Part shown: positions 1-64,000 of the stretch, piece by piece
Numbering within the stretch: the first letter of the stretch is position 1
Layout of the letters: each line of letters opens with the position of its first letter
Origin: Cupriavidus basilensis
GTDB lineage: Bacteria; Pseudomonadota; Gammaproteobacteria; Burkholderiales; Burkholderiaceae
Reading direction: 5' to 3'
Length of the DNA stretch: 64,000 bases
NCBI RefSeq assembly: GCF_000876015.1
Contig: NZ_BBQM01000004.1
Coordinates: 62,001-126,000, forward strand
Made by a program: the position numbers and the translations under genes
Notes under the pieces: generated by a model
The model's input: only the letters and a program-made list of their open reading frames with translations
What the model was told of the DNA's origin: nothing
Databases searched by the model: none

Positions 1-2
1 CG

Positions 3-260
3 GCTTCCCCGGCCGCGCGGGGCTTGCCGGCCGCGCCGCCGGCAGCCGCGCCGGCCGGTTACGCCGCCGCGATGGCGCGCTTCGAGGCGGACTACCTGAT
101 GCAGGCGCTGGCCGCGCATGGCGGCCACGTGGCCAGCGCCGCCGGCAGCATCGGCCTGAGCCGCGCCGCTTTCTACAAGAAGCTGACCGCGCACCGGCAG
201 GCCGGGCTGCTGCCGCCCGAGGCCGCCGCCGCGCCCGCGGCCGGCGGCCGGGAAGGCTAG
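3..260 (+). CDS. C-terminal fragment of a Fis-type (probably sigma-54-dependent) activator
   Basis: The frame is open from the left edge, so the start and most of the protein lie outside the window. The visible part is an Ala/Pro-rich linker followed by a helix-turn-helix of the Fis type (ALAAHGGHVASAAGSIGLSR, then AFYKKL), which is the usual DNA-binding tail of NtrC/DctD-like activators. The AAA+ ATPase domain that would prove the class is not visible. It could also be another Fis-tailed regulator. The partner kinase and target genes cannot be inferred from here. Confidence 0.7.
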   Translation, partial: ASPAARGLPAAPPAAAPAGYAAAMARFEADYLMQALAAHGGHVASAAGSIGLSRAAFYKKLTAHRQAGLLPPEAAAAPAAGGREG

Positions 261-370
261 CGCGATCGGGGCTGGTGCCGGCCGCCCGCCGCCGCCTTGC
301 GGAATCGTTCGCGCCGGCGCTTAAACCGTATATACTGTTTATATCGTTTTCGTTTCGTGAAAGAATCTGG

Positions 371-931
371 ATGCATTCCCCCATCATCAAGGCGCCGACC
401 GACACAACCTTCTACTTCCCCATGAGCATGGATACTCCCGGCAAGCAGGCAGCAACGTCCCCCCGCAAGGCCCGCAAGACCTCCGCCAAGGCGGCTCCGG
501 CCGAGGCCGCGCAGGCCGCGGCAAAAGCGCCGAAGGCAGCGAAGGCCGCCAAGGTGGAGAAAGCGGAAAAAGCCGTGAAGCCGGCCAAGGCGCCGAAGGC
601 GGCCAAGCCCGCCAAGGCACCCAAGGTCGACAGCCCGGCCAAGCCCGCCGAAGCCGCCAAGGCCCCGGCCCCGGTGGCGGCCAGGCCGGAAGAAAAGGCC
701 CGCCGCGCGAAGAAGGAAAAAGTGGTGCGCGACAGCTTCACCATGCCGAAGTCGGAATACGGCCAGCTCGACGCGCTCAAGGAGCGCTGCCTCGGCGCCG
801 GCGTCGCCGCCAAGAAGAGCGAGCTGCTGCGCGCGGGCCTGATCCTGCTCGCCGGCCTCGACGACCAGCAACTGCTGGCCGCGGTCGCGGGCCTGGAAGC
901 GGTCAAGACCGGGCGTCCCGCCAAGGCCTGA
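371..931 (+). CDS. Lys/Ala/Pro-rich (histone H1-like tail) protein with a conserved C-terminal domain
   Basis: Two parts are visible. Residues about 20-120 are a low-complexity tail of repeated AKAPKAAK-type units resembling bacterial histone H1-like proteins. Residues about 125-186 form a compact domain beginning VRDSFTMPKSEY, with a helix around KKSELLRAGL, which looks like a small DNA-binding or ribbon-helix-helix fold. I start at ATG 371, which has a purine-rich stretch (GAAAGAA) upstream; an in-frame ATG at 422 is possible and the GTG at 275 is less likely. An AT-rich element (TATACT near 331) sits just upstream, unusual for this GC-rich window. A nucleoid or DNA-binding role is inference from composition. 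Confidence 0.7.
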   Translation: MHSPIIKAPTDTTFYFPMSMDTPGKQAATSPRKARKTSAKAAPAEAAQAAAKAPKAAKAAKVEKAEKAVKPAKAPKAAKPAKAPKVDSPAKPAEAAKAPAPVAARPEEKARRAKKEKVVRDSFTMPKSEYGQLDALKERCLGAGVAAKKSELLRAGLILLAGLDDQQLLAAVAGLEAVKTGRPAKA

Positions 932-994
932 TTCTCGACGCTGGCCGCCCGACGCCGGCCGCCCAAGGCCTGACCCGGCGCCGGGCGGCCGCGC

Positions 995-1525
995 CTACCT
1001 GACCAGCGCCAGCACGTCGCGAAAGCGCGCGTGCCGGCTGCTGCGCATCCACTCGAAGGCCGCCATCTCCACCGTCACCACGGCCGCGCCGGCCTGCCGC
1101 AGGCGCTCGGCCGCGGCGGCGTGGCTGGCCGGCTGGCGCGAGCCGGCCGCGTCGGTGACGAGGCTCACGCCGTAGCCGCGCCGCAGCAGGCCCATCGCGG
1201 TCTGCAGCACGCACACATGGGCTTCGCAGCCGGCGATCGCCACGGTCTTGCGCCCGGCGGGCAGGGCCTCGGCGAGGCCGTCCTCGCAGCCGTCGAAATG
1301 ATCCTTGGCCACGGTCAGCCCGCACAGTTGCCGGATCTCCGCGAGATTCTCGCCCAGGCTGGCCGGGCTCTGCTCGGTGCCGATCACCGGCACGCCGAGC
1401 ATGCCGGCGATGCGGGCGAGCCGCGCGCATTCCCGCAGCACGCGCTCGCCGTCATGGATGGCCGGCATCAGCCGCGCCTGCAGGTCCACCAGCACCAGCA
1501 CGGAATCTTCGGCGTTCAGCAGCAC
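995..1525 (-). CDS. isochorismatase-family cysteine hydrolase
   Basis: A 176-residue single-domain protein of the isochorismatase/nicotinamidase-like superfamily. The N-terminal strand has the family Asp in LVLVDLQARLMPAI, and the likely nucleophile Cys lies in AGCEAHVCVLQTA, preceded by the typical small residues. The length matches YcaC-like hydrolases. The start is GTG 1525, preceded by a good GAGGAG ribosome site. It lies 78 bases downstream of the IclR gene on the same strand. The substrate is unknown; family members hydrolyse amides, carbamoyl groups or isochorismate. A link to the adjacent nif genes is not evident. Confidence 0.85.
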   Translation of the reverse strand: MLLNAEDSVLVLVDLQARLMPAIHDGERVLRECARLARIAGMLGVPVIGTEQSPASLGENLAEIRQLCGLTVAKDHFDGCEDGLAEALPAGRKTVAIAGCEAHVCVLQTAMGLLRRGYGVSLVTDAAGSRQPASHAAAAERLRQAGAAVVTVEMAAFEWMRSSRHARFRDVLALVR

Positions 1526-1603
1526 GTTGGTCTCCTCGGTTTGCAGCGTTGGCTTCGGCGCGGTCCGGCCGTCATGGCCGCCCGCGGGCCCGCGCCTGCC
1601 AAT

Positions 1604-2389
1604 TTAAACGCCGCGGCCGCTGTCCACAAGCGCGTTTCCCGCGGCGGTGGCGCCCGGCGCCGGAAACCTGCCGCCAAGCCGCCCGGTAAGCGCGCGCGCC
1701 GCGCTCCTGACCGCCAGCGCCCAGGCCGGGCGCAGCCGCTCGCGCGGCATGGTCAGCGTGATGGTGCCGGCAAGCTGCCCGGCGGGGCCGAAGACGGGCG
1801 CGGCGATGCCGGCGAGTTCCGGCTCGCGGTCGCCGCAGAGCACGACGACCCGCCGCTGGCGGATGCGCCGGCCGAGCGCAGCGTCGTTCTCGCTGTCCTC
1901 GCCGCCGTAGGCCTGCAGCACGCGCCCGCCCGCGCCGCGGTCCAGCGGCAGCAGGTCTCCCACGCGGATGTGGTCCCGCACCGGCTGCGGCGAGTCGACG
2001 CGGTGCAGGCACAGCCGGTACATCCCCTGGCGCACGTGGAAGGCCGCGCTTTCCCGCGTTGCCGCGCCCAGCTGGCGCAGCACCGGCATCACCAGCGGCT
2101 CGTAGGAGAACGACTGCGTGTAGACCGTGTGCAGCCTGGCCACGCCGGGCCCCAGCGCGTAGCGGCCGTCGGCCAGCCGCGTGACGAGCTGCGCGTGCTC
2201 CAGCGAGGCCAGCAGCCGCAGGGCGGTGCTCTTGTACAGGCGCGTGCGCTGCGCGAGCGCGCTCAGCGTCAGCGCCGGCGTGTCGGCGCCGAAGGCCGAC
2301 AGCAGGCACAGCGCGCGGTCGACCGCCGCCACCCCGCCGGCCGCGGCGTGCTCGTCGGCCAGCGACGCGACGGCGGCGCGCCGGGGCAT
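1604..2389 (-). CDS. IclR-family transcriptional regulator
   Basis: A 261-residue regulator with an N-terminal winged helix (about residues 15-75: VDRALCLLSAF, LTLSALAQRT, KSTALRLLASLE) and an IclR effector-binding domain (about 85-255, with the typical RESAAFHV and GRVLQAY patches). The ATG lies 13 bases after the fixX stop on the same strand, with AAGG about ten bases upstream, so it may be cotranscribed with the fix genes. IclR proteins usually sense small carboxylates or aromatics and often repress neighbouring genes. The ligand and targets are unknown. Confidence 0.9.
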   Translation of the reverse strand: MPRRAAVASLADEHAAAGGVAAVDRALCLLSAFGADTPALTLSALAQRTRLYKSTALRLLASLEHAQLVTRLADGRYALGPGVARLHTVYTQSFSYEPLVMPVLRQLGAATRESAAFHVRQGMYRLCLHRVDSPQPVRDHIRVGDLLPLDRGAGGRVLQAYGGEDSENDAALGRRIRQRRVVVLCGDREPELAGIAAPVFGPAGQLAGTITLTMPRERLRPAWALAVRSAARALTGRLGGRFPAPGATAAGNALVDSGRGV

Positions 2390-2402
2390 GGTGCGCGCGC
2401 CT

Positions 2403-2702
2403 TCAGCCGAACTTGAACAGGATGCCGTGGCCGCCGCGCGGGTAGTCCCACTCGATGTTCTGGTGGTCGGTGCAGAGGATGCGGCAGCTGCCGCATTCGA
2501 GGCAGCCGTCGGTGATCAGCGTCACCGCGCCGTTGCCCTCGGCCTTGTAGCAGGACGCGGGGCAGACGAAGGTGCAGCTCTTGCTGCCGCACTCGTTCAG
2601 GCACACGTCCGCGTCCCTGATGCGGATGTGCGGCCGCCCCGCATCCACGCGGTAGCGGTTCTGGAACAGTTTTTCCTCGACGTTGACGGGGATTGCGCTC
2701 AT
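2403..2702 (-). CDS. fixX: FixX ferredoxin-like protein
   Basis: A 99-residue ferredoxin-like protein, the last subunit of FixABCX, which bifurcates electrons from NADH to quinone and to ferredoxin or flavodoxin for nitrogenase. The C-terminal half carries the cysteine cluster CGSKSCTFVCPASCY and CLECGSCRILC, as in FixX and the ETF-QO [4Fe-4S] domain. The ATG overlaps the fixC stop by four bases (ATGA), so translation is coupled. Length and order fixA-B-C-X are standard. Confidence 0.96.
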   Translation of the reverse strand: MSAIPVNVEEKLFQNRYRVDAGRPHIRIRDADVCLNECGSKSCTFVCPASCYKAEGNGAVTLITDGCLECGSCRILCTDHQNIEWDYPRGGHGILFKFG

Positions 2703-4009
2703 CGGAAGGCCCTCCAGAGTTTGTAGGCGTCGCCCACCAGGCCGGTGAGGGAACGGGTGCGGCGAAAGCTCGACAGGATCTCGCGCTCCTTGGTTTTCTT
2801 GTCCACGCCGTCGACCGTGATCATGGTGCGCGCGGCGCGCCCCAGCAGTTCGGGGTAGGTGGTGAAGAACTGCGGGTTCTGGTGCAGCACGCGCGGCATG
2901 TCGCGGTACTTGCGCAGGTCCTTCATGACGAAGCTGTCGTCCAGCGCCGCCTTGTAGGCCCGCAGCGCGCCGGCGCGGTAGCCGCTGCCCGCGGCCTTGG
3001 CCCGGATCACCGTCTGCGCGGCCAGGCGGCCGGTGGTCATGGCGAGGTTCGAGCCTTCGCGGTGCGCGGCGTTGACGAAGCCGCCCGAGTCGCCCACGAT
3101 CATCCAGCCGTGGCCGTAGACCTGCGGGATGGCATGGAAGCCGCCCTCCGGGATCAGGTGCGCGCAGTATTCCTTCATCTCGCCGCCGGCGATCAGCGGC
3201 GCGATCGACGGGTGGCGCTTCATCTGCTCGAGCAGCACGTAGGGGCTGGTGCGGTTCGGGTTGGCCTTGAAGTCGCCGAGCATGCAGCCCACGCCGATGG
3301 TGAGCGACTCCTTGTTGGTGTAGAGAAAGCCCGTGCCCATCATGCCGTCGGTGATCTTGCCCACCATCTCGATGACCACGCCTTCCTCCTCGCCGACGTT
3401 GAAGCGCTGGCGGATGGTCTCCTCCGGCATGAACAGGATTTCCTTGACCGCCAGCGCCACGTTGCCGGCCTCGATCTCGCCGTGGAAGCCGGCCTTGCGC
3501 GCGAGCGTGGAGTTCACGCCGTCGGCCAGGATCACCACGTCGGCGTAGACGTCGCCCTGCTCGCGGTCGCACTGCACGCCGACCACCTGGTCGCCGTCCA
3601 GGATCAGGTGCCTGACCGTGGTCTCGCAGATCAGCAGCGCGCCGGCTTCGCGTACCTTGCCGCTGAACCACTTGTCGAACTGCGCGCGGATGATGGTGTA
3701 GCGGTTGTAGGGCGGCTTGTTGTAGTCCTCGCTGCGCACGTGGGTGCCGACGAACGAGCTGTCGTCGAGCATCCACAGCCGCTGCTCGATGATGTGGCGC
3801 TCCAGCGGCGCGTCCTCGCGGAAGTCGGGAATGATCTCTTCCAGCGCCTGGGCGTAGAGAATCGCGCCCTGCACGTTCTTGCTGCCCGGATATTCGCCGC
3901 GCTCGATCTGCAGCACCTTCAGGCCGGCCTTGGCCATCAGGTAGGCGGCGGCGTTGCCGGAAGGCCCGGCGCCGACCACGATGGCGTCGAACTGGGACGG
4001 TTTCTTCAT
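2699..4009 (-). CDS. fixC: FixC flavoprotein, ETF-quinone oxidoreductase homologue
   Basis: A 436-residue FAD enzyme. The N-terminus has the Rossmann dinucleotide motif VVGAGPSGNAAAYLMAKAG (residues about 11-29) and a GDSGGFVNAAHREG FAD motif lies in the C-terminal half. FixC carries the FAD that passes the high-potential electron to quinone in the FixABCX complex at the cytoplasmic membrane. I start at the ATG at 4009 (MKKPSQ), with GAGAGA upstream, although the frame stays open further upstream. It lies 11 bases after fixB, and its stop overlaps the fixX start. Confidence 0.96.
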   Translation of the reverse strand: MKKPSQFDAIVVGAGPSGNAAAYLMAKAGLKVLQIERGEYPGSKNVQGAILYAQALEEIIPDFREDAPLERHIIEQRLWMLDDSSFVGTHVRSEDYNKPPYNRYTIIRAQFDKWFSGKVREAGALLICETTVRHLILDGDQVVGVQCDREQGDVYADVVILADGVNSTLARKAGFHGEIEAGNVALAVKEILFMPEETIRQRFNVGEEEGVVIEMVGKITDGMMGTGFLYTNKESLTIGVGCMLGDFKANPNRTSPYVLLEQMKRHPSIAPLIAGGEMKEYCAHLIPEGGFHAIPQVYGHGWMIVGDSGGFVNAAHREGSNLAMTTGRLAAQTVIRAKAAGSGYRAGALRAYKAALDDSFVMKDLRKYRDMPRVLHQNPQFFTTYPELLGRAARTMITVDGVDKKTKEREILSSFRRTRSLTGLVGDAYKLWRAFR

Positions 4010-4020
4010 GATGTCTCTCC

Positions 4021-5154
4021 TCAGGCGGCGTGCCGGCCGCCGCGCGACAGGTGCTCGGCGAACGCCTGCGTCAGCGCCGGCAGCACCTGCAGCGCGTTGC
4101 CGACGATGCCGTAGTGGGCGAAGTCGAAGATCGGCGCGTTGGGGTCGGTGTTGATCGCCACGATCACGTCCGCGCTCTCCATGCCCACGCGGTGCTGGAT
4201 GGCGCCGGAGATGCCGGCGGCGATGTAGAGCTTGGGCCGCACCGTCTTGCCGGTCTGCCCGACCTGGCGCTCGGCCTCGACCCAGCCGGCCTGCACGCAG
4301 GGCCGCGTCGCGCCCACCTCGCCGCCCAGCACGCGCGCCAGCTCGAACACCAGCTTGAAGTTCTCCGGGTTTTTCAGGCCCTTGCCGCCGCTGACGATGA
4401 CGTCGGCGTAGGGCAGGTTGATCTTGTTGCTGCTGGCGTCGGCGATGAAGTCGAGCAGCTTGGTGACGATGGCGCTCTCCACCATGCCCAGCGTTTCCTG
4501 CACGATCTCGCCGCCGCGCCCGGCCTGGGCCTGCGGCATCGCCATCACGCGCGGGCGCACGGTCGCCATCTGCGGGCGGTAGGCCAGCGTCATGATCGTG
4601 CACAGCAGCGAGCCGCCGAAGGTCGGCCGCGTCGCCGCCAGCGCGCGCGAGACCGGGTCGATGTTGAGCTCGGTGCAGTCCGCGGTCAGCCCGGTGAGCA
4701 GCGTGGTGGCCACCGAGCCCGCGAGGTCGCGGCCCATCGAGGTCGCGCCCAGCAGCAGGATCTCGGGCTGGTACTTGTTGACGAGGTCGGTCAGGCCCTT
4801 GGTGAAGGGCTCGTTGCGGTAGCCCTGCAGCACCGCGTCGTGCACCACGTAGGCCTTGTCGGCGCCGTAGGTGAAGGCCTGCGCGGCGAACTGCTCGAGC
4901 GGCTCGGCGGGGCCGCCGAGCACCACCACGCTGACCGCGCTGCCGAGCGTGTCGGCCAGCTTGCGCGCCTCGCCCAGCAGTTCCCACGAGACCGTGTGCA
5001 CCTGTCCGCGCTCGTGCTCGAGGAAGACCCACACGCCCTTGTAGGCCTTCAGGTGCTCGGGCAGCTCCAGGTTGCGGCCGGCGCGGCCGGCCGGCTTCTT
5101 CACGGCGGGAGTAGCGGGAGTAGCGGGGGTGGCGGCGGGAGTCGGGGCGTTCAT
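4021..5154 (-). CDS. fixB: FixB, electron transfer flavoprotein alpha subunit
   Basis: A 377-residue ETF-alpha homologue. An Ala/Pro/Thr-rich N-terminal extension (about 25 residues of [14 protein letters not shown] type) precedes the ETF domain. The C-terminal FAD-binding region is clear, with [20 protein letters not shown] and [15 protein letters not shown]. With FixA it forms the bifurcating flavin module of FixABCX. The start ATG overlaps the fixA stop. The tandem ATP repeats in the extension are unusual; the family normally starts near [17 protein letters not shown]. Confidence 0.95.
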
Positions 5155-5999
5155 GGTGCCTCCTTCATCAGCAGGTCCGCCTCCAGGGTCGGATGGCGGG
5201 TGAAGATCTTCTGCAGCAGGTTGAGCGACACGTCGCGCAGGCTGGAGGTTTCCAGCGCCAGCATCTCGGCCTTCTCGCTGCGCGGGGTCGGGCCGAACAC
5301 CTTGCTGACCACCGTGGGCGAGCCCTTCAGGCCGATCTTGCCCAGGTCCTCGATGCCGGCCTGCTCCTTGTTCCACTTGCGCACCGGATAGCCGGCCGCG
5401 TGGATCATCGCCGGCAGCGTGGCGAAGCGCAGCTCGTTGGTGTTCTCCAGCATGGTGATCAGGCACGGCAGCGCGGTCTTGAGCACCTGCACGCCGCCCT
5501 CGGCGCGCCGCTCGACGGTGATGGTGCGCTGCTCCAGGTCGGTCTCGACGATGCGCGACACGTAGGTCAGCAACTGCAGCCCCATGCGCTTGGCGATGCC
5601 GGGGCCGACCTGCGCGGTGTCGCCGTCGATGGTCTGCTTGCCGGTGAAGACGATGTCCACCGCCTGCTCGCGCGCGATCTGCCGCACGCCGGCGGCCAGC
5701 GCGTAGGAGGTGGCCAGCGTGTCGGCGCCGGCGAAGGCGCGGTCGGTGACCAGCACGGCATCGTCCGCGCCATAGCCGATGCACTTGCGCAGCGCGTCCT
5801 CGGCCTGCGGCGGGCCCATGCACAGCATGGTCACCTTGCCGCCGAAGCGGTCCTTGAGCCGCAGCGCCTCTTCCAGCGAGAACAGGTCGTACGGGTTGAC
5901 GATGGCCGGCACGCCCTGGCGCATGATGGTGTTGGTGACGGGGTGGACGCGGATCTGCGCGGAGTCCGGCACCTGCTTGATACAGACGACGATATGCAT
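5151..5999 (-). CDS. fixA: FixA, electron transfer flavoprotein beta subunit
   Basis: A 282-residue ETF-beta homologue starting [20 protein letters not shown], with the nucleotide-binding patch [20 protein letters not shown]. It receives electrons from NADH and, with FixB, holds the bifurcating FAD that drives low-potential electrons towards nitrogenase reductase. It is the first of four coupled fix genes, 17 bases after nifW, so it is probably transcribed from the sigma-54 promoter upstream of nifV. This is the main nitrogenase electron source visible; no rnf, nifF or nifJ occurs in the window. Confidence 0.96.
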
Positions 6000-6016
6000 G
6001 GCGATGCTCCTTCGCG

Positions 6017-6355
6017 TCAGGCCACGGCGCGCGCGGGCAGCGCGGCGCGCACGCTGTCGAGCGAGACGTGCTGCTGCCCGTCGACGTCCTGGAACACCTT
6101 GAACACCTTCTCGCGCGCCGGCGTGGAGACCACGAAGTCGCCGTAGGCCTTTTCCAGCAGCGCGCGGTACGAGGTGAACAGCGCCAGCTCGTCGTCGGCG
6201 GGCAGCTCGGCCTGCTGGCGGATGTACTGGAAGAACCGCTTCAGGATGTGAAGCCGGCTGACGTTGACGATCTTCTGGTCGAACGACACCCCGAAGAACT
6301 GCAGGAAGTCTTCGGCCGAGGACAGGGCCTTGAGCTGCTGGGTCAGGTTTTCCAT
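6017..6355 (-). CDS. nifW: NifW, nitrogenase-stabilising/protective protein
   Basis: A 112-residue NifW homologue ([15 protein letters not shown] near the N-terminus, [11 protein letters not shown], then [20 protein letters not shown]). NifW associates with the MoFe protein during maturation and is thought to protect it from oxygen or assist P-cluster assembly. A second ATG lies nine bases upstream at 6364; I prefer 6355 because the GAGG ribosome site is then correctly spaced. It sits between cysE and fixA in one operon. Confidence 0.95.
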
Positions 6356-6366
6356 GATGCGCATCC

Positions 6367-7152
6367 TCAGTTGAGGGTTTCGGAACGGGGCTGGTCGAAC
6401 GCCGGTTCGGCACAGCGGTCTTCGCAGGCCTCGCAGCCCTTGCCGGGGTCCGCCCGCGGCGCCGCGCCGGCCTGCTGCTCCAGCACCGCGACGCGCTCCA
6501 GCAGGCAGGCGATGGCCTTGCCCACCGGATCGGGAATCAGGTGGTGGTCGAGGTCGAAGCCGTGGGCGGCGCGCTGGCGCCGCCGCGCCACCACGCGCCC
6601 GGGAATGCCGACCACCGTGGCGTGCTCCGGCACCGCGTCGATCACCACCGAGTTGGCCGCGATGCGCGCATGGCTGCCGACCGTGATCGGCCCCAGCACC
6701 GAGGCGCCGGCGCCGACCACCACGTGGTCGCCCAGGGTCGGGTGGCGCTTGCCCGGGTGCCAGCTCGTGCCGCCCAGCGTGACGCCGTGATAGAGCGTGA
6801 CGTCGTTGCCGATCTCCGCGGTCTCGCCGATCACCACGCCCACGCCGTGGTCGATGAAGAAGCGCTCGCCGATGCGCGCCGCCGGATGGATGTCGATATG
6901 CGTGAACAGGCGCGCCACGAACGACAGCCAGCGCGGCAGGTAGCGCCAGCCGCGCCGCCACAGCGCGTGCGCCACGCGGTGCAGCGCGAGCGCCTGCACG
7001 CCGGGGTAGATGGTCCAGACCTCCACCAGGCTGCGCGCGGCCGGGTCGCGCTCCAGCACGCAGCGCGCGTCGGCGCGCAGCAGCCGGTGCCACGGCGGCG
7101 GGGGCACGGCGGCGTCCGGCGCGATGGCCACGGCGCAGTCCCCGCCGCTCAC
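6367..7152 (-). CDS. cysE: serine O-acetyltransferase, nif-associated
   Basis: A 261-residue CysE. The left-handed beta-helix hexapeptide region is clear: [20 protein letters not shown], then [14 protein letters not shown] and [18 protein letters not shown]. The enzyme makes O-acetylserine, the precursor of cysteine, and so supplies sulfur for cluster assembly. The GTG start overlaps the nifV stop (GTGA); an in-frame GTG 21 bases later is possible. The C-terminal tail adds a Cys-rich [11 protein letters not shown] segment that is not part of the usual catalytic fold. The nifV-cysE-nifW order recalls the Azotobacter nif cluster. Confidence 0.93.
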
Positions 7153-8285
7153 GGCAGCTCCCCCGCGGTCTCGACCGCCTCGAACAGGAAGCGGCGCAGG
7201 TCGGCGGCGCTGGGGGTCTGCTTGTACTGCATCGCGTGGTTGCGGATGCGGGTCAGCAGCGGGCCCACCAGCGCGTCGTCGAGCACCACGCCGAGCGCCT
7301 CGTAGGCCTGGCGCACGCCCTGCGAGCCCGAATGCTTGCCCAGCACCACGCTGCGCTGGCGGCCGAGCTCGGCGGGGTCGAAGCTCTCGTAGGTGGAGGC
7401 GTTCTTGGCCAGCCCGTCGGTGTGGATGCCGGACTCGTGCGTAAACACCCCGCCGCCGACGATGCTCTTGTTGAGCGCCACCGGCCGGCCCGAGGCCAGC
7501 GCCACCAGCCGGGAGATGCCCAGCAGCGCGGTGGTGTCCACGCCGGTGTCGCGGCCGTGCAGGTGGCGCACCGCCATCACCACTTCCTCCAGCGCGGCAT
7601 TGCCGGCGCGCTCGCCCAGGCCGTTGACGGTGGTGTTCGCGTGGGTCGCGCCGGCGCGCAGCGCGGACAGCGTGTTGGCGGTGGCCATGCCGAGGTCGTT
7701 GTGCGCGTGGATCTCGATTTCCATGTCGACCGCGTCGCGCAGCCGCGCGATGGCCTCGTAGGTGGAGAAGGGATCGAGCACGCCCAGCGTGTCGGCGAAG
7801 CGGATGCGCTGCGCGCCGCACTGCTGCGCGTGGCGCGCCACGTCGGCGAGGAAGGCCGGGTCGGCGCGCGACGCGTCCTCCGCGCCCAGCGACACCTTGC
7901 GCCCGCTTTTCACCGCCGCGCCGAGCACGCGCGTGATCTGCGCCAGCACCCACGCGCGCGGCTGGCGCAGCTTGTATTGCAGGTGGATGTCGGAGACCGG
8001 GATCGACAGGTGGACGATGTCGGGCCGGCAGCGCAGCGCCGCCGCGAGGTCGGTGTCGGTCAGGCGGCCCCAGACCATCAGCTCGGCATCGAGCTGCAGG
8101 TCGGTGATGGCCTGGATGCAGGCGATCTCCTCCTCGCCCATCGCCGGGATGCCGATCTCCATCTCGGGCACGCCGGCCCGCGACAGCGCCGCGGCGATCG
8201 CGCATTTCTCGTCAACCGTGAAGGCCACGCCGGCGGTCTGCTCGCCGTCGCGCAGCGTGGTGTCGTTGATGATGGGGTTCGACAT
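7149..8285 (-). CDS. nifV: NifV, homocitrate synthase
   Basis: A 378-residue enzyme of the DRE-TIM alpha-isopropylmalate synthase family, starting [20 protein letters not shown]. The metal-binding [27 protein letters not shown] and [10 protein letters not shown] motifs are present. It condenses acetyl-CoA and 2-oxoglutarate to homocitrate, the organic ligand of FeMo-cofactor. Having nifV suggests that the cell can fix nitrogen without homocitrate from a host. It is the first gene after a sigma-54 promoter with an upstream NifA site. Confidence 0.96.
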
Positions 8286-8318
8286 GGCAGGGGTCCTTGG
8301 TCCGTTCCCGCTCTTCTT

Positions 8319-8334
8319 TGCAAGGGGTGTGCCA
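8319..8334 (-). promoter_or_regulatory. sigma-54 (-24/-12) promoter of nifV-cysE-nifW-fixABCX
   Basis: Read on the minus strand the element is TGGCACA-CCCC-TTGCA, a near-perfect RpoN promoter with GG and GC correctly spaced. It lies 34 bases upstream of the nifV ATG. An exact NifA site is found about 90 bases further upstream, supporting NifA-dependent transcription of the operon. Confidence 0.9.
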
Positions 8335-8415
8335 TGCGCAAACGCGACAAAAAAACGGTGCCGGCGAACGTTGCCGGCCAGCCGGCGGCGCGGCACGCGC
8401 GGCGCGTGTCGCGAA

Positions 8416-8431
8416 TGTTCCGTTTCTGACA
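8416..8431 (-). promoter_or_regulatory. NifA upstream activator sequence for nifV operon
   Basis: Exact TGT-N10-ACA match. It lies about 80-95 bases upstream of the -24 element of the nifV promoter, the normal distance for NifA contact by DNA looping. The site is palindromic, so its strand is nominal. Confidence 0.8.
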
Positions 8432-8484
8432 GCGGGGTGGTTGGGGCGGGTGTTGGCGTTCGGATTGCCCGCGCGTTTCAGTGA

Positions 8485-8551
8485 CTGGTGGTCTGCTTCC
8501 CTCTCCCATGTCTCCGGTCTGTGCACATGGGAGAGAGGAGCAAACCACCAG
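8485..8551. repeat. long inverted repeat (27-base arms) after fdx
   Basis: The left arm 8485-8511 (CTGGTGGTCTGC...) and right arm 8525-8551 pair over 27 positions with three mismatches, around a 13-base loop. On the minus-strand transcript two of the three mismatches become G-U pairs. It starts 14 bases after the fdx stop. No T-run follows, so it is not a classical intrinsic terminator; it may stabilise the isc mRNA 3' end or separate it from nifV regulation. Confidence 0.8.
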
Positions 8552-8564
8552 CCGTTCGGGTCCG

Positions 8565-8900
8565 TCAGCGCTCCCGCGCGTGATTGCGCGTATGCAGCGG
8601 CAGTTCCACGGTGAGGTCCGCGTCGCGCAGTTTCACGCAGCAGGCCAGGCGCGACTGCGCGTCCAGGCCCCAGGCGTGGTCGAGCTGGTCGCTCTCCTCG
8701 TCGTCGGGCGGCGGCAGGCCGGCGCCGCCGGCGCGCACGTGGACGTGGCAGGTGGCGCACGCGCCCACCATCTCGCAGGCATGCTCGAGCGCGATGCCCG
8801 AGGCCAGCAGGCTTTCGCACAGCGAGGCGCCGCGCCGGGCCTGGATGTCCAGCCCGTCGGGGCAGAGTTCGGGATGAGGCAGTACGTGCACGCGGGGCAT
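8565..8900 (-). CDS. fdx: Isc-type [2Fe-2S] ferredoxin
   Basis: A 111-residue adrenodoxin/Fdx-type ferredoxin. The cluster ligands are in CEMVGACATCHVHV plus the distal Cys in SRLACCVKL. Isc ferredoxin donates electrons for Fe-S assembly on IscU. I start at ATG 8900, preceded by AGGTGG five bases away; an in-frame GTG at 8909 is possible. It is the last gene of the iscS-iscU-A-carrier-hscA-fdx operon, 13 bases after hscA, matching the hscA-fdx order of housekeeping isc operons. Confidence 0.93.
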   Translation of the reverse strand: MPRVHVLPHPELCPDGLDIQARRGASLCESLLASGIALEHACEMVGACATCHVHVRAGGAGLPPPDDEESDQLDHAWGLDAQSRLACCVKLRDADLTVELPLHTRNHARER

Positions 8901-8913
8901 GGGCGCCACCTGT

Positions 8914-10776
<1,863 letters not shown>

Positions 10777-10819
10777 GAGCCGGTATTCCTTGTCCAGTGA
10801 GCCTTGGCGCCGCTTCGCG

Positions 10820-11143
10820 TCAGACCGCGAAGCTCTCGCCGCAGCCGCAGTTCGCGGTGGCGTTCGGGTTGTGGAACTTGAAGCCCTCGTTGAGGCCCTC
10901 GCGCACGAAGTCGAGCTCGGTGCCGTCCAGCATGACCAGGCTGCGCGGGTCGACCACCACCGTTACACCGAGGCTCTCGAAGCACTGGTCCTCGGCATTG
11001 GCGGCATCGACGAACTCCAGCGCGTAGGCGAAGCCCGAGCAGCCGCTGGTCTTGACCGCGAGGCGCAGCCCGATGCCGCTGCCGCGCTTGCGCAGCGACT
11101 TCTCGACGTGGCGGGCGGCGGCGGGGGTGAGCGAGATCGTCAT
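10820..11143 (-). CDS. iscA: IscA-type A-type Fe-S carrier
   Basis: A 107-residue IscA with all three conserved cysteines: SGCSGF in the middle and CGCGESF at the C-terminus. It accepts clusters from IscU and delivers them to [4Fe-4S] targets. The length equals that of canonical IscA. The start [10 protein letters not shown] is preferred over an upstream in-frame start that would overlap the previous gene. It lies seven bases after a second A-type carrier gene. Confidence 0.93.
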
Positions 11144-11150
11144 GGCCGCC

Positions 11151-11552
11151 TCACACCGAGAACGAGCTGCCGCAGCCACAGGTGCTCTGGGCGTTGGGGT
11201 TGTGGATGACGAAGCGCGAGCCTTCCAGCCCGTCCTCGTAGTCGACGCGCGCGCCGAGCAGGTATTGCTGGCTCATCGCGTCGACCAGCAGCGCCACGCC
11301 CGCGGTGACGATCTGCGTGTCGTCGTCGCCGACCTGGTCGTCGAAGGCGAAGCCGTACTGGAAGCCCGAGCAGCCGCCGCCGGTGACGTACAGCCGCAGC
11401 TTGAGGCCGGGATTGCCTTCCTCCTCGATCAGCGCGGCCACCTTGGCGGCCGCCTGCGGGGTGAAGTCCAGCAGGCCGGGCATCGCGTCGGGCGCTTCGG
11501 GCGCAGCGGGGAGTGCGTGGGTCGAGGTTTGCGTTTCCATGTCGGTTTCCAT
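11151..11552 (-). CDS. ErpA-like A-type Fe-S carrier
   Basis: A 133-residue A-type carrier with [16 protein letters not shown] and the C-terminal CGCGSSFSV. The negatively charged insert [11 protein letters not shown] and the [20 protein letters not shown] segment are typical of ErpA rather than IscA. A non-conserved N-terminal extension of about 25 residues precedes the domain. Two different A-type carriers side by side in one nif-regulated isc operon suggests a dedicated supply for nitrogenase [4Fe-4S] precursors; that role is inferred. Confidence 0.9.
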
Positions 11553-11637
11553 TTCCAGTTCCTTTGCCGGAGTCGGTTGCGTGCCGGCCGGGGCGAAGCG
11601 CGGGTTCAGGGGGCGGGGAGTCCAGGGATTCGGGGAT

Positions 11638-12033
11638 TCAGGCGGGGTCGGCCGCGGCGTGGCGCGCGCGGAAGTCCGCCACCGCCGCCTTGATGGCGTC
11701 CTCGGCCAGGATCGAGCAGTGGATCTTGACCGGCGGCAGCGCCAGTTCCTCGGCGATCTGCGTGTTCTTGATGGCCAGCGCCTCGTCCAGCGTGCGCCCG
11801 CGCACCCATTCGGTCACGAGCGAGCTCGAGGCGATCGCCGAGCCGCAGCCGTAGGTCTTGAACTTCGCGTCCTCGATGACGCCCGCGCTGTTGACGCGGA
11901 TCTGCAGCCGCATCACGTCGCCGCAGGCCGGCGCGCCGACCATGCCGGTGCCGACGCCTTCGGCATCGGCGTCGAAGGCGCCGACGTTGCGGGGATTCTC
12001 GTAGTGGTCCATGACCTTGTCGCCGTATGCCAT
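11638..12033 (-). CDS. iscU: IscU Fe-S scaffold protein
   Basis: A 131-residue IscU with the three ligand cysteines in [19 protein letters not shown] and HCSILAE, and the HscA-recognition LPPVKIHC. It is the short IscU form, not full NifU, which would add a central ferredoxin-like domain and a C-terminal Nfu domain. It assembles clusters from sulfur delivered by IscS. It lies 53 bases after iscS. No nifU occurs in the window, so this protein may fill that role. Confidence 0.95.
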
Positions 12034-12086
12034 GAGGTGCTCCGCGTGGTTGGTGAAGGATGGGGAAAGCCGGGAAGGCCGGGAAA

Positions 12087-13331
12087 TCAGTGCGCGGCCC
12101 ACTGGATCGTGCTCAGGTCCACGCCGGCGCGCGCCATGTCCCACAGCGGGCTCATGTCGCGCAGCCGGGCCACCACCTGCGCGATGCGCGCGATGGTGAA
12201 GTCGATCTCCTCGGCGGTGGTGAAGCGCCCGAGCGAGAAGCGCACCGAGCTGTGCGCCAGCTCGTCGCTGCGGCCCATCGCGCGCAGCACGTAGCTGGGC
12301 TCCAGGCTGGCCGAGGTGCAGGCCGATCCCGACGAGACCGCCACGTCCTTGATGCCCATCAGCAGCGACTCGCCCTCGACGTAGCTGAAGCTGGCGTTGA
12401 GATAGTGCGGCGCGCGCCGTTCGGCGTCGCCGTTGAGCGCCACCGCCTCCATGCGCGACAGGCCGGCCCACAGCCGCTCGCGCAGCGCGCGGATGCGCGC
12501 GTTGTCGGACGCCATGCTCTCGCGCGCCAGCCAGAACGCCTCGCCCATGCCCACGATCTGGTGCGTGGGCAGCGTGCCGGAGCGCAGGCCGCGCTCGTGG
12601 CCGCCGCCGTGCATCTGGCATTCGATGCGCACGCGCGGGCGGCGCCGCACGTACAGCGCGCCGATGCCCTTCGGCCCGTACAGCTTGTGCGCCGACAGCG
12701 ACATCAGGTCGACCGGCAGCTCGGCCAGGTCGATCGGCACCTTGCCCGCCGCCTGCGCCGCGTCGACGTGGAGCAGCACGCCGCGCGCGCGGCACAGCGC
12801 GCCCAGCGCGGCGATGTCCTGGATGACGCCGGTCTCGTTGTTGACCAGCATCACGGACGCCAGCACGGTGCCGGGCGTGAGCGCGGCCGCGAACACGTCC
12901 GGGTCCACCAGGCCGCTCGCCAGCACCGGCAGCACCGTGACCGCGAAGCCCTCGCGCTCGAGTTCGCGCATGGTGTCGAGCACCGCCTTGTGCTCGGTGG
13001 CCAGCGTCACCAGGTGGTTGCCGCGGGCGCGGTGGAAGCGCGCCGCGCCCTTGATGGCGAGGTTGTTGGATTCGGTGGCGCCGGAGGTCCAGGCGATCTC
13101 GCGCGGATCGGCATTGATCAGCGCGCACACCTGCTCGCGCGCCAGCTCCACCGCTTCCTCGGCCGCCCACCCGTAGGCGTGCGAGCGGCTGGCGGCGTTG
13201 CCGTACAGCTCGGTCAGGTACGGGATCATGCGCCGCGCCACGCGCGGGTCCACCGGCGTGGTGGCCGCGTAGTCGAGATAGACGGGCCGGCCATGACGGG
13301 GGAAGGCGCGGTCGCGGTGGAGGTCCGGCAT
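12087..13331 (-). CDS. iscS: IscS cysteine desulfurase
   Basis: A 414-residue PLP enzyme starting MPDLHRDR, with [15 protein letters not shown], the PLP lysine in [17 protein letters not shown], and the long catalytic loop [19 protein letters not shown]. The C-terminus [20 protein letters not shown] is the IscU-binding tail of IscS. Sulfur from cysteine is passed to IscU. A separate NifS is encoded at 19914, so the island has two desulfurases of different subtypes. It is the first gene of the operon, downstream of a sigma-54 promoter. Confidence 0.95.
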
Positions 13332-13385
13332 GGCTGGCTCCTGGAATGTGTGGGGGTGGCAGTGGCTGCCAGGCAGCGGCATTTC

Positions 13386-13401
13386 CGCAACTTCCATGCC
13401 A
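13386..13401 (-). promoter_or_regulatory. sigma-54 promoter of the isc operon
   Basis: On the minus strand the element is TGGCATG-GAAG-TTGCG, 54 bases before the iscS ATG, with correct GG-N10-GC spacing. The iscS-nifA interval (13332-13652) contains no exact TGT-N10-ACA, only TTTGTCGG half-site-like repeats near 13450 and 13494. It links an Isc system to the nif regulon. Confidence 0.78.
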
Positions 13402-13652
13402 CTGGCTTTTTGCGCCGCATGGGCCGGCCCGGCGGCGGCGGCTGTTGTTTTTGTCGGAGCGCGGCCGCTGCCGCGCGGCGGCGGTTGTCCCGTTTGTCGG
13501 ATTTGTGCGGGTGGCGCGCGGGGCGCGCGTGCTCCGTGTTGGGGACGAAATCGCGGCATGAATCTTGCGTGATTTTTCGCATTCCAATAGTCCGTCCTCA
13601 CGCTGTGCCGCTGGCTCGAACGAGCGTGGCATCGCCCGCAACGGGGGGAACC

Positions 13653-15344
<1,692 letters not shown>

Positions 15345-15479
15345 CCAGGGCGGCGCGCGCGCGGCGCGCCGCTCTCCCGTTTTTTTCCGCTTCCCCGCGT
15401 TCCGTCCTCCCCCTTCTCTTCTTCCCCGCTTGCGCCACCATCGACGCCACCACAATGGCCGGCGTCGCCGTGTGCGCTT

Positions 15480-15495
15480 TGTCGCAAGACCGACA
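15480..15495 (+). promoter_or_regulatory. NifA upstream activator sequence for nifB
   Basis: Exact TGT-CGCAAGACCG-ACA. Its centre lies about 105 bases upstream of the -24 element at 15592, a usual NifA distance. It is in the 308-base nifA-nifB gap, which holds no gene I can support. Confidence 0.8.
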
Positions 15496-15591
15496 GAATC
15501 GGGCCGGACTGTCGGTGCGCGGCACCCGCGGGGTTGCGACAAAATCCCCGCGGATGCCGCTAAGTCCTTGATCGGCAAGCATCTTGCCGGG

Positions 15592-15606
15592 TGGCATGGA
15601 TTTGGC
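15592..15606 (+). promoter_or_regulatory. sigma-54 promoter of nifB and the following gene run
   Basis: TGGCATG-GATT-TGGC has GG and GC spaced by ten and one mismatch in the -12 TTGC box. It lies 47 bases before the nifB ATG, with an exact NifA site about 105 bases upstream. A second arrangement, TGGCTTT to TTGC at 15603-15618, has a one-base longer spacer and is less likely. Confidence 0.72.
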
Positions 15607-15652
15607 TTTAACGCTTGCACGCGACCGTGGTCGGTGGCGAGGAGAGATTTCC

Positions 15653-17251
15653 ATGCAAGCGAGCTCGAATGCCGGCGCCATGCCCGCCACCACCTACATC
15701 GGCATCGGCCAGATCCGCCCCCTCGGCGCCAAGGCCGACGTGCCCGCCGCCGGCGGCGGCTGCGGCACGCAGGGCGGCGAGGGCAAGGCCAGTTGCGGTT
15801 CCTCGGGCGGCCCCGACGACATGCCGGCGGAGATCTGGGAAAAGGTGAAGAACCACCCGTGCTACTCCGAGGAAGCGCATCACCACTACGCGCGCATGCA
15901 CGTCGCGGTGGCGCCCGCCTGCAACATCCAGTGCAACTACTGCAACCGCAAGTACGACTGCTCCAACGAATCGCGCCCGGGCGTGGTCTCGCAGAAGCTC
16001 ACGCCCGAGCAGGCCGTCAAGAAGGTGGTCGCGGTGGCGAGCGAGATCCCGCAGATGACGGTGCTCGGCATCGCCGGCCCCGGCGACTCGCTGGCCAACC
16101 CGAAGAAGACCTTCGACACCTTCCGCATGCTGCAGGAGCAGGCGCCCGACATCAAGCTGTGCATCTCCACCAACGGCCTGGCGCTGCCCGAGCTGGTGGA
16201 CGAGATCTGCACGTACAACATCGACCACGTCACCATCACCATCAACATGGTCGATCCCGCCGTGGGCGAGAAGATCTACCCGTGGATTTTCTGGGAGCAC
16301 AAGCGCGTCACCGGCTACGAGGCGGCCCGCATCCTGCACGAGCAGCAGATGAAGGGCCTCGAGATGCTGACCGCGCGCGGCGTGCTGACCAAGATCAACT
16401 CGGTGCTGATCCCCGGCATCAACGACGAGCACCTGATCGAGGTGAACCGCGAGGTCAAGAAGCGCGGCGCGTTCCTGCACAACATCATGCCGCTGATCTC
16501 CGAGCCCGAGCACGGCACCTACTTCGGCCTCAACGGCCAGCGCGGGCCGAGCGCGCAGGAGCTCAAGGCGGTGCAGGACGCCTGCATGGGCGGCGCCAAC
16601 CTGATGCGCCACTGCCGCCAGTGCCGCGCCGACGCGGTCGGCCTGCTGGGCGAGGACCGCAGCGAGGAATTCACGCTCGACAAGATCGAGCAGATGGAAG
16701 TGGTCTACGACCTCGACCGCCGGCGCGAGTACCAGAGCCGGGTCGAGGCCGAGCGCCAGGCCCAGCACGCCGCCAAGGAAGAGGCGCTGGCCGCGGCGCG
16801 GGCGCTCGATGCCACCGATCCGCTCAAGGTGCTGGTGGCGGTGGCCACCAAGGGCGGCGGCCGCGTCAACGAGCATTTCGGCCACGTCACGGAATTCCAG
16901 ATCTTCGAGGTGTCGGCCAGCGAGGCGCTGTTCGTCGGCCACCGGCGCGTGGACCTGTACTGCCAGGGCGGCTACGGCGACGACGAGCAGCTGCCCTCGG
17001 TGGTGCGCGCCATCAACGACTGCCACGCGGTGCTGGTGGCCAAGATCGGCGCCTGCCCGAAGGACGAGCTGGCCCAGGCCGGCATCGAGCCGGTGGACCA
17101 GTACGTCGGCGAGTTCATCGAGAAGGCGGCGCTGGCCTGGTTCGACGACTACCGCGGCCGCGTGGCCAGCGGCGCGGTCGCGCACCGGGACCGCGGCGAC
17201 GCCGCGATCCGGCAGGGCGCCTACACCGCGGGCGCCGCCGAGGTGGCCTGA
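15653..17251 (+). CDS. nifB: NifB, FeMo-cofactor core (NifB-co) synthase
   Basis: A 532-residue radical SAM enzyme. Cys90, Cys94 and Cys97 (CNIQCNYC) bind the SAM cluster, and further conserved cysteines ([17 protein letters not shown]) hold the substrate clusters. From about residue 390 a NifX/NafY-like domain is fused ([20 protein letters not shown]). It makes the carbide-containing Fe8S9 precursor of FeMo-co. I start at ATG 15653, where GGAGAG gives a good ribosome site; an upstream in-frame start at 15584 precedes the promoter and is rejected. Confidence 0.97.
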
Positions 17252-17299
17252 CGCCGCCAGCCATTCCCCACACAAGAGAAAACACAGAAGAGAGTCATC

Positions 17300-17494
17300 A
17301 TGTCCCTCAAGATCATCGCTTCGACCTGCACCGGCTGCTCGGCCTGCGAGCCCGAATGCCCCAACGTCGCCATCCGCGAGAAGGGCGGCATCTTTGTCAT
17401 CGACCCCAAGAAATGCACCGAATGCGAGGGGCACTACGACGATCCGCAATGCGTCGCGGTGTGCCCGGTGGACGGCTGCATCGTCCCGGCCTGA
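17300..17494 (+). CDS. fdxN: nif-associated 2[4Fe-4S] ferredoxin
   Basis: A 64-residue bacterial-type ferredoxin with [12 protein letters not shown] and [19 protein letters not shown], the long second loop being typical of FdxN next to nifB. It probably supplies electrons or clusters to NifB, or reduces nitrogenase reductase. It lies 48 bases after nifB with a run of purines before the ATG. Confidence 0.95.
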
Positions 17495-17531
17495 AGCCGG
17501 GCCGCCCACTACCCAGGAGAGAAGCCGAACC

Positions 17532-17936
17532 ATGCTGCCCAACCTCACCATCACCTCCGCCGCGGACAAGTTCATGCGCCGCATCGTGCGTTTCTCGGGG
17601 CTGCCGGCCGGTGCCGGCTTCCGCCTGCTCGTGAGCGCGGGCGGCTGCTCGGGCTACAACGCGGAATTCAGCGCGGAGCCGGCGCCGCAGCCCGGCGAGC
17701 AGGTGCTGGAGGCCGACGGCCTGCGCCTGTTCCTGCCGGCGGCCAGCCGGCTGATGCTCGACGGCGTGACCATCGACTTCGCCGACACGCCCACGCAGTC
17801 GGGGCTGACCTTCTTCAATCCCGCGCAGGGCGCGTGCGGCTGCGGCAGCTCGGCGGCGGCGGAGCCCGGCGTGGCGCGCATCGAGGTCGGCGCGATCGGC
17901 CGCGGCCGGCCGCCCGCACCGCCGCGGGCGTCCTGA
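17532..17936 (+). CDS. nif-associated HesB/IscA-type carrier
   Basis: A 134-residue A-type carrier homologue with SAGGCSGYNAEF and GACGCGSSAAAE, and a non-conserved C-terminal tail. It resembles the IscA-nif group rather than IscA or ErpA, making it the third A-type protein in the island. Cluster delivery to NifB or nitrogenase is inferred from its place between fdxN and the LRV gene. AGGAGA precedes the ATG. Confidence 0.88.
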   Translation: MLPNLTITSAADKFMRRIVRFSGLPAGAGFRLLVSAGGCSGYNAEFSAEPAPQPGEQVLEADGLRLFLPAASRLMLDGVTIDFADTPTQSGLTFFNPAQGACGCGSSAAAEPGVARIEVGAIGRGRPPAPPRAS

Positions 17937-17951
17937 ACGCGGAGCGCGGAC

Positions 17952-18791
17952 ATGGATGCCATCGATGCGGTGCGCCCGCCCGCCGGGGACATTCCCGCGC
18001 GGCACTGGCGGGGCGGCCCGGTGGACTGCGCCGGCTGCGAATACGCCGCGCTGCGCGGCCTGCCGGACCAGCGCGGCTGCGAGCCGGGCCACGCCTGCAT
18101 GCAGGACGCCTACGCGCGCCGCATCGACCGCTTCTTCCGCTGGCATCCCGAGCAGGGCAACGCGCAGCTCGCGCACCCGTACTTCGAGGTGCGCGCCATC
18201 GCCGCGCGCCACGCCGACGTCTTCCGCCTGCCGGCGCTGGCCGCCGATCCCGACGAGACCGTGCGCCTGCAGGCGGCGCTGCGGCTGCCGCTGGCGCAGC
18301 TGCGCCGGCTTGCCGCGGACCCGCACCGCGAGGTGCGCATGCGCGTGGCGCTGCGCCTGGCGCCGCCCGACCTCGCGGCGCTGCGCTACGACCCCGACTA
18401 CGGCGTGCGCGAGCTGGTGGCGCGGCGCCTGCCGCCGGCCCTGCTGCCGACGATGGCCGCCGACGCCGAGCGCAGCGTGCGCATGCGCGTGGCCCAGCGC
18501 CTGGAAATGCCGGCGCTGTGGCGCCTGGCGCGCGACCCGGAAGCCGAGGTCAGGCGCATCGTGGCGCAGCGCCTGCCGCCGGCGCTGCTGGCCGGCATGG
18601 CGGGCGACGCCGACTGGCGCGTGCGCTGGGAAGTGGCGCAGCGCGCCGAACGCGCCGCGCTCGCGGCGCTGGCCGACGATCCCGATCCCGAGGTGCGCCG
18701 CGCGGTGCGGGAGCGCCGCATGGCGGCGCCCGCGTCCGTCCCGGCGTCCGTTCCCGCCGCCGGCAGCCGGCAAGGAGCACTCCATGTCTGA
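17952..18791 (+). CDS. leucine-rich-repeat-variant (LRV) 4Fe-4S protein
   Basis: A 279-residue protein. The N-terminus has a cysteine set (VDCAGCEYAALRG, GCEPGHACM) fitting a small [4Fe-4S] cluster. It is followed by about eight repeats of 24 residues of the form A-x-DP-x-x-x-VR-x-x-V-A-x-RLP. This is the architecture of the Azotobacter vinelandii nif LRV protein, whose function is not settled. The 3' end overlaps nifZ by eight bases. Confidence 0.92.
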   Translation: MDAIDAVRPPAGDIPARHWRGGPVDCAGCEYAALRGLPDQRGCEPGHACMQDAYARRIDRFFRWHPEQGNAQLAHPYFEVRAIAARHADVFRLPALAADPDETVRLQAALRLPLAQLRRLAADPHREVRMRVALRLAPPDLAALRYDPDYGVRELVARRLPPALLPTMAADAERSVRMRVAQRLEMPALWRLARDPEAEVRRIVAQRLPPALLAGMAGDADWRVRWEVAQRAERAALAALADDPDPEVRRAVRERRMAAPASVPASVPAAGSRQGALHV

Positions 18792-19158
18792 CATCAACCG
18801 CGACGACGACCTGATCGAGGTCGCCTTCCCGCCGCGTTTCCACTACGGCGAGCGCGTGATCGCGCGCTCGGTGATCCGCAACGACGGCACCTACAACGGC
18901 AAGGACATCGGCGAGGTGCTGGTGGCGCGCGGCGAGATCGGCTACGTCACCGCCATCAACACCTTCCTGCAGCAGTTCTACATCTACGCGGTGGACTTCG
19001 TCGAGAGCGGCCACCGCGTCGGCATGCGCGCCAAGGAGCTGTGCACGCTCGACAACCTGCCCGAGGACGTGCTGGCGCGCCTGGGCGAGCGCGCCGGGGC
19101 GCTGCGCGCGATGGGCGCGGATACCGGCGCCGGCGCGGCGCGGGAGCGGACATCATGA
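18784..19158 (+). CDS. nifZ: NifZ
   Basis: A 124-residue NifZ (FHYGERVIARSVIRNDGTY, RGEIGYVTAINTFLQQFYIY, ELCTLDN). NifZ helps form the second P-cluster of the MoFe protein. It begins inside the LRV gene and its TGA overlaps the next ATG, so the genes are translationally coupled. Confidence 0.95.
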   Translation: MSDINRDDDLIEVAFPPRFHYGERVIARSVIRNDGTYNGKDIGEVLVARGEIGYVTAINTFLQQFYIYAVDFVESGHRVGMRAKELCTLDNLPEDVLARLGERAGALRAMGADTGAGAARERTS

Positions 19159-19430
19159 ACATGCTGGCGGCCCCCGCGGCCTACTCATGGGGTATGCGCG
19201 TGATCGCGCTCGACGACCTCCGCAACGACGGCAGCTACCCGGGCCGCGCCGACGGCGAATGCCTGGCCGAGGCCGGCAGCGTGGGCGAGATCGTCAACGT
19301 CGGGCAGGTGGTGGAAAGCGGCGAGCCGGTCTACCTGGTGGAGTTCGGCGGCTGCGTGGTCGGCTGCACCGAGGACGAGATCGCGCCCGCGCCCGCCGGG
19401 CTGCTGCCCCAGGGCGGAGCGGCGGCATGA
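19155..19430 (+). CDS. second, short NifZ-like protein
   Basis: A 91-residue protein sharing the NifZ pattern (WGMRVIALDDLRNDGSYPG, GSVGEIVNVGQVVESGEPVY, VGCTEDEI), but shorter and with two cysteines in CVVGC. Both ends overlap neighbours by four bases. It may be a NifZ paralogue that works on the same P-cluster step; the tandem arrangement suggests duplication and divergence. Confidence 0.88.
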   Translation: MNMLAAPAAYSWGMRVIALDDLRNDGSYPGRADGECLAEAGSVGEIVNVGQVVESGEPVYLVEFGGCVVGCTEDEIAPAPAGLLPQGGAAA

Positions 19431-19822
19431 CGTCCGCCGGGCGCGCGCCGCGGGACGCCGGCGCGGGAGGCCGCGGCGTCGGCAGTGACAGCGGCGAGGG
19501 CGGCGAGGGCGGCGTGCTGGACCTGACCCGCTACCGCGTCGAGCGCGCCCTGCGCCAGCGCGCGCGCTACCGCTACGTGCGGCCGCGCGTGCTGCGCGAG
19601 GCGCAGGGCCTGCGCATCGAAAGCCCGTGCTGCTCGCGCAACGTGGATGCCACGGGCGGGCTGATCGACATCGCCTGGCTGGCGCGCGATGGCGAGGGGC
19701 AGTGGTGCCTGCACGCGCGCGACCACGCGGCGCGGTGCTGGGTGCTGCGCCAGCGCAGCGTCGAGCTGGCCCCGCTGCTGGACGCGCTGTGCGTCGATGC
19801 CGAGCGCGTGTACTGGCCATGA
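19427..19822 (+). CDS. nif-associated protein of unknown function
   Basis: A 131-residue protein I do not recognise with certainty. The first 30 residues are Gly-rich; the conserved-looking part runs from DLTRYRVERALRQRARYRYV through ESPCCSRNVD to the C-terminal AERVYWP. It has CC and two further cysteines, so metal or cluster binding is possible. It may belong to the DUF3024-like small proteins found in nif clusters. The ATGA overlap with the previous gene argues that it is real. Confidence 0.8.
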   Translation: MTSAGRAPRDAGAGGRGVGSDSGEGGEGGVLDLTRYRVERALRQRARYRYVRPRVLREAQGLRIESPCCSRNVDATGGLIDIAWLARDGEGQWCLHARDHAARCWVLRQRSVELAPLLDALCVDAERVYWP

Positions 19823-19913
19823 AACGGCGCAGCGGCCACCGCCGGCGGCACGGAACCGGCGCACGGAACGGAACGAGCGCAAGCAGCGAAAAACGCGAAA
19901 CAGGCGGAGCCCG

Positions 19914-21095
19914 ATGATCTACCTCGACCACAACGCGACCACGCCGCCGGCGCCTGCCGTGGCGCAGGCCATGCTGTCCGCGCTGAGCGGCGCCTGGGCC
20001 AACCCGTCGTCGCAGCACGCGCCCGGCGAGGAAGCCCGGCGCGCGCTGGCGGCGGCGCGCGCCACCGCCGCGCGCGCGCTCGGCTGCAAGCCGGCCGAGC
20101 TGATCTTCACCAGCGGCGCCACCGAGGCCGGCCACCTCGCCGTGCTGGGGCTGCACGCGGCCGCCGGCGGGCGCGGGCGGCTGGTGTTCGGCGCGGTGGA
20201 GCACGCCGGCCAGCTGCGCCTGGCGCACGCGCTGGCCGCGCGCGGCATCGCGGTGGACTTCATCGCCGTGCACGCCGACGGCACGCTCGACCTCGACAGC
20301 GCGGCCCGGCTGATCGGCCCCGGCGTGGCGCTGGTCTCGCTGATGGCCGCCAACAACGAAACCGGCGTGCTGATGCCGGTGGCCGCGGTGCGCGAGCTGG
20401 CCCGCGCCGCCGGCGCGCGCATGCACGTCGACGCCACGCAACTGGTCGGCAAGCTGCCTTTCGATTTCACCGCGCTCGGCGTCGACGCGGTCTCGCTTTC
20501 CGCGCACAAGCTGCGCGGGCCCAAGGGCGCCGGCGCGCTGCTGCTGCGCCAGGGTTGCGCGATCGTGCCGCAGTTGTTCGGCAGCCAGGAGCGGCACCGC
20601 CGCGGCGGCACCGAGAACCTGCCCGCCATCGCCGGCTTCGCCGCGGCGCTGGCGCGCCTGGGCGATGCGCAGCACGACGTGGCGCGCGAGGCGGCGCGGC
20701 AGGCCGCGCTGCGCGACATGCTGGAGCAGGGCCTGCGGCGCGCGCTGCCGGCCGTGCACGTGTTCTCGGCACAGGCGCCGCGCCTGCCCGGCACCAGCTA
20801 CCTGCGCTTCGGCCGGCTGCCGGCCGAGGTGGTGCTGCAGCGGCTCGGGCAGCTGGGCGTGGCCGCTTCCTCGGGCGCCGCCTGCTCGTCCGGCGGCAGC
20901 GAGCTGTCGCACGTGCTGGCGGCGATGGGCGTGCCGCGCGACGAGGCGCTGGCGGCCGTGCGCCTGTCGCTCGGCGAGACCACCACGGCGCAGAACATCG
21001 GGCACGTGGTGGCCGGGCTGCCGCCGCTGCTGGCGCCGCTGCTCGAAGACGACATGCCCGCCCACCGAACCCATGACGCAACGCTGGAGCCCTGA
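19914..21095 (+). CDS. nifS: NifS cysteine desulfurase
   Basis: A 393-residue PLP enzyme beginning MIYLDHNATTPPAPAV, with PLP lysine in SLSAHKLRGPKGAGALLL and the active cysteine in ASSGAACSSGGSELSHVL, the short NifS-type loop. It supplies sulfur for nitrogenase clusters. No nifU is next to it, unlike most nifUS pairs; the scaffold could be the IscU encoded at 11638. A GGAG site precedes ATG 19914. Confidence 0.94.
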   Translation: MIYLDHNATTPPAPAVAQAMLSALSGAWANPSSQHAPGEEARRALAAARATAARALGCKPAELIFTSGATEAGHLAVLGLHAAAGGRGRLVFGAVEHAGQLRLAHALAARGIAVDFIAVHADGTLDLDSAARLIGPGVALVSLMAANNETGVLMPVAAVRELARAAGARMHVDATQLVGKLPFDFTALGVDAVSLSAHKLRGPKGAGALLLRQGCAIVPQLFGSQERHRRGGTENLPAIAGFAAALARLGDAQHDVAREAARQAALRDMLEQGLRRALPAVHVFSAQAPRLPGTSYLRFGRLPAEVVLQRLGQLGVAASSGAACSSGGSELSHVLAAMGVPRDEALAAVRLSLGETTTAQNIGHVVAGLPPLLAPLLEDDMPAHRTHDATLEP

Positions 21096-21097
21096 CC

Positions 21098-21316
21098 ATG
21101 AAAGTGATGATCCGCAAGGACAGCAAAGGCGCGCTCAGCGCCTACGTGCCGAAGAAGGACCTGGAGGAGCCCATCGTGGCGATGGCGCAGCCCGGCATGT
21201 GGGGCGGCCTGGTCACGCTGGCCAACGGCTGGCAGCTCGAGCTGCCGGTCATGGCGGCCGACACGCCGCTGCCGATCACCGTCGAGGCCAGGCGCATCGC
21301 CGGCAAGGAGGAATGA
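21098..21316 (+). CDS. nifT: NifT/FixU
   Basis: A 72-residue NifT (MKVMIRKDSKGALSAYVPKK, ANGWQLELP). It is a small conserved nif protein of unclear, often dispensable function. It follows nifS by two bases. Confidence 0.94.
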   Translation: MKVMIRKDSKGALSAYVPKKDLEEPIVAMAQPGMWGGLVTLANGWQLELPVMAADTPLPITVEARRIAGKEE

Positions 21317-21317
21317 G

Positions 21318-21578
21318 ATGGGCCTGAGCACCGAACAACTGCGCGCCGCCGCCGAGCTGGTGGGCGCGGCGCCCACGCTGCGCGACGCCGCCGCCCTGTG
21401 GCGCGCGCGCCATCCCGGCGTGCGCGCGCTGCTGGTCGACGCGCTCGACATGCGCGACGAGACCGCCGCGCTGCGCCTGGGCGCGCGCAGCGTCTACCTG
21501 GCGGCGTCGAACGGGCACTGCTGGTCCGTCACGCAGCGGCCCGACGAGGCCGACGCGCTGATCCTGACGCAGGACTAG
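21318..21578 (+). CDS. small nif-associated protein, unknown function
   Basis: An 86-residue soluble protein with no metal motif that I recognise. It reads as helical (LSTEQLRAAAELVGAAPTLR), then a strand-rich part ending SVTQRPDEADALILTQD. It starts one base after nifT and is followed closely by the DegT-like gene, so it belongs to the same operon. It may be a DUF6129-like nif protein; that name is uncertain. Confidence 0.82.
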   Translation: MGLSTEQLRAAAELVGAAPTLRDAAALWRARHPGVRALLVDALDMRDETAALRLGARSVYLAASNGHCWSVTQRPDEADALILTQD

Positions 21579-21585
21579 GCCGCAC

Positions 21586-22749
21586 ATGGAAATCGACGCC
21601 ATTTCCCTCAGCGAGCCCGACTGCGGCGCGCGCGAAGCCGAGCTGGTCGGCGCGGTGCTGCAATCCGCGCGCTGGAGCGACGGGCCCATGCGCGAATCGT
21701 TCGAGCGCGCCTTCGCCGGCTGGACCGGCCGCGCCCACGCGGTGGCGGTGGCGAGCGGCACCGCCGGCACCTGGATCGCGCTGCGCGCGCTGGGTATCGG
21801 CCCCGGCGACGAAGTGGTGTGCGCCGCGCACACCTGGCATCAGGTCGCGCACGCCGTCACGCTGGCCGGCGCCGCGCCGGTGTTCGCCGACATCGACTAC
21901 TGGAGCGGCTGCCTCAGCGCCGAGAAGGCCGCGCGCAGGATCGGCCCGCGCACGCGCGCCATCCTGGCCGGCAACACCAACGGCCATCCGGCCGCCTGGG
22001 GCCCGCTGCGCGAACTGGCCGACGCGCACGGCGTGGCGCTGATCGAGGACAGCACCGAGGCGCTCGGCTCGCGCTACAGGGGGCGCGGCGTGGGCGCCTT
22101 CGGCGACGTGTCGGTGTTCGATTTCTCGGCGCCGTCGGCGCTGTGCACCGGCGAGGGCGGCATGCTGGTCACGGACGACGAGCGGCTCGCGCACGAGCTG
22201 CGCTACCTGCGCCAGCGCCGCGTGGCCGACCGCGCCTCGGTCTCGGTCGGCGCGCGGGTGCCGCTGCAGGGCGCCATGAGCGAGCTGACCGCGGCGCTCG
22301 GGCTGGCGCAGCTCGCCGGGCTCGACGAGCGGCTGGCGCGGCGCAAGCAGGTCGAGGCCTGGTACCAGGAGCAGATGCAGAGCTTCGAGGGCATCAAGCC
22401 GCCGTACCTCGCCGAGGACGTGGAGGACGTCCACTGGATGCTCTACGTGGTGCACCTGGGCAAGCGCTTCACGCAGAGCGCGCGCGCGCAGATGATCGAC
22501 GACATGCGGTCCTGCGGCATCGAGACCGCGCCCTACAGCCATCCGCTGCACCAGCAGTTCCACTACATGAACACCGGCGGCGCGGCCGCGCACAAGCGCG
22601 GCCTGCTGCCCGACACCGAGCGCATCGGCGACCGCGCGCTGGCGCTGCCGCTGCACGCGCAGCTCGACGCCAGCCAGGTCAAGTACATCGTCAAGACGCT
22701 CAAGGACACCGCGACCAACGTCGGTGCCGGCGCCGCCATCTATCTCTGA
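21586..22749 (+). CDS. DegT/DnrJ/EryC1-family protein lacking the PLP lysine
   Basis: A 387-residue fold-type I aminotransferase homologue (AVASGTAGTWIALRALGIG, EDSTEALGSRYRGRGVGAFG, GEGGMLVTDDE). In family members the strand before GEGG holds the Schiff-base lysine (F-H-P/A-x-K-N); here the aligned stretch is DFSAPSALCTGEGG, with Ser184 in place of Lys. It therefore probably cannot work as an ordinary transaminase. It may bind PLP or a sugar nucleotide without turnover, or act as a structural partner of the neighbours. It lies inside the nifB operon. Confidence 0.85.
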   Translation: MEIDAISLSEPDCGAREAELVGAVLQSARWSDGPMRESFERAFAGWTGRAHAVAVASGTAGTWIALRALGIGPGDEVVCAAHTWHQVAHAVTLAGAAPVFADIDYWSGCLSAEKAARRIGPRTRAILAGNTNGHPAAWGPLRELADAHGVALIEDSTEALGSRYRGRGVGAFGDVSVFDFSAPSALCTGEGGMLVTDDERLAHELRYLRQRRVADRASVSVGARVPLQGAMSELTAALGLAQLAGLDERLARRKQVEAWYQEQMQSFEGIKPPYLAEDVEDVHWMLYVVHLGKRFTQSARAQMIDDMRSCGIETAPYSHPLHQQFHYMNTGGAAAHKRGLLPDTERIGDRALALPLHAQLDASQVKYIVKTLKDTATNVGAGAAIYL

Positions 22750-22758
22750 GGTCCGGAC

Positions 22759-23652
22759 ATGCCCGCCGACATTGACCCAACCGATATCGACCCAACCGAC
22801 ATCGACCCCGCCGACATCGACCAGATAGCCCGCCAGCTGAACGCCGGCGCCATCATTCCCTACCTCGGCCCGGGGCTGCTGGCGTTGTGCGCCGACGCCG
22901 CCGTGCCGGCCACGCCGGTGGCGCTGGCGGAGCTTCTGACCGCGCGCATCAGCGTGCCGCACAAGATCCGCAAGCGGCTCACCCAGGCCGCGCAGTTCAT
23001 CGAGAACTTCAAGCACCGCAAGTCGGTGGTCAACCTGCTGAACGAGGCTTTCGCCGCCACGCCGTCGCCGTCGCCGTCGCCGCTGCACCTGGCGCTGGCC
23101 GCCAGCGGCGCGGGGCTGTGGGTCGACACCTGGTACGACGACACCTTCTCCGCCGCGCTGGCCCAGGCGCGCCCGCGCGGCGGCTGGGCGCAGGTGCAGG
23201 GCCTGTCGCAGGCCGAGCATTTCGGCACGTGGTTCGGCGCCTACGGCCCGCACGGCGAGCCGCTGCCGGACGTGCCCGCCGCCGGCGCGCTGCTGTACAA
23301 GCCGATCGGCGGCCACGCGCCGGCCGCCAACTACCTGGTGTCCGACAGCGACTACGTCGAGGTGCTGACCGAGATCGACATCCAGACCCCGATCCCGCCG
23401 GCCGTGCAGGCCTGGCGCGGCGGGCGCGGCTTCCTGTTCCTGGGCTGCCGCTTCGACGACCAGCTCACGCGCAGCTTCGCGCGCCAGATCATGAAGCGCT
23501 CGTCCGGCGCGCACTGGGCGGTGCTGCCCGACGCGCCCACGCGCATGGAGGCGCGCTTCCTGGAAGAGCAGGGCATCGCCCGCATCGCCATGCCGCTGCC
23601 GGCGTTCGCCGACGCGCTGGTGGCCGCGCTGCGGCCCGCCCTGGCCGCGTAG
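22759..23652 (+). CDS. SIR2-like domain protein, nif-associated
   Basis: A 297-residue protein. It starts with a five-residue repeat (DIDPT/DIDPT/DIDPA/DID), then a SIR2-like nucleotide-binding pattern, NAGAIIPYLGPGLLALC, and a late FLFLGCRFDDQLTRSF strand typical of SIR2_2-like proteins. No zinc-finger cysteines of true sirtuins are seen. NAD binding or NADase activity is possible but not shown. It follows the DegT-like gene by nine bases and precedes a [2Fe-2S] ferredoxin, an unusual set for nitrogen fixation. Confidence 0.78.
   Translation: MPADIDPTDIDPTDIDPADIDQIARQLNAGAIIPYLGPGLLALCADAAVPATPVALAELLTARISVPHKIRKRLTQAAQFIENFKHRKSVVNLLNEAFAATPSPSPSPLHLALAASGAGLWVDTWYDDTFSAALAQARPRGGWAQVQGLSQAEHFGTWFGAYGPHGEPLPDVPAAGALLYKPIGGHAPAANYLVSDSDYVEVLTEIDIQTPIPPAVQAWRGGRGFLFLGCRFDDQLTRSFARQIMKRSSGAHWAVLPDAPTRMEARFLEEQGIARIAMPLPAFADALVAALRPALAA
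22768..22821 (+). repeat. 15-base tandem repeat encoding DIDPT units
   Basis: Three full 15-base copies and a nine-base fourth (units from 22768, 22783, 22798 and 22813) of the type GACATCGACCCAACC, inside the 5' end of the SIR2-like gene. The copies differ by a few bases. Repeat-number changes would lengthen the acidic N-terminus without a frameshift. Confidence 0.85.
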
Positions 23653-23704
23653 CGGCGCCCGGCGCTTTTTCATGCATCGCAAACCAACCGGAGAAACCGA
23701 AATC

Positions 23705-24001
23705 ATGACCGCACTGACCGTACTGCCCGCCGGCAAGACCTATGACGTGGCCGCCGGCGCCACGCTGCTGCAGGCGCTGCTCGCCAGCGGCGAGCCCATC
23801 GCGCACAAGTGCGACGGCAAGGCCGAATGCGGCGCCTGCCACGTCTTCGTGCAGGAGGGGCGCAAGAGCCTGTCGAAGATCCAGCGCGGCGAGAACGAGA
23901 AGCTGGACACCATCGTCGGCGTCGGCGCCAAGTCGCGCCTGGCCTGCCAGGCGGTGCTGGGCGAAGAGCCGGTGACGGTCGAGCTGCTGAGCTTCGTCTG
24001 A
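23705..24001 (+). CDS. [2Fe-2S] ferredoxin, nif-associated
   Basis: A 98-residue plant-type ferredoxin with ligands in KCDGKAECGACHVFV and the distal Cys in SRLACQAVL. It resembles the small nif-linked [2Fe-2S] ferredoxins of diazotrophs. ATG 23705 is preceded by GGAGAAACC. It lies between the SIR2-like gene and a flavin oxidase gene and might serve the latter; partner and potential are unknown. Confidence 0.9.
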   Translation: MTALTVLPAGKTYDVAAGATLLQALLASGEPIAHKCDGKAECGACHVFVQEGRKSLSKIQRGENEKLDTIVGVGAKSRLACQAVLGEEPVTVELLSFV

Positions 24002-24009
24002 GCCGCGCC

Positions 24010-25689
24010 GTGGCCGGGGTCGAAGCGCTGCTGGCCGACGTGGCCATCGTCGGCGCCGGGGTGTGCGGCCTCGCGCTGGCGCGCGCGCTGCACGCGCGGG
24101 GGCGCTCGCTGGTGCTGGTCGAGGCGCGCGCGCGGCTCGGCGGCCGCGCGCTGTCGCGGCGCTGCGAAGCCACCGGACAGATGCTGGACCTCGGCCCGGC
24201 GTGGTTCTGGCCCGAGACCGAGCCGCGCGTCGCCGCGCTGCTCGACGAGCTCGGGCTGGCCAGCCGGCCCCAGCACGACCCCGGCGACGCGCTCTGGCTC
24301 ACCGACCCGGACCGCGCGCCCGAGCGGCGCATGGCGCCCGGCGGCGTGCATGCCGGCGCGCGCCGCATCGCCGGCGGCGCGCAGCGCCTGGTGGCGGCGC
24401 TGGCCGACGCGCTGCCGGCGGGCAGCCTGCGCACCGGCAGCGCGCTGCGCCGGCTGCGCGACCGCGGCACCCACGTCGAACTGGAACTCGAACTGGGGCC
24501 CGAAGGTGGAGAAGGCGGCGGCACGCGCCTGCTGCGCGCGCGCCACGTGGTGCTGGCCTTGCCGCCGCGCCTGGCGCACGAGCGCATCGCCTTCGAGCCG
24601 CCGCTGCCCGCGGCGCTGGCCGGCATGCTCGCCGCCACGCCGACCTGGATGGCGGCGCAGGCCAAGGTGGTGACCACCTACGCCCGCCCGTTCTGGCGCC
24701 AGGCGGGGCATTCGGGCAATGCCTTCGTGCGCCATGCCCAGGCCATGCTGGGCGAGGTCTTCGATGCCAGCGACGACGCCACCGAGGCCGGCGCGCTGGG
24801 CGGCTTCGTCGCGCTCGGCGCGGCGCAGCGCGCCGAGTTCCGGCGCGGCACCGCGCTGCTGGTGGAGAGCCAGCTGGCCCAGTTGTACGGCGCCGAGGCG
24901 CAGCACGGCGGCCGCCAGCATCTGCTCGACTGGGCCGACGAGCCGTGGACCTGCAGCCGCGCCGACCGCGCCGGCCCGGCGGCGCTGCCCCAGGCCGATC
25001 CCGGGCTGCGCCTGGCGCACTGGTCGGGACGGCTGCATTTCGGCGGCAGCGAGAGCGCCGCGCATGGTGCCGGCCACCTCGAAGGCGCGCTGGAAGCGGC
25101 GGCGCGCATCGCGCGGGCGCTGGCGCCGGCGGCGGACGGCGCCGGCGACGATGCGGGCAATGACGGCAATGAGGACAGTGCGGCCGAGGCGCGCGCGGCG
25201 TTTGCCGCCTGCGTGTCGGCGCGCCGCGAGCAGGCGCCCTCGCGCTATCGCCAGCACCTGGAGCGGCTGCTGTCGAGCCAGCAGCCGCAGCAGCCGACGC
25301 AGCGCGCGCTGCTGGCCACCGCGGAGCAGGTCTACAGCGAGGCGCTGGACGCGCTCGACACGCTGCTGCCCGGGCTCGGCGCCGGCCGCGCGGGTCCGGC
25401 GCAGGCCGGCCGGCATGCACTGACGCCGGTGCTGCTGGCCGTCTTCGACGGCTGGAACCGGCAGCTCATGGACGCGGCGCTGGCCTTCAACGGCAGCGCG
25501 TGCGCGCTGTCCAGTTTTCCCGAGGAGCATCGGCCGGACGCGGCCTTGCAGCGCGCCATCGTGCTCGACCTGGCGGCGGCGTGGCGCGAGTTCGCGCTGG
25601 CGCTGAACGCGCGGCTGCTGGCGGCCGGCGCGCGGCCGGGCAGCGACGGGCCGGGCAGCCACGCGGAGATCGCACGGCGGCCGGCCTAG
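24010..25689 (+). CDS. FAD-dependent amine oxidase-family protein
   Basis: A 559-residue flavoprotein with the N-terminal Rossmann motif VAIVGAGVCGLALARALHAR and the amine-oxidase GGRALSRR arginine segment, plus C-terminal RLAHWSGRLHFGGSES, where the FAD-binding pattern normally lies. From about residue 375 a long Gly/Asp/Ala-rich segment and a helical tail of roughly 180 residues extend the usual domain. The GTG start at 24010 is nine bases after the ferredoxin stop, with a poor ribosome site. The substrate is unknown. Its stop overlaps the converging FmdB-like gene by four bases. Confidence 0.82.
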   Translation: MAGVEALLADVAIVGAGVCGLALARALHARGRSLVLVEARARLGGRALSRRCEATGQMLDLGPAWFWPETEPRVAALLDELGLASRPQHDPGDALWLTDPDRAPERRMAPGGVHAGARRIAGGAQRLVAALADALPAGSLRTGSALRRLRDRGTHVELELELGPEGGEGGGTRLLRARHVVLALPPRLAHERIAFEPPLPAALAGMLAATPTWMAAQAKVVTTYARPFWRQAGHSGNAFVRHAQAMLGEVFDASDDATEAGALGGFVALGAAQRAEFRRGTALLVESQLAQLYGAEAQHGGRQHLLDWADEPWTCSRADRAGPAALPQADPGLRLAHWSGRLHFGGSESAAHGAGHLEGALEAAARIARALAPAADGAGDDAGNDGNEDSAAEARAAFAACVSARREQAPSRYRQHLERLLSSQQPQQPTQRALLATAEQVYSEALDALDTLLPGLGAGRAGPAQAGRHALTPVLLAVFDGWNRQLMDAALAFNGSACALSSFPEEHRPDAALQRAIVLDLAAAWREFALALNARLLAAGARPGSDGPGSHAEIARRPA

Positions 25690-25922
25690 CGCAGCAGCTT
25701 GTTGCGCTCGGCCGCGCTGTACTGGCTGAAGTGGCCTTCGCGCGCGGCCTGCCGGCGCGCGGCGGCGACGATGGCCTTGCTCTTGCCGGGCGCGGCCGGC
25801 GCGCTGACCTGCTTGTCCAGCGCGGTGCCGCCGCATTGCGGGCAGGCCGGCGTGGCGCCGGCGCGCACCAGCGTCTCGAAGCGGTGCCCGCAGGCCTGGC
25901 AAAGATAGTCGTACAGCGGCAT
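25686..25922 (-). CDS. FmdB-family zinc-ribbon protein
   Basis: A 78-residue protein starting MPLYDYLCQACGHRFE, with CPQCGG as the second half of the ribbon, the FmdB/CxxC-CxxC regulatory zinc-ribbon family. The C-terminal half is basic and Ala-rich. It is the last gene of the minus-strand haemoglobin operon. Its function is not known; related genes lie near amide-, urea- and nif-related operons. Confidence 0.9.
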   Translation of the reverse strand: MPLYDYLCQACGHRFETLVRAGATPACPQCGGTALDKQVSAPAAPGKSKAIVAAARRQAAREGHFSQYSAAERNKLLR

Positions 25923-25962
25923 CGTCAACTCCGTTCAACGCGATTCATGGGATTCATGCGAT

Positions 25963-26412
25963 TCATTCGGGTCGCTTCGGTCCGGCATCGGGCCGCGCGG
26001 CGCAGTGGCCTGCGGCCGCCGCGCAGCCCTCCAGCGGCCGGTCCGCGGCGGGGGTGTCGGCGCCGAGCCCGACCCATGCGTGCACGGCGGCGACGTCGAA
26101 GCCCGCCATGCGCCGCTCGCCGTGCGCCATCAGCGGGCGCCGGATCAGCAGCGGCTCGGCCAGCAGCAGGGCCAGCGCGGTGCCGGCGTCGAGTTTCTCG
26201 GGCACCACCTCGCCGGACTTGACGCGCGGCGCCGCGCGGTTGAACCACGCGCCGACCGGCAGCGGCGCCAGGTAGGCCAGCAGCGCCTCGCCGGTCCAGG
26301 GCCAGCGCAGCAGGTCGCGCACTTCCAGCGTGTGGCCGGCCGCGCGCAGCAGCGCCTTTTGCCGCGCGTTGCCGCCGCAGCCGGGTTTTTCATAGAAGAC
26401 GATATGGCTCAT
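25963..26412 (-). CDS. NifO-like nitrogenase-associated ArsC/Spx-family protein
   Basis: A 149-residue thioredoxin-fold protein (MSHIVFYEKPGCGGNARQKALL, EVRDLLRWPWT, EPLLIRRPLM). The ArsC-type CX5 region is reduced to a single Cys (KPGCGGN), as in the nitrogenase-associated NifO group. NifO has been linked to nitrate or molybdenum balance with nitrogenase. The C-terminal tail is extended and Cys-containing (GCAAAAGHCAA). Confidence 0.9.
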   Translation of the reverse strand: MSHIVFYEKPGCGGNARQKALLRAAGHTLEVRDLLRWPWTGEALLAYLAPLPVGAWFNRAAPRVKSGEVVPEKLDAGTALALLLAEPLLIRRPLMAHGERRMAGFDVAAVHAWVGLGADTPAADRPLEGCAAAAGHCAARPDAGPKRPE

Positions 26413-26424
26413 GGGCGGTTTCTC

Positions 26425-26985
26425 TCAGGCTTCCCGCAGCGCGGCGTCGAGCGCGGGCATGGCCATGCGGCGCGCCGCGCGCAGCAGCTGCAGGCCGCGC
26501 TCGGCGGCCATGTCGAGCGCGCTGCGGCCGTCGGGCGCGTACAGGTTGGCCGAGGCGCCGTGCGCCAGCAGGATCTGCAGCACCTCCAGGCGGCCGCTGG
26601 CCGCGGCCTGCATCAGGCAGGTGATGTCGTCGTCGTTGGCGTGGTCGACCGGCGCGCCGGCCTGGATCAGGCGCACGATGGTCACGGGGTTGCCGTGCAG
26701 GCAGGCGAACCAGAGCGCGCCGTTGCCGTCGTCGTTGACCGCGCCGGGCGCGGCCCCGTAGGCCAGCAGCGCCGCGGCCACCGCGTCCTCGCCGCGCCAG
26801 GCCGCGCGCATCAGCGGCGTGTCGCCGTTGGCGGCGCGCGCGTGCAGGTCCGGGAAGTCGTGATAGGCCAGCCACGTGGCGAGCGCCGCGGGGATGACCG
26901 GTGGCGCGCCGGCGCCGGCCGCTTCGGCGGTGGCCTCGATGACGCGGCCGGCGACGGCCAGCGCGGTGTCGGTGGACGGGATCAT
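26425..26985 (-). CDS. ankyrin-repeat protein, nif-associated
   Basis: A 186-residue soluble protein with about four ankyrin repeats (NGDTPLMRAAWRGEDAV, DGNGALWFACLHGNPVTIV, DDITCLMQAAASGRLEVL, DGRSALDMAAERG). No signal peptide is seen. Ankyrin repeats mediate protein contacts; here the partner is probably a nif-related protein, by context only. It lies between the unknown gene at 27056 and the NifO-like gene. Confidence 0.9.
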   Translation of the reverse strand: MIPSTDTALAVAGRVIEATAEAAGAGAPPVIPAALATWLAYHDFPDLHARAANGDTPLMRAAWRGEDAVAAALLAYGAAPGAVNDDGNGALWFACLHGNPVTIVRLIQAGAPVDHANDDDITCLMQAAASGRLEVLQILLAHGASANLYAPDGRSALDMAAERGLQLLRAARRMAMPALDAALREA

Positions 26986-27055
26986 GGTGGCGTCTCGCTG
27001 TCTGGCGTGGGTCGGAAGGCGCCGCCGGGCGAAGGCGGCTGGCGCCCGCGGGGGA

Positions 27056-27664
27056 TCAGACCGGGCGGTTCTCGTTGGGGTTGCGCACCGGGCCCATCAG
27101 CTCCAGCCCTTCGGCGTAGGTGATGGTGTCGAAGGTCACGTCGAAGCGGAGCGCGGCGTCGGCCACCGCGTCGAGCTTGCCGGCGGTGTCGCGCTTCTTC
27201 AGGTCGTTCTTCTCCAGGTACAGCAGTTCGAGCATCTCGTTGTAGACGGTGGACTCGAAGATGGGCAGCACGTAGAACATCGCGCCCTTGTACGGCACCT
27301 GGTATTTCCTGCTCAGGTCGATGTTGTCGCAGAACAGGAAGTACTTGCCGCCGGCCGTCAGCGTGTCGCCGAGCACCTCGGCCACGTCCTTCAGGTATTC
27401 GAAGCTCAGCAGGTAGCCGGCGAAGAACGGCAGCTGCTTCTCGCCGATGGTGGCCACGGCCATCACCTGGTCGCAGGTCAGCTCGGGCGGGCGGGCCTCG
27501 TCGGCGAGCCTGGGCGCGAAGCGCAGCGCGAGCTCGCCGCGAAAACCGAAGCGGCCGGACTTGCCGGTGGGGGCCTTGAGCAGCGGGTTGAGCAGGCGGC
27601 CTTCGTGTTCGAGACGGGCGAACGCGGTGTCGTCGATCTCCTTGCGGGCAAGCGTGGCGGGCAT
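27056..27664 (-). CDS. conserved-looking protein of unknown function in the haemoglobin operon
   Basis: A 202-residue soluble protein that I do not recognise. It reads as a compact globular domain (ELTCDQVMAVATIGEKQLPF, FAGYLLSFEYLKDVAEVLGD, AGGKYFLFCDNIDL) with two cysteines and no membrane span. The ATG at 27664 is preferred; the frame is open far upstream, into the haemoglobin gene region. Its codon use matches its neighbours and it is flanked by operon partners, so it is very likely real. Confidence 0.8.
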   Translation of the reverse strand: MPATLARKEIDDTAFARLEHEGRLLNPLLKAPTGKSGRFGFRGELALRFAPRLADEARPPELTCDQVMAVATIGEKQLPFFAGYLLSFEYLKDVAEVLGDTLTAGGKYFLFCDNIDLSRKYQVPYKGAMFYVLPIFESTVYNEMLELLYLEKNDLKKRDTAGKLDAVADAALRFDVTFDTITYAEGLELMGPVRNPNENRPV

Positions 27665-27720
27665 GGCGGGTCCTTGTCGGTGGAAAGCGTGATGGGCGGG
27701 TGGCGTGGGTCGGGGCGGAA

Positions 27721-28194
27721 TCAGGTTCGGGGGTTGCGCATCCAGTCCGCGATCTTGAAGAAGGCGGGCATCAGTTCGTCGCGCAGCGCGGCATCGGCGC
27801 CGGTCTCGTCGAGCGCGGCGCGCATGCAGGCCAGCCATGCGTCGCGCTCGGCCGCGCCGATGGCGAAGCCGGCGTGGCGCATGCGCAGGCGCGGATGGCC
27901 GCGCTGCGTGGAATAGCGCGGCGGGCCGCCGAGCCATTCGCACAGGTAGCTCACCAGCACCGCCTTGGTCGGCGACAGGTCGGGCTCGTGCATGGCGCGG
28001 ATGCCGCGCGCGTCGGCGCGCGTGTCCATGTGGCGGTAGAAGGCGTCGACCAGCCGCGCGACCGCGGCGTCGCCGCCGAGGCGCTCGTAGTGCGTCGGCC
28101 GCGCGCGTTGCGCCGCGGGCTGCGTCGGCTGCGTGGCCTGCGTCGGTTGCGCGGGCTGCGCGGCGGGATCGGGTCGGGTTGCTGGTGTGTTCAT
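27721..28194 (-). CDS. group II truncated haemoglobin
   Basis: A 157-residue protein: a low-complexity N-terminal tail (about 35 residues of Pro/Gln/Ala/Thr), then a trHbII domain with HYERLGGDAAVARLVDAFY, the proximal His segment GHPRLRMRHAGFAIG, and AERDAWLACMRAAL. Group II haemoglobins bind oxygen tightly and can detoxify nitric oxide. As first gene behind a sigma-54 promoter divergent from nifH, it probably supports oxygen or NO management during fixation. Confidence 0.93.
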   Translation of the reverse strand: MNTPATRPDPAAQPAQPTQATQPTQPAAQRARPTHYERLGGDAAVARLVDAFYRHMDTRADARGIRAMHEPDLSPTKAVLVSYLCEWLGGPPRYSTQRGHPRLRMRHAGFAIGAAERDAWLACMRAALDETGADAALRDELMPAFFKIADWMRNPRT

Positions 28195-28207
28195 GGCACG
28201 GCATTTC

Positions 28208-28223
28208 CGCAATAACCGTACCA
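28208..28223 (-). promoter_or_regulatory. sigma-54 promoter of the truncated-haemoglobin operon
   Basis: On the minus strand: TGGTACG-GTTA-TTGCG, with correct spacing, 13 bases upstream of the haemoglobin ATG as placed. That leaves almost no leader, so either the start codon is internal to the mRNA by only a few bases or a later start is used. The NifA site at 28318 lies about 100 bases away. Confidence 0.75.
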
Positions 28224-28317
28224 GCCCGGGAAACCGCGAATGCGGCACGCATTGGCGCATGCGGCCGCGCGCGCGGCGCGTCCGGGCAGTGCCGTTCGCG
28301 ACGAAGTTCGCACGCTT

Positions 28318-28333
28318 TGTCGGGTTCCCGACA
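28318..28333. promoter_or_regulatory. shared NifA upstream activator sequence
   Basis: TGT-CGGGTTCCCG-ACA, embedded in a perfect inverted repeat TTGTCGGG-TT-CCCGACAA. It lies about 100 bases from the haemoglobin -24 box on one side and about 110 bases from the nifH -24 box on the other. It is the only exact site in the 394-base nifH upstream gap, so it may serve both promoters. Confidence 0.82.
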
Positions 28334-28437
28334 AGCCCGCGCGCGCCGGCGCCGGCCGCGCGCGGCATCCCGCAAAGCCGCGCTGCCGCGCCGTTCGCGG
28401 ACATTCGGGGCGCATCCGGCGGGGCGCCGCGCGCGCA

Positions 28438-28453
28438 TGGCATGGAAGCTGCT
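28438..28453 (+). promoter_or_regulatory. sigma-54 promoter of nifHDK
   Basis: TGGCATG-GAAG-CTGCT with GG-N10-GC spacing. It gives a leader of about 125 bases before the nifH ATG. It is closer to the consensus and better placed against the NifA site than an alternative at 28534. Confidence 0.75.
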
Positions 28454-28531
28454 GTTGAGGGCTTGCGCGGACACTGGTCCGGCCGGGGCGTGACTCGACA
28501 GAATAAGACCCATACAGGCACGACAGGCTGA

Positions 28532-29470
<939 letters not shown>

Positions 29471-29536
29471 CGACCCGCGCGGCGGGCCGCGCAGGCGGCC
29501 CGCCCGGCAATCTCAATCTACTTACGGAGTATTTCC

Positions 29537-31000
29537 ATGAGCGCCACCGTTGAAGAGCGCAAGGCCGCGAACAAGGCCCTGATCGACGAAGTGCTGAAGG
29601 CCTATCCCGAAAAGATGGCCAAGCGGCGCGCCAAGCATTTGGGCACCTTCGAGGACGGCAAGCCCGACTGTGGCGTCAAATCCAACATCAAGTCGCTGCC
29701 CGGCGTGATGACCATCCGCGGCTGCGCCTATGCCGGCTCCAAGGGCGTGGTGTGGGGCCCGATCAAGGACATGATCCACATCAGCCACGGCCCGGTGGGC
29801 TGCGGCCAGTATTCGTGGGCCGCGCGCCGCAACTACTACATCGGCACCACCGGCATCGACACCTTCGTGACGATGCAGTTCACCTCGGACTTCCAGGAAA
29901 AGGACATCGTCTTCGGCGGCGACAAGAAGCTCGACAAGATCATCGACGAGATCCAGGAACTGTTCCCGCTGAACAAGGGCATCTCGATCCAGAGCGAATG
30001 CCCGATCGGCCTGATCGGCGACGACATCGAGGCGGTCTCCAAGCGCAAGAGCAAGCAGTACGAAGGCCACACCATCGTGCCGGTGCGCTGCGAGGGCTTC
30101 CGCGGCGTGAGCCAGTCGCTGGGCCACCACCTGGCCAACGACGCCATCCGCGACTGGGTGTTCGACAAGGCCGACCCCGACAAGCGCCCGGACTTCGTCT
30201 CCACGCCCTACGACGTGGCCATCATCGGCGACTACAACATCGGCGGCGACGCCTGGTCCAGCCGCATCCTGCTCGAGGAGATCGGCCTGCGCGTGATCGC
30301 GCAGTGGTCGGGCGACGGCTCGATCGCCGAGCTGGAGAACACGCCGCGGGCCAAGCTCAACGTGCTGCACTGCTACCGCTCGATGAACTACATCAGCCGG
30401 CACATGGAGGAGAAGTACGGCATTCCCTGGGTGGAATACAACTTCTTCGGCCCGACCATGATCGAGAAGAGCCTGCGCGAGATCGCCAGCCACTTCGACG
30501 ACACCATCAAGGCCAATGCCGAGAAGGTGATCGCCAAGTACCGGCCGCTGATGGACGCGGTGCTCGCCAAGTTCAAGCCGCGCCTGCAGGGCAAGAAGGT
30601 GATGCTGTTCGTCGGCGGGCTGCGCCCGCGCCACGTGATCGGGGCCTACGAGGACCTCGGCATGGAGGTGGTCGGCACCGGCTACGAATTCGGCCACAAC
30701 GACGACTACCAGCGCACCACGCACTACGTGAAGGACGGCACGCTGATCTACGACGACGTGACCGGCTACGAGTTCGAGAAGTTCGTCGAGCAGGTCCAGC
30801 CCGACCTGGTCGGCTCGGGCATCAAGGAAAAGTACGTGTTCCAGAAGATGGGCGTGCCGTTCCGCCAGATGCACAGCTGGGACTACTCGGGCCCGTACCA
30901 CGGCTACGACGGCTTCGCCATCTTCGCGCGCGACATGGACATGGCGATCTCCAGCCCGGTGTGGGGCCTGGCCAAGGCGCCATGGAAAAAAGCCGCCTGA
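29537..31000 (+). CDS. nifD: NifD, MoFe protein alpha subunit
   Basis: A 487-residue alpha chain. P-cluster ligands are Cys63 (RGCAYAG), Cys89 (GPVGCGQ) and Cys155 (SECPIG); FeMo-co ligands are Cys279 (LHCYRS) and His446 (QMHSWDY). The substrate-pocket residues around GVVWGP and [10 protein letters not shown] are intact. It forms the alpha2beta2 dinitrogenase with NifK. It lies 66 bases after nifH and 68 before nifK. Confidence 0.99.
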
Positions 31001-31068
31001 GCCTGCGCGGCCGGCGCCTGCCGGCCGCGCGCGCCGCATCCACTGCAACCGCATATCAGGAGTACCCC

Positions 31069-32628
31069 ATGCCGCAATCCGCAGACAAGATCCTCGACCA
31101 CGAACTGCTGTTCCGCGAGCCGGAATACCAGGAGATCTTCCGCACCAAGAAGGAAAACTTCGAGTTCAACCACGCCGACGAGACCGTCAAGCAGATCGTC
31201 GAGTGGACCAAGACCGAGGACTACAAGCAGAAGAATTTCGCGCGCGACTCGCTCACCGTCAATCCCGCCAAGGCCTGCCAGCCGCTCGGCGCGGTCTACG
31301 TGGCCAACGGCTTTCACAAGACGCTGAGCTTCGTGCACGGCTCGCAGGGCTGCGTGGCCTACTACCGCTCGCATTTCTCGCGCCATTTCAAGGAGCCCAC
31401 CTCGTGCGTGAGCTCCTCGATGACCGAGGACGCCGCCGTGTTCGGCGGCATGAACAACATGATCGACGGCCTGGCCAACGCCTACAGCCTGTACAAGCCC
31501 GAGATGATCGCGGTCTCCACCACCTGCATGGCCGAGGTGATCGGCGACGACCTCGACGCCTTCATCAAGAACAGCAAGCAGAAGGGCAGCGTGCCGGAGG
31601 ACTACGACGTGCCGTTCGCGCATACGCCGGCCTTCGTCGGCAGCCACGTCACCGGCTACGACAACGCGCTGCTCGGCATCCTCAAGCATTTCTGGGACGG
31701 CAAGGCGGGCACCACCGCGCCGCTCGCGCGCGTGCCCGACGAGAGCGTCAACTTCATCGGCGGCTTCGACGGCTACGTGGTCGGCAACATGAAGGAGATC
31801 CGCCGCATCTTCGAACTGTTCGGCGTGCAGGTCAACGTGATCTGCGATCCGTCGGAGACCTGGAACACCCCGACCGACGGCGAGTTCCGCATGTACGAGG
31901 GCGGCACCACCAAGGAAGAGGTCGAGCGCGCGCTGCACGCCAAGGCCACCTTCGTGTTCCAGGAATACTGCTGCGAGAAGACCAGCAAGTTCATCGCCGA
32001 GCACGGCCAGGAAGTGGTGGTGCTGAACGCGCCAGTCGGCGTGGCCGGCACCGACCATTTCCTGATGGAGATCGCGCGCGTGACCGGCAAGCCGATCCCG
32101 GCGCAGCTGGAAAAGGAGCGCGGCCAGCTGGTCGACGCGATGGCCGACAGCCAGGCCCACCTGCACGGCAAGCGCTTCGCGCTGTATGGCGACCCCGACC
32201 AGATGCTGGGCTACACGCAGTTCCTGCTGGAGCTTGGCGCCGAGCCGGCCCACGTGCTGGCGACCAACGGCAACGAGGCCTGGGCCGCCAAGGTGCAGGC
32301 GCTGTTCGACGCCTCGCCCTATGGCGCCGGCTGCAAGGCCTACCCCAAGCGCGACCTGTGGCACCTGCGCTCGCTGTTGTTTACCGAGCCGGTGGATTTC
32401 CTGATCGGCAACACCTACGGCAAGTACCTCGAGCGCGACACCAAGACGCCGCTGGTGCGCATGGTGTTTCCGATCTTCGACCGCCACCACTACCACCGCT
32501 ATCCCACCTGGGGCTACGACGGCGCGCTGCGGATCCTGGTCACGCTGCTCGACGAGTTCTTCGAGACGCTCGATGCCAACACCATCGTCGCCGCGCAGAC
32601 CGACTACAGCTACGACATCATCCGCTGA
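31069..32628 (+). CDS. nifK: NifK, MoFe protein beta subunit
   Basis: A 519-residue beta chain with the long N-terminal extension typical of the beta subunit in Azotobacter-like enzymes. P-cluster ligands lie in [17 protein letters not shown] and STTCMAEV. It carries half of each P-cluster and receives electrons from NifH. I start at MPQSADKIL (AGGAG upstream), although the frame is open through nifD. Confidence 0.99.
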
Positions 32629-32643
32629 GGCAGGGAGGCCGTC

Positions 32644-32964
32644 ATGGCAGACACGGTGCTGGTCAAGCTCACGCAGGACGGCCGCAAGGTCGAGGTGGTC
32701 GACGGCTGGGTCTGCCTGGCCGGCGCGCGCGAGGCCGACCGCCTGGTGCCGGTGCTCGAGCACCCGAACCGGCAGGGCATCGCCCGCGCGGTGCCGGGCG
32801 CCACGCACATGGCCGGCCGCGTGCCGCTGACGCACGCGGAAGCCGCCATCGCGCAGGGCGCGCTGGCGGCCGCGCAGCGCGCGTTCGACGCCAGCCCGTC
32901 CGGCATCGCGCAGCGCATCCGCCGCGCGATCTGGGCCAAGACCGCGGCCGAAGGGGTGGAGTAG
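32644..32964 (+). CDS. small protein downstream of nifK, unknown function
   Basis: A 106-residue protein, 15 bases after nifK. An N-terminal strand-rich part (VLVKLTQDGRKVEVVDGWVC) is followed by a helical C-terminus rich in Ala and Arg. A single Cys is present. I do not recognise it. Its place is where nifT and nifY lie in Azotobacter, but it shows no NifT or NifY signature. Confidence 0.8.
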   Translation: MADTVLVKLTQDGRKVEVVDGWVCLAGAREADRLVPVLEHPNRQGIARAVPGATHMAGRVPLTHAEAAIAQGALAAAQRAFDASPSGIAQRIRRAIWAKTAAEGVE

Positions 32965-32998
32965 GGCGGGGCAGGGTAAACAGCATTGGGAGCGTGCC

Positions 32999-33478
32999 GT
33001 GATCTATGTGGTCGAACTGCCGGCCGGCGGCGTGCCGCGGGCCTGGTTTGCCTACGACGACGAGGACTTCGCCCGCAAGGTGGCGGCGTCCGACCCGTTG
33101 TCGTGCCGGGAAATCCATGACCAGACCACGGCGCGCGCGCTGCTCGCGCTGCTGGGCCACCAGCCCGGCGAGCCGGCGCGCGCGCAATACCCGGCGATCA
33201 GCGCGCTCGGCGCCGAGCATGGCTGGGACACGCCGCTCTATCGCGCCGACCACCTGCTCGGGCGCGGCGTGTTCCGGCGCGAGCCGGTGAGCGAGCGCGC
33301 GGCGCTGGCGGCGGCGCTGGACGCGCGCGGCGGCGCCTGCATCTACTGGAACGAGCGCGACGCGGTCGGCGCCTTCGAGGGCGCCGACCCGCGCCTGGCC
33401 GGCGCGCCGAACTGGCGCGCGCGGCGCGCGCTGCACGCGCAACTGGTGGCGCTCGACGTGCTGGCCGACGACAACTGA
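32999..33478 (+). CDS. nif-associated protein of unknown function
   Basis: A 159-residue soluble protein starting at GTG 32999. It reads as an alpha/beta domain (MIYVVELPAGGVPRAWFAYD, DFARKVAASDPLSCREIHDQ) and a C-terminal helix. No catalytic motif is recognised. It lies between the nifK-proximal small gene and the HD-like gene, in the same direction, nine bases from the latter. Confidence 0.78.
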   Translation: MIYVVELPAGGVPRAWFAYDDEDFARKVAASDPLSCREIHDQTTARALLALLGHQPGEPARAQYPAISALGAEHGWDTPLYRADHLLGRGVFRREPVSERAALAAALDARGGACIYWNERDAVGAFEGADPRLAGAPNWRARRALHAQLVALDVLADDN

Positions 33479-33487
33479 GCGCGCGCC

Positions 33488-34339
33488 GTGGCCACCATCA
33501 CCGCGCAGGACCTGATCCGGCTGGCGCTGCTGGCGGCGCAGAGCGAGGCCGCCACGCTCGGCGTGGCGGAGCAGGCGCTGATGGTGAGCGCGGTGCAGAT
33601 GGACGCCATCGAGCGGCTCACGCCCGCGCAGCGCGGCCAGGTGCTCGCGCGCGCGCTGATGGCGCCGTATCCGCTGGGCTTCTTCGCGGCCATGCGCGGC
33701 TGCGCCGGGCTCAAGCGCCTGCTGCCCGAGCTCGACGCGCTGTTCGGCGTGCCGCACGGCGCCGACGGGCCGGAGCCGCTCGACGTCGGCGAGCACCAGT
33801 TGCGCGCGCTGGCCCAGGCCGCGCGCCGCAACGCGCCGCTGGCGGTGCGCCTGGCGGCGCTGCTGCACAAGATCGGCATGGGCCGCACGCCGCCGGCGGT
33901 GTGGCCGAGCCATCCCGGGCACGGCGCGCGCGGCATGATCCTGCTGGCCGCGCTGGCGCGGCGCATCGCGCTGCCCGCCGACGCGCTCGACCTGACGCTG
34001 CTGGCGGTGGCCGAGTGCGACCGCGTGCATCGCGCGTGCGACCTGCGCGCCGGCGCCATCGCCGCGCTGCTCGAGCGCGTGGAGGCCGAGGCGCGGCCCG
34101 AGCGCTTCGAGCAGCTGCTGGCCGTGTGCTGCTGCGACTACGCCGCCTACCCGGGCCACGCCGAAGCCGTCTACCAGCGCGCGCCGAGCCTGCGCCGCGC
34201 GCTGGCCGCCTATCTCGCCGTGCGCGAGCCCGCACAGCCGGACGCGCTGCTGGAAGCGCGCGCGCGGGCCATCGCGCAGGCGGGGATCGGTGCCGGGGTC
34301 GGCACGGGCACTGGCGCCGAAAACGCGGACCGGCGCTGA
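33488..34339 (+). CDS. HD-domain-like protein resembling the C-terminal half of tRNA CCA-adding enzyme
   Basis: A 283-residue protein from GTG 33488. The stretch VRLAALLHKIGMGRTPPAVW, then PSHPGHGARG and VHRACDLRAGAIAALLERVE, parallels the HD domain of bacterial CCA nucleotidyltransferases, but no nucleotidyltransferase head domain is present. The HD pair is His127-Lys128, so the catalytic Asp of HD phosphohydrolases is lost. A non-catalytic, possibly nucleotide- or RNA-binding role is inferred. Its function in nif is unknown. Confidence 0.75.
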   Translation: MATITAQDLIRLALLAAQSEAATLGVAEQALMVSAVQMDAIERLTPAQRGQVLARALMAPYPLGFFAAMRGCAGLKRLLPELDALFGVPHGADGPEPLDVGEHQLRALAQAARRNAPLAVRLAALLHKIGMGRTPPAVWPSHPGHGARGMILLAALARRIALPADALDLTLLAVAECDRVHRACDLRAGAIAALLERVEAEARPERFEQLLAVCCCDYAAYPGHAEAVYQRAPSLRRALAAYLAVREPAQPDALLEARARAIAQAGIGAGVGTGTGAENADRR

Positions 34340-34469
34340 GCGCGCGCCGCCGGCGCTGTGTCGCGAATGCTTTGTCGCAATCCATTCAAACGCGCCAAGA
34401 CACCGGTGCCGGCGCGTGTCTCCCTGACTGTCATGTGGCCGCCGCGTCGGTTTTGTGGCGCTTTGCGCG

Positions 34470-34485
34470 TGGTACGGAAATTGCC
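34470..34485 (+). promoter_or_regulatory. sigma-54 promoter of nifENX operon
   Basis: TGGTACG-GAAA-TTGCC matches the consensus with correct spacing, about 35 bases before the nifE ATG. A one-mismatch NifA site (TGT-N10-TCA, 34373-34388) lies about 90 bases upstream. Confidence 0.85.
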
Positions 34486-34518
34486 AGTGCAAGGGTACGT
34501 ACCGGCAAGGAGCCCGTC

Positions 34519-35994
34519 ATGTCAGTTTCGCTGAAAGCCAAGATCGCCGAAGTGTTCGACGAGCCCGGTTGCGACAAGAACCAGGGCAAGAGCGAGAAGG
34601 AGCGCAAGAAGGGCTGCACCAAGCAGCTCTCGCCCGGCGCGGCCGCGGGCGGCTGCGCGTTCGACGGCGCCAAGATCGCGCTGCAGCCGGTGGTGGACGT
34701 GGCCCACCTCGTGCACGGGCCGATCGCCTGCGAGGGCAACGCCTGGGACAACCGCCACGCGGCGTCGTCCGGCTCGCAGCTCTACCGCACCGGCTTCACC
34801 ACCGACATCAACGAGCTCGACGTGATCTACGGCGGCGAGAAGCGCCTGTTCCGCAGCGTGCGCGAGATCATCGAGAAATACGACCCGCCGGCGGTGTTCG
34901 TCTACCAGACCTGCGTTACCGCGCTGATCGGCGACGACATCGAGGCGGTGTGCAAGCGCGCCAGCGAGAAGTTCGGCAAGCCGGTGATCCCGGTCAACGC
35001 GCCGGGCTTCGCCGGGCCCAAGAACCTCGGCAACAAACTCGGCGGCGAGGCCATCCTGGACTACGTGATCGGCACGCGCGAGCCCGACTACACCACGCCC
35101 TACGACATCAACATCATCGGCGAGTACAACCTGTCCGGCGAGCTGTGGCAGACCAAGCCGCTGCTCGACGCGCTGGGCATCCGCATCCTGTCGTGCATCT
35201 CGGGCGACGGCCGCTACAACGAGATCGCCGGCGCGCACCGCGCCAGGGTCAACATGATGGTGTGCTCGAAGTCGATGATCAACATCGCCACCAAGATGCA
35301 GCAGCGCTACGGCATCCCTTACTTCGAGGGCTCGTTCTACGGCATCGGCGACATGAGCGACACGCTGCGGCAGATCGCCGCGCTGCTGGTGCGCCAGGGC
35401 GCGCCCGACGACCTGCTGGCGCGCACCGAGCGGCTGATCGCGTCGGAGGAGGCGCGCGCCTGGCAGCGCATCGCGCGGTACCGGGAGCGCCTGGCCGGCA
35501 AGCGCGTGCTGCTCATCACCGGCGGCGTGAAGTCGTGGTCGGTGGTGGCGGCGCTGCAGGAGGCGGGGCTGGAGATCGTCGGCACCAGCATCAAGAAGAG
35601 CACCGCCGAGGACAAGCAGAAGATCAAGGAGATCATGGGCGACGACGCGCACATGATCGACGACATGACGCCGCGCGAGATGTACAACATGCTCCGCGAG
35701 GCGCGCGCCGACATCATGCTCTCGGGTGGGCGCTCGCAGTTCGTCGCGCTCAAGGCGCGCATGCCGTGGCTGGACATCAACCAGGAGCGCCACCATCCCT
35801 ACGCCGGCTACGAGGGCATCGTCGAGCTGGTGCACGAGATCGACCGCGCGATCCACAACCCGGTGTGGCAGCAGGTGCGCATCCCGGCGCCGTGGGGCGA
35901 CGACGGCGAGACCCTGGGCGCGCTGCCCGGCGCTCAACCGGTCCCGCAACCTGCCCCGCAATTTGCCCCACAACCCGCCGCCGTGCCGGCCTGA
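34519..35994 (+). CDS. nifE: NifE, FeMo-co assembly scaffold subunit
   Basis: A 491-residue NifD paralogue. Cluster-ligand regions are GGCAFDGAKIAL, PIACEGNAWD and YQTCVTALIGDD. NifEN converts NifB-co to FeMo-co before transfer to NifDK. The C-terminus has a Pro/Gln/Ala tail of about 25 residues (QPVPQPAPQ) beyond the usual end. AAGGAG lies before ATG 34519. Confidence 0.97.
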   Translation: MSVSLKAKIAEVFDEPGCDKNQGKSEKERKKGCTKQLSPGAAAGGCAFDGAKIALQPVVDVAHLVHGPIACEGNAWDNRHAASSGSQLYRTGFTTDINELDVIYGGEKRLFRSVREIIEKYDPPAVFVYQTCVTALIGDDIEAVCKRASEKFGKPVIPVNAPGFAGPKNLGNKLGGEAILDYVIGTREPDYTTPYDINIIGEYNLSGELWQTKPLLDALGIRILSCISGDGRYNEIAGAHRARVNMMVCSKSMINIATKMQQRYGIPYFEGSFYGIGDMSDTLRQIAALLVRQGAPDDLLARTERLIASEEARAWQRIARYRERLAGKRVLLITGGVKSWSVVAALQEAGLEIVGTSIKKSTAEDKQKIKEIMGDDAHMIDDMTPREMYNMLREARADIMLSGGRSQFVALKARMPWLDINQERHHPYAGYEGIVELVHEIDRAIHNPVWQQVRIPAPWGDDGETLGALPGAQPVPQPAPQFAPQPAAVPA

Positions 35995-36023
35995 AGGCCG
36001 CGCCGCCATCGCCAGGAGCCAGC

Positions 36024-37415
36024 ATGGCCCAAGTCGTCGAATCCCGCAAAGCCTGCGCGGTCAATCCGCTCAAGATGAGCCAGCCGCTCGGGGCGAGCTT
36101 CGCCTTCCTCGGGCTCGACGCCTGCATGCCGGTGATGCACGGCTCGCAGGGCTGCACCTCGTTCGGGCTGGTGCTGCTGGTGCGCCATTTCAAGGAGGCG
36201 ATCCCGCTGCAGACCACGGCGATGAACGAAGTCACCACCATCCTGGGCGGCTACGAGAACATCGAGGCGGCGCTGCTCAACATCCGCAAGCGCGCCGCGC
36301 CGCGCATCATCGCCATCTGCTCCACGGGCCTGACCGAGACCAAGGGCGACGACGTGGAGGGCTACCTGGTCACGGCGCGCCAGCGCAAGCCGGAGCTGGC
36401 CGACACCGAGATCGTCTACGTCTCCACGCCCGACTACGTGGGCGCGTTCGAGGACGGCTACAAGCACGCCGTCACCGCGGTGGTGCGCGCGCTGGTCAGG
36501 CCGCTGCCGGTGGCGGCCGGGCAGGTCACGCTGCTGCCGGGCAGCCATTTGTCGCCGGGCGACATCGACGAGCTGCGCGAGATCGTCGAGGCGTTCGGCC
36601 TGGAGGCCATCGTGCTGCCCGACATCTCCGGCTCGCTGGACGGGCACATCGCGCCCGACTGGCGCGGCACCACGCTGGGCGGCACCACGCTCGCGCAGAT
36701 CCGCGCGGCTGGCGCCTCGGCCTTCACCATCGGCGTGGGCGAGCAGACCCGCGAGGCGGCCGAGGCGCTGCAATCGATCGCGGGCACCGGGTTCGAGATC
36801 TTCCCGCGGCTGACCGGGCTGGAGGCCAACGACCGCCTGCTGGAGCGGCTCGCGCAACTCTCGGGGCGGCCGGTGCCGGCCAGGTACCGGCGCCAGCGCA
36901 GCCAGTTGCTCGACGCCATGCTCGACGGCCATTTCTACACCGGCGGCATCAAGGTCGCCATCGGCGCCGAGCCCGACCTGCTGCTGGCGCTCGGCGGCCT
37001 GCTGCACGAGATGGGCGCCGAGCTGTGCTGCTGCGTCAGCACCACGCAGTCGGCGGCGCACGCGCTGCTGCCGGCGCAGCAGGTGGTGCTCGGCGACCTG
37101 GAGGACATGGAGCGCGCCGCCGCCGGCTGCGACCTGCTCATCACGCATTCGCACGGCCGGCAGATGGCCGCGCGCCTGGGCAAGCCGCTGCTGCGCGCGG
37201 GCTTTCCGCTGTTCGACCGCGTCGGCAACGCGCATCGCCGCCAGGTCGGCTACCGCGGCACCATGAACCTGATCTTCGAGGTCGCCAACCTGATGATCGA
37301 GCAGATCGCGCACCATCACCCGGGCGACTGGCCGCTGCCGCGGGCGGCGCTCGACCTCGCCGCGCGCGACCCGGCGCGCGCGGTGGACATTCCGGTCGTC
37401 GCCGCCGGCGCGTGA
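36024..37415 (+). CDS. nifN: NifN, FeMo-co assembly scaffold subunit
   Basis: A 463-residue NifK paralogue with NPLKMSQPLGASFAFLGLDA, HGSQGCTSFG and ICSTGLTETKGDDV. It forms the NifEN scaffold with NifE. It follows nifE by 29 bases with AGGAG before the ATG. The length is normal for a NifN without NifB fusion. Confidence 0.97.
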   Translation: MAQVVESRKACAVNPLKMSQPLGASFAFLGLDACMPVMHGSQGCTSFGLVLLVRHFKEAIPLQTTAMNEVTTILGGYENIEAALLNIRKRAAPRIIAICSTGLTETKGDDVEGYLVTARQRKPELADTEIVYVSTPDYVGAFEDGYKHAVTAVVRALVRPLPVAAGQVTLLPGSHLSPGDIDELREIVEAFGLEAIVLPDISGSLDGHIAPDWRGTTLGGTTLAQIRAAGASAFTIGVGEQTREAAEALQSIAGTGFEIFPRLTGLEANDRLLERLAQLSGRPVPARYRRQRSQLLDAMLDGHFYTGGIKVAIGAEPDLLLALGGLLHEMGAELCCCVSTTQSAAHALLPAQQVVLGDLEDMERAAAGCDLLITHSHGRQMAARLGKPLLRAGFPLFDRVGNAHRRQVGYRGTMNLIFEVANLMIEQIAHHHPGDWPLPRAALDLAARDPARAVDIPVVAAGA

Positions 37416-37473
37416 GTGGATACCCGAGCGGATCCCTGAACGGCTACCCGATCCACACCAAGGAGCACTGAGC

Positions 37474-37887
37474 ATGAAGATAGCGTTCGCCACCCAGGAC
37501 AAGCAGTACGTCGATGCGCACTTCGGCTGGGCCAAGAGCATCGTCACCTACGACGTCACGCCGCACGGCTACCGCTTCGTCGAGTCGTTCGACTTCGGCG
37601 GCAAGCTGGAGGAAGACGGCGACGAGGACAAGCTCGCGCCCAAGCTGGACGCCATCAAGGACTGCGCCATCCTCTACGTGGCCGCCATCGGCGGCTCCGG
37701 CGCGGCGCGCGTGGTGGCGCTGAAGATCCACCCGATCAAGGTGCCGCAGCCCGAGGGCATCGAGGACATCCTCGGCCGGCTGCAGCAGGTGCTCAAGGGC
37801 ACGCCGCCGCCGTGGCTGCGCAAGGCGCTGGCCAAGGACGGCGAGCGTGCCCAAGATTTCGAAGACGACGAGGTATCTCATGGCTGA
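37474..37887 (+). CDS. nifX: NifX, FeMo-co precursor carrier
   Basis: A 137-residue NifX ([36 protein letters not shown]). It binds NifB-co and the VK-cluster between NifB and NifEN. The stop overlaps the next ATG by eight bases. Confidence 0.96.
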
Positions 37888-38380
37888 CGCCAGCATCGAA
37901 GCGCCCACCGCCAATCCTGCCGCCACCGACGACGCGGCGCTGCTCGCCACGCCGTTCGTGCAGCAGCTGGTCAAGCAGCTGCGCGCGCAGGACACCCACG
38001 GCGCGTGGGACGGCAAGAGCGACATGCAGTTGCTCAGGCCCTACATCCTGACCCCCGAGGAGCGCCGCGCGATCCCGCTGATGGGCGACCCCGACCCCGA
38101 GACGCTGTGGCGGCTGGAAATCTTCTACAGCGCCATCGCCGTGGCCATCGAGCGCCAGACCGGCCAGATGGTCTCGCCGATGATGAAGATGAGCCACGAG
38201 GGCTTCGGCCGCCTGGTGCTGCTGGCCGGCCGGCTGGTGGTGGTCAACAAGCAGTTGCGCGACGTGCACCGCTTCGGTTTCCCGTCGCTGGAGAAGCTGG
38301 CCGACGCCGGCGGCAGGTTCCTCGACGAGGCGATCGGCATGATCGAGGCCTATCCGGCCGTGGCCCGCTACGGCGCCTGA
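37880..38380 (+). CDS. NifX-associated protein (DUF269)
   Basis: A 166-residue protein of the NifX-associated DUF269 family ([54 protein letters not shown]). Genes of this type follow nifX in many diazotrophs. Its biochemical role is not established. Translation is coupled to nifX by overlap. Confidence 0.93.
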
Positions 38381-38382
38381 AG

Positions 38383-38418
38383 GCGGAACGAAAGGAACGA
38401 GAGGAACGAGAGGAACGA
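38383..38418 (+). repeat. four tandem 9-base repeats carrying ribosome-binding cores
   Basis: Copies at 38383, 38392, 38401 and 38410: GCGGAACGA, AAGGAACGA, GAGGAACGA, GAGGAACGA. They lie directly before the ATG at 38426, so the repeat array forms the translation initiation region of the DUF683 gene. Confidence 0.9.
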
Positions 38419-38425
38419 GACCACC

Positions 38426-38617
38426 ATGAGCACCGAAGCCGACGAACGCAAGGCGCGCCTGAAGAAACTCAACGCGCAGGCCACGCAGGCCAAGATGGAC
38501 CTGCACGACCTGTCCGAGGAGCTGCCCACCAACTGGGAGCAGATCCTCGCCGTGGCGCAGCGCTGCCACGACGCCCACGCCGCGCTGATGGCGGCGCGCA
38601 AGGCCGCGGCGGCCTGA
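38426..38617 (+). CDS. DUF683/CCE_0567-type small nif protein
   Basis: A 63-residue helical protein (MSTEADERKARLKKLNAQAT, QAKMDLHDLSEELPTNWEQI) of the DUF683 group that follows DUF269 in nif clusters. Cyanobacterial relatives form a helical hairpin that can bind metal. The coiled-coil-like pattern fits. Confidence 0.92.
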   Translation: MSTEADERKARLKKLNAQATQAKMDLHDLSEELPTNWEQILAVAQRCHDAHAALMAARKAAAA

Positions 38618-38652
38618 GCCACGCGCCCGCCCACGGAGAACGGAGAACCGCC

Positions 38653-38961
38653 ATGAGCGACATGTTCAGCGTCACCCTGCCCAGCGGCGCCATCTGGACG
38701 CCGACCTTCGTCGCCGCGCTCGACGAGGAGAAATGCATCGGCTGCGGCCGCTGCTTCCGGGTCTGCCCGCGCGGCGTGCTCGAGCTGGTCGGCCTGGACG
38801 AGGACGGCGAGCACATCGCGCTGGCCGGCGACGACGACGAGGACGACGAGTACGAGAAGAAGGTCATGACCATCGCGCACAAGGAGCTGTGCATCGGCTG
38901 CACGGCGTGCGCGAAGATCTGCCCGAAGAAGTGCTACACGCACGCCGCCGCCGCGTTGTGA
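38653..38961 (+). CDS. fdxB: nif-specific ferredoxin III
   Basis: A 102-residue 2[4Fe-4S] ferredoxin with CIGCGRCFRVCPRG and CIGCTACAKICPKKC separated by an acidic loop (GDDDEDDEYE). It is found with nifENX/nifQ in proteobacteria, probably in electron donation to cofactor assembly. Its stop touches the frame of nifQ. Confidence 0.95.
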   Translation: MSDMFSVTLPSGAIWTPTFVAALDEEKCIGCGRCFRVCPRGVLELVGLDEDGEHIALAGDDDEDDEYEKKVMTIAHKELCIGCTACAKICPKKCYTHAAAAL

Positions 38962-38975
38962 GCGAGGAGCCGGTC

Positions 38976-39545
38976 ATGGACTATCGGGCGGTGTTGATGG
39001 CATGCGCGGCGGACCGGGACGATCCCACCGCGCTGGCGCTGGCCGGCGTGCTGTCGGCCGGCTTCGCGCGCGGCGGCACCGGCCTGCTGCCGCTGCCGGG
39101 GCTCGATGCCGGCCAGACGCGCCGGCTGCTGGCGCGCTGGTTTCCGGGCGCGGACCTGGCGCTGGGGCTGGCCTGGGACGCGCTGGCCGGCGCCAGCCGC
39201 GCCGGGGCGCGCCTGGACGAGTTCGACGACCTGGTGGCGCTGCTCAACGCGCATGCCGATCCCGCCGCCGAGCCCGCCGAGGAAGCCAACCAGGTGGCCC
39301 ATGCGCTGGCCTGCGCCAGCCTCGGCGACAACCACCTGTGGCAGGACCTGCTGCTGCCGTCGCGGCGCGAGCTGTCCGCGCTGATCGGCCGCTGGTTCCC
39401 GCGGCTCGCGGCGAAGAACACGCACGACATGAAGTGGAAGAAGTTCTTCTACAAGCAGTTGTGCGAGCAGGAGGAGATCTTCCTGTGCAAGGCGCCGAGC
39501 TGCGGCGTGTGTTCCGATTACGCCATGTGCTTCGGAGCCGAGTAG
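38976..39545 (+). CDS. nifQ: NifQ, molybdenum donor for FeMo-co
   Basis: A 189-residue NifQ. The C-terminus has CKAPSCGVCSDYAMC, that is C-x4-C-x2-C-x5-C, the ligand motif of the Mo-Fe-S cluster that delivers molybdenum to NifEN. I prefer ATG 38976 with GGAG six bases upstream; a GTG at 38958 that overlaps the fdxB stop is possible. Confidence 0.95.
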   Translation: MDYRAVLMACAADRDDPTALALAGVLSAGFARGGTGLLPLPGLDAGQTRRLLARWFPGADLALGLAWDALAGASRAGARLDEFDDLVALLNAHADPAAEPAEEANQVAHALACASLGDNHLWQDLLLPSRRELSALIGRWFPRLAAKNTHDMKWKKFFYKQLCEQEEIFLCKAPSCGVCSDYAMCFGAE

Positions 39546-39618
39546 CGGACGCGGCTCACCCGACCTGTCACGCCGCGATGGCGACGCTTGCGCGCGCAGG
39601 CCGTCGTTTTTCTGGCCA

Positions 39619-39634
39619 CGGCATGGAAATTGCA
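39619..39634 (+). promoter_or_regulatory. sigma-54-type promoter before globin-like gene
   Basis: CGGCATG-GAAA-TTGCA matches the nif promoters of the island in core sequence and spacing. No exact NifA site is found upstream; the best is TGT-N10-CCA at 39530-39545. It lies about 100 bases before the globin-like ATG. Confidence 0.7.
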
Positions 39635-39735
39635 TTGGCACGTCTACCGTTATATACGGCAATATATAACCAGCCATAACCGACACAAGAGCCAGCACCA
39701 TAGCCGACAAACCGGACCACAATCCCGACACGCTC

Positions 39736-40398
39736 ATGGATCCGCACCACCGCGCCGCGCCCGCATCGCCTTCCCCGACATCGCCGACATTGCCGTCATC
39801 GACATCATCGCCGTCCGGCGCCCGCTGGGTGCCGTGCACGCGGGCCTGCTACCTGACGCTGCACTGGCCGGTCTCCGAGGCGCAGCCGGGCCGGCGCGAG
39901 GCGCCGGCGGGCTGCCTGCCGGTCCTGCCGCAGCCGCCGCACCGCCTGCTGGCGATCTGCGAGGAAAGCGGCCTGCGCGAGCTGGTGATGCATCACATGC
40001 GGCGGCTGCGGCTCACGCCGCTGTTCGCGCGCGCCGGCAACTGCTTCGAGTGCGTGGCCTCGCGCGTGGCCGACTTCGTGGTCGAGTCGTGCGGCGGGCC
40101 GCTGTACTACAGCCAGCACCACGCGCACCTGCAGGCCGGCGCCGGCCTGCCGCTGCTGCTCGACGAGGAAGGGCGCGAGCTGTGGCTGGTGCAGCTCTGG
40201 CACGCCTTCGACGATGCCGGTTTCCCGCCCGCGCTGCGCGCCGATTTCTGGGGCTGGGCCGAGCCGCTGTCGGTGCACCTGCTGGCGCCGCAGGCGCGCC
40301 ACGCCGGCCTCACGCGCTATCCCTACGACACCGTGCGCAGCTGGTTCCCGGCGCCGCCGCCCGACGCGCGCGGCGAGGCCCGTCCCGGGCGCGGCTGA
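39736..40398 (+). CDS. globin-like (divergent truncated-haemoglobin-like) protein
   Basis: A 220-residue protein. A Ser/Pro/Thr-rich N-terminus of about 45 residues precedes a globin-like pattern: HHMRRLRLTPLFARAGNCF, VVESCGGPLYYSQHHAHLQ, LVQLWHAFDDAGF. The GGPLYY-x3-H part recalls group II haemoglobins, but the LRMRH proximal segment is missing, so His in HHAH may bind haem. Placed after a sigma-54-type promoter, it is probably nif-controlled. Confidence that it is a globin is moderate. Confidence 0.6.
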   Translation: MDPHHRAAPASPSPTSPTLPSSTSSPSGARWVPCTRACYLTLHWPVSEAQPGRREAPAGCLPVLPQPPHRLLAICEESGLRELVMHHMRRLRLTPLFARAGNCFECVASRVADFVVESCGGPLYYSQHHAHLQAGAGLPLLLDEEGRELWLVQLWHAFDDAGFPPALRADFWGWAEPLSVHLLAPQARHAGLTRYPYDTVRSWFPAPPPDARGEARPGRG

Positions 40399-40636
40399 CG
40401 GCCGCCGCGAAGCACCGCAGCGGGGAATGCCGCGCCATGCGCGCGCGCGCGGGCGGCGGGGAACCCCGCGGGCGGTAGCGGCTCCAAGGTGGCGGAGCCG
40501 CCACCGGCCGCGCTGCAGCCGCGGCGGCTTTCCGCTACGATGCCGTTGCCGCGGCGGCGCGGCCCGATCCGGTGGCCGCACCGCCCGTCCGCTGCCTGCC
40601 CGTTTTCTTCCCCTATCTTCGCCAGGATTTCCTGTC

Positions 40637-41677
40637 ATGTGTCTGTCACGCCAATTCCTGCTTCCCCTGCTGGGCACGGCGGCCATCGCCGCCGCCGCGC
40701 CCGCGCTCGCCGCCGACGAAGGCCCGGCCTACGGCCCCGAGCTGCAGGGCTTCGACTACCCCGCGCCGGTCCGGCAATACGACTTCACCTCGCAGGGCGA
40801 GGCCATGCACATGGCCTACATGGACATCCGGCCGGCGCATCCCAACGGGCGCACCGCGGTGCTGCTGCACGGCAAGAACTTCTGCGCGGCGACCTGGGAG
40901 GGCAGCATCAAGGCGCTCGGCGCCGCGGGCTACCGCGTGGTGGCGCCGGACCAGATCGGCTTCTGCAAGTCCAGCAAGCCGGCGCGCTACCAGTACACGT
41001 TCCAGCAGCTGGCGCGCAACACGCACGCGCTGCTGGAATCGATCGGCGTCAAGGAGGCGGTGGTGATCGGACACTCCACCGGCGGCATGCTGGCGATACG
41101 CTACGCGCTGATGTATCCGCAGCAGACCGCGCAGCTCGCGCTGGTCAACCCGATCGGGCTGGAAGACTGGAAGGCCAAGGGCGTGCCCTCGCTGTCGGTC
41201 GACCAGTGGTACGCGCGCGAGCTGGCCACCAGCGCCGACAAGATCCGCAGCTACGAGCAGGCCACCTATTACTCGGGCACGTGGCGCCAGGACTACGAGC
41301 CGTGGGTGCAGATGCTGGCCGGCCTGAACCGCGGTCCGGGCAAGCAGCAGGTGGCGTGGAATTCGGCGCTGATCTACGACATGATCTTCACCCAGCCGGT
41401 GGTCTACGAGCTGGGCGCGCTGAAGACGCCGACGCTGCTGCTGATCGGCGACAAGGACACCACCGCCATCGCCAAGGACGCCGCGCCGCCCGACGTGCGC
41501 GCCAGGGTCGGCAACTACCCCGAGCTGGCCCGGCAGACGCTCGCGGCGCTGCCCAACGCGAAGCTGGTGGAATTCCCCGAGATGGGCCACGCGCCGCAGA
41601 TGCAGGACCCGCAGGCCTTCCACAAGGCGCTGCTCGACGGCCTCGCCGCGCTGCCGTCGCCGCCGGCGAACCGCTGA
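40637..41677 (+). CDS. exported alpha/beta hydrolase
   Basis: A 346-residue enzyme. A signal peptide (residues 1-25, ending APALA) precedes an alpha/beta hydrolase domain with oxyanion region LLHGKNFCA, nucleophile Ser147 in GHSTGG and a catalytic His in EMGHAPQMQ. It is most like epoxide- or ester-hydrolysing periplasmic hydrolases of soil bacteria. The substrate is unknown. A small hairpin (40479-40500) lies upstream. Confidence 0.9.
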   Translation: MCLSRQFLLPLLGTAAIAAAAPALAADEGPAYGPELQGFDYPAPVRQYDFTSQGEAMHMAYMDIRPAHPNGRTAVLLHGKNFCAATWEGSIKALGAAGYRVVAPDQIGFCKSSKPARYQYTFQQLARNTHALLESIGVKEAVVIGHSTGGMLAIRYALMYPQQTAQLALVNPIGLEDWKAKGVPSLSVDQWYARELATSADKIRSYEQATYYSGTWRQDYEPWVQMLAGLNRGPGKQQVAWNSALIYDMIFTQPVVYELGALKTPTLLLIGDKDTTAIAKDAAPPDVRARVGNYPELARQTLAALPNAKLVEFPEMGHAPQMQDPQAFHKALLDGLAALPSPPANR

Positions 41678-41881
41678 GGCCGGCCGCCGCCGGCGCGCGC
41701 CGGGCGGCGTAGCGCGTCGGCCACCGCGCGCGGGCCGCGGCGCCGGCGCCGGCGCGGTGGCGCCGGTTGGTGCGTTTTACTCATCAAACCGAAAGGAATC
41801 GTCGCTTTCTCTTCCCCGGTGGCGCATTCAGAATCCTTGCCATACCCCAACCTGGTTGCGGGCATGTCAAGGAGAGGCTGG

Positions 41882-43543
41882 ATGCAGTGGAAAGTGGAGG
41901 TGGTATCGACGGATGTGCTGGTCCTGGGAGGCGGCATGGCCGGCTTTCGCGCCGCCCTTGCGGCCCAGGCCCAGGGAGCGGACGTCACGTTGGCCTACCG
42001 TGCCCGGGGCGCGTCCCCCTACGTCATCGGCTTCAATGCGCCGATCGGCAGCGTGGACCCGATGGACAGCCCCGACGTGTTCTATGAGGACATGCTCAAG
42101 GGCGGCTACTTTCTCAACGACCGGCGGCTGGTGCGCCTGCTGGCGGAGAAATCGGTCGATGCGTTCCACGAGCTCGTCGCCTGGGGCGTGCCTTTTGCCC
42201 ACGCCGCCGATTCCGCCGACGGCGGTGGCCAGGTATTGCAGCGCCACCTGAGCGGGAACCGCTATCCCAGGTCGGTGTTCGTGCCCGAGAGCACGGGCGG
42301 CGCCATCCTGCAGGTGATGGCGAACCGGGCGCGCTCCCTCGGCATCCACCAGATCGCGGGGCAAAAGGCGGTCGAGCTGCTGCGCGATGGCGCCGACGTG
42401 GTGGGCGCCGTCCTGTGGAAGCCCCATTCGGACCAGATCACCGTGGTGCATGCGCGCGCCGTCGTCATCGCGATGGGCGGGATCGGCCGCCTCTACGCCG
42501 ACAGCACCTATCCGGTCGACGTGGGCGCGGACGGCCTCGGCATGGCGCTCGATGCCGGCGCGCGCCTGATCGACATGGAGTTCGTCCAGTTCGAGCCGGT
42601 CGTGACGGTCTGGCCGCAGGAATGCCGGGGCATGGAAATGCCGACCTCGATGCTTGGCGACGGCGCGCACCTGCTGAACAACCGCGGGGAGCGCTTCATG
42701 CTCGGCTACAACCCGCCGCTGGGCGAACGCGGCATCGAGAAGGCGCGCCTGGCTTTGTTCATCCAGCGCGAGATCGACGAGGGGCGCGGGTTTCCCGAGG
42801 GCGGCGTGGCGTTCGACGCCACCGTGCTCAGCGAGCAGCAGCGCGAAAGCTACGTATCGCATTGCCGCAGGCTGCGCGCCGCGGGAGTCGATCCGGCCAC
42901 CACCCCGCCGATCGTCGCGCCCGCGGCCCACAGCATGATGGGCGGCGTGGCGGTCGACGGCGATTGCTGGTCCGGCGTGCCGGGCCTGTACGTCGGCGGC
43001 GAAGCCGCGGGCGGCGTGCACGGCGCCAGCCGCATCGCCGGCAATGGCTGCAGCGACACGCTCGTCTTCGGCGCCATCGCCGGCGGCGGCGCGGCGCGCG
43101 GCATGCTGCCCGCGACGGCGCGCGACTGGCCCGCCATCGAAGCCAGCGCCATCGCCCGCCTGGCGCACGCCGACGGCGGCGCTTGCGCCGAGGACGTGCG
43201 CCAGGCCAAGGAAGACATGCGCAAGGTTCTCTCGGAGGCGGCCGGCATCTGGCGCAACGGGCCTGGCCTCACGGCGGGCCTGGCCGCGTTTGGCGCGCTG
43301 CACGAGAACATCTTCCGGATGCGCGCGGGCAGCCGCGAGGCCGCGGTGGAGCTGCGCGAGGCGCGGCGCATGGCGGCAGTCGGCACCACCGTCCTGCAGG
43401 CGGCGCTGGGCCGGACGGAAAGCCGCGGAGCGCACCAGCGCACCGACTTTCCCGCCACCGACAACACCCGCTGGCTGCAGCACATCGCCTTCACCCGCGG
43501 CGGCAGCGACGAACTGGTCCAGAGCCTCGAACCCATCCACTAG
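41882..43543 (+). CDS. FAD-dependent fumarate reductase/KstD-like oxidoreductase
   Basis: A 553-residue flavoprotein. The N-terminal FAD motif is DVLVLGGGMAGFRAALAAQA, and the late HSMMGGVAVDG and GVHGASRIAGNGCSDTL pair is typical of succinate dehydrogenase and fumarate reductase flavoprotein folds. ATG 41882 is chosen because AGGAG lies eight bases before it; the frame extends upstream to a GTG at 41819. It is first in a block with a Bug receptor and CoA genes, so oxidation of a carboxylate is plausible. Confidence 0.88.
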   Translation: MQWKVEVVSTDVLVLGGGMAGFRAALAAQAQGADVTLAYRARGASPYVIGFNAPIGSVDPMDSPDVFYEDMLKGGYFLNDRRLVRLLAEKSVDAFHELVAWGVPFAHAADSADGGGQVLQRHLSGNRYPRSVFVPESTGGAILQVMANRARSLGIHQIAGQKAVELLRDGADVVGAVLWKPHSDQITVVHARAVVIAMGGIGRLYADSTYPVDVGADGLGMALDAGARLIDMEFVQFEPVVTVWPQECRGMEMPTSMLGDGAHLLNNRGERFMLGYNPPLGERGIEKARLALFIQREIDEGRGFPEGGVAFDATVLSEQQRESYVSHCRRLRAAGVDPATTPPIVAPAAHSMMGGVAVDGDCWSGVPGLYVGGEAAGGVHGASRIAGNGCSDTLVFGAIAGGGAARGMLPATARDWPAIEASAIARLAHADGGACAEDVRQAKEDMRKVLSEAAGIWRNGPGLTAGLAAFGALHENIFRMRAGSREAAVELREARRMAAVGTTVLQAALGRTESRGAHQRTDFPATDNTRWLQHIAFTRGGSDELVQSLEPIH

Positions 43544-43598
43544 CCGGCGCGGGCTTGCCAGCAGGGCTTTTGCATTCCATAAATAGAACGGAGACAAC

Positions 43599-44594
43599 AT
43601 GAGATTCGGAACCACACACTCGCGGCACGCGGGAGCCTCGCTCCTGTGCGCGCTATCGCTCGCCATCGTGGTGCCGGCGGCGCAGGCGGCCGATGCCTTT
43701 CCGAGCCGGCCGGTGCGGCTGGTCGTGCCGTATCCGCCCGGCGGCGGCAACGACGTGCTGGCCCGCATCGTCGCGCCCAAGCTGGCGGAGGAACTGAAGC
43801 AGCAGGTCTACATCGACAACCGCGGCGGCGCCGGCGGCACGATCGGCACCACCTACGCCGCGCAGGCGACGCCGGACGGCTACACGATCCTGATCATCAA
43901 TACCCTGCCGCACACCTCGGCCGCCGGGCTGTATCCCTCGCTGCCTTATGATCCCATCAAGAGCTTCGTGTCGATCGGCGAAATCGCCACGGTCTCCTAC
44001 ATGCTGGCGGTGAATCCGAAGCTGCCGGTGCATACCGTCAAGGAGTTCGTCGACCTGGCGAACGCCAAGCCGGGAGCCATCAACTATGGCTCTGCCGGCA
44101 ACGGCAGCGCCACGCATCTGGCGGCGGAACTCTTCAAGTCGGTGACGAAGGCGTCGATCACGCATGTCCCGTACAAGGGCGGCGGCCAGTCGCTGACCGA
44201 CCTGATGGCCGGCCAGGTGCAGGCCACCTTCGAGAACGTGGCGGCGCTGGTGCCGTTCGTCACGCCCGGCACGCTGCGGGGCGTGGCGATCACCGGTCCG
44301 AAGCGGACGGCGCTGTTTCCCGCGCTGCCGACGGTGGCGGAGTCGGGCTATCCGGGCTTCGACGTGTCGGGCAAGTTCGGCCTGGTCGCGCCCGCGGGGA
44401 CCCCGGCGAGCGTGATCGCGGTCCTGAACAAGGCGCTCAACCGGGCGCTGGCCGATCCCGAGCTGATCAAGAAGCTCGCCGCGCAGGGTGCCGAAGCGGC
44501 GCCGAGCACCGCGCCGGCGTATGACGAACTGATAAAGAAGGAGTCCGCGCTGTGGCTCAAGGTGGTGCGCGACACGCACATCAAGAGCGACTGA
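43599..44594 (+). CDS. Bug-type tripartite tricarboxylate transporter receptor
   Basis: A 331-residue periplasmic binding protein with a signal peptide (cleavage near VVPAAQA/AD) and the family patterns RPVRLVVPYPPGGGNDVLA, NYGSAGNGSATHLAAELF and HVPYKGGGQSLTDL. These proteins bind carboxylates for TctAB permeases; no tctB is in the window. It is encoded between the flavoprotein and enoyl-CoA hydratase genes. Confidence 0.95.
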   Translation: MRFGTTHSRHAGASLLCALSLAIVVPAAQAADAFPSRPVRLVVPYPPGGGNDVLARIVAPKLAEELKQQVYIDNRGGAGGTIGTTYAAQATPDGYTILIINTLPHTSAAGLYPSLPYDPIKSFVSIGEIATVSYMLAVNPKLPVHTVKEFVDLANAKPGAINYGSAGNGSATHLAAELFKSVTKASITHVPYKGGGQSLTDLMAGQVQATFENVAALVPFVTPGTLRGVAITGPKRTALFPALPTVAESGYPGFDVSGKFGLVAPAGTPASVIAVLNKALNRALADPELIKKLAAQGAEAAPSTAPAYDELIKKESALWLKVVRDTHIKSD

Positions 44595-44655
44595 CCATGC
44601 CGCGCCGGGTCCGCCCCGGCGGCGCGGCGCAAAACCAGAAAAGGAGACAAGGCTC

Positions 44656-45429
44656 GTGAGCATTCTGATCGAAGAGATGCGCGGCGCATCGCTGGTACTC
44701 ACGCTGAACCGGCCGGAGGCGCTCAACGCGCTGTCGTCGGAACTGGTGCAGGCGCTGCGCGACGCGGTGGGCCGCGCCACGTCCATGCCCGAGGCGCGCA
44801 CGGTCATCCTGACCGGCGCCGGGCGCGCCTTTTCCGCCGGCACCGATCTCAAGCAGCGCCAGACGCTGTCCCGTGAGCAGAAGGCGGCCCAGAGCCAGCT
44901 TCTGCTGACGCTTTCCGAAGAGCTCTGGGACTTGCCCATGCCGGTGATTGCCGCCGTCGGCGGCTGGTGCCTGGGCGGCGGCGCCGAGCTGGCGCTGGCG
45001 TGCGACCTGCGCGTGGCGGCGGACAATGCCACGTTCGGCTTTCCCGAGATGACGCTGGGCGCCTATCCCGGCAGCGGCGGGCCGGTGACGCTCAGCCGCA
45101 TCGTCGGCGTGACCCGCGCCAAGGACCTGCTGTTTACCGCGCGCCGGTTCGGCGCCGAGGACGCGCACCGGTTCGGCATGGTCGATCGCGTCGTGCCGGC
45201 GGAACACCTGCTCGACGAGGCGCTGAACTGGGCGCGGGAGATGGAGGCGACCGCGCCCCTGGCGCTGGCGGCGCTCAAGCGTTCGCTGAACGAAGGGGCC
45301 AGCCTGTCGCTGCGCGAAGCGGGGGCGCTGGACCAGCGCCTGCGCCGCCCGCTGGATGCCACGCAGGACAACGAAGAAGGCATGCGCGCGCACTTCGAGA
45401 AACGGCGCCCGGTGTTTCGAGGCAGATGA
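44656..45429 (+). CDS. enoyl-CoA hydratase/isomerase
   Basis: A 257-residue crotonase-fold enzyme (SILIEEMRGASLVLTLNRPE, GAGRAFSAGTDLKQR, GGWCLGGGAELALACDLRVA). The oxyanion Gly pair is present and a Glu in the FPEMTLGAYPGSGG segment is a candidate acid/base. It starts at GTG 44656 and its stop overlaps the CoA-transferase start. It probably acts on the CoA ester made by the adjacent transferases. Confidence 0.92.
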   Translation: MSILIEEMRGASLVLTLNRPEALNALSSELVQALRDAVGRATSMPEARTVILTGAGRAFSAGTDLKQRQTLSREQKAAQSQLLLTLSEELWDLPMPVIAAVGGWCLGGGAELALACDLRVAADNATFGFPEMTLGAYPGSGGPVTLSRIVGVTRAKDLLFTARRFGAEDAHRFGMVDRVVPAEHLLDEALNWAREMEATAPLALAALKRSLNEGASLSLREAGALDQRLRRPLDATQDNEEGMRAHFEKRRPVFRGR

Positions 45430-46601
45430 TGTCCCTTCCCGATTCTTCTTCGCCGGGCGCCGGCAAGGCGCTGCGGGGCCTGCGGGTGCTCGAGTTCTCC
45501 GCCGGTTCGGTCGCCGGCCAGTATGGCGGGCAGTGCCTGGGCGACCTGGGCGCCGACGTGGTCCGCGTGGACGGCGCGTGGACGGCGGGCGCGGCCTGCC
45601 ACGCGGCCTTCAACCGCAACAAGCGATCGCTGTCGGCGGACCCGCACACCGGCGAGGGGCGCGAACTGCTGCGCCGTCTGTGCAGCCGCGCCGACGTGCT
45701 GATCGACGCGCTGCCCGCGGCCACGCTCGACGGGCTGGGCCTTGGCTGGCCCGAGCTGTCGCGCGCCGCGCCGCGGCTGGTGTACGCGCGCGTGGTGCCG
45801 GCGGTGATGCCCGCTGGCCCCGCGCCGCAGGACGCCGCCGATCTGCTGGCCGAAGCCGCCGGGGGCTACATGGGCATCACCGGCGGGCGGGACGGCGCGC
45901 CCAGCCGCCTTGGCACCTCGGCCCTGGAGGCCCTGGCCGGCGTCAACTGCCAGTCGGCCATCCTTGCCGCGCTGTTCCAGCGCGCCGCGACGGGGCTGGG
46001 CCAGCATGTCTCGACGAGCGTGCTCGAATCGGAAATCGCCTTTCTGGCCAACGCCGCCGTGGAATGCCTGCTGGGCGGGCCGCAGCCCGCGCGCTGGGGG
46101 TCGGAGCACGCGCAGCAGGTCCCCTACAAGGCCTTTCGCACGGCTGACGGGTGGATCGTCGTGGCGGCCGGCTTCCAGAACCTGTACGCGGCGTTCGTGC
46201 AGGAGCTCGGCCGTCCGGACCTCGCTGCCGATGCCCGCTTCGCCACCATGTCCGGGCGGGTGCAGAACCGCGCCGCGCTATATGCCGCCCTGGATGCGGA
46301 AACGGCGCGCCACGGCACCGGCGACCTCCTGCGCCGGCTGGAGCGCTCGGGCGTGCCGTGCGCGCCGGTCAACGACCTGGCGCAGGTCTTTGCGCACCGG
46401 CAGGTGCGCCATCGCGGCATGCGCGTCGACCTGCCGGGCGGGCGGCCCGGCGCGCGCGCCGTGCTCGGCCCTCCCGCCAGGTATTCCGCCTTTGCCGTCG
46501 CCGAGGACTGGATGGCGCCGCCCGTGGCCGGCGAGCACACCGAGAGCGTATTGCAGGACTGGCTCGCGCCCGCGGACCAGGTTGCACCCCTAGTTCCCTA
46601 A
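45426..46601 (+). CDS. class III CoA-transferase with Glu at the catalytic Asp site
   Basis: A 391-residue CaiB/formyl-CoA-transferase-family protein (LRVLEFSAGSVAGQYGGQCL, FNRNKRSLSADP, YKAFRTADGWIVVAAGF). In the two related proteins encoded at 47082 and 50669 the active-site motif is TSA-x-D with Asp172; here the same motif is TSALEALAG, giving Glu168. The family normally forms an aspartyl-CoA intermediate, so activity may be reduced or altered. Coupled to the hydratase by a four-base overlap. Confidence 0.88.
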   Translation: MMSLPDSSSPGAGKALRGLRVLEFSAGSVAGQYGGQCLGDLGADVVRVDGAWTAGAACHAAFNRNKRSLSADPHTGEGRELLRRLCSRADVLIDALPAATLDGLGLGWPELSRAAPRLVYARVVPAVMPAGPAPQDAADLLAEAAGGYMGITGGRDGAPSRLGTSALEALAGVNCQSAILAALFQRAATGLGQHVSTSVLESEIAFLANAAVECLLGGPQPARWGSEHAQQVPYKAFRTADGWIVVAAGFQNLYAAFVQELGRPDLAADARFATMSGRVQNRAALYAALDAETARHGTGDLLRRLERSGVPCAPVNDLAQVFAHRQVRHRGMRVDLPGGRPGARAVLGPPARYSAFAVAEDWMAPPVAGEHTESVLQDWLAPADQVAPLVP

Positions 46602-46611
46602 ACCCTGAACC

Positions 46612-47073
46612 ATGCCAACCCCGGAGACCTTCTTCATGGAACTCGAATACTTTCAATCGCCGTCGGGCAAGATCGAAGACGTCGTCGTCGGAACCACCGT
46701 CGTCTTCACCAAGACCGTGTCCGAGTCCGACGTCTATCTGTACGCGGGCATCACCGGCGACTTCTCGCCCAACCACGTGGACGAGGAATACATGCGCAAG
46801 GGCGGGTATGGCACGCGCATCGCCCACGGCACGCTGCTCATGGGCTTCATGTCGACCGCGTCGGCCAGGCTGCGCATAGGGCGCACCGTGTCGCTCGGCT
46901 ACGACAAGGTGCGCTTCCTGGACGGCGTCAGGTTCGGCGACACCGTCACCACGCGCTATGTCGTGGACAGCGTGGACCCGGCCAGCCGCCGCATCACCGC
47001 CAAGGTGGAATGCCTGAACCAGCATGGCAAGGTCGTGGCCGTGGCGACCCACATCAAGGCCTTCGTCGATTGA
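46612..47073 (+). CDS. MaoC-family dehydratase (R-specific enoyl-CoA hydratase-like)
   Basis: A 153-residue hot-dog-fold protein with hydratase motif AGITGDFSPNHVDEEYM, whose Asp and His fit the catalytic D-x4-H, and GTRIAHGTLLMGFMSTA. An ATG at 46636 is also in frame. It likely hydrates an unsaturated acyl-CoA in the same catabolic route as the two flanking CoA-transferases. Confidence 0.92.
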   Translation: MPTPETFFMELEYFQSPSGKIEDVVVGTTVVFTKTVSESDVYLYAGITGDFSPNHVDEEYMRKGGYGTRIAHGTLLMGFMSTASARLRIGRTVSLGYDKVRFLDGVRFGDTVTTRYVVDSVDPASRRITAKVECLNQHGKVVAVATHIKAFVD

Positions 47074-47081
47074 GTCGCCCG

Positions 47082-48287
47082 ATGCATGACAAGCCCAAGC
47101 CCTATGCCGGGCTGAAGGTGCTCGACTTCACCCGCGTGCTCGCCGGACCCTACTGCACCATGCTGCTGGGCGACCTCGGTGCGGACGTGGTCAAGGTCGA
47201 GCTGCCCGGCACCGGCGATCCGCTGCGTCTCCAAGGCCCGCCTTTCCACGCGGGCAATGGCCTGACGTTCCTGGCGTGCAACCGCAACAAGCGCTCGCTC
47301 ACGCTGGACCTGAAGTCGGCCGAAGGCGTCGCCCTGGCGCGCCGCCTCGCCGGCCAGGCGGACGTGCTGGTCGAGAACTTCCGGCCCGGCGTGATGGCGC
47401 GCCTGGGGCTCGACTACGAGAGCCTGTCGGGCGCCGCGCCGCGGCTGATCCACGCCTCCATTTCGGGATACGGCTCGGAGGGGCCGGACAGCCGCAGCGG
47501 CGCCTTCGACCTGACCATCCAGGCACTGGGCGGCTACATGAGCCTGACCGGCGACGAGGATGCCGGCCCGATCAAGCTCGGCACCTCGGCGATCGACCTC
47601 GCCGCCGGCATGCACTGCCAGGCCGCGATCGCGGCGGCGCTGCTGCAGCGGCTGGCGACCGGCATGGGCCAGCGCGTGGAGACCAGCCTGCTGGAAAGCC
47701 AGGTGGCGCTCCTGCTCGACACCGCCGTGGATCATTTCCATACCGGGCAGGTGCCCGGGCGCCGGGGCGCGGCCAGCACGCGCGCCGCGCCGCGCAAGGC
47801 GTTTCGCACGCGCGACGACCGGTGGCTGGTGATCGACGCCGCGCGCGAGGACCACTTCATGGCGCTCGTGTCGGCCATCGGCCGGCCCAGCCTGCAACGC
47901 GACCCGCGCTTCTCGTCGGCCGCGGCGCGCGTCGCCCGCCAGGCGGAGCTCTATGCCTTGCTCGATGCGCGCATCGCGGAGTTCGACTTCGCGGCGCTGG
48001 CCATCGGGCTGCGCGAGGCCGGCGTGCCGCACGCGCTGGTGCACAGCATCGAGGAGGCGCTGGCGCACTGCCGCGACACCCGCCGGGACATGGTGGCCGG
48101 CTCGGCGGGCCCCGCGGGCGGCGTGACGCCGCAGATCGCATCGGCAGTCACCTATTCGGCCTTCGACGTCGGCGCCGGCTGGACCGCGCCGCCGGCGGTC
48201 GGGCAGCACAGCGCCGACGTGCTGGCCGAATGGCTGGCCCTGTCCGCGGACGACATCGCGGGCCTGCGCCGGCGCGGCGTCATATGA
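47082..48287 (+). CDS. class III CoA-transferase
   Basis: A 401-residue CaiB/BaiF-family enzyme (LKVLDFTRVLAGPYCTMLLG, DLGADVVKVELP, CNRNKRSLTLDL), with catalytic Asp172 in TSAIDLAAGM. It moves CoA between acids. It starts at ATG 47082, nine bases after MaoC. The C-terminal third is divergent from the other two CoA-transferases here. Confidence 0.92.
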   Translation: MHDKPKPYAGLKVLDFTRVLAGPYCTMLLGDLGADVVKVELPGTGDPLRLQGPPFHAGNGLTFLACNRNKRSLTLDLKSAEGVALARRLAGQADVLVENFRPGVMARLGLDYESLSGAAPRLIHASISGYGSEGPDSRSGAFDLTIQALGGYMSLTGDEDAGPIKLGTSAIDLAAGMHCQAAIAAALLQRLATGMGQRVETSLLESQVALLLDTAVDHFHTGQVPGRRGAASTRAAPRKAFRTRDDRWLVIDAAREDHFMALVSAIGRPSLQRDPRFSSAAARVARQAELYALLDARIAEFDFAALAIGLREAGVPHALVHSIEEALAHCRDTRRDMVAGSAGPAGGVTPQIASAVTYSAFDVGAGWTAPPAVGQHSADVLAEWLALSADDIAGLRRRGVI

Positions 48288-48514
48288 GCCGGCCGGCGGC
48301 GCTACCCGCGATGCTATGATCCGGAAGCCCGCCGGGGCCCAGCGCCCGACCCGGCGGATGCGAGCCTTCGCGGCGCCGCGGGCGGAGCTGGCGTCGTCGT
48401 GAAGGCAGCCCCGCATTGGGGGGGAGGACCGGAGTGCCACGCGGTGCCGCACCGGATGACATGGAGGAACTGAGGGCTTTACGCAAGGCTTGGTAAGCGC
48501 CCTATGGTCGAACG

Positions 48515-49462
48515 ATGAGCTGGCAACTACCTTCACTGACCGCCTTGCGCACCTTCGAGGCGGCCGCGCGCCACCTGAGCTTCACCCGGGCCGCGCAGGA
48601 ACTGAATCTCACGCAGAGCGCCGTCAGCCGGCAGATCCGGCAGACCGAGGAATACCTGGGCCTGATGCTGTTCCAGCGGGTCAAGAAGCGCTTGGTCCTG
48701 ACCGAAGCGGGGCAGAGCTACGTGGAGGACATCCGCGCCTCGCTCGAGCAGATGCAGACCGCCACGGTCAACCTGCTGGCGCACAAGGGCAAGGGCGGCA
48801 TCATCCGGCTGGCGACGCCGCCCGCGTTCTGCACCCGGTGGCTGATCCCGCGGCTGGCGGAATTCTCCACGCGGTTCCCCAACATATTCGTCGACCTCTC
48901 CACGCGCGCCAAGCCCTTCGATTTCCAGTCCGAGCCCTTCGATGCCGCGATCTACTACGGCGCCAACGACTGGCCGGGCGCGGTGGTGACGGAGAAGCTG
49001 GTGGGCGAGGAACTGCTGGTGGTGTGTTCCCAGAGCTACTACCAGGCCAACCGGGAGAACCTGCTGTCCATCGACCACTTCGGGCGCCATGTGCTGCTGC
49101 AGCAGACCAGCCGCCAGACCTGCTGGCCCGAGTGGATGCAGAGCCGTGGCGTGCACGGCGTCAACGGCCTTGCCGGGCCGCGCTTCGAGCATCTCTACAT
49201 GGTGCTGCAGGCGGCGGTGGCCGGGCTGGGCCTCGGGCTGCTGCCGCGCATCCTGATCGAGGACGAGGTGGCGACCGGCCGCCTGGTGGCGCCGTTCCCC
49301 GGCACGTTCACCAGCGAGGACGCCTATTGCCTGGTATTTCCGGAGGCAAAGAAGAACGAGTCGAGGCTCGAACTGTTCCGTTCCTGGATCCACGAAGAAG
49401 CGCGCCGGCAGACGGTCCGGGACGTCCGCGACGCCGGCGCCGGCGCCGCGCAGCAGGCCTGA
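48515..49462 (+). CDS. LysR-family regulator
   Basis: A 315-residue GcvA-like LysR protein: winged helix at residues 5-65 (LTALRTFEAAARHLSFTRAA, LNLTQSAVSRQIRQTEEYLG) and an effector domain with the GLGLGLLPRILIEDEV signature. It lies between the two parts of the catabolic block, so it is probably their regulator. A palindromic stretch sits before the next Bug gene (49607-49638). Confidence 0.93.
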   Translation: MSWQLPSLTALRTFEAAARHLSFTRAAQELNLTQSAVSRQIRQTEEYLGLMLFQRVKKRLVLTEAGQSYVEDIRASLEQMQTATVNLLAHKGKGGIIRLATPPAFCTRWLIPRLAEFSTRFPNIFVDLSTRAKPFDFQSEPFDAAIYYGANDWPGAVVTEKLVGEELLVVCSQSYYQANRENLLSIDHFGRHVLLQQTSRQTCWPEWMQSRGVHGVNGLAGPRFEHLYMVLQAAVAGLGLGLLPRILIEDEVATGRLVAPFPGTFTSEDAYCLVFPEAKKNESRLELFRSWIHEEARRQTVRDVRDAGAGAAQQA

Positions 49463-49606
49463 ATCCTTCCCCCGCGCCGGCCGGCGCGCCGTTTCGACGC
49501 CCGGCGCTTGACACACGGCGCTTGACGCACGGCACGCGCCCTGCCTGGCGCTCGCCCCTTCCGCACGCATGACCTGACAACTTTTTATCGCTTTCTACCC
49601 TCGCGG

Positions 49607-49638
49607 CACCGTGACACAGTGGTGTCGCCACCACGGTG
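49607..49638. promoter_or_regulatory. nested palindrome upstream of Bug receptor gene
   Basis: CACCGTG (49607-49613) and CACGGTG (49632-49638) are inverted, and GACAC/GTGTC (49613-49617, 49622-49626) form an inner pair. The element lies 25 bases before the ATG of the Bug gene and downstream of the LysR gene, so it is a candidate operator. Binding is inferred. Confidence 0.45.
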
Positions 49639-49663
49639 GAAACCATAAAAAAAGGAGACATCC

Positions 49664-50638
49664 ATGCTGCAGAAGTTCATGGCTTCGATGGTCGTGCTGA
49701 GCGCCGCGGTATTCGCCACGTCGGCCGTGGCCGAGCCCACCTATCCCGACAAGCCGATCCGGCTCATCGTCCCGCAGCCGCCCGGAGGCGCCAACGACAA
49801 CCTCGCGCGCATCGTGGGCGACAAGCTCTCGCTCACGATCAGGCAGCCGGTGGTGGTGGACAATCGCCCCGGCGCGGGCATCACGGTCGGCACCTCCATC
49901 GCGGCCAAGTCCCCGGCCGACGGCTACACCATGCTGATGGTCAATTCCATCATGTTCTCGGCCAGCCCCAGCCTCTACAAGGGCATTCCCTATGATCCGG
50001 TGAGCGACTTCATGCCCGTCGCCAGCCTGGGCGTCGGCTCCTACGCGCTGGTGGTCGCCGACAAATTCCCGGCGCAGAACTTCGCCGAATTCATCAAGCT
50101 CATGAAGGCGGACCCGGGCAAGTACAACTATTCCTCCTCCGGCATCGGCAGCACGCCGCACCTGATCACGGAGATGCTCAAGCGGGCCGCCGGCTTCGAG
50201 GCCACGCACGTTCCCTACAAGGGGGGCGGCCCCTCCGTCGTCGGGCTGCTGGGCGGCGAAGTGGCCTTCACCGTCGAGAGCACGTCGACGATCGAGCCCC
50301 ACGTCCGCGCCGGCAAGCTGCGCGTGCTGGCCGTGACCAGCGGGCAGCGCCTGGCGCAGTATCCCAATGTCCCCACCGTGGCCGAGACCGGCATCCCCGG
50401 GTTCGAGGTGACGGCGCTCTACAGCCTTGCCGTGCCCAAGGGGACACCCAGGGCCGCCGTGGACAAGCTGGGCACGGAGGTCGCGCGCATCGTGGCGTCG
50501 CCGGAGGTCGGGCGCGCCTTCGACAAGCAGGGCGTGCAGGCGGTGAATCTTCCCGCCGAGCAGGTCCAGGCGCGCATCCGTTCCGAGGTCGACAACTGGT
50601 CCAGGATCGTCAAGGAAGCGAAAATCAAGGCCGAGTAG
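49664..50638 (+). CDS. Bug-type tripartite tricarboxylate transporter receptor
   Basis: A 324-residue periplasmic receptor with a signal peptide (cleavage near SAVA/EP), KPIRLIVPQPPGGANDNLAR, YNYSSSGIGSTPHLITEMLK and HVPYKGGGPSVVGLLGG. It is the second Bug protein of the block, similar in outline to the one encoded at 43599. AAAGGAGA precedes the ATG. Its ligand is probably a carboxylate that the CoA-transferase encoded next door activates. Confidence 0.95.
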   Translation: MLQKFMASMVVLSAAVFATSAVAEPTYPDKPIRLIVPQPPGGANDNLARIVGDKLSLTIRQPVVVDNRPGAGITVGTSIAAKSPADGYTMLMVNSIMFSASPSLYKGIPYDPVSDFMPVASLGVGSYALVVADKFPAQNFAEFIKLMKADPGKYNYSSSGIGSTPHLITEMLKRAAGFEATHVPYKGGGPSVVGLLGGEVAFTVESTSTIEPHVRAGKLRVLAVTSGQRLAQYPNVPTVAETGIPGFEVTALYSLAVPKGTPRAAVDKLGTEVARIVASPEVGRAFDKQGVQAVNLPAEQVQARIRSEVDNWSRIVKEAKIKAE

Positions 50639-50668
50639 ATCGGGCCCATCCCAAGGAGAGAGAAAACC

Positions 50669-51826
50669 ATGCAGAAGACAGACAAGCCGCTGAGCGGTGT
50701 ACGGGTGCTCGATTTCACCCGCTTTTTCGCCGGGCCCTACTGTGCCCAGTTGCTCGGGGACCTGGGCGCGGACGTGGTCAAGGTGGAGTCCCCCGGCGGC
50801 GGCGATCCGCTGCGCGAGCAAGGGCCGCCGTACTTCAAGGACAACGGCATCACCTGGTACGCGACCAACCGCAACAAGCGCTCCATCGTGCTCGACCTGC
50901 GCAGCGACGAGGGCCGGCAGACCGCGCGCGCGCTGTGCCTCAAGGCCGATGTCGTGCTGGAGAACTTCCGTCCCGACGTCATGGGACGGATGGGCCTGGA
51001 CTACGAGACGCTCGCGGCCGCGTCGCCGCGGCTGGTCTATGCGTCGATATCCGGGTTCGGCGCCGACGGCCCGGACGCCGCGCTCGGCGCGTTCGACCTG
51101 ACCATCCAGGGGGTGGGGGGGTACATGAGCATCACCGGCTCCCGCGAGGGGGCGCCGGTCAAGCTCGGCACGTCCGCGTTCGACATGCTGGCGGGGATGA
51201 ACTGCCAGACGGCGATCGTCGCCGCCCTGCTGCAGCGCGAGCGCACCGGCCGGGGGCAGCACGTCATGACCAGCCTGCTGGAAAGCGAGGTCGCCTTCCT
51301 CGCCAACGCCGCGCTCGAGTACCTGATGACCGGGGAGGAGCCCCGCAAGTGGGGTTCCGAACACGCGCAGCAGGTGCCCTACAAAGCGTTCGAGACGCGC
51401 GACGGCTGGGCCGTGATCGGCGCGGGCTTCCAGAATTTCTTCGAATCGTTCGTGAAGATCCTGGGCCGCCCGGAACTGCTGCGGGACGAACGCTACGGCA
51501 CGATGCCGGCCCGCGTGGTGCACCGCGACGAGCTCTATGCCACGCTCGACGAGGAAGTGCGCAAGTGGGCCACCGACGACATCCTCGCCCGGCTGGAGGA
51601 AGCCGGCGTGCCCTGCGCGCCGGTAAACAGCATGAGCCAGGTCTTCGCCAACCGGCAGGTGCGCCACCGGGGCATGCAGCTGACCCTGCGCCACCCGCGC
51701 TATGGCGAGGTCCCCACGCTCGGCCCGGCGGTGCGCTACAGCGGCTTCGACATCACCGAAGGCTGGACGGCGCCCCCCGAAGTGGGCGAGCACAACGAAG
51801 ACGTCATGCGGCAATGGCTCGGCTAG
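50669..51826 (+). CDS. class III CoA-transferase
   Basis: A 385-residue CaiB/BaiF-family enzyme (VRVLDFTRFFAGPYCAQLLG, TNRNKRSIVLDLRS), catalytic Asp172 in TSAFDMLAGMNC, and AQQVPYKAFETRDGWAVIGA. It closely resembles the Glu-variant protein encoded at 45426 in the C-terminal half, suggesting a recent common origin. It lies 30 bases after the Bug gene. Confidence 0.94.
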   Translation: MQKTDKPLSGVRVLDFTRFFAGPYCAQLLGDLGADVVKVESPGGGDPLREQGPPYFKDNGITWYATNRNKRSIVLDLRSDEGRQTARALCLKADVVLENFRPDVMGRMGLDYETLAAASPRLVYASISGFGADGPDAALGAFDLTIQGVGGYMSITGSREGAPVKLGTSAFDMLAGMNCQTAIVAALLQRERTGRGQHVMTSLLESEVAFLANAALEYLMTGEEPRKWGSEHAQQVPYKAFETRDGWAVIGAGFQNFFESFVKILGRPELLRDERYGTMPARVVHRDELYATLDEEVRKWATDDILARLEEAGVPCAPVNSMSQVFANRQVRHRGMQLTLRHPRYGEVPTLGPAVRYSGFDITEGWTAPPEVGEHNEDVMRQWLG

Positions 51827-51993
51827 GCGCGGCGCGGCCCTCCCGGGGCTGAAGCCGTGCCCGCCGCCGCGGCCCTGCCTGGTCCCGGGCGGGCCGGGGC
51901 GCCGGCGCCGCGCGCTGGTGCTACCATGCGCGCAGCTTGCCGGCCCGGGCATGGCGCGCGGGCGGCCAAACACGTCTTTGCAGGAGAGTCCGG

Positions 51994-52188
51994 ATGGATC
52001 CCACCGTAGTGATCAGTACCTTCGAGCGCATCGCCACCGACGAAACGGTCGAGCTTTCGGTCGACGACGCCGTGGCGGGACTGGCCGCGCTGCTGGCCAG
52101 CGAGCCGTTCACGGACGCGGCGCGCGCCCTGCTCGAGAAAGTGGGCGCCACGTTGTACCGGGTCGGGCTGGACGGCTACGAAGACTGA
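51994..52188 (+). CDS. small hypothetical protein
   Basis: A 64-residue acidic, probably helical protein (STFERIATDETVELSVDDAV). AGGAGAG before ATG 51994 supports translation. No motif is recognised. Confidence 0.65.
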   Translation: MDPTVVISTFERIATDETVELSVDDAVAGLAALLASEPFTDAARALLEKVGATLYRVGLDGYED

Positions 52189-52270
52189 GCGCGCGGGGGC
52201 CGGGCGCCCGGCAAAAGGGTCTCGCCCCGGTCCTTTTTGCGCCGCGCGGCAGACTTTTTTCGCAGCTTCG

Positions 52271-52299
52271 TTGACACCATCCCCGCCGGCCTGTATAAA
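52271..52299 (+). promoter_or_regulatory. sigma-70 promoter of the cold-shock gene
   Basis: TTGACA (52271-52276), a 17-base spacer and TATAAA (52294-52299), close to the ideal sigma-70 form. It would start a leader of about 145 bases before the CspA ATG, as in cold-shock genes with a structured 5' UTR. Confidence 0.85.
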
Positions 52300-52449
52300 C
52301 GCTGATGCAGGTCTTTCAAGCGGTTACTCCGATGTTATGGATCGTCCCCTCCAAGCGGCGATTCAATTGCTCCATGTTCCTTCCTTGATCGTCGTGCCTG
52401 GTGAGCATCAGGCTCATTCAGAACTTTTAAGGTTTAAAGGATATCCAGC

Positions 52450-52653
52450 ATGGAAACCGGTACCGTCAAGTGGTTCAATGATTCCAAGGGCTTCGGCTTC
52501 ATCACCCCGGACGCAGGCGGCAACGACCTGTTCGCGCACTTCTCCGAAATCCAGGGCAGCGGCTTCAAGTCCCTGCAGGAAGGCCAGAAGGTGCGTTACG
52601 TCGCCGGCGTGGGCCAGAAGGGCCCGGCAGCGACCAAGATCGAACCGATCTGA
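52450..52653 (+). CDS. CspA-family cold-shock protein
   Basis: A 67-residue cold-shock domain with RNP1 KGFGFITP and RNP2-like [10 protein letters not shown], a nucleic acid-binding RNA chaperone. It has a strong sigma-70 promoter, a long leader and an intrinsic terminator, so it is a single-gene unit. Confidence 0.96.
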
Positions 52654-52690
52654 TCGCCGCAGCTTCACCCAGCTTCACCGCTGAAAAAAA

Positions 52691-52713
52691 CCCCGCCAGG
52701 CGGGGTTTTTTTT
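52691..52713 (+). terminator. intrinsic terminator of the cold-shock gene
   Basis: CCCCGC-CAG-GCGGGG stem followed by eight T residues, 38 bases after the stop. A run of A before the stem makes it partly bidirectional. Confidence 0.92.
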
Positions 52714-52804
52714 ATGGCTGCGACGCTCGCCGCCGCCGCAAATAAAAGGCAGGCCGCGCGGGCGATAGGAGTAGAGTGGGGAGCATCGAACCGCGGAGCG
52801 CATC

Positions 52805-53089
52805 ATGGATACCAACCCGATTGCTAGCTACAAGGGGTACGACCTGTACCCGCTCGTCTACAAGCATGCGGTGGTGCGCAACTGGCCCGAGCGCAGGCCC
52901 GACCGGACCTTCGACGCTGCCGTGGTGATCTGCCGCGAGGGCGGCGAGCCCAGCGGCGGACAGGCCCGCACGTTCCGCCTCGACAGCACCCAGTGGGACA
53001 ATGTCGGCGCCGCGCGCCGCGGCGTGCTGCGCTATGCCGAGGACATCATCAACGGCGCGGTTCCCGGGCAGTCCGTGGTATCGCTCTGA
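52805..53089 (+). CDS. small hypothetical protein
   Basis: A 94-residue soluble protein (DTNPIASYKGYDLYPLVYKH, then FDAAVVICREGGEP). Short conserved-looking beta strands, no catalytic motif recognised. The ribosome site GGAG is followed by the ATG at 52805. Confidence 0.7.
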   Translation: MDTNPIASYKGYDLYPLVYKHAVVRNWPERRPDRTFDAAVVICREGGEPSGGQARTFRLDSTQWDNVGAARRGVLRYAEDIINGAVPGQSVVSL

Positions 53090-53231
53090 CACCGGCGCGG
53101 GGCCGCCGCGCGGGCCGCGGCGATCCCCGGTAACATGGCCGGACCCCCGCAGCGCGGGACGGTCCGCGCCGGCGGCCTGTCCGGCTGTCAAATCCGGCCG
53201 CGCGCGCCGCGGCCTTGCGAGCGCACACACC

Positions 53232-53609
53232 ATGAGCAAGGTTGCCGCACCGTCGAACTTCCTGTGTACCCTGCCGGGCGAGGGCAAGGGCATCGCCTAT
53301 CACGTCGCCGTCAGCTTCGTCGACGCCAGCCGCCCGAACGGCGTGCGCTTCACCAGCTTCGTCGGCGAAGGCCGGCGCTCGTTCGGCGTGCAGGCCAGCG
53401 ATGACACGGCGCTGGCCGGCGACGTCGCCGGCAGCTCCGAGGCGCTTTGCCGCCTGGCCATCGGCCAGGCCATCCGCGACAACCTCTACGACAAGAGCGG
53501 CGAGGGCGACTACGTGCTCGACCCGCAGGCGCAGCCGTGGGACGGCGAACTGCGCCCGGTCGGCTCGCGCGCCGCCGCGGGCGTGCCGCGCATGCGCTTC
53601 CCCAGCTAG
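53232..53609 (+). CDS. hypothetical protein
   Basis: A 125-residue soluble protein starting MSKVAAPSNFLCTLPGEGKG. Beta-rich N-terminal half and helical centre (GSSEALCRLAIGQAIRDNLY). Not recognised. Confidence 0.65.
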   Translation: MSKVAAPSNFLCTLPGEGKGIAYHVAVSFVDASRPNGVRFTSFVGEGRRSFGVQASDDTALAGDVAGSSEALCRLAIGQAIRDNLYDKSGEGDYVLDPQAQPWDGELRPVGSRAAAGVPRMRFPS

Positions 53610-53614
53610 CCGGA

Positions 53615-53857
53615 CTACTTGCCCTCGTCGGGCACGTTGTAGGTCTGCTGCAGCGATGCGGTGAAGGGCCGGATCTTGTCGAGGCAGGCCTTGCCGTTCT
53701 CGCCTTCCATCGTGGAGAGGGCCCAGTTGCAGCCATCGGCATCGGGCGCATGCCAGACCACGTCGCCGAAGCAGGTGCCGGCGCATTCCGCGTGTTTCTG
53801 CTGCTCGGCGCGGATCATCGCGCGCAGTTCCGCCTTGTGCTTGATCTGTCTGGCCAT
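53615..53857 (-). CDS. small hypothetical protein
   Basis: An 80-residue basic protein (MARQIKHKAELRAMIRAEQQ) with cysteines in CAGTCFGD, GCNWALS and KACLDK. The stop converges with the preceding plus-strand gene, six bases apart. Function unknown; metal or disulfide binding is possible. Confidence 0.65.
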   Translation of the reverse strand: MARQIKHKAELRAMIRAEQQKHAECAGTCFGDVVWHAPDADGCNWALSTMEGENGKACLDKIRPFTASLQQTYNVPDEGK

Positions 53858-54047
53858 CGTTGTCTCCCGTGCCGGCGTTTTCCGGGCAGCATACGCCGTT
53901 TGCCGGCGAGGGTGTGCGATTTGTTTGGCGCGCGCGGCAGTGTGGCGGGCCGCGCAAAATCCCACGGTGGACGCGCGCGTTAGCGCCTATGCTGGCAGCA
54001 GGAGCGCGCCGCCGGCGGCGCGCCCGACACGTCGGGAGGGGGACCAA

Positions 54048-54281
54048 ATGCGGCGAGACATGTCTTTCGCGGACCGCGTTCTGACGGCGCTGCGGGCCGA
54101 CAGCCAGGCCATGCTGAGCGATCTCCAGCTGGCCAAGGCGCTTGGCAACGTCGAGGCATCCAAGCTCGGCCACCACCTGCTGTTGCTGCAGGACGCGGGG
54201 CTGGTGGCCAAGACGGCCACGTCCGGATGGCGCCTGACCTGGGCCGGGCACGACCGCGCGGAGGCGCGCAGCAACGCCTAG
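54048..54281 (+). CDS. small winged-helix-like hypothetical protein
   Basis: A 77-residue protein (SFADRVLTALRADSQAMLSD, then NVEASKLGHHLLLLQDAGLV, WRLTWAGHD) reading like a winged-helix DNA-binding domain ending in WAG. A strong GGGAGGGGGA ribosome site precedes the ATG. The target is unknown. Confidence 0.65.
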   Translation: MRRDMSFADRVLTALRADSQAMLSDLQLAKALGNVEASKLGHHLLLLQDAGLVAKTATSGWRLTWAGHDRAEARSNA

Positions 54282-54302
54282 CGCGGCTGCGCGCCGCCCA
54301 CG

Positions 54303-55805
54303 TCATTCTTCCTGGAACGCTTCCTCGCGCTTGGCCTTGATCGACGGCAGCGCCACGATGCACACCAGCACGGCCGCCGCGATCAGCAGGCCCAGCGACA
54401 GCGGGCGCGTGACGAACACGGTGAACGCGCCGCGCGACAGCAGCAGCGCGCGGCGGAAGTTCTCTTCCATCATCGGTCCCAGCACGAAGCCCAGCAGCAG
54501 CGGCGCCGGCTCGCACTTGAGCTTGATGAACAGGTAGCCGATCACGCCGAAGGCCGCCGCGGTGAACACGTCGAAGGTCTGGTTGTTGACCGAGTACACG
54601 CCGATGCAGCAGAACGTCAGGATGGCCGGATACAGGTAGCGGTAGGGCACCTGCAGCAGCTTGACCCAGATGCCGATCAGCGGCAGGTTCAGGATGATGA
54701 GCATGAAGTTGCCGATCCACATCGAGGCGATCAGGCCCCAGAACAGCGCGGGGTTGCTGGTCATGACCTGCGGGCCCGGCTGGATGTTGTGGATGGTCAT
54801 GGCGCCCACCATCAGCGCCATCACGGCGTTGGGCGGGATGCCCAGCGTCAGCAGCGGGATGAAGGAAGTCTGCGCGGCGGCGTTGTTGGCCGACTCGGGG
54901 CCGGCCACGCCTTCGATGGCGCCCTTGCCGAATTCGCTCGAATACTTCGAGGTCTTCTTTTCCAGCGAGTAGGCCGCGAACGAGGCCAGCGCCGCGCCGC
55001 CGCCGGGCAGGATGCCCAGCACCGAGCCCAGCGCGGTGCCGCGCAATACCGCCGGGATCATGCGGCGGAAATCGGCGCGGCTCGGCCACAGGTTGGTGAC
55101 GTGGTCGGTGAAGGTCTCGCGGTTTTCCTTCTGCTCGAGGTTGGCGATGATCTCCGCGAAGCCGAACATGCCCATCGCCAGCGCGACGAAGTCCACGCCG
55201 TCGGTGAGTTCGGGTACGTCGAACGAGAAGCGCGCGGCGCCGGAGTTGACGTCGGTGCCGACCAGCCCCAGCAGCAGCCCCAGCACGATCATCGACACCG
55301 CCTTGGGCAGCGAGCCCGAGGCCAGCACCACGGCGCCGATCAGGCCCAGCACCATCAGCGAGAAGTATTCGGCGGGGCCGAACTTGAAGGCCAGCTCCGA
55401 CAGCGGCGTGGCGAACGCGGCCAGGATCAGCGTCGACACGCAGCCGGCGAAGAACGAGCCGAGTCCGGCGGTGGCCAGCGCCACCCCCGCCCGCCCGCGC
55501 CGCGCCATCTGGTAGCCGTCGATGGTGGTCACCACCGAGGACGACTCGCCGGGCAGGTTGACCAGGATGGCGGTGGTGGAGCCGCCGTACTGCGCGCCGT
55601 AGTAGATGCCGGCGAGCATGATGAGCGCGGCCACCGGCGGCAGCGTGTAGGTCACCGGCAGCAGCATGGCGATGGTGGCCAGCGGGCCGATGCCCGGCAG
55701 CACGCCGATCAGCGTGCCGAGCACGCAGCCGAGGAAGCAGTAGCCCACGTTCTGCAGCGTCAGGGCCGTGGAAAACCCGAGGCCCAGATGTTCGATCAGA
55801 TCCAT
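54303..55805 (-). CDS. tctA: TctA, tripartite tricarboxylate transporter large membrane subunit
   Basis: A 500-residue protein with about 11-12 predicted membrane spans and the TctA signatures GVLPGIGPLATIAMLLP and GIYYGAQYGGSTTAILVNLP, plus GILPGGGAALASF. TctA forms the Na+-driven carboxylate permease with TctB and a Bug receptor. Neither tctB nor a receptor gene is adjacent, so it is an isolated subunit that may use the Bug proteins encoded at 43.6 and 49.7 kb. Confidence 0.96.
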   Translation of the reverse strand: MDLIEHLGLGFSTALTLQNVGYCFLGCVLGTLIGVLPGIGPLATIAMLLPVTYTLPPVAALIMLAGIYYGAQYGGSTTAILVNLPGESSSVVTTIDGYQMARRGRAGVALATAGLGSFFAGCVSTLILAAFATPLSELAFKFGPAEYFSLMVLGLIGAVVLASGSLPKAVSMIVLGLLLGLVGTDVNSGAARFSFDVPELTDGVDFVALAMGMFGFAEIIANLEQKENRETFTDHVTNLWPSRADFRRMIPAVLRGTALGSVLGILPGGGAALASFAAYSLEKKTSKYSSEFGKGAIEGVAGPESANNAAAQTSFIPLLTLGIPPNAVMALMVGAMTIHNIQPGPQVMTSNPALFWGLIASMWIGNFMLIILNLPLIGIWVKLLQVPYRYLYPAILTFCCIGVYSVNNQTFDVFTAAAFGVIGYLFIKLKCEPAPLLLGFVLGPMMEENFRRALLLSRGAFTVFVTRPLSLGLLIAAAVLVCIVALPSIKAKREEAFQEE

Positions 55806-55902
55806 GACGCCGTCTCCCGGCCTGCATTGTGTGGTGCCACGAGATCGTCCTCGACAGCAGGCGTGCGCAGGTTGCGCGCCTCGGTGGCTCACCAATCACA
55901 CT

Positions 55903-55926
55903 AGGCGGATGTGCTTTCATCCGCCT
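55903..55926. repeat. inverted repeat in the tctA-hisN divergent gap
   Basis: AGGCGGATG (55903-55911) and CATCCGCCT (55918-55926) form a perfect nine-base stem with a six-base loop. It lies about 100 bases upstream of the tctA ATG. It may be an operator or a short terminator. Confidence 0.6.
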
Positions 55927-56097
55927 TTCAGCGGGGCCGCTCGCGGGTATTCACCGATGCGCCGCGGCTGGCGCGGCCCGCCCGGCGCCAACGCGTCGGG
56001 GCGGCCTTCGCGCGCGGCGCCGGCGTGCCGGCCGCGGCCCGCTACAATGCCGGATTGCCGGCCGCGCGCCGCTTCCACTTCGCCACAGGACGCCCCC

Positions 56098-56889
56098 ATG
56101 CCGCTGAGCGCCGAGCAGTTGACCGAATACATGGATTTCGCCGCCAGCCTCGCGCAGGCGGCCGGTGCCGCCAGCCTGCCGTATTTCCGCAGCGCGCCCG
56201 CGGTGGAGGACAAGGGCGGCCGGCGCTTCGATCCCGTCACCGAGGCGGACAAGGCCGCCGAGCACGCCATGCGCGCGCTGATCCGGGCGCGCTATCCGCA
56301 GCACGGCATCCTCGGCGAGGAAGAGGGGCGCGTGGCCGGCAGCTCGCCGCTGACCTGGGTGCTCGACCCGATCGACGGCACGCGCGCGTTCATCACCGGG
56401 CTGCCGCTGTGGGGCACGCTGATCGCGCTCAACGACGGCCAGCGCCCGGTGCTGGGCGTGATGGACCAGCCCTACACGCGCGAGCGCTTCAGCGGCGACG
56501 GCCGCGGCGCGTGGCTCAACGGCCAGCCGCTGCGCACGCGCGCCTGCGCGGAGCTCGCGCAGGCCAAGGTGATGTGCACCACGCCCGAGATGTTCGACGA
56601 CGAGGCCCAGTTCGCGGCCTTCCGGCGCGTGGCCGATGCCGCGCGCATGCAGCGCTACGGCGGCGACTGCTATGCCTATTGCATGGTCGCCGCCGGCCAC
56701 GTCGACGCGGTGGTCGAGGCCGGCCTCAAGCCGTATGACGTGCAGGCGCTGATTCCCATCGTGCAGGGCGCCGGCGGCGTGATGACGAGCTGGAGCGGCG
56801 GCGATGCGCAGCACGGCGGCACCGTGGTGGCCTGCGGCGACGCGCGCCTGCACGGCCAGATCCTGGCGCTGCTCAACGCGCCGGCGTAG
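56098..56889 (+). CDS. hisN: inositol monophosphatase-family phosphatase, probably histidinol-phosphatase HisN
   Basis: A 263-residue enzyme with metal site LGEEEGRV, WVLDPIDGTRAFITGLPLWG and C-terminal GLKPYDVQALIPIVQGAGG. The DPIDGTRAFI-GLPLWGT form is the HisN type, which converts histidinol phosphate to histidinol; other substrates are possible. ATG 56098 chosen from MPLSAEQL; the frame extends upstream without support. Confidence 0.85.
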   Translation: MPLSAEQLTEYMDFAASLAQAAGAASLPYFRSAPAVEDKGGRRFDPVTEADKAAEHAMRALIRARYPQHGILGEEEGRVAGSSPLTWVLDPIDGTRAFITGLPLWGTLIALNDGQRPVLGVMDQPYTRERFSGDGRGAWLNGQPLRTRACAELAQAKVMCTTPEMFDDEAQFAAFRRVADAARMQRYGGDCYAYCMVAAGHVDAVVEAGLKPYDVQALIPIVQGAGGVMTSWSGGDAQHGGTVVACGDARLHGQILALLNAPA

Positions 56890-56947
56890 GCGCGCGCCGC
56901 GCCTGCCCCGCGGCGGGTGTCGCGGCAGGCCGTCACGGCCGGATCAC

Positions 56948-56984
56948 GGTCCGCAGGAAGAGTATGATGCGGACCTCTTTTTTT
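56948..56984 (+). terminator. terminator-like hairpin between hisN and Hsp70-like gene
   Basis: GGTCCGC (56948-56954) and GCGGACC (56969-56975) with a 14-base loop, then TCTTTTTTT. The T-run fits an intrinsic terminator, though the loop is long. Confidence 0.65.
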
Positions 56985-57008
56985 GCAGCACGGGAAGAAA
57001 CCAGAAAC

Positions 57009-58262
57009 ATGACGTCAAACGCATGCGGCCTCGATTTCGGCACCTCCAATTCCACGGTGGGCTGGGTCCGTCCGGGCCACGCCACGCTGTTGCCGCTGGA
57101 AGACGACAAGCTGACGCTGCCGTCGGTGATCTTTTTCCATGCGGAAGACCCGCTGGTCAGCTACGGCCGCGCCGCGCTCGGCGACTATCTGGCCGGCTAC
57201 GAAGGCCGGCTGATGCGCTCGCTCAAGAGCCTGCTGGGCACCTCGATGATGGAAGACAGCACCGAGGTGATGGGGCAGGCCATGCCGTTCCGCAAGCTGC
57301 TCGCCCATTTCATCGGCGAGCTCAAGCAGCGCGCCGAGCGCGCCGCCGGCGCGCGCTTCGAGCGGGTCGTGCTGGGCCGCCCGGTGTTCTTCATCGACGA
57401 GGACGAGCAGGCCGACCGGCTCGCCGAGCAGACCCTGCGCGAGATCGCCGCCGACGCCGGCTTCAGGGACATCGAGTTCCAGTTCGAGCCGATCGCCGCG
57501 GCGTTCGACTACGAAGCCACCATCGGCCGCGAGGAGCTGGTGCTGGTGGCCGACATCGGCGGCGGCACCTCCGACTTCTCGCTGGTGCGCCTGTCGCCCG
57601 AGCGCGCCGGCAAGGCCGACCGGCGCGGCGACATCCTCGCCAACGGCGGCGTGCACATCGGCGGCACCGATTTCGACAAGAGCCTGAGCCTGGCCAGCGT
57701 GATGCCGTTCCTCGGCCTGGGCAGCGAGCTGCGCAACGGCAAGGCGATGCCGTCCGGCCAGTACTTCGACCTGGCGAGCTGGCACACCATCAACCAGGTG
57801 TACACGCGCAAGGCGTGGTCGCACGTGATGGACAACTACCGCGACGCCGCCGACACGGTCAAGCTCGACCGCCTGATCAGCCTCATCAAGCAGCGCGCCG
57901 GCCACTGGCTGGCGATCCAGGTGGAAGCGGCCAAGATCGCGCTGTCCGCCGAGCCGCATGCCGAACTCGACCTGGGCCGCATCGCGCCGGGCGAGACCAT
58001 GACCATCGGCCGCGCCGACTTCGACCGCGCCATCGGCAAGCTGGTCGGCAAGACCGAGCAGACCGTGCAGGTGCTGCTGCGCGACGCCGGCGTGCGGGCC
58101 GGCGACATCGACACCGTGCTGTTTACCGGCGGCTCGAGCAGCGTGCCGCTGCTGCGCGAGCGGCTGTCCGACCTGATCCCGGGCGCGCAGCGCATCGAGG
58201 GCGATCTGTTCGGCGGCATCGGCTCGGGGCTGGCGCTGGACGCGCGCCGCAAGTTCGGCTGA
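57009..58262 (+). CDS. Hsp70-like ATPase (YegD type)
   Basis: A 417-residue Hsp70-fold protein with the ATPase motifs ACGLDFGTSNSTVGWV, LVADIGGGTSDFSL and VLFTGGSSSVPLLRE. The substrate-binding domain of DnaK is missing, as in YegD. The client is unknown. It ends before a GC-rich perfect inverted repeat. Confidence 0.93.
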   Translation: MTSNACGLDFGTSNSTVGWVRPGHATLLPLEDDKLTLPSVIFFHAEDPLVSYGRAALGDYLAGYEGRLMRSLKSLLGTSMMEDSTEVMGQAMPFRKLLAHFIGELKQRAERAAGARFERVVLGRPVFFIDEDEQADRLAEQTLREIAADAGFRDIEFQFEPIAAAFDYEATIGREELVLVADIGGGTSDFSLVRLSPERAGKADRRGDILANGGVHIGGTDFDKSLSLASVMPFLGLGSELRNGKAMPSGQYFDLASWHTINQVYTRKAWSHVMDNYRDAADTVKLDRLISLIKQRAGHWLAIQVEAAKIALSAEPHAELDLGRIAPGETMTIGRADFDRAIGKLVGKTEQTVQVLLRDAGVRAGDIDTVLFTGGSSSVPLLRERLSDLIPGAQRIEGDLFGGIGSGLALDARRKFG

Positions 58263-58295
58263 GGGCCGGGCCGCGCGGAAAAAGCGCGGCGCGGC

Positions 58296-58328
58296 GCATG
58301 GCGGCGGGGCCTCTCCCCGCCGCCATGC
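58296..58328. repeat. perfect 14-base inverted repeat before zntB-like gene
   Basis: GCATGGCGGCGGGG and CCCCGCCGCCATGC with a five-base loop, just after the Hsp70-like gene. No T-run follows. It may act as a weak terminator or mRNA-stability hairpin. Confidence 0.75.
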
Positions 58329-58372
58329 CGTCATGCTAATGTGCCGTTTTCGCGCAATCGAAGAGGCAACAC

Positions 58373-59389
58373 ATGCAAGCGGCAATCGTCGAAGCCGGCT
58401 ACGGCTCCGATCCGGTCGGCCTGGTCAGCGGCTTCCGCTTTCCGCCGGGCGAGGCGGGCCGGCCCATCGACTCGGCCAGCGCGTCCGCCTGGCTCAAGTC
58501 GCCGCCGCCCGGCGACGAATTCATCTGGCTGCATTTCAACCTCGCCCACAGCGCCTGCGAGCGCTGGCTCAAGGGGCAGATGGAGCTGCCCGAAGGGTTT
58601 TTCGAGGCGCTGCGCGAAGGCTCGCGCTCCACGCGCATCGAACGCCTGGACACGGCGCTGCTGGCCGTGGTCAACGACGTCATCTATAACTTCGGCGTCA
58701 CTTCCACCGACATCTCCACGCTGTGGGCCTGCGCCGACCGCCGCCTGCTGGTGACGGCGCGCCTCAAGCCGCTGCGCTCGGTGGACCAGTTGCGCGCCTC
58801 GGTCAAGCGCGGCGAGGTGTTCGCCTCGCCGCTGTCGCTGCTGGTGCACCTGCTGCGCGACCAGGCCGACGTGCTGGTGCACATCGTGCGCGAGACCACC
58901 GCCAACGTGGATCAGATCGAGGACCGCCTGCTATCCCAGCGGCTGCAGGGCAACCGCGTGGAGCTGGGCTCGATGCGGCGCGGGCTGGTGCGCCTGCAGC
59001 GCCTGCTGGCGCCCGAGCCCGGCGCGCTGTTCCGCCTGCTCAACCGGCCGCCGCCGTGGCTGCGCGAGGAAGACAGCCTGGACCTGCGCGCCTCCACCGA
59101 GGAGTTCTCGCTGGTGCTCAACGACCTCACGGCGCTGGTCGAGCGCATCAAGCTGCTGCAGGAAGAGATCGCCGCCACGCTCAACGAGCAGACCAACCGC
59201 ACGCTGTTCACGCTGACCCTGGTGACGGTGCTGGCGCTGCCGATCAACATCGTGGCCGGCTTCTTCGGCATGAACGTGGGCGGCATCCCGCTGGCCGACC
59301 ACCCGCACGGCTTCTGGGTGCTGGTGGTGCTGGTGGCCAGCTTCACCGTGCTGGCCGGGCGCTGGGCGTTCCGCAAGCAGGACTCCTGA
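58373..59389 (+). CDS. CorA/ZntB-family metal transporter
   Basis: A 338-residue CorA-fold protein: a long soluble cytoplasmic funnel and two C-terminal membrane helices with the GMNVGG motif at about residues 299-304. GMN is the CorA signature; the GMNVGG form and acidic periplasmic loop suit ZntB-like Zn2+/Mg2+ transporters. Substrate is uncertain. Confidence 0.92.
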   Translation: MQAAIVEAGYGSDPVGLVSGFRFPPGEAGRPIDSASASAWLKSPPPGDEFIWLHFNLAHSACERWLKGQMELPEGFFEALREGSRSTRIERLDTALLAVVNDVIYNFGVTSTDISTLWACADRRLLVTARLKPLRSVDQLRASVKRGEVFASPLSLLVHLLRDQADVLVHIVRETTANVDQIEDRLLSQRLQGNRVELGSMRRGLVRLQRLLAPEPGALFRLLNRPPPWLREEDSLDLRASTEEFSLVLNDLTALVERIKLLQEEIAATLNEQTNRTLFTLTLVTVLALPINIVAGFFGMNVGGIPLADHPHGFWVLVVLVASFTVLAGRWAFRKQDS

Positions 59390-59509
59390 ACGGCGCACCA
59401 CCGCGGCGCGGCGCGGCCCCGGGGCCACGCCGCGTCGCGAGGCAACCGTTCATGCCGGCGTCATATGGCGATGCTAGCGTGGCACGTTGTTGCGAACAGG
59501 AGCGTGCAA

Positions 59510-60427
59510 ATGAGGCCAGAAGAGAGCGATCTGATCCGGCGTATCCACCGCGAGGTGGCCGATCACTACGACGAAGAACTCGAACTGGAGCTGGAGGACC
59601 ACCACGTCGACACGCTGTTCGGCGAGGGCGGCGGCGGCCTGGACGAGGCCGAGCGCGCCATGCGCCGCCACTACTTCCGCGAGCTGTTCCGCCTGCAGGG
59701 CGAACTGGTCAAGCTGCAGAGCTGGGTGGTGGACACCGGCCACAAGGTTGTGATCCTGTTCGAGGGGCGCGATGCCGCCGGCAAGGGCGGCGTGATCAAG
59801 CGCATCACGCAGCGGCTCAATCCGCGCGTGGCCCGCGTGGCGGCGCTGCCGGCGCCCAACGACCGCGAGCGCACGCAGTGGTATTTCCAGCGCTATGTCT
59901 CGCACCTGCCGGCCGCCGGCGAGATCGTGCTGTTCGACCGTTCCTGGTACAACCGCGCCGGCGTCGAGCACGTGATGGGTTTCTGCAGCGACGACCAGTA
60001 CGAGGAATTCTTCCGCTCGGTGCCGGAGTTCGAGCGCATGCTGGTGCGCTCGGGCATCCAGGTCATCAAGTACTGGTTCTCGATCTCCGACGAGGAGCAG
60101 CACCTGCGCTTCCTCTCGCGCATCCACGACCCGCTCAAGCAGTGGAAGCTCAGCCCGATGGACCTGGAGTCGCGCCGCCGCTGGGAAGACTACACGCGCG
60201 CCAAGGAAGTCATGATGGAGCGCACCCACATCGCCGAGGCGCCGTGGTGGGTGGTGCAGGCCGTGGACAAGAAGAAGGCGCGCCTGAACTGCATCCACCA
60301 CCTGCTGCAGCAGATGCCCTACGTCGAGCGCACGCAGCCGCCGGTGGTGCTGCCGCAGCGCGAGCGGCACGAGGACTACTCGCGCCAGCCGGTGCCGCAG
60401 GAAATGATCGTTCCCGAGATTTACTGA
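59510..60427 (+). CDS. ppk2: polyphosphate kinase 2
   Basis: A 305-residue PPK2 with Walker A EGRDAAGKGG (85-94), the FDRSWYNRAGVE Walker B and a lid region near RTQWYFQRYV. It uses polyphosphate to phosphorylate nucleotides. An acidic N-terminal stretch (YDEELELELED) is present. ATG 59510 follows an AGGAG site. Confidence 0.95.
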   Translation: MRPEESDLIRRIHREVADHYDEELELELEDHHVDTLFGEGGGGLDEAERAMRRHYFRELFRLQGELVKLQSWVVDTGHKVVILFEGRDAAGKGGVIKRITQRLNPRVARVAALPAPNDRERTQWYFQRYVSHLPAAGEIVLFDRSWYNRAGVEHVMGFCSDDQYEEFFRSVPEFERMLVRSGIQVIKYWFSISDEEQHLRFLSRIHDPLKQWKLSPMDLESRRRWEDYTRAKEVMMERTHIAEAPWWVVQAVDKKKARLNCIHHLLQQMPYVERTQPPVVLPQRERHEDYSRQPVPQEMIVPEIY

Positions 60428-60489
60428 GCCGGCGACGGGCGAAGGACGCCGCCGCCCGGGCCGCCCGGGCTGTCGACGAAGCCGGCTCA
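60425..60489. repeat. GC-rich inverted repeat after ppk2
   Basis: TGAGCCGGC (60425-60433, including the stop codon) pairs with GCCGGCTCA (60481-60489), with inner CCCGGG copies at 60455-60460 and 60464-60469. The rest of the 363-base gap holds no gene I can support; an AT-richer stretch near 60707-60735 (TTTGTCTTGATTTG) may be the promoter of the next gene. Confidence 0.7.
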
Positions 60490-60790
60490 CCGCTTGTGTT
60501 CTCCCCCGCCCGCCGTGCAATGCGGCTCCGCGAAGCGCGGCAAGACGGGTTCCCGACGATGACCGTCCTTTCCGCGCGCCGCCTGGCGCCGCGCGGCCCC
60601 CCGGGCCACGCCGCCGATGGCAATATACCGGCGGCCGGCGGCCGACCGACCCCGCGGCGCAGCGCGGACATCCCATGCCGAACTAAAGCTCCCCGCCGCG
60701 GCTGCCGATATTTGTCTTGATTTGTATTGGCCAATGAATGCGCCGGCTGCCGCCGGCCGCCGCTTATCCCCGAAACGGAGCAAGAAGAAC

Positions 60791-62485
60791 ATGTCGGACA
60801 CCAGAATCCGCCCGCGCGCCAGCGTCCTCGCATCCCTCCTGGCCGCCGCCGCGCTGGCCGCCTGCGGCGGCGGAGGGGACAGCGCCCCGGCCCCCCAGAC
60901 CACCAGCGGCCCGGTGGTGCCCCCGGTGGTCGCCGCGCCGGCCCCGACCATGCCGGCGCTGGCGCCCGCGTGCGCCGGCACCGAATGCGGCGCGGCCGAC
61001 GGCAGCAACTACAGCGGCAGCGGCACGGGCGTCTGGTCGGCCTCCAACACGGCCGGCGTCGCGCTCGACCTGCCGGTCTCCATCGGCGGCGTGAACGGCA
61101 AGCCGGTCACGCTGCTCTACACCAACGGCGCCACCGCGCAGGCCATGCCGGCGCTGTCGCTGTCGGTGATCCAGCCGGTGGTGGGCAGCCTGTCGGTGCA
61201 GTCCGCGCAGGCCGCGCCGTCGGCGCGCGCCGAGCAGACCATGCGCGACATCGGCGAGTTCAACCGCACGGGCTGGGCCGCGCTGGCCGGCGCCAAGCAT
61301 CCTGCCAGCCAGTCGGAGATGGCCGCGCCGCCGCCGCACGCCTCCGTGGTCAGCGACGTCAAGAGCTGGTACCACACCGACGGCACGTCGCGCTCGGCCA
61401 CGCTCGAGCGGCAGGTCAGCGCGCCGGACGGCACCGTGGTCAACTTCTGGGTGGAAACCACCGAGTGGACGCAGGCCGGCGGCAAGGTCAGCGACACCAT
61501 CCTCGATGCGCTCGCCAGCGGCTTTGCCGGCTCCGGCGGCATCTATTCGATGCTGACCTCGGTCGGCGGCCCGCTGTGGGGGCCGCACAGCTACAGCAAC
61601 CTGATTGCCGGCACCGGCCAGCCCGTCGACATCGTCATCCTGAACTTCGACAACAACGCCACGCCGTTCGGCACGGTCGGGTATTTCTGGGGCGTGCACA
61701 ATCTGCTGAAGACGTCGGATGCGCGCAGCAACGAGTCGCTGTCGCTCTATCTCGATTCCGAGACGCTCTACCTGGGCGGCACCGAGGGCATGAAGTCGAT
61801 GAAGATGACGATGGCGCACGAAGGCATGCACATGCAGAACTTCTACCGCCGCGGCGTCAAGGCCGGCTCGCAGTACGCGTTCCAGACCTGGCTCGAGGAA
61901 ATGTCCGCGATGATGATGGAAGACTTCGCCAGCCATACCATCGACCCGAGCTACAACGCGATCCGCGACGTGCGCTTCCGCGACTACCTGGGCTACGGCA
62001 ACGGCAACTTCAATTGCAACATCCTGAACTTCACCGGCTTCGGCCCGACCTGCGAAAGCTATTCGGTGTCGGGCAGCTTCGGCGGCTTCCTCGATCGCCA
62101 GCTCGGGCTGGCCTTCTACAAGGACCTGCTCGCGCGCACCACCAGCACCGACTCGAAGACCGTGCTCGACCAGGCCATCAAGGCCGCGCGCGCCGATTCC
62201 GGCTTCGAGCAGGAACTGCAGCGCTGGAGCGTGACCAGCAACGCGCTGATGCCGGCCGTCTCCTCGCCCGCGCGCTACGGTTATCCCGAGCGGATCGACG
62301 GCGGCTTCACGCTGCCGGTGATCGATCCGTCGCTGTATGGCGCGATCCGCAAGCTGCCGAGCTCGGTGGCCGCCACGCTGCAGCCGTATGGCAGCTTCCC
62401 GGTGGTGCGCGGCGGCACCGGCGCCACCTTCAGCGAGACCGTGCGCGTGCCGGCCGGCTCGACCCTGTCGGTGGTGGTGTACTGA
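60791..62485 (+). CDS. lipoprotein M30-like zinc metallopeptidase
   Basis: A 564-residue protein. The N-terminal lipobox LAAC (Cys25) directs it to the membrane. The zinc motif is HEGMH (His343-His347), followed by EEMSAMMMEDFASH, with Glu residues that could be the third ligand, as in M30/hyicolysin-like enzymes. A Gly/Ser-rich beta domain precedes it. ATG 60791 has GGAG upstream; an earlier in-frame ATG is not supported. Substrate unknown. Confidence 0.85.
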   Translation: MSDTRIRPRASVLASLLAAAALAACGGGGDSAPAPQTTSGPVVPPVVAAPAPTMPALAPACAGTECGAADGSNYSGSGTGVWSASNTAGVALDLPVSIGGVNGKPVTLLYTNGATAQAMPALSLSVIQPVVGSLSVQSAQAAPSARAEQTMRDIGEFNRTGWAALAGAKHPASQSEMAAPPPHASVVSDVKSWYHTDGTSRSATLERQVSAPDGTVVNFWVETTEWTQAGGKVSDTILDALASGFAGSGGIYSMLTSVGGPLWGPHSYSNLIAGTGQPVDIVILNFDNNATPFGTVGYFWGVHNLLKTSDARSNESLSLYLDSETLYLGGTEGMKSMKMTMAHEGMHMQNFYRRGVKAGSQYAFQTWLEEMSAMMMEDFASHTIDPSYNAIRDVRFRDYLGYGNGNFNCNILNFTGFGPTCESYSVSGSFGGFLDRQLGLAFYKDLLARTTSTDSKTVLDQAIKAARADSGFEQELQRWSVTSNALMPAVSSPARYGYPERIDGGFTLPVIDPSLYGAIRKLPSSVAATLQPYGSFPVVRGGTGATFSETVRVPAGSTLSVVVY

Positions 62486-62496
62486 GCGGGCGCGCC

Positions 62497-62829
62497 ATGC
62501 ACCGCATCCTGCTCCTGGCCGCGGTGCTGTGCCTGGCGCTGGCCGCCTGCGCCCAGCCGGCGCCGTCGGCGCAGTCGGGCAATACGGTCACGCTCACGGG
62601 CAGGGTGGCGGTCAACGGCAGCGCCGGGTTCCAGCAGCCGGTGCTGATTACCGCCGGCGGCCAGGCGTGGCAGCTCGACGCGCTGCCGCTGGAACAGGCC
62701 CGCGCGCTGGACGGCCGCGCGGTGACGGTCACTGGCGTGGTGCTGCGCGCCGCCGCGCCGGGCACCTGGGGGCCGGCCGTGCGCGTCGAGCGCGTGGCAC
62801 CTGCGGAGGGCGCGCCGGCCGCGCGCTAG
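62497..62829 (+). CDS. small lipoprotein
   Basis: A 110-residue protein with lipobox LAAC (Cys18) and a small beta-rich domain (VTLTGRVAVNGSAGFQQPVL). It lies 11 bases after the metallopeptidase, so they are probably cotranscribed. Its stop overlaps the convergent regulator gene. Confidence 0.8.
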   Translation: MHRILLLAAVLCLALAACAQPAPSAQSGNTVTLTGRVAVNGSAGFQQPVLITAGGQAWQLDALPLEQARALDGRAVTVTGVVLRAAAPGTWGPAVRVERVAPAEGAPAAR

Positions 62830-63920
62830 CGCCCGGCGCCGCCGCGCGGGAAGGCTTCTTCCAGCGTCAGCACGGTGCCGGTGAGGCTGCCGTCGTAGCC
62901 GGGCAGGGCATCCACCACCTGGCGGAAGCTGCCGCTGCGCAGCGCCGCCACGGCGCCCGCCAGCGCGGGGCTCTGCAGCCGCTCGCGCTCGATGGCGAAG
63001 AAATAGCGCTCCTTGAGCACCGGCACGAAATCGAGGCCGAAGCGCCGCGCCGCCGTCTCCACCCCGAACCCCGCATCCGCCATGCCGCTGCCGATGTAGG
63101 CGGCCACCGCCGCGTGGGTGAACTCGCCGTTGCTGTAGCCCTCGATGCGGCTGCTGTCGATGCCGCGCGCCTCCAGCATCAGGTCCAGCAGCAGCCGCGT
63201 GCCGGAGCCGGTCTGGCGGTTGACGAAGCGCACGTCGGGCCGGCACAGGTCGCGCAGGCCGGTGACGCCGCGCGGGTTGCCCGGCCGCACGAAGAGACCC
63301 TGCGAGCGCACCGCGAGGTGGATCAGCAGGTGCGTCTCGGGCCGGATCCAGGCGGCGAAGCGCGCCAGCGTGCGCTGCTCGAACTCGCCGATCGGCACAT
63401 GGAAGCCGGCGATGTCGCAGCCGCCCTGGGCCAGCGCCGCCACCGCCTCCAGGCTGCCGCAGTATTTCAGGTCGTGGCGCACCTGGTGGGTCTCGAGGAA
63501 GTCGTGCAGCGCCGCCACCGCGAAGCCGTGGCTGGCGTGCAGGCGCAGCGCGGGCTCGGCGCGGTCCACCAGTTTCTTGATCTCGATCTCCAGCTCCGAG
63601 GCCAGGCTTTCCAGCGTCGGCGACAGCCGCGCGGCGATGCGCTTGCTGGCCCACACCAGCTGCTGCGCCAGCGGCGACAGCGCGCTGCCGCGCCCGCGCG
63701 TCTTGGCGATCAGCGCGCCGCCGAACAGCGCCTCGGCATCACGCAGGATGCCCCAGGCGTAGCGGTAGGACAGGCCGCTGGCCTGCGCCGACTGGCTGAT
63801 GCTGCCGGTGCTTTCGATCAGGCCCAGCAGGCCGACCAGGCGCGACACGTCGAGCGCCGGCCCGGCGCCGGGATCGTCGGCGCGGACCTGCAGATGCGGT
63901 TCGATGGAGATGCGTAACAT
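62826..63920 (-). CDS. ModE-like winged-helix regulator with periplasmic-binding-protein-like domain
   Basis: A 364-residue regulator: an N-terminal ModE/LysR-type helix-turn-helix (LGLIESTGSISQSAQASGLS, YRYAWGILRDAE) and a substrate-binding-like domain (about 110-350: HASHGFAVAALHDFL, NRQTGSGTRLLLDLML). Proteins of this form lie near molybdate- or formate-dehydrogenase-related genes; the target is off the window. The start codon lies inside an inverted repeat. Confidence 0.88.
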   Translation of the reverse strand: MLRISIEPHLQVRADDPGAGPALDVSRLVGLLGLIESTGSISQSAQASGLSYRYAWGILRDAEALFGGALIAKTRGRGSALSPLAQQLVWASKRIAARLSPTLESLASELEIEIKKLVDRAEPALRLHASHGFAVAALHDFLETHQVRHDLKYCGSLEAVAALAQGGCDIAGFHVPIGEFEQRTLARFAAWIRPETHLLIHLAVRSQGLFVRPGNPRGVTGLRDLCRPDVRFVNRQTGSGTRLLLDLMLEARGIDSSRIEGYSNGEFTHAAVAAYIGSGMADAGFGVETAARRFGLDFVPVLKERYFFAIERERLQSPALAGAVAALRSGSFRQVVDALPGYDGSLTGTVLTLEEAFPRGGAGR

Positions 63921-63938
63921 ATGCGAAAAATAGCATAT
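63919..63938. promoter_or_regulatory. inverted repeat over the ModE-like regulator start and divergent promoter
   Basis: ATATGC (63919-63924) and GCATAT (63933-63938) with an eight-base spacer. It overlaps the regulator start codon and touches the -35 box of the divergent promoter, a layout expected for an autoregulatory operator. Confidence 0.72.
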
Positions 63939-63966
63939 TGCCCGAATGGATCCAACTGCCTATAGT
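63938..63966 (+). promoter_or_regulatory. sigma-70-like promoter of the next gene beyond the window
   Basis: TTGCCC (63938-63943), 17-base spacer, TATAGT (63961-63966). It reads rightwards out of the window, away from the ModE-like gene. The downstream gene is not visible. Confidence 0.7.
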
Positions 63967-64000
63967 CCGCTCAAAGAGGCATTGCAGGCTGGCCGATATG

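Follow-up and report, generated by a model that had tools for sequence, protein, structure and literature searches.

A DegT-family protein lacking the Schiff-base lysine, encoded in the nifB operon of Cupriavidus basilensis, is a probable nif-dedicated pseudo-aminotransferase

The window analysed here is a stretch of 64,000 nucleotides from a Cupriavidus basilensis genome of 7.8 Mb in 62 contigs. It contains a same-strand run of nif and nif-associated genes, in which nifB, fdxN and nifT are accompanied by genes encoding Fe-S proteins, nifZ-type proteins, a NifS-like protein, a SIR2-like protein and a DegT-family protein that we call nif-DegT. The features of the run are the following.

15480..15495, forward strand: TGT-N10-ACA ahead of nifB, a possible NifA upstream sequence, proposed from its position only
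15653..17251, forward strand: nifB; the listed open reading frame starts with TTG at 15584, and the in-frame ATG at 15653 fits better and is probably the start
from about 17300, forward strand: fdxN, part of the same-strand run
17532..17936, forward strand: IscA-like Fe-S assembly protein (domain matches)
17952..18791, forward strand: LRV protein with FeS4 domain (domain match)
18784..19158, forward strand: nifZ (domain match)
19161..19430, forward strand: second nifZ-like gene (domain match)
19427..19822, forward strand: DUF3024 protein (domain match)
19914..21095, forward strand: NifS-like cysteine desulfurase (Pfam aminotransferase class V), which unlike nif-DegT keeps its Lys199 and Cys324
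21098..21316, forward strand: nifT, named after a homologue in annotated records
21318..21578, forward strand: 86-aa protein; the gene at the same place in a Bradyrhizobium record is labelled DUF6129 family
21586..22749, forward strand: nif-DegT, a lysine-less DegT/DnrJ/EryC1/StrS homologue of 387 aa (ATG at 21586, stop codon ending at 22749)
22759..23652, forward strand: SIR2-like protein (PF13289), with WYD where most relatives have NYD
23672..24001, forward strand: 2Fe-2S ferredoxin, nearest to the ISC type and below the cut-off of that model

The nif-DegT frame is separated by 7 bases from the preceding open reading frame, whose 86-aa product had no Pfam or NCBIfam match, and by 9 bases from the SIR2-like frame. 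An overlapping minus-strand frame of 735 aa (21529-23736) was taken to be an open frame of GC-rich DNA. The TGT-N10-ACA pattern occurs three times in the window, against 3.57 expected by chance, and a second copy lies upstream of nifH at 28318-28333. A scan for the sigma-54 pattern that tolerated one mismatch gave no match before nifB (8 in the whole window, 6.04 expected); by eye, the stretch TGGCATGGATTTGGC at 15592-15606 was spotted there as a possible sigma-54 site.

A DegT-family frame had been predicted at this place, and both its coordinates and its domain match agree with that assignment: PF01041 covers residues 14-372 with an E-value of 6.3e-91 and 305.7 bits, against a curated cut-off of 19.8. 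The protein has the sugar-aminotransferase fold. In Foldseek and VIA comparisons its predicted structure groups with GDP-perosamine synthase, DesV and ArnB. The AlphaFold2 model, made from 27 aligned sequences, has a pLDDT of 76.9 and a pTM of 0.82, and is weak at residues 212-226, 326-347 and 379-383. The same genome encodes three other near-full-length DegT proteins (L002-L004; E 2.6e-50, 6.4e-41 and 4.6e-29), all with the lysine.

Homologues of nif-DegT were collected from the best 80 of 238 matches among 84,980 species genomes, from 300 genomes of the host's order (27 matches at E ≤1e-60), from a class set of 369 genomes (10 matches at E ≤1e-90) and from a phylum set of 398 genomes (6 matches); the order, class and phylum counts include the window genome and overlap one another. 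Pooling yielded 125 nif-type loci, defined by an identity of 45% or more to the window copy, with 118 distinct sequences, some places being represented twice. The lowest identity among these loci is 48.4%, and the next relatives reach at most 39%. Two of these weaker relatives from the class set (L122 and L123) carry the lysine, and no nif-operon gene was matched in the 4-kb stretches around them. Among 40 listed of 351 plasmid records with a DegT match, at least four are nif-type (H1-H4), and those from H5 downwards are at most 37% identical. The full operon with DegT is also present in Methylococcus sp. EFPC2.

To place the active-site residues, the protein was aligned to solved structures with phmmer, and the contacts described in the accessible part of the crystal study of Spr1654 (PMC5936713) were mapped by spacing and alignment. 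The positions discussed below are these, with counts among the 118 distinct homologues.

21754..21762, forward strand: Ser57-Gly58-Thr59, equivalent of the phosphate loop (116, 112 and 110 of 118; PMC5936713, accessible part)
21835..21837, forward strand: codon of Trp84, matching the aromatic PLP-ring contact (Trp 114, Phe 4; PMC5936713, accessible part)
22048..22050, forward strand: codon of Asp155, column of the pyridine-nitrogen Asp (118 of 118; role from PMC5936713, accessible part)
22120..22122, forward strand: codon of Asp179, column of the PLP-phosphate Ser (Asp in all 118; the role given for this Ser follows PMC5936713, accessible part)
22135..22137, forward strand: codon of Ser184, column of the Schiff-base lysine (alignment to structures; S, G, L, A, C or Q)
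22150..22161, forward strand: GEGG loop, residues 189-192 (sequence)
22717..22746, forward strand: exact conserved C-terminal tail NVGAGAAIYL, downstream of the Pfam match (homologue alignment)

The Schiff-base lysines of GDP-perosamine synthase (3bn1/3dr7, motif GNK) and of ArnB (1mdo, motif AIK) both fall on Ser184, the residue originally proposed to stand in place of the lysine, and the mutant chains 3dr4 and 4oca (K186A, K188A) have their alanine in this column. Neither lysine nor histidine occurs there in any of the 125 nif-type loci, which have S in 95, G in 20, L in 3, A in 3, C in 2 and Q in 2 (90, 19, 3, 3, 2 and 1 among the distinct sequences). The lysine is thus missing family-wide, which rules out a sequencing error or the single-strain change that lysine-bearing homologues would have indicated; serine itself is not strictly conserved, and since the residue varies, nothing fixed took the lysine's place. 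The 26 distinct other DegT proteins have K in 24 and H in 2 in the multiple alignment; pairwise BLAST put L and N on this column in 2 of 30 weaker relatives. The only near-invariant lysines of nif-DegT, Lys271 (118/118) and Lys373 (116/118, past the end of the Pfam domain), are both distant along the chain, and Lys114 (103/118) and Lys254 (101/118) are not invariant. Normal transamination, which the protein had been predicted to be unable to perform, is very unlikely because the residue that forms the normal internal aldimine is missing.

In Spr1654, Asp170 contacts N1 of PLP, His173 contacts O3', Tyr84 lies against the ring, and Lys199 is the remaining listed contact; the phosphate, through which PMP is mainly anchored, is held by Ser194, five residues before Lys199, and by Thr59, with Glu205 and Gly206 acting through water (PMC5936713, accessible part). 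In nif-DegT, Asp170, Tyr84 and Lys199 correspond to Asp155, Trp84 and Ser184, and His173 to Glu158 (117/118), a position at which perosamine synthase likewise has Glu. Thr59 corresponds to Thr59, and Glu205 and Gly206 to Glu190 (102/118) and Gly191 (118/118), whereas Ser194 corresponds to Asp179, which is Asp in all 118 nif-DegT sequences versus Ser in 24 and Ala in 2 of the 26 other DegT proteins. By this mapping, the lysine and the phosphate serine were changed and the floor of the pocket was kept. The original view that the fold motifs and the GEGG loop are intact therefore holds for the loop but not for the phosphate serine. This serine is not indispensable in the family, because the lysine-bearing sister rows carry Ala (FAFYPNK). 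No invariant Cys that could form a metal site was found in nif-DegT (best C187, 83/118).

A further conserved element lies at the C-terminus, where Asn378, Gly380, Ala381, Gly382, Ile385 and Tyr386 are each present in at least 116 of 118 sequences. The chain ends exactly in IYL in 58 and in IY in 58; the remaining two (L039 and L112) are truncated by the locus end. All 26 other DegT proteins compared are devoid of the tail. An end so fixed suggests that the free C-terminus matters.

In a tree of 55 nif rows (below 85% mutual identity) and 26 other DegT rows, the nif rows form one side of a single branch with support of 100/100 and a length of 1.39 substitutions per site. Its nearest neighbours are lysine-bearing rows (L131/L134; 96/89), followed by two His-bearing rows (97/85). 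Purifying selection is evident from dN/dS values of 0.12-0.27 between the window copy and seven relatives (pS 0.31-0.54; an eighth pair, L060, was left out for unequal lengths), and 105 of 387 columns are at least 97% identical among 104 sequences reaching down to about 50% identity. Relative to the window's copies, DegT is closer than the NifS-like protein (NifS2) in 72 of 72 loci.

The association with nif genes, which the original prediction had read from this single operon, extends across the family. Among the best 80 of 238 matches, a nif gene stands beside nif-DegT in 78 loci, and in the two others (L067 and L082) the SIR2 and ferredoxin genes are present all the same. In the 65 of these loci that extend 7 kb or more upstream, nifB, iscA, nifZ and nifT are each present in all 65, NifS2 in 61, LRV in 57, DUF3024 in 62 and the 86-aa gene in 63; in the 71 that extend 2.5 kb or more downstream, SIR2 is found in 69 and the ferredoxin in 59. 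Within the 300 genomes of the host's order, 47 have nifD (E ≤1e-100; 46 over the curated cut-off), 27 have DegT and 26 have both, giving a Fisher p of 1.5e-23 in a test that treats related genomes as independent; in the one DegT genome without a nifD match (G135), the DegT sequence is truncated where the locus ends.

The SIR2-like neighbour is itself degenerate. The Asn of the TNYD motif, which we take to be the catalytic Asn as in sirtuins, is replaced by Trp in all 103 distinct nif copies, so that the residue expected of an active SIR2-type NADase is missing. Of 33 other PF13289 loci used as controls, one (L194) turned out to be nif-type with Trp; the Asn is present in 30 of the remaining 32, in 27 by the TTN/STN motif and in three (L174, L195 and L197) identified by eye in a related motif. 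The two exceptions, L171 and L173, are non-nif proteins with T and S at this position. They are also the controls that the profile of the nif SIR2-like proteins matches; the Asn has therefore been lost outside nif operons as well. At position 183, the place of the HG histidine, 101 of 103 have I, L, W, M or V, but L169, L194 and the S. fredii protein keep the His. The SIR2-like frame of L173, a distant relative of the nif one, adjoins a frame with a TIR-like beginning (AVFLSYASED), and in that genome the nif-DegT profile strongly matches a single protein, which bears the lysine. In the NifS-like neighbour, the PLP lysine is kept in 98 of 100 and the Cys in 97 of 100.

Our results also demonstrate that nif-DegT is dispensable in many lineages. 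Among the 47 nifD genomes of the host's order, 21 lack it, and a second search, whose query did match other genomes in the class and phylum sets, was also empty there. Sinorhizobium fredii NXT3 has nifB-fdxN-nifZ-nifT-SIR2 and no DegT in its nifB operon; by match pattern, other rhizobial plasmids likewise have SIR2 after nifT without DegT. Conversely, L027 and L049 have DegT with no match for SIR2, NifS2 or ferredoxin. In P. sprentiae, where DegT is intact and the ferredoxin frame open, the adjacent class V sequence is a short fragment and a stop interrupts the SIR2 frame. Only pieces of DegT remain in P. phymatum and P. phenoliruptrix, no piece was found in a 9-kb stretch of P. sabiae, and the 9-kb stretches of these three species gave no match for SIR2, NifS2 or ferredoxin; the frames of Bradyrhizobium sp. 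BWA-3-5 are interrupted. On nodule-symbiont plasmids of Paraburkholderia and Bradyrhizobium (L204, L205, L207 and L208), DegT, SIR2 and NifS2 have decayed to differing degrees, and an IS630-type piece adjoins the DegT remnants of P. phymatum. In nodules of a P. phymatum nifA mutant, nifB, nifT and the next gene fall by 9.83, 7.55 and 5.88 log2 units, which indicates that this nifB operon depends on NifA; the cluster measured holds no intact DegT (PMC8305402, Table 1, accessible part). Being missing from many diazotrophs, nif-DegT therefore has an accessory or conditional use.

We consider it probable that nif-DegT is a nif-dedicated pseudo-aminotransferase with a non-catalytic part in nitrogenase metallocluster maturation. 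An ancestral DegT-family sugar aminotransferase would have been recruited, once as far as the tree shows, into the proteobacterial nifB-nifZ-nifT operon, and would there have lost the PLP-carrying lysine and gained Asp at the PLP-phosphate site, with Trp84, Asp155, Ser57-Gly58-Thr59, the GEGG loop and the fold retained. The present protein would perform no PLP transamination and would most likely be a dimer that carries the conserved free tail, binds a ligand or serves as a scaffold, and acts alongside NifB, IscA, NifZ and NifT; the operon context is what places it in nitrogenase assembly. Nucleotide binding, as originally suggested, is possible. A more specific and tentative version, to which we give a minor chance, is that a sugar aminotransferase became a nitrogenase maturation factor whose PLP pocket, with Asp179 and Asp155, may now receive another ligand such as homocitrate, a nucleotide, a metal or a cluster precursor; the invariant free GAGxxIY(L) would then be a docking or gating element, and the sirtuin-like neighbour a second hollowed-out enzyme in the same process.

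Other explanations appear less attractive. The retained Asp155, Trp84 and SGT loop, the His-bearing relatives that branch near the nif clade in two examined genomes (L149 and L157), and the crystallisation of lysine-to-alanine mutants of ArnB, WbpE and perosamine synthase with PLP or a sugar ligand (PDB titles 4oca, 3nys and 3dr4) would suit an enzyme that still uses PLP or PMP without the lysine, in the manner of ColD/RfbH 3-dehydrases. This is nevertheless unlikely: those relatives share His and Ser where the nif column varies, Asp179 puts a carboxylate where the anchoring phosphate is held in Spr1654 (PMC5936713, accessible part), and no other sugar-nucleotide enzyme is among the ten operon proteins scanned. 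An obligate complex in which nif-DegT and the SIR2-like protein, as two degenerate enzymes, form a scaffold with the ferredoxin develops the original idea of a structural partnership, and the frequent co-occurrence of the three genes and the uniform Trp speak for it. We regard it as doubtful. Evidence against an obligate partnership comes from S. fredii and, judged by match pattern, other rhizobia, in which SIR2 is present and DegT is not, from L027 and L049, in which DegT has no matched partners, and from P. sprentiae, in which DegT is intact and the neighbouring SIR2 is broken; moreover, the Asn is also lost in non-nif L171 and L173. That nif-DegT is the functionless remnant of an enzyme, carried along in the operon as it decays, could account for the remnants and interrupted frames in Paraburkholderia and Bradyrhizobium and for the empty P. 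sabiae stretch, but is very improbable given the low dN/dS, the many near-identical columns and the exact C-terminus. A maintained non-catalytic role thus remains the most likely reading.

The lysine-less, nif-only branch spans beta- and gammaproteobacteria and three genomes of other classes of the phylum, and is a candidate part of the nitrogenase assembly machinery. The two fixed pocket changes and the exact tail offer direct mutational handles, and the natural losses in nodule symbionts allow a comparison of the conditions that need nif-DegT. The degenerate sirtuin-like protein at 22759-23652 is worth a study of its own. Public records label nif-DegT proteins as DegT/DnrJ/EryC1/StrS family aminotransferases, and the family name is poor ground for assigning a transaminase function.

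Among the papers listed by searches of mainly open-access literature, no description of a nif-linked DegT protein and no data on nif-DegT mutants were found; the accessible parts of PMC8594446, PMC3912193, PMC10927898, PMC9009326, PMC9412634, PMC8305402, PMC8175650 and PMC7825797 do not describe one. Compared with GDP-perosamine synthase (3bn1/3dr7) and ArnB (1mdo), nif-DegT has no Schiff-base lysine, has Asp in place of the phosphate serine, and possesses a conserved C-terminal tail and a nif-operon location. The sister rows L131/L134 (the same places as L123/L122), nearest in the tree and 36-39% identical, differ from it in having the lysine, within FAFYPNK, and no tail. The NifS-type cysteine desulfurase of the operon is also a PLP-type nif protein, but belongs to class V and keeps its Lys and Cys. 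The PMP-dependent 3-dehydrases of the ColD/RfbH type, which bind PMP non-covalently, have in common with nif-DegT the DegT fold and the missing lysine. The His-bearing L149 and L157, presumably of this type, carry SFYPAHH with His and the phosphate serine, whereas nif-DegT has no fixed residue in the lysine column, no His there in any of the 125 loci, and Asp179.
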